Shown here: one piece after another, positions 1 through 13,641 of the stretch
Position numbering within the stretch: the stretch's first letter is position 1
Layout: each line of letters starts with the position of its first letter
Assembly (NCBI GenBank): GCA_030620915.1
Contig: JAUXIR010000007.1
Coordinates: 1 to 13,641 of the forward strand
Direction: 5' to 3'
DNA: 13,641 nucleotides
Source of the DNA: Geopsychrobacter sp.
GTDB taxonomy: Bacteria > Desulfobacterota > Desulfuromonadia > Desulfuromonadales > Geopsychrobacteraceae
The notes under the pieces: generated by a model
What the model was told of the DNA's origin: nothing
Databases searched by the model: none
What the model saw: only the letters and a program-made list of their open reading frames with translations
Position numbers and translations under genes: made by a program

Positions 1-522
1 GCACATGGCGTTTGTAGTGTCGGGACCCAGCTTAAGCAATTTGGGGTTGGCGGCATTTCGTCCATCAGACGTCTCAACCCCATGTGGATCATGGCAACGC
101 GCGCAGGAGACCCTTGCACCAGCATAGTTGGAGCGACCGTAAAAAAGCGGGTTGATTGGTGCGCGAGCACCTGCCGCCTGATTTGTATCGGAAGCGGCCC
201 AGTCATGCGAAGTCTGATCAACAGGGATTTCGCCCTGAGCAGTTACGGATCCCATTGCATCACTGGCATCACCCTTGATGAATGTGGAATTCCCGATGGT
301 ATTGGTGTTACCCGGCCCAGTCAGTAAAAGCGGAAAGGACTGCCCACTCTGGCCCGGTGTATGACAATCGAGACAGAGGATCGAACCTACCGAATCGAGA
401 TTGGCACCAGCCTTATGGCACAAGTCGCAGGAAATGTCATGAACCCTACGGGCCGCAACCATCGACGGAATCGCCATTAATACTATTAGGGCAATAATGG
501 GTACCAGGGTCTTCAATTTCAT
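1..522 (-). CDS. Secreted multiheme c-type cytochrome, 3' end beyond window
   Basis: This gene reads leftwards and leaves the window after 174 codons. The ATG at 522 has a GGGAG ribosome site 7 bases upstream. Residues 1-24 form a signal peptide (hydrophobic core at about 5-22, likely cut after VAA), so the protein should be periplasmic or extracellular. Three complete CxxCH heme motifs are visible: C32-H36, C50-H54 and C140-H144. The last codon in the window is Cys, after a KLLKLGP stretch that in related cytochromes often precedes another heme motif, so at least one more heme is likely. The third motif reads CARCHDPHG, the paired CH...PH form common in doubled-CxxCH cytochromes. It starts 60 bp after the tetraheme gene ends and is probably in the same transcript. 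A role in extracellular electron transfer is inferred from context; I cannot assign a named family member. Confidence 0.9.
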   Translation of the reverse strand, partial: MKLKTLVPIIALIVLMAIPSMVAARRVHDISCDLCHKAGANLDSVGSILCLDCHTPGQSGQSFPLLLTGPGNTNTIGNSTFIKGDASDAMGSVTAQGEIPVDQTSHDWAASDTNQAAGARAPINPLFYGRSNYAGARVSCARCHDPHGVETSDGRNAANPKLLKLGPDTTNAMC

Positions 523-582
523 CAGCTTACTCCCAAGGGAACATCGGCACGTATAAAAAACCGCAAAACCAGAGTCATGGAA

Positions 583-1326
583 TTACTTAATGTGACAGCT
601 TAAACAGAGGTCGCTTCCAGTGTTTGGAATCGCCCAAAACGGTGTATACTCAGGTGCGGCAAAGTAGTCGACATGTGGATCGTGACAGGTCGCACATTCA
701 ACGTTCTTTGCGGCGCCGCCAAAGAGCGTAAGGCTATTGCCTTCTACTGTGGCAACGTCCTGCAATTTGGACGTATCGGCAGCATAGACCGCCTGGTAAC
801 TAAAGGAGATCGGGTGATCGTCACGCAGGTCGGTGGTATCGGCCGTATTGGCACTTGAACCACCGATTCGCGGACCCGGATTACCGAAACCGCCCACAAT
901 TTTAACGCCAGAGTTACTAGGAATACCGGTTGCGGGGTTATTAATAATATCGCCGACGCCGAGACTGCCGTCGTGACAGGAAAGACAGAGCAGCGATTCG
1001 GTATTGATCTCACGGTTAGTGGCAATCCCTAGAGTCGCCATGACCGCACCAGAGTAGCTCTGATAATGACCGACACCTTGAAGCGTCGAGCTGTCACGGT
1101 TCCAGAGTGGCGCATCCAGATTCCCACCGTGGGGGGTATGGCAGTAGATGCAGATTTGATCTTCTGACGCATTCCAAGCCGCATAAACATACAAACTATC
1201 AGCTGGATAAGATAAGTACGAAAGATTGTGTGGCGTATTCTTAATGTTTGCAGTACCGGTGCCAGCAAATGCCGAACCGACACTCAGCAGAAGAACCACA
1301 ATCAGAAGAATGCTTTTTTTATTCAC
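583..1326 (-). CDS. Tetraheme c-type cytochrome, OmcE-like in size and motif layout
   Basis: A 247-residue exported cytochrome. The start codon is GTG, with AAAGGG 8 bases upstream. A signal peptide covers residues 1-21 (cut after AFA). Four heme motifs are present: CIYCH (59-63), CLSCH (114-118), CATCH (211-215) and CLSCH (241-245), the last one almost at the C-terminus. Besides the four proximal histidines there are five others (H33, H66, H87, H171, H218), enough for bis-histidine ligation of all four hemes. The layout (an N-terminal PHNLS, CxYCHTPH, APLWNR, CLSCHDG, a DDHP motif, CATCHDPH and a terminal CLSCH) matches, as I recall it, the widespread tetraheme family that includes the Geobacter filament cytochrome OmcE. 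The fold and polymerisation are inferred, not shown. It lies between the propeller-protein gene (76-bp gap) and another cytochrome (60-bp gap), suggesting one operon under the upstream sigma-54 promoter. Confidence 0.9.
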   Translation of the reverse strand: MNKKSILLIVVLLLSVGSAFAGTGTANIKNTPHNLSYLSYPADSLYVYAAWNASEDQICIYCHTPHGGNLDAPLWNRDSSTLQGVGHYQSYSGAVMATLGIATNREINTESLLCLSCHDGSLGVGDIINNPATGIPSNSGVKIVGGFGNPGPRIGGSSANTADTTDLRDDHPISFSYQAVYAADTSKLQDVATVEGNSLTLFGGAAKNVECATCHDPHVDYFAAPEYTPFWAIPNTGSDLCLSCHIK

Positions 1327-1402
1327 GAAGGAAACCCTTTCCCTGTCCTGAACTTTAGTTAGAACTACAGGTCAACTAATTCGATTTGATGCCTGTTGTT
1401 TT

Positions 1403-4192
1403 TTACTGCAGAATCCCGATAAATTCAGCCACGGCAATACCGGCGAAACTGTCAGCACCGAGCAGATCAACCAATTGCCCTGCCTTTATCAAAGCCGAGC
1501 CATACTTGCCACCTTCGATCCGTTTGACGATATTCGCAAGTCGCGAGAGCAACTCGGGAGCCTGATCGAGAACCAGCGGCTCAACATCGGCAAGCTTTGT
1601 CAGTAAGGCTTCCTTATATGCCGGAGCGAAACCACCCTGCTGACCGTTGGCGACAACGAGAGTACCAGTGTTGGTACCGTAGACCAAGTCGAAATAGTTG
1701 CTGCCAGCAAAGTTCAGAGCGAAGACACGCTCAGCGCCAGCAACCGACAGACCGGTGCTGGTCGTGGCAGTCACAACATCACCGCTGATCTCTGTCCGAA
1801 AGAGCTCGCCCTCGATGAGCAACATCAACTCACGACTGCCGTCAGCACTCCAGTCACTGAACATCGGGACGGCGGGAGCGGTCAGTGTCGCCATGACAGT
1901 CTCAAGACCAATACTAGGAGCGGAGTCGGTTCCGACATTGGCAAACAACAGAAGCTCGAGACCAGATGCAACAACAAGATCCTTAGCACCATCACCATTG
2001 ACATCGCCAACTACCGGAACGGCCTGAGAGTTAACCGTGACCAACCATTGAGGTACCGCTGAGAAACTCAATCCACCCTGCCCGCTGAACAGTTGAACCT
2101 TGCCATCGGCACCACCGACCAGCAAATCAAGCTTATCGTCGTTGTCCCAGTCAACCAGACAGGGAGCAGCACCGGCAATCGGCGGAATTTCAAGCTGCTG
2201 CGGAGCGGTCGCGAAGACAACCCGGTCAGTTTCTACCTTGCTTACGCTCAGATCTTCAATGGTGTCTGCCGCTAGAGGATCCAGGACCAAAGACCCTTTG
2301 TAGAAGTTGATATATCCATCGTCGGCCAAGAGCAGGTCAAGAATACCATCCCGATCAAGGTCAGCAACGGCTGGTGCGACGCCAACCCCCTGCACCGCCT
2401 GCCCGACAAGACGCAGTCCATGAACAGCGAAACTGGTTGCCAGGCGGGCGCCTTTCAATCCAGCGACGACATCTGTCTGTGCATCCTTAATAATATCAAC
2501 CGTCATAACGTAAGGCTCGAAACCGGCTGCTTCGACTACAAGCGCGTAACTGCCTTCGGCCAGGCCGCGGATCTCAACCGGCGCAGTCCCGACAAGGCGT
2601 CCGGCATAACCATGATGTCCACTCAGATATACCGAGGAACCCGGTACATTTGCAGAAACCCTGAGAACTGAAGCCTGAAAAACAAGGCTGCCGCTGCTCG
2701 CTGAAGTCGTCTCCAGCGCAGTGTTATCAACCGCAACAACCTTCCAGCTGTATGTCGCACCCGGCGTCAGCGCAGCGGAAAGATCTGTGATGGGAGCGCT
2801 GAGAGCGGCATAGGTCGAACTTGCCACGACAGAAGCACCTTCAGAAATTTCGACGCGGTAGTTGACGCTAGGGTTGGGGTCGGCATCGCTTGAGCCAGCC
2901 CAGCTCAGAATGGCGTCGCTGCCGGCATCTTCCCCGCCCAGAAAGGAGGTCAGAACCGGAGCACTCGGAGCTTCCTCAACGACATTTACATAAAAGGCCT
3001 GCGGAGAGGACCAGGCAGAGGTTGCCTGGCCATCATCGGCCCGAACCTGCCAGGTGTAGCTTGCGTTTTCATCCAGACTTAAATCCACAATTGCCGTAGT
3101 CTGGTTAACCCCTTCAGCAACGGAGAAGCTGGTGACCTGGGTGGCCCCAGCAAGAACCTGAACATCGTAGGTCAGAGTGTCGCTTTCAGCATCCGTGGAG
3201 TTATTGAAGATCAGACCGGGGGTAAGGCTTGAGACCTCACCCAAAGTAACCGGGACCGGGACAGATGGAGGGTTATTGATCTCAACAGGGATACTGCCAT
3301 TATCAATGGCATAGATATCGACCCGGGCATCACCATAAAGTACATAAAGGAGACTATTGTCCGCGTCAAAGGCCATAGAACCAGGATGATTAACTGAACC
3401 AAATCCATAGTTGAGCAGTGGCGCATTGGTCATGACATCCATGACCCGGATAGTCCCTTGGTTAAAATCAGAGACATAGTAATAATCAGCATCATCGAAG
3501 GCAACGGCACCAAAGTCAAACAAAGCAGTACCGAACCCGCTGCTCGCCGCAATACTGTTCTGCAGTACACCGCCAGTGTCATAGACATAGAGCGTCGGAA
3601 CAATCCCGGCAGCTTCATCAATATTATCATTGACAATATAGACCAGGTTACTGGCGGGATCTATCGAAAGGCCAATACCGCCGCTAAACCGCTGGACAGG
3701 AAAAACCGACCCGACGAGACCGTCGGGACCAAACACCTTGATCCGGCCCGCCGTCTGATCCACAACATAGATATTACCATTGACATCAAAATCGATCGCG
3801 CCAGCAAACAAGAATTCACCAGGACCCTGACCAAGATAACCAGTCAAGGTGCCTGCAGCATCCAGAATAGCGACCGCATCACCGGCAGACACATAAACCC
3901 TGCCGCCAGCTGCGACCGCAAGACCGGCACCCGAGACCTGCGCCCCAGAAAATACGCCAACCTTAGTGCCATAGCTATCGAACTTGAACACCGCATGAGC
4001 ACGACAGTCAGCAACATACAGGTTTCCATCGGAATCAAGATCGATCATCGTCGGACCCCGCAAACCTTCGCTGATCTGCCCCACGGGAACGATCGGTGGC
4101 GCAGCTAATGCGACGGCCGGGCTGAGCCATATCACCCCGAACAACAGCGATATCACCGCAAGCAGGCAGAGGTTGATGCAGGACCGAGTCAT
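1403..4192 (-). CDS. Secreted double beta-propeller protein (NHL, Fn3-like, PEGA, FG-GAP/VCBS)
   Basis: A 929-residue exported protein with a near-ideal AGGAGG ribosome site 7 bases before its ATG. Residues 1-30 are a signal peptide (cut after ALA). Residues 35-300 carry NHL-type propeller blades with repeated DxDGNxYVAD and GNIYVVD signatures. Residues about 308-405 and 410-505 are two Fn3-like domains (TYDVQV...YTWQVRADD; NYRVEIS...YSWKVVAVD). Residues 510-580 look like a PEGA domain (VYLSG...G-AP-EIRGL-EGSYALVVEAAGFEPY). Residues 600-850 hold FG-GAP/VCBS-type repeats with calcium-loop motifs: DLDRDG at 611, DWDNDD at 681, DVNGDG at 730, DWSADG at 780. A helical tail of about 60 residues ends the protein. 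No heme motif is seen. Its place directly upstream of two cytochromes suggests a surface scaffold, adhesin or assembly partner for them. The exact function is unknown. Confidence 0.9.
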   Translation of the reverse strand: MTRSCINLCLLAVISLLFGVIWLSPAVALAAPPIVPVGQISEGLRGPTMIDLDSDGNLYVADCRAHAVFKFDSYGTKVGVFSGAQVSGAGLAVAAGGRVYVSAGDAVAILDAAGTLTGYLGQGPGEFLFAGAIDFDVNGNIYVVDQTAGRIKVFGPDGLVGSVFPVQRFSGGIGLSIDPASNLVYIVNDNIDEAAGIVPTLYVYDTGGVLQNSIAASSGFGTALFDFGAVAFDDADYYYVSDFNQGTIRVMDVMTNAPLLNYGFGSVNHPGSMAFDADNSLLYVLYGDARVDIYAIDNGSIPVEINNPPSVPVPVTLGEVSSLTPGLIFNNSTDAESDTLTYDVQVLAGATQVTSFSVAEGVNQTTAIVDLSLDENASYTWQVRADDGQATSAWSSPQAFYVNVVEEAPSAPVLTSFLGGEDAGSDAILSWAGSSDADPNPSVNYRVEISEGASVVASSTYAALSAPITDLSAALTPGATYSWKVVAVDNTALETTSASSGSLVFQASVLRVSANVPGSSVYLSGHHGYAGRLVGTAPVEIRGLAEGSYALVVEAAGFEPYVMTVDIIKDAQTDVVAGLKGARLATSFAVHGLRLVGQAVQGVGVAPAVADLDRDGILDLLLADDGYINFYKGSLVLDPLAADTIEDLSVSKVETDRVVFATAPQQLEIPPIAGAAPCLVDWDNDDKLDLLVGGADGKVQLFSGQGGLSFSAVPQWLVTVNSQAVPVVGDVNGDGAKDLVVASGLELLLFANVGTDSAPSIGLETVMATLTAPAVPMFSDWSADGSRELMLLIEGELFRTEISGDVVTATTSTGLSVAGAERVFALNFAGSNYFDLVYGTNTGTLVVANGQQGGFAPAYKEALLTKLADVEPLVLDQAPELLSRLANIVKRIEGGKYGSALIKAGQLVDLLGADSFAGIAVAEFIGILQ

Positions 4193-4221
4193 AGTGTTGC
4201 CTCCTGAAAATAAAGAGTCGC

Positions 4222-4236
4222 AGGCTTTTTGAGCCT
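4222..4236 (-). other. Small stem-loop in the 5' leader of the propeller-protein mRNA
   Basis: The sequence AGGCT-CAAAA-AGCCT forms a 5-bp stem with a 5-base loop. It would lie about 30 bases into the leader transcribed from the sigma-54 promoter, before the ribosome site. The stem is short, so it may have no function. Confidence 0.3.
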
Positions 4237-4275
4237 AGGCACCCTTGAGCGTAAACTTATTCTAAAGGCATTACC

Positions 4276-4292
4276 TGCAAAGATGGTACCAG
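4276..4292 (-). promoter_or_regulatory. Sigma-54 (-24/-12) promoter for the propeller-cytochrome operon
   Basis: The minus strand reads TGGTAC-N5-TTGCA, with exactly 10 bases between the GG and the GC. It agrees with the consensus TGGCAC-N5-TTGCA except for one T in the -24 box. The predicted start of transcription is near 4265, giving a leader of roughly 73 bases before the ATG at 4192. The gene immediately upstream encodes a sigma-54 activator, which supports the call. Confidence 0.8.
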
Positions 4293-4335
4293 CAACAAAC
4301 AGCTCAAAAAAGCGACATGACCCACGCAAACCAAT

Positions 4336-4362
4336 GGCCGTTGCTCATCGGTCACAACGGCC
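4336..4362. promoter_or_regulatory. Dyad upstream of the sigma-54 promoter, candidate activator site
   Basis: A perfect inverted repeat GGCCGTTG-N11-CAACGGCC has half-site centres 19 bp apart, about two helical turns. It is centred near -84 from the predicted start, in the range usual for enhancer-binding activators. It also lies 40-66 bp after the regulator's stop codon and could be read as a terminator stem, but no T-run follows on the minus strand, so I favour an operator. Confidence 0.5.
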
Positions 4363-4401
4363 GCCTAGCTGGCATAAAACTAAATTATGAGTCGTGCTAT
4401 C

Positions 4402-5769
4402 TTACAAAAACTTGAACTTTTTCATCCGGTAGCGAAAGGCATCGATCCCCAGATTCAGCTTTTTCGCGGCCTTCGACTGGTTCCCATCAGAGGTCTCGAG
4501 GGACTGTCTTATCAACTCGCGTTCCACGTCTTCGATATCGATCCCCTCGGCCGGCAGGGTAAAGATAAGCGGACTGCCGCCGGCGGGCACGGTACGCGAC
4601 ACCAGTTCGCGCGGCAGATGTTCATACTCCATGGTTTCGGCGTTTTCGAGAATAACCGCGCGCTCGATGACGTTGCGCAATTCGCGAATATTTCCCGGCC
4701 AGTCGTAATCGACCAGGACTTTTTCGGCCTCCGCCGATATCTGCCGGACATCCTTGCCGAACTCCCGATTGAAGGATTCGATGAAATGTCGCGCCAGGGT
4801 CAGAATGTCATCCCGGCGTTCGCGCAACGGCGGCAGAAAAATCGGGATAACCTGCAGACGATAATAGAGGTCACTGCGGAAGACCTTTTGCTCAATCGCT
4901 TCCAACAGATCGCAGTTGGTGGCCGAAACGATACGGATATCGACATGAATGTCCTTGACGCCGCCGACGCGACGGAAGGTGCGGTCCTCAAGCACGCGCA
5001 GCAGTTTGGCCTGGATCGCCATCGGCATATCGCCGACCTCATCGAGAAACACGGTGCCACCATGGGCCATCTCGAAGAGGCCCTTTTTCTGGGCCTTGGC
5101 ATCGGTAAAGGCCCCTTTTTCATGGCCCATCAGCTCGCTTTCGAGCAGGGTCTCGGGAACCGCGGCGCAGTTAATCGCCATGAACGGCTTATCGGCACGT
5201 GCTCCCTCGTAATGAATCGCCTTAGCGATCAACTCCTTACCGGTGCCACTCTCCCCTTGAATCAGTACGGTTCCGGCACCACTCAGGGCAATCTTGCGCA
5301 CCATGTTCAATACATGGTGCAGATCGGCGCTGTCGCCAATAATGCTGTCGATACTGAAACGCTTCGGCTGCACCGCACGCAGCTGAGCAACCTCACGCTT
5401 AAGCTCGCGTGTTTCGAGGGCCTTATTGATCACGATGGCAAGCTCATCGAGATTGAATGGCTTATTGATGTAATCGTAGGCGCCAAGGCGCATCGCCTTG
5501 ACCGCCGTTTCAAGCACCCCAAGGGCGGTAACCATGATCACGACCACATCCTCTTCGAGTTCCTTGACCTTCTCAAGGACCTCCAGGCCGTTCATCCCCG
5601 GCAACTGAATATCGAGCAGCATCAGATCGGGAGTCTCTTCCTGCAGCAAACGCAGAGCATCCTCACCAGACCCTGCGGTACTGACCTCGTAGCCTTGTTT
5701 CTTCAGGTTCTGCTCAAGAGACCAGCGAATCAGATGCTCGTCGTCGACAACCAGAATTTTATTTTTCAT
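4402..5769 (-). CDS. Sigma-54-dependent response regulator (NtrC family)
   Basis: A 455-residue activator in the usual three-part layout. I start it at the ATG at 5769 (MKNKILVVDD), which has AAGGAG 10 bases upstream; an ATG 15 codons earlier only adds a tail unlike the family. The receiver domain (1-120) has D9/D10, phosphoacceptor D53, T81 and K103. The AAA+ domain (about 138-385) has Walker A GESGTGKE at 172-179, the sigma-54-contact loop GAFTDA at 219-224 (a variant of GAFTGA that keeps the Phe-Thr), Walker B FLDEVGD at 241-247, arginine finger region FRSDLYYRL, and WPGNIREL at 357-364. A Fis-type helix-turn-helix fills 417-453. It probably drives the -24/-12 promoter just downstream of it, and perhaps the other sigma-54 sites in the window. 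Its partner kinase lies 52 bp upstream. Confidence 0.96.
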   Translation of the reverse strand: MKNKILVVDDEHLIRWSLEQNLKKQGYEVSTAGSGEDALRLLQEETPDLMLLDIQLPGMNGLEVLEKVKELEEDVVVIMVTALGVLETAVKAMRLGAYDYINKPFNLDELAIVINKALETRELKREVAQLRAVQPKRFSIDSIIGDSADLHHVLNMVRKIALSGAGTVLIQGESGTGKELIAKAIHYEGARADKPFMAINCAAVPETLLESELMGHEKGAFTDAKAQKKGLFEMAHGGTVFLDEVGDMPMAIQAKLLRVLEDRTFRRVGGVKDIHVDIRIVSATNCDLLEAIEQKVFRSDLYYRLQVIPIFLPPLRERRDDILTLARHFIESFNREFGKDVRQISAEAEKVLVDYDWPGNIRELRNVIERAVILENAETMEYEHLPRELVSRTVPAGGSPLIFTLPAEGIDIEDVERELIRQSLETSDGNQSKAAKKLNLGIDAFRYRMKKFKFL

Positions 5770-5821
5770 ATGACAGTTTCTCCTTATTCCTGCACGGAAG
5801 AGACATCCTCCCAAGGTTCAT

Positions 5822-7297
5822 TCACGTTTGGGGACAGTTATCCAGCACCGGCAGAAGCAGGGAAAATTCTGCCCCCTTACCGAGCCCACTCTCAACCTCA
5901 AGGCTTCCGCCGTTATTCTCCATTAATTGCCGACAGATCGGCAACCCAAGTCCAGTGCCTTGAGTCTTGGTCGTATAGAAGGGCGTAAATATCTTGGCCA
6001 GCACCTCCGGCGTGATCCCCGGTCCGGTGTCAGAAATGCGGATCCTCACCCAGGCCCTTCCGTCACGCTGGATCTGGTCGGTCACGACGGTCAACATGCC
6101 GCCTTCGGTCATGGCCTGCACAGCATTGAGTGCGATATTGAGAATCACCTGCTGGATCTGCTTGACATCGATCCAGACCGCCGGCAATTCACGCGTCATC
6201 TCGTCGACACGGTTGATATTTTTAGATTCGGGGTGCTGGGCCACGAAAAGCAGGGTCTGCTTGAGCAGGTCATTGATGTCGGCGAAGGCAAACTCAGGCT
6301 GGCCGGGCTTACCGAAATAGAGCAGGTCATTGACCGTCTTATCGAGGCGACCGATCTGGCTCTGGATCTGCAGCATGATCTCACGGCGCTGATCGCCTTC
6401 CGGGTAATCGTCGGAAAGAACGCTGATCGCGCCGCTGATTCCAGCCAGCGGGTTCTTGATTTCATGGGCCAGGCCTGCAGCCATCTCCCCGACCGAAGCA
6501 AGACGGTCAACCCGCTCCATCTGCTGATAATGGTATTGCTCAAGTTCGTTCTGCGCGCGGGAGAGATTGCCGACCATCGCATTGAAGCCGTCCATCAACT
6601 GACCGATCTCATCATTCTGCACCGGAGTCATGCGGACCGTCAGATCGCCATCCTCGACCTGAGCCATGCACTGAGTGATTTTTTCCAACGGGCGACGCAA
6701 AAAGCGGATCATCACGACCGAAATCCCGGCCGCGAGGAATCCGAGGATGATCAGGGTAGAAACCATAAACAGCTGACTGGTCTCACGCAACTGCAGATAC
6801 ATCTCGGCCAACGAGAAGTCCATATTGAGCACGCCGATAACCTTGCGACCAGTCCCATGACAACGAAAGCAGCGCTCATCGGAGACGATCGGGCGCACCA
6901 TCGCCAGCACTCGCCCACCACCTTGAGCCTGAAATACCCCCTCTGAAACCTTTCCGGTAAAAAGGGAAAAATCGCGCCGATCGACATGTGTGCCGATTTC
7001 ATTCGGATCAGCCGAGGTCAGAATAATCCCGTCGGGATTGAATATTCGCACCCCGGTGATCCCATGTCCGCGGCCGACGGTTTCGAGAATCGCCTGCACT
7101 TCAGACGTGTTACCAAGGCGCATCGAGTTAAAGATCGACTTCTCGATGGTCCCAAGCAACATATTGGCGTGGTGGCGGGTGGTCCCGATCAGATGGGCCT
7201 GCTCGCGGTAAAGGTGGAAGAGGGTAAAGATACCAACACCGAGGGCGAGCAGCAGCACATTGAATAGAATAATGCGGCTGATCAGACTTCTAAACAT
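5822..7297 (-). CDS. Membrane sensor histidine kinase with a periplasmic heme c motif
   Basis: A 491-residue kinase; the ATG has GGAGGG 5 bases upstream. Transmembrane helices at about 9-29 and 174-197 enclose a periplasmic sensor region of some 145 residues. That region contains CFRCH at 143-147, a motif for covalent heme c, just before the second helix. A HAMP linker (about 198-250) leads to the HisKA domain with H278 in HEIKNP, and to an ATPase domain with N-box at 387-394, DTGPGI at 423-428, FTPFYTTK and GTGLGL. All catalytic motifs look intact. Heme-bearing periplasmic sensors of this kind are known in Geobacter and relatives. Redox state or a heme ligand is therefore the likely signal, although this is inferred. 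It is the first gene of the kinase-regulator pair. In the 136-bp gap upstream of it I see no clear promoter. Confidence 0.95.
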   Translation of the reverse strand: MFRSLISRIILFNVLLLALGVGIFTLFHLYREQAHLIGTTRHHANMLLGTIEKSIFNSMRLGNTSEVQAILETVGRGHGITGVRIFNPDGIILTSADPNEIGTHVDRRDFSLFTGKVSEGVFQAQGGGRVLAMVRPIVSDERCFRCHGTGRKVIGVLNMDFSLAEMYLQLRETSQLFMVSTLIILGFLAAGISVVMIRFLRRPLEKITQCMAQVEDGDLTVRMTPVQNDEIGQLMDGFNAMVGNLSRAQNELEQYHYQQMERVDRLASVGEMAAGLAHEIKNPLAGISGAISVLSDDYPEGDQRREIMLQIQSQIGRLDKTVNDLLYFGKPGQPEFAFADINDLLKQTLLFVAQHPESKNINRVDEMTRELPAVWIDVKQIQQVILNIALNAVQAMTEGGMLTVVTDQIQRDGRAWVRIRISDTGPGITPEVLAKIFTPFYTTKTQGTGLGLPICRQLMENNGGSLEVESGLGKGAEFSLLLPVLDNCPQT

Positions 7298-7409
7298 TCA
7301 GGCCCTCCGGGCATTGGAACATTAAGGTTAAAGATAAGTCCAGAATCCTCTTGAGGTTAGACAGCGACGGAAGTCCACTTAAACCCTGCGGCGATCCGCT
7401 GCTCTTCAG

Positions 7410-7430
7410 TCGCCGGCTTCGTGCCGGCGA
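7410..7430 (-). terminator. Hairpin after the pilin-like gene, possible terminator
   Basis: TCGCCGGC and GCCGGCGA pair as an 8-bp GC-rich stem with a 5-base loop, starting 3 bases after the final stop of the pilin-like gene. There is no T-run, so it is not a classic intrinsic terminator. It may slow transcription or protect the mRNA end before the kinase gene. Confidence 0.4.
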
Positions 7431-7433
7431 AAG

Positions 7434-8015
7434 CTACTGACTGCCGCCAGCGGGCGGCTGTCCTGTGCCAGCGGGCGGCTGTCCCGCGGCAGTTATTTTC
7501 TTCTTCGGCAGGTAGATGAACTCCCATTCGCTATAGAGTCCGCGGCCTTCAAATTCTTTATTTTCTGTCGAGAAATTGCCCTGTTTGAAGGGTTCTCCCT
7601 TAGATGACGAGCGCACCCCCTTGATCCGGCCGGCCGGATCCTTGATCAATTCCCAGTCCCCGCCGGTCATCGGATCGACATAAGGGCGGCGCAGATGCCT
7701 CTTGGTCTGCAGAGAACGGGGATCTTTCAGCAGATATTCCAATTTAGAGGGGTAGATTTTCGCGGCGCCAGCGGCGCCCTGACCGTGAGAAGACTGGTAC
7801 TAGGAGCCGATTGCAGCACGGATCTGCCCCCCCTTCCAGAGGAGATCGGCCTCGCGCGCGCGGCGGGTCAGACTACTCCAGGTCGAACCGGCAATCCCTG
7901 CCGAGAGTCCAAGAATCGTCATCAGCACCAGCACCAGCACCAGCGTCACGCCAGATTCGCCTTTGAGCGGTTTCAGAGCGGGAGAAACGGGGATATTCGA
8001 CTCAACTTTTTTCAT
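7434..8015 (-). pseudogene. Pilin-like/type II secretion pseudopilin gene with in-frame amber codon
   Basis: One reading frame of 193 codons plus stop spans this region but holds a TAG at codon 72 (7798-7800). The first part has a prepilin-type leader (cut probably after SG, about residue 22) and the hydrophobic helix VTLVLVLVLMTILG; the usual Glu at mature position 5 is absent. The part after TAG continues the same family pattern: YPSKLEYLLKDPR, HLRRPYVDPMTGG and WEFIYLP, which I recognise from GspG-like proteins of Geobacter relatives. Family members usually have a Tyr pair at the TAG site (GSYY), so TAC or TAT to TAG is the simplest change. The downstream part has no plausible start of its own. 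The start overlaps the upstream gene by 14 bases. It is either a real nonsense mutation, a sequence error or suppressed. Confidence 0.75.
7446..7484 (-). repeat. Tandem repeat in the C-terminal tail of the pilin-like gene
   Basis: Two identical 18-base copies (7446-7463 and 7467-7484) lie 21 bases apart, in frame. They encode two GQPPAG units at the end of the protein, after the family core, and look like a recent slippage or duplication product. Confidence 0.85.
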
Positions 8016-8571
8016 CGCCCCCCGTCAGGTAGGAGAAAATCAAGTCATCCAGCGCCACGGAGATATCCTGCTGTAGATTTCGGTCCTCGGCGCTCGGCGG
8101 CTCATACGCGGGTTCAATGGCAACCAGAAGATCATCGCCACGGGTCGCGTCAACGGACGAACTATCAAGGCTCTCAATCTCAGCCGCAGGCAGAGACTCT
8201 GTAGCGGTTTCAATATCCTGCGGTCGGACATCTACGATCACATCAGCTGTGTCTGCTGCGGGAATCGCGCTCGCTTTCGCTGGCCGACAGGATTCAATTT
8301 CGATTCCGAGTTCGCAAATCCGCCGGTCGAATTCCCCCTTGGTCAGACGCCGCAGCATCCCCTTGTGTTGTTCCTTGGCGAGGTCTTCAACCACCTGACT
8401 GAGATTGTCCACATCGAGGATATCGGCATAGGAGGTCTTCTGCGACGAGACGATAATTCCGCCATGATAGAGCAGAGTCGCCAGGCTCGGGCTCTTAAGA
8501 CCACTATCCTCGGTCTGGACGTGAAATCCGACCCCCTGATATAAGATATTGTGATTAAACCCAACTATCAT
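8002..8571 (-). CDS. Conserved hypothetical protein with acidic C-terminal half
   Basis: A 189-residue soluble protein without signal peptide or membrane helix. Residues 1-85 look like the conserved part: MIVGFNHNI, FHVQTED, a LLYHGG...TSYADIL stretch and a helical segment KEQHKGMLRRL. I recall this opening from uncharacterised delta-proteobacterial proteins, but no function is known to me. Residues 95-165 are low in complexity, rich in Ala, Asp, Glu and Ser, and probably disordered. A short predicted helix (about 166-183) ends it. The ATG at 8571 has only a weak GGGGA site. Its end overlaps the pilin-like gene in a different frame, implying translational coupling and perhaps a link to the secretion or pilus apparatus. 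Confidence 0.75.
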   Translation of the reverse strand: MIVGFNHNILYQGVGFHVQTEDSGLKSPSLATLLYHGGIIVSSQKTSYADILDVDNLSQVVEDLAKEQHKGMLRRLTKGEFDRRICELGIEIESCRPAKASAIPAADTADVIVDVRPQDIETATESLPAAEIESLDSSSVDATRGDDLLVAIEPAYEPPSAEDRNLQQDISVALDDLIFSYLTGGDEKS

Positions 8572-8612
8572 CTAATAGTCCCCACAGAATTTTCTTAGAG
8601 ATCCTGAATATC

Positions 8613-8636
8613 ACATTCCGCCATATGGCGCAATGT
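8613..8636. promoter_or_regulatory. 24-bp near-perfect palindrome, candidate operator
   Basis: ACATTC-CGCCAT-ATGGCG-CAATGT pairs at 11 of 12 positions around its centre, with a perfect 12-bp core at 8619-8630. It lies 42-65 bp before the ATG of the 189-residue protein and after the GerMN gene. The symmetry suggests a dimeric repressor or activator site. No T-run follows, so it is not an intrinsic terminator. Confidence 0.4.
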
Positions 8637-8662
8637 ATCATTCATATCCCCGCAAAGGCGGT

Positions 8663-9277
8663 TTATTCTTCCGCGACCCCGGGGATGGCTTTACCATTGG
8701 TAACAGTTGGCAAAGAGGCATCCTCATCTCGCGCATCCGGGACATAGCTGTAGCGAAATTCAGCCTTGATCGGTCGGGAGATATCGACATGCCCCTTGAG
8801 GGTCGGTTCAATCTTGCCCTCGATCAGGATCTGCAGACGGCGCAGGTACGGGAAATTGACTGCCAGGGTGTTTGTCAGCCCATAGACCGTCAGCAACTCA
8901 GAGAGACTGCCACCGGGATGTCTGTTCACCAGTTCGCGACTGAAATTAATCCGCGCCAGGTCCCCTTCAACTTCGACTCCCAGCACGCGGGTGCGGGCGG
9001 GGAGAACGGGTTGAAGCCGTTGCGACCCGGTGGCTAGCGCTTCAATAGTCTGCGCGATGCATTGTCGCTCGTCATTGCAACCCGCAATCTGCTGTTCTTC
9101 GGAAACCAGAGAAAAACCGGCAGGATCAACGAAGTAGAGCACGATATCACGTGGCTCAGGACTCAACTGCTGCACTACGACATCCCCGGGCAGAGATTGG
9201 CGCGAAGGCCAGACCGCCCAAAGAACCGATCCCAAAATAAGAGCCAAAATCCCAATCAATAAAATAAATCTGTTCAT
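8663..9277 (-). CDS. Membrane-anchored GerMN-domain protein
   Basis: A 204-residue protein with one N-terminal hydrophobic helix (residues 4-23) that acts as an anchor or uncleaved signal. Residues about 45-165 match the GerMN domain pattern: an opening strand DIVLYFVDP, a segment ending AIEAL-type helix, then GVEVEGDLARINFS, GGSLSELLTVYGLTNTL and a strand RRLQILIEGK. GerMN domains are extracytoplasmic and thought to bind cell-wall or protein partners. The family is not confined to spore formers, and nothing here suggests sporulation. A Cys pair (C67, C73) could form a disulfide outside the membrane. Its start lies 25 bp after murI ends, so the two probably share a transcript, as I recall for Geobacter genomes. 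Confidence 0.85.
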   Translation of the reverse strand: MNRFILLIGILALILGSVLWAVWPSRQSLPGDVVVQQLSPEPRDIVLYFVDPAGFSLVSEEQQIAGCNDERQCIAQTIEALATGSQRLQPVLPARTRVLGVEVEGDLARINFSRELVNRHPGGSLSELLTVYGLTNTLAVNFPYLRRLQILIEGKIEPTLKGHVDISRPIKAEFRYSYVPDARDEDASLPTVTNGKAIPGVAEE

Positions 9278-9302
9278 CCTGAAAAGACCACTCTCATCCT
9301 AT

Positions 9303-10097
9303 TCATCCGATGTGAACCTGTTCGACAGATTGAAATTCTGCCCCAAGAAAACCCATGCCGATCCGGCGGAACCGGGTTGGCACATCGGTCACAAAAAAAC
9401 GTTGTCCGCCTGTTCCTTCCTCAGCGGCCAGTTCAGCACGTTCCAATAGCTCAACCACCTCAAGCGCCGTGGCTGCTGCCGAATCGACCAGCTTCATCCC
9501 TGGACCGACCGCCACCCGAATCGCCCCTTCAAGCAAGGGGTAATGGGTACAACCCAGCACCAGCGTATCGATTTTTTCGGCCAACAGCGGGGCAAGGTAC
9601 TCAGCGGCAACCTGTCGGGCAACCGAATGATCGGCCCAGCCCTCTTCAGCTAAAGGGACAAAGAGCGGGCAGGCCGCTGAAAAAACGGCAGTATCTGGAG
9701 CAAGGTTAAGGAGTGCCTGCCGATAAGAATCACTATTAATCGTGCCCTCTGTCCCCACGACACCAATTCGGTGGCCACCACTGGCAACTGCGGCACGCGC
9801 ACCGGGTTCAAGAACCCCGATCACCGGCAGATTGAATCTGTCGCGCAACTGCGGCAGAGCTACGGCTGAAGCGGTGTTACAGGCCACCACCAGCAGTTTA
9901 ATTCCCTGCGCACAAAGAAACTCCGCAGATTCAAGTGCATACTGGGTCACCGTGGCCGGACTTTTCGTTCCATAGGGAACCCGCGCCGTATCGCCAAGGT
10001 AGAGCAACTGCTCTTTTGGCAAAAGCCGGATCAACTCACGACAGACCGTCAGCCCCCCGACCCCGGAATCGAATACCCCAATCGCCTGATGTTGCAT
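9303..10097 (-). CDS. murI: Glutamate racemase
   Basis: Converts L-glutamate to D-glutamate for peptidoglycan, without cofactor, in the cytoplasm. From the chosen ATG at 10097 the protein has 264 residues, the normal length. FDSGVGG begins at residue 9. The catalytic cysteines lie in ACNTAS (C73) and GCTHYPLL (C183). YLGDTARVPYGTKS at 33-46 is the family's substrate loop. An in-frame ATG 23 codons upstream is possible, but it adds residues unlike the family and has no ribosome site; the chosen start has a GGAG 13 bases away, which is rather far. It is divergent from the plus-strand gene at 10313 and is followed closely by the GerMN gene. Confidence 0.96.
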   Translation of the reverse strand: MQHQAIGVFDSGVGGLTVCRELIRLLPKEQLLYLGDTARVPYGTKSPATVTQYALESAEFLCAQGIKLLVVACNTASAVALPQLRDRFNLPVIGVLEPGARAAVASGGHRIGVVGTEGTINSDSYRQALLNLAPDTAVFSAACPLFVPLAEEGWADHSVARQVAAEYLAPLLAEKIDTLVLGCTHYPLLEGAIRVAVGPGMKLVDSAAATALEVVELLERAELAAEEGTGGQRFFVTDVPTRFRRIGMGFLGAEFQSVEQVHIG

Positions 10098-10193
10098 AGT
10101 AATAGAATTTCTCCGGGACACAGCCTCAGGCTGCCAGCCACTCGATAAGATAGATAAGGTGGTCATCGTATATAAGCCGTTGATTGAAGTAAA

Positions 10194-10222
10194 GATTTAG
10201 CACTCCCCCCCCCCCCTTTCAA
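10194..10222 (-). promoter_or_regulatory. Possible murI promoter containing a C12/G12 tract in its spacer
   Basis: On the minus strand TTGAAA (10222-10217) and TGC-TAAATC (-10 box 10199-10194) are 17 bases apart, and 12 of those 17 are G (10205-10216). The -10 box is weak (3 of 6) but has a TGn extension. This is a weak call that rests mainly on spacing and position. The rest of the 145-bp divergent gap (10167-10312) shows a TTGACT at 10260 facing the plus-strand gene, without a convincing -10 partner. Confidence 0.35.
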
Positions 10223-10312
10223 CTTCCTTAAAAACCTGTTAATCTCACGCCATTACAGTTTGACTCGATTAGAATTGGCCGAGGAATTCTATTTACAAAA
10301 AACGGAGGGAAA

Positions 10313-10645
10313 ATGAACTGGCAGGGATTTCTTGATTTCATGATCAACTTCCGTACGGATCGGATCATGGAACAACTGACGGCTTGGAACGTCGGAGACC
10401 TGGCTCACAACCACTACGTATTGGGAAGCTTCGCGCTGGCGATTGCCACCACCTATTTTCTCGGCTGGAAAACAATTTCTGGATTCATAGTCGGGATCGG
10501 TGGTTTCACCTATGCGGTCTCCTATGCTGTCGCTGAAGGGACAGGCCCCGAAGGACTCTCCGGCACCGGCATCTGGGTCCTGATTGGCGGTGGAGGGGCG
10601 GCGGTCATGCTATTTATCTTCCTGATTTTTGTCCGCTCTGAGTAG
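10313..10645 (+). CDS. Small membrane protein of unknown function
   Basis: A 110-residue protein with an excellent ribosome site (GGAGGG, 4 bases before the ATG). A soluble N-terminal part of about 33 residues (with DRIMEQLTAWNVGDLAHNHY) is followed by three hydrophobic stretches, about 36-51, 53-73 and 86-107. The last two are glycine-rich. I do not recognise a named family. There is no heme, iron-sulfur or nucleotide motif, although H32 and H34 sit at a membrane edge where they could bind metal or heme. It is first of three small plus-strand genes, the second of which is a membrane-anchored cytochrome, so a part in membrane electron transfer is possible but unproven. Confidence 0.85.
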   Translation: MNWQGFLDFMINFRTDRIMEQLTAWNVGDLAHNHYVLGSFALAIATTYFLGWKTISGFIVGIGGFTYAVSYAVAEGTGPEGLSGTGIWVLIGGGGAAVMLFIFLIFVRSE

Positions 10646-10651
10646 CTCAGC

Positions 10652-10667
10652 CGGCACGACACTTGAC
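10652..10667 (+). promoter_or_regulatory. Sigma-54-like promoter with variant -12 box, before the diheme cytochrome
   Basis: CGGCACG-N4-TTGAC has a full -24 box. The GG is 10 bases from GA, where GC is expected. It would start transcription near 10678, about 54 bases before the cytochrome start. The changed -12 dinucleotide makes this a tentative call. The same TTGACC could instead be a sigma-70 -35 box. Confidence 0.35.
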
Positions 10668-10731
10668 CCGTACAGACAACCTAAGCCAGAATAGGTTCTT
10701 CGTTTAGCGACCATGTAAGCAAGGAGATTTT

Positions 10732-10995
10732 ATTAAAAAACGTGACATTCTGGTTCTGCTTGGAGGGGTTATCATCGTGATCATCCTCTGGATGGCCCCG
10801 GCAGAAACCACGAAACATATCCCCCAGGATGAAACGCACCAGAAATTCTATTCCCTGGTACAGAAGGATGGCAAAGCAGGCAAAAAAGCCGCTGAGAAGT
10901 TCTGTCAGAACTGCCACAATGAAGACCAGATCCCCTTCCCCGCAGATCATCCGCCCAAACTTCGCTGTATGTTTTGCCATAAACTCGACAAGTAA
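10732..10995 (+). CDS. Membrane-anchored diheme c-type cytochrome, apparent ATT start
   Basis: An 87-residue protein if started at the ATT at 10732, which has AAGGAG 5 bases upstream. Residues 2-4 (KKR) followed by a hydrophobic run at 6-22 form a signal anchor. The first ordinary start codon in frame, GTG at 10777, has a possible GGAGG site too, but it would remove most of the anchor and leave the protein without an export signal. Two heme motifs follow: CQNCH (58-62) and CMFCH (79-83). H26-type spacing and H29, H36 and H73 offer possible distal ligands. I recall similar small diheme proteins in Geobacter relatives, usually starting with ATG. A periplasm-facing electron carrier is likely; its partner is unknown. 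Confidence 0.8.
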   Translation: MKKRDILVLLGGVIIVIILWMAPAETTKHIPQDETHQKFYSLVQKDGKAGKKAAEKFCQNCHNEDQIPFPADHPPKLRCMFCHKLDK

Positions 10996-11011
10996 ATGAG
11001 TCGCCAAAAGA

Positions 11012-11052
11012 CCAACAAGGCCGCCACCTGACAAGGGTGGCGACCTTGTTGG
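11012..11052. terminator. Long imperfect hairpin after the diheme cytochrome
   Basis: A 9-bp arm (11012-11020 with 11044-11052), one mismatch, and a 7-bp arm (11022-11028 with 11036-11042) enclose a 7-base loop. It begins 17 bases after the cytochrome stop. No T-run follows on the plus strand, so it may act as a factor-dependent terminator or mRNA-stabilising structure that separates the cytochrome from the 38-codon gene. Confidence 0.5.
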
Positions 11053-11077
11053 CCCCTGCAACAAAGGCCTAAGCTGC

Positions 11078-11089
11078 TGAATTAATTCA
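11078..11089. promoter_or_regulatory. 12-bp perfect palindrome upstream of a sigma-54 promoter
   Basis: TGAATTAATTCA is centred about 65 bp before the predicted transcription start of the 38-codon gene. It could be an activator or repressor site, but it is AT-rich and short enough to arise by chance. Confidence 0.25.
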
Positions 11090-11122
11090 ATCCATCGCCC
11101 AACAATGCCCGAAATCTCATTC

Positions 11123-11138
11123 CGGCACTCCTTTTGCA
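11123..11138 (+). promoter_or_regulatory. Sigma-54 (-24/-12) promoter for the 38-codon gene
   Basis: CGGCAC-N5-TTGCA has exactly 10 bases between GG and GC and matches the consensus at all but the first base. The predicted start is near 11149, giving a leader of about 39 bases that contains the AAGGAGG ribosome site. Confidence 0.7.
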
Positions 11139-11187
11139 ACAGTCTTAATGCAGTCTATTGAGTCCTGCCTAAGGAGGCTTGTTACAG

Positions 11188-11304
11188 ATGCCAATTACAT
11201 CGCAACCCAAAAACCGCACCACTCTCGACTACCTGCTTTACGTTATGGCTGGAGCGGTCATCGCGACCCTCTTTTTTAGCACCTTGCTCTGGCTGAGCTT
11301 TTAA
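11188..11304 (+). CDS. 38-residue single-pass membrane peptide
   Basis: A short gene with a strong AAGGAGG (11171-11177) 10 bases before its ATG and a TAA stop. The product has a polar N-terminus of about 15 residues (MPITSQPKNRTTLDY) and one hydrophobic helix, residues 16-38, ending LLWLSF. I recognise no family. The ribosome site, the sigma-54 promoter in front and the clean single-helix composition support a real gene despite its length. Small membrane peptides often modulate a larger membrane complex or transporter; which one is not evident here. It might serve the same system as the preceding membrane protein and diheme cytochrome, but a hairpin and its own promoter separate it from them. 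Confidence 0.65.
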   Translation: MPITSQPKNRTTLDYLLYVMAGAVIATLFFSTLLWLSF

Positions 11305-11333
11305 AATAAGTCCCCCCCGTGCCCACCAAATAG

Positions 11334-11365
11334 AAAAAAAGGCCGCGACACCTAAGCCGCGGCCT
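11334..11365 (-). terminator. Intrinsic terminator of the nrd operon
   Basis: On the minus strand an 8-bp stem AGGCCGCG/CGCGGCCT with a 10-base loop is followed by seven T residues (11340-11334). It lies about 73 bp after the nrdG stop. The 133-bp gap between the two convergent genes holds this terminator and a C7 run, and otherwise nothing I can identify. Confidence 0.85.
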
Positions 11366-11437
11366 CAACAATCCCTCCCGGACATTCTACTCAACCACAA
11401 GATAATTGTACCAACCACGCCCTTCAACTTGCTCAGC

Positions 11438-12100
11438 CTAGGACTCGGCAACCTGCCGCAGTCGCGTAAATTCCGCTGCAGGATAAGCCTGCCGTGGGGC
11501 ACCACCCAGCATCTGTTCGCGTGGGACAAATTGCTGCAGCACCCAGCGACGAGCGCCCTTGATCACTTCGCCCATCACATGCAACTCATCTTCCGTGACT
11601 AAACCAGGGACGCAGGTTGTGCGAAATTCGTATTCAGGTGCCTGCTCAATCGCTAATCGACAACTGGCCAACAGAGCAGCGGTATCGACTGGCCGGTCAT
11701 GGAGCTCGGCGTAGCGTGCCGGGGAGGTCTTGAAATCAAGCGCCAGGTAATCGACCAACCTTCGCTCGAACAATCCAGTCAAGACCCGCGGCAACAAACC
11801 GTTGCTGTCGAGCTTAACCTGCAGGCCAAGCTCTTTGATCTGCTCGAGAAACCCAGCCAGACCGGTCGCCAGAGTCGGCTCGCCACCCGAGACCACAACC
11901 CCGTCGATAAATGATCTGCGCTGCTTCAGCTCATCGAGCAGTTCATCAAGCGGGTAATCGGGATACTGATCCGGATCGAGAACAAGGCCCGGATTATGAC
12001 AAAAGCCACAGCTCAGGTTGCACCCCCCGGTAAAAACCAGCGAAGAGACCCGCCCGGGAAAATCGAGCAGGCTGGTCCCCTGAAACCCCTTGATCCGCAA
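11438..12100 (-). CDS. nrdG: Anaerobic ribonucleotide reductase activating protein (radical SAM)
   Basis: A 220-residue radical SAM enzyme that would use a [4Fe-4S] cluster and S-adenosylmethionine to create the glycyl radical on class III ribonucleotide reductase. The cluster motif is CNLSCGFC (C27, C31, C34) followed by HNP. SGGEPT lies at 71-76 and a DSNG strand at 98-101. The start is TTG, placed by alignment of MRIKGFQGTSLLDFPG with the usual NrdG opening; no ATG lies nearby. Only 5 bases separate it from the glycyl-radical gene's stop, and its GAAGGG ribosome site overlaps that stop, so translation is probably coupled. It is the last gene of the operon. Confidence 0.93.
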   Translation of the reverse strand: MRIKGFQGTSLLDFPGRVSSLVFTGGCNLSCGFCHNPGLVLDPDQYPDYPLDELLDELKQRRSFIDGVVVSGGEPTLATGLAGFLEQIKELGLQVKLDSNGLLPRVLTGLFERRLVDYLALDFKTSPARYAELHDRPVDTAALLASCRLAIEQAPEYEFRTTCVPGLVTEDELHVMGEVIKGARRWVLQQFVPREQMLGGAPRQAYPAAEFTRLRQVAES

Positions 12101-12105
12101 GCCCT

Positions 12106-12249
12106 TCAGCCCTTCCGTTCTTTGGCGACAATGTACTCCGAGCGCTCACGAAATTCTTCCTTTTTGCCTCGATTCCACTGCTGAACCGGGCGAAAGAAAC
12201 CACAAACCCGTGAGTACACCTCTGTTTTTGCATTACATCTGGTTGACAT
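12106..12249 (-). CDS. Stand-alone glycyl-radical domain of class III ribonucleotide reductase
   Basis: A 47-residue product with GGGAGG 8 bases before its ATG. It contains VYSRVCGFFRPVQQWNRGKK, the end of NrdD where the stable radical sits; by comparison with the RVCGY motif of E. coli NrdD, G17 is the radical site. C5 and C16 are its only cysteines. In most bacteria this segment is fused to the end of the catalytic subunit, but here it is encoded separately, in the same frame, after three in-frame TGA codons. It presumably docks on NrdD and is activated by NrdG, much as the GrcA protein does for pyruvate formate-lyase. I recall short proteins of this type in Geobacter relatives, but cannot check that. 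Confidence 0.85.
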   Translation of the reverse strand: MSTRCNAKTEVYSRVCGFFRPVQQWNRGKKEEFRERSEYIVAKERKG

Positions 12250-12274
12250 TGATCATCCTCCCTCTCATGAAGTT

Positions 12275-12292
12275 ACCGGGCCTTGGCCCGGT
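12275..12292. other. Palindromic hairpin at the nrdD stop codon
   Basis: ACCGGGCC-TT-GGCCCGGT is a perfect 18-base palindrome that can fold as a 7-bp stem with a 4-base loop. On the minus strand it begins at the last base of the nrdD stop codon and ends 25 bases before the start of the glycyl-radical gene. It may tune the ratio of the two products or stabilise the mRNA. No T-run follows. Confidence 0.6.
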
Positions 12293-13641
12293 CAAGCCGC
12301 CTTCCCATCCTGGTGATGGGGGCAGGCAAAATGTTCGCCGGCGATGTAACCATGCTCCGGACAGATCGTAAATGTCGGACTCAGGGTGAAATACGGCAGA
12401 TGAAAATTTTCGGCGATCCGTCGAACCAGCAGTCGCGCACCGCGCCAATCTTCGAGCCGCTCACCCAGGAATCCGTGAAATACGGTGCCGCCGGTATAAA
12501 GGGTCTGCAGACTGTCCTGATGCTGCAGCGCCGAGAAGATCTCCTCCGTGGCTCCGACCGGCAACTGGGTCGAATTGGTGTAATAAGGCTCGTCAGTCCC
12601 CGCGGTGATAATATCGGGGAAGCGTGTACGGTCGCGGCTGGCCAGCCGATAGCTGGTCCCCTCGGCCGGAGTTGCCTCCAGGTTATAGAGGTGCCCGCTC
12701 TCCTCCTGAAAGGCCTCAAGTTGCTTGCGCATGAAATCGAGGGTCGCTTTCGCCAGCGCCTGTCCTTCGTCACTGTCGATACCGGTGCCGATCAGGTTGA
12801 GGCAGGCCTCATTCATGCCGATCAAGCCGATGGTCGAGAAGTGGTTCCCCCAGTAATGGCCGGTGCGTTCGCGGATGCCCGCCAGATAAAACTTGCTGTA
12901 GGGATAGAGTCCCTCTTCGGTGAAGCGTTCGAGCTGCTTGCGCTTGAGCTCCAGCGATTCGTACGCAAGCTTCATCAGGCGACCGATTCGCTCGAAGAAA
13001 TCGGTCATGCTATCGGTAACATAGGCCGCGCGCGGCAGATTGATGGTCACCACGCCGATCGATCCGGTCAGCGGATTGGAGCCGAACAGACCGCCTCCGC
13101 GGCGGCGCAGCTCGCGATTATCGAGCCGCAGGCGGCAACACATCGAGCGGGCATCCTCGGGATCCATGTCGGAGTTCATGAAATTGCTGAAATAGGGGAT
13201 GCCGTAGCGGGCGGTCATCTCCCAGATCGGCTCGAAACGTGGGTCCTCCCAATCGAAACCGACGGTAATGTTATAGGTCGGGATCGGGAAGGAGAAGATG
13301 CGCCCCGATGAATCCCCCGCCATCATCACCTCACAGAAGGCACGATTCAAGAGGTCCATCTCGTCCTGAAACTCGCTATAGGTGCGATCCTGCAGTTCGC
13401 CGCCTAAGATGACCGCCTCGTGCGCCATATTCTTCGGCACCATCATGTCCATGGTGATATTGGTGAAGGGGGTCTGAAAGCCGACGCGAGTCGGCACATT
13501 CATATTGAAAACAAACTCCTGCATGCACTGCTTGATTTCAGCGAAACTGAGGCCATCATGTGCGTTGAAGGGTGCGAGCAGGGTGTCGAAATTGGCGAAG
13601 GCCTGAGCCCCGGCGGCTTCGCCCTGCAGGGTGTAGAAGAA
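12292..13641 (-). CDS. nrdD: Anaerobic (class III) ribonucleoside-triphosphate reductase, 5' end beyond window
   Basis: The frame is open to the right edge, so only the last 449 residues are seen. They match the catalytic barrel of NrdD: NMNVPTRVGFQTPFTNIT, FPIPTYNIT, ARSMCCRLRLD (the CC pair is at partial residues 168-169 and probably includes the substrate-radical cysteine), GSIGVVTINLPR and YYTNSTQLPVG. The enzyme reduces ribonucleoside triphosphates to deoxy forms without oxygen. Near the end CPEH (427-430) and CPHH (440-443) recall the zinc site that normally precedes the radical domain, here as CX2H pairs. The protein then stops six residues later without the glycyl-radical motif, which is encoded by the next gene. 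The upstream promoter, and any NrdR box, lie outside the window. Confidence 0.94.
   Translation of the reverse strand, partial: FFYTLQGEAAGAQAFANFDTLLAPFNAHDGLSFAEIKQCMQEFVFNMNVPTRVGFQTPFTNITMDMMVPKNMAHEAVILGGELQDRTYSEFQDEMDLLNRAFCEVMMAGDSSGRIFSFPIPTYNITVGFDWEDPRFEPIWEMTARYGIPYFSNFMNSDMDPEDARSMCCRLRLDNRELRRRGGGLFGSNPLTGSIGVVTINLPRAAYVTDSMTDFFERIGRLMKLAYESLELKRKQLERFTEEGLYPYSKFYLAGIRERTGHYWGNHFSTIGLIGMNEACLNLIGTGIDSDEGQALAKATLDFMRKQLEAFQEESGHLYNLEATPAEGTSYRLASRDRTRFPDIITAGTDEPYYTNSTQLPVGATEEIFSALQHQDSLQTLYTGGTVFHGFLGERLEDWRGARLLVRRIAENFHLPYFTLSPTFTICPEHGYIAGEHFACPHHQDGKAA

Follow-up and report, generated by a model that had tools for sequence, protein, structure and literature searches.

A conserved Desulfuromonadales locus in which an OmcE-type tetraheme cytochrome gene lies between genes for a secreted propeller protein and a giant multiheme cytochrome

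In the extracellular filaments formed by the multiheme cytochromes OmcE and OmcS, a subunit donates a histidine ligand to a heme of its neighbour (PMC9473688). For OmcE it has been argued that wild-type cells did not yield such filaments and that Fe(III) oxide can be reduced without them (PMC11077965). The omcS neighbourhood comprises the kinase GSU2507, the sigma-54 regulator GSU2506, GSU2505, omcS and omcT; GSU2505 is listed there as hypothetical only, and GSU2507 has 621 residues (PMC10599522, PMC11077965). An eight-gene secretion block has been described for omcS (PMC12977616). Heme-dense proteins of a different order of size are represented by DSOUD_0664 of 'Desulfuromonas soudanensis' WTL, which carries 69 hemes and is predicted to be extracellular (PMC4914508); for such proteins a review calls the role, the reason for as many as 69 hemes and full heme loading unclear (PMC7096707).

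The stretch analysed here (the window) is the whole of contig C328, 13,641 bases in length, from a metagenome-assembled genome (MAG) of 2.04 Mb that is 70% complete. Its part of interest consists of five genes, all on the minus strand, and one promoter, listed here in the order of transcription with the evidence for each:

5822..7297, minus strand: sensor histidine kinase (Pfam)
4402..5769, minus strand: NtrC-type sigma-54 response regulator (Pfam; start placed by comparison with homologues)
4276..4291, minus strand: predicted sigma-54 -24/-12 promoter (23 of the 24 regions compared have a site scoring at least 9 ahead of the propeller gene)
1403..4192, minus strand: secreted double-propeller protein, 929 residues (Pfam)
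583..1326, minus strand: OmcE-type tetraheme c-type cytochrome, 247 residues, GTG start (PDB sequence, profile and Foldseek/VIA matches)
1..522, minus strand: giant multiheme cytochrome, N-terminal 174 residues (same-genus homologue)

These components were all named, as co-directional, in a preliminary description made from the DNA letters, and as an observation that description is confirmed; its interpretation, a regulated locus for a candidate extracellular cytochrome filament or conduit, is partly supported. In our reading the window holds a copy, cut on its left side, of an extracellular electron-transfer locus that is conserved in the Desulfuromonadales; with the filament and heme-layer mechanism set out below included, we give this reading a probability of roughly 0.55.

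The tetraheme protein links the window to a described filament. A search of PDB sequences at E<=1 returned two matches, namely OmcE (7tfs, E 2.2e-25), residues 12-232 of which align to query residues 14-247 in full-length homology, and 9yuq (E 4.4e-20), a 'putative multiheme cytochrome c' with 16 chains. Further, a 113-sequence profile finds OmcE at E 1.1e-56 and OmcS over 27 positions only, and the four-heme protein of the window accordingly shares no full-length similarity with the hexaheme OmcS subunit. A first structure model from 28 sequences was too poor for use (pLDDT 46.8), and a second (pLDDT 77.6, pTM 0.77) has the OmcE nanowire as its sole Foldseek/VIA match, in a library listing 7tfs as its only cytochrome, so that the absence of others is no evidence against other folds. 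The protein contains four CXXCH motifs and four further conserved histidines at OmcE positions, and these eight candidate ligands, which would ligate the hemes by analogy, are kept in 28 of 28 closer relatives (27 distinct) and in 112-113 of 113 wider ones. One of them, H33, is placed well before the first heme motif; our guess is that this is the histidine reaching the heme of the neighbouring subunit. The N-terminus is hydrophobic and signal-like as judged by eye. The assignment of this OmcE-sized protein to the OmcE filament family in the preliminary description is thus borne out by sequence, fold and ligands, and the grouping with soluble periplasmic cytochromes that was named there as its possible refutation was not seen in the PDB sequence and fold searches. 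A soluble cytochrome c3/c7 was rejected as a candidate, given that no such PDB match was found at E<=1 and that the Pfam c7/c3 models stayed below cut-off.

A midpoint-rooted tree of 124 rows (122 different; 100 rows unlabelled), free of periplasmic cytochromes, places 22 proteins of such loci on one side of a 99/89 branch, with OmcE, 9yuq and the OmcE-type proteins of other phyla opposite. On sequence grounds, then, the protein is a member of the OmcE superfamily in a separate, well-supported clade of its own and is not OmcE itself. Polymerisation is a property carried over from the homologue, the clade being without an observed filament of its own and set apart by the 99/89 branch from both OmcE and 9yuq. 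This separation gives room for an alternative, in which the window protein would be a non-polymerising surface or periplasmic shuttle serving the giant cytochromes, themselves the real conduit or electron store. In keeping with this, relatives carry several OmcE-type genes per genome, and in two loci (L162, L180) the same regulator pair is followed by propeller matches and genes for 23-32 hemes without a tetraheme match. However, all four distal histidines, H33 among them, persist in at least 112 of 113 relatives, which would follow if the complete set of ligands is maintained, including the one that a neighbour supplies in OmcE, and the only fold match found is a filament subunit. We regard the shuttle as rather doubtful.

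The gene order around the tetraheme gene was traced in related genomes, 37 of 60 of which have a tetraheme match at E<=1e-5. Among 20 places taken from the best-scoring of 31 loci, 17 have a co-directional propeller gene directly upstream of the tetraheme gene. Twelve of the 17 have the kinase and regulator genes ahead of the propeller gene; one (L038) has the propeller gene at the very start of its contig, and the other four (L039, L041, L046, L047) have the regulator at a separate site of the genome. A homologue of the last gene of the window stands behind the tetraheme gene in 15 of the 17, the giant being absent from L044 and L045. The set was not seen at the other three places (L048-L050). 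The order kinase, regulator, propeller and tetraheme gene also recurs in Geothermobacter hydrogeniphilus, Pelotalea chapellei, Pelobacter sp. GS8 and a Geobacteraceae MAG. Loss of this order in related genomes, which the preliminary description had set as a counter-indication, did not occur, and a chance arrangement is rejected. As a separate observation, L049 has a weak propeller match before an OmcE-type domain.

The partner encoded upstream is a secreted protein with NHL, Ig-like, PEGA and FG-GAP domains above the Pfam cut-offs and a C-terminal part without a Pfam match. It has 58 other homologues at E<=1e-3, of which 10 are 52-60% identical over 97-100% of the query. The breadth of the pairing emerges from a GTDB-wide scan for OmcE-type genes, from which the best 80 of 513 confirmed relatives were kept. 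Setting aside three loci at a contig edge and 11 without a co-directional ORF of at least 200 residues within 700 bases upstream, 59 of the remaining 66 have a propeller gene directly upstream of the OmcE-type gene, as against 55 propellers among 614 other ORFs of at least 200 residues in the same best-80 loci (p 8e-45). Some of these 55 control propellers themselves adjoin further OmcE-type genes. The propeller HMM behind these counts was grown in three rounds from the NHL propeller of the window, and all 10 of the 59 upstream propellers submitted to Pfam pass its NHL cut-off. Within the same best 80 of 513, the partner has 320-470 residues in most phyla, and a loose pattern finds a lipobox-like motif in 29 of the 59. 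A form of ~900-1,200 residues, which in the window includes FG-GAP as a second propeller, is found in 12 of the 59, all from relatives within the Desulfuromonadales or Geobacteraceae by title or kin; at three loci of the Desulfuromonadales (L112, L118, L122) the partner is of the short kind. By these counts, OmcE-type genes in many phyla are as a rule immediately preceded by one for an NHL propeller.

The pairing extends to closer relatives of OmcE. In L213 and L215 an NHL protein is followed by a tetraheme cytochrome (45% and 41% identical to OmcE, respectively) and an ORF of ~747 residues that has no Pfam match in either. The partners of these OmcE relatives are NHL proteins of 365-394 residues, whereas that of the window has ~930 residues and two propellers; the window differs from OmcE also in the giant cytochromes downstream, a sigma-54 promoter of its own and the heme-sensor pair. 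A published omcE primer, compared with 277 genomes of the class, fits one genome with one mismatch (G156), where the contig ends. Single cases of such neighbourhoods are on record: in Geoalkalibacter ferrihydriticus NHL proteins are encoded next to a homologue of OmcE (PMC12016550), and in Desulfovibrio ferrophilus NHL genes adjoin those for cytochromes (PMC9769857). The full-text searches made here met no statement that the OmcE-propeller pairing is general and none of a locus that includes the giant, though the main papers on OmcE-type filaments may already cover OmcE neighbourhoods.

These counts bear on the comparison with omcS. The preliminary description had likened the window to the omcS neighbourhood, in which it placed an NHL-repeat protein, and had proposed a mixed architecture with an OmcE-type cytochrome in an omcS-type setting. 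The likeness holds for the sensor kinase and sigma-54 regulator that precede the filament cytochrome in the omcS operon (GSU2507-GSU2493) as in the window, and for the gene order. At the place of the propeller, GSU2505 is on record as hypothetical only, and the kinase has 491 residues in the window versus the 621 of GSU2507. That an OmcE-type cytochrome took over an omcS-type neighbourhood would accord with the order kinase, sigma-54 regulator, extra gene and cytochrome, which resembles GSU2507-2504. However, OmcE-type genes of many phyla usually have a propeller partner, and one stands beside the closer OmcE relatives of L213 and L215 as well. Additionally, a regulator orthologue is missing in six genomes of family f24, which we take to be the Geobacteraceae; the best matches there are 46-49% identical, as against 67-97% for the listed orthologues, and other genomes of this family do carry the orthologue. 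A takeover is thus highly improbable, and the mixed architecture is rejected in favour of a general OmcE-propeller pairing with a lineage-specific giant-cytochrome extension.

The preliminary description further took the five genes for a single unit. They are co-directional, but two units are preferred, one of kinase and regulator and the other a sigma-54 operon starting with the propeller gene. Within the 209-base gap behind the regulator lies the -24/-12 site TGGTACCATCTTTGCA, of the form TGGTAC-N5-TTGCA (4291-4276), which scores 10 of 11 and has its -12 element ~85 nt from the propeller start codon. A score of at least 9 is reached by 1.8% of shuffles of this gap and by five sites on both strands of the whole window, this one included. 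The 24 regions compared, 23 of them with a site of that score upstream of the propeller gene, include the window and count one contig twice (L036 and L052); the sole miss, L038, is a region cut by the contig end. This conservation of the promoter argues for sigma-54 control of the operon, as far as sequence can indicate it. As for a riboswitch in the leader, a scan with Rfam of the window and seven of 14 relatives found no bacterial family, and an alignment of relatives matches well at the promoter, the ribosome-binding site and the start only.

The kinase combines HAMP, HisKA and HATPase domains with a sensor domain of the Cache/Mcp40H-20 type (PF21563, Mcp40H-20_sensor; 34.2 bits versus a cut-off of 27), inside which lies a single c-heme motif, CFRCH. 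CXXCH is present in 40 of 40 rows of kinase orthologues (above 400 bits and reaching the N-terminus; L036/L052 and L043/L056 are one contig each). The window thus shares with the heme-c Cache/PAS sensors of PF21563 a sensor domain of the same type, above the curated cut-off and with CXXCH; there it belongs to a chemotaxis transducer and here to a histidine kinase. The regulator ORF is open from a TTG at 5814 (5814-4402), and its likely start is the ATG at 5769, residue 16 and the first ATG that fits the homologues.

As the window regulator adjoins the operon, we name it the candidate activator of the cytochrome genes. Yet the pair could be a general regulator of the class whose place beside the operon is incidental: a regulator orthologue is present in 162 of 277 class genomes (E<=1e-190), and the sigma-54 site precedes the propeller gene also in L039, L046 and L047, where no regulator gene comes before it and the pair is elsewhere. 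Further, in 20 regulator loci picked as complete genomes and genomes with a detached regulator, the kinase precedes the regulator each time, and 13 have no gene with at least three CXXCH within 9 kb behind the regulator (L173 being cut at ~4 kb). The others include L163 and L179, which like L162 and L180 have propeller matches and multiheme genes behind the pair, L167 with an ORF of the same size and multiheme genes, and L175 and L176 with 10-heme genes ~5 kb behind. Since the genes behind the pair vary among loci in this way, its role may go beyond driving the cytochrome operon. Against an incidental placement stand the adjacency of the pair to the operon in 12 of 17 loci, and likewise in the Geothermobacter, Pelotalea, Pelobacter and Geobacteraceae cases above, and the near-constant sigma-54 site before the propeller gene. 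On balance we hold it to be unlikely and retain the activator role.

The remaining component is cut by the contig end. The 174 residues of the last gene contain three complete CXXCH motifs, with the contig ending inside the fourth, and are 60% identical to residues 1-167 of a 2706-residue, 71-motif protein from a genome of the same genus. By this homology the gene is the N-terminus of the giant family found at the L040 locus. Uncut giants of relatives have 1,600-4,000 residues and 34-62 CXXCH; that of L040 has 2794 residues and 58 CX2CH plus 11 CX3CH, i.e., 69 motifs, the same number as DSOUD_0664, with which it is probably identical. Five uncut orthologues of like length (L033, L036, L038, L040, L042; 71-75 heme motifs with CX4CH counted) were aligned; the shorter complete giants of L039 (44 motifs) and L051 (41 motifs) were left out, as were the longer giants from G057 and G058. 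The five are 35-68% identical in pairs and share 69 heme columns (the reference having 71 motifs), and 138 of 142 reference cysteines and 122 of 152 histidines are invariant, as opposed to 12.2% of all other residues. Invariant histidines outside the heme motifs number 52, enough to ligate ~3/4 of the hemes from the far side. As 69 of 71 motifs are kept in five orthologues down to 35% identity, the alignment says that nearly every heme site of the giant is under selection. A PDB sequence search with the giant gave no match at E<=0.1.

In six of nine relatives read further (L182-L187) a second giant of 1,700-2,900 residues follows, whose 15-19 CXXCH lie towards the C-terminus behind a long heme-free N-terminal stretch, the first motif being at residue 717-1796. 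L188 ends with its contig, and L189 and L190 have no second one. The heme-free part has no Pfam match in L182 and L183 and has a MAM domain and GH115_C above cut-off in L187; the L182 protein has one weak Fn3-like PDB match (E 0.034). Because the contig ends, the giant and the second giant escaped the preliminary description. Searches of the window's MAG, 70% complete, found nothing more of the two giants. In the scan of the window genes, no Pfam match to an outer-membrane porin or barrel was found, the downstream ORFs of relatives having been scanned in part.

Taken as a mechanism, the locus could work as follows. The kinase would sense the periplasmic redox or ligand state via its heme and, through the regulator and sigma-54, switch on the operon. 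The tetraheme protein would be exported and would stack head-to-tail, as an OmcE-like filament whose subunits lend a histidine ligand to a heme of their neighbour, with the propeller protein as a dedicated partner for export, anchoring or assembly. The giant cytochromes would coat the surface with a layer dense in heme, where electrons passing between cell and filaments are fed on, stored or distributed. How filaments form, electrons flow and the operon is regulated is inferred throughout.

A more far-reaching version is offered tentatively, as a possibility well short of the main reading: OmcE-type nanowires across bacteria would have a dedicated upstream propeller partner that exports, anchors or starts them, and in the Desulfuromonadales the tetraheme filaments would plug into a single-chain 'bus bar' of ~70 hemes and a second, possibly adhesin-like giant, all switched by the heme sensor and sigma-54. 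We know of no account of how OmcE-type filaments leave the cell and start, and the partner gene, retained immediately upstream in phylum after phylum, offers a concrete candidate for this step. Further, the locus supplies the giant with partners, a promoter and a candidate regulator, and its role thereby becomes testable. Electrodes support the growth of 'D. soudanensis', and a sediment fuel cell was the source of Geopsychrobacter electrodiphilus (PMC4914508); both of these electrode-linked species are isolates, in which such tests would therefore be possible.

Two further stretches of the window lie outside the cytochrome locus:

7434-8020, minus strand: pilin-like or pseudopilin-like ORF, compared with the copy in L033, a locus of a related genome
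8663-13641: genes for a GerMN-type protein, an Asp/Glu racemase, a radical-SAM enzyme and an anaerobic ribonucleotide reductase

The latter genes are ordinary neighbours. The pilin-like ORF is open over 201 aa in L033, and the window copy is interrupted by an in-frame stop, such that the ORF listing holds the 102-aa remainder alone; the stop reflects either decay or an assembly error.

Among the related genomes, OmcE-type domains are also found within longer open frames of about 525-680 aa (G008, G010, G016, G018, G020, G021, G036, G037, G045, G054 and G058), which are possibly fused or two-domain OmcE relatives. One of these genomes, G058, encodes a first giant cytochrome of 3789 aa with 55 CXXCH motifs and, about 7 kb behind it, a second of 3609 aa with 53 (locus L191, 1180-12009). 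At locus L187 of G055, the second giant is followed by yet another large multiheme ORF, the third, which spans 9574-14265 and encodes 1563 aa with 21 CXXCH.

In the related locus L040, the match to the sigma-54 regulator (4479-5841) falls in two frames, with a break at about residue 329/330, representing either a frameshift or a sequencing error. In L175 and L176, loci with the same kinase-regulator pair, three ORFs are situated about 4-8 kb behind the regulator: one of 404 aa, a 10-heme gene of 281/273 aa, and a 14/10-heme gene of 794/674 aa with a lipoprotein-like start. The gene group behind the pair in these two loci resembles a different kind of conduit.
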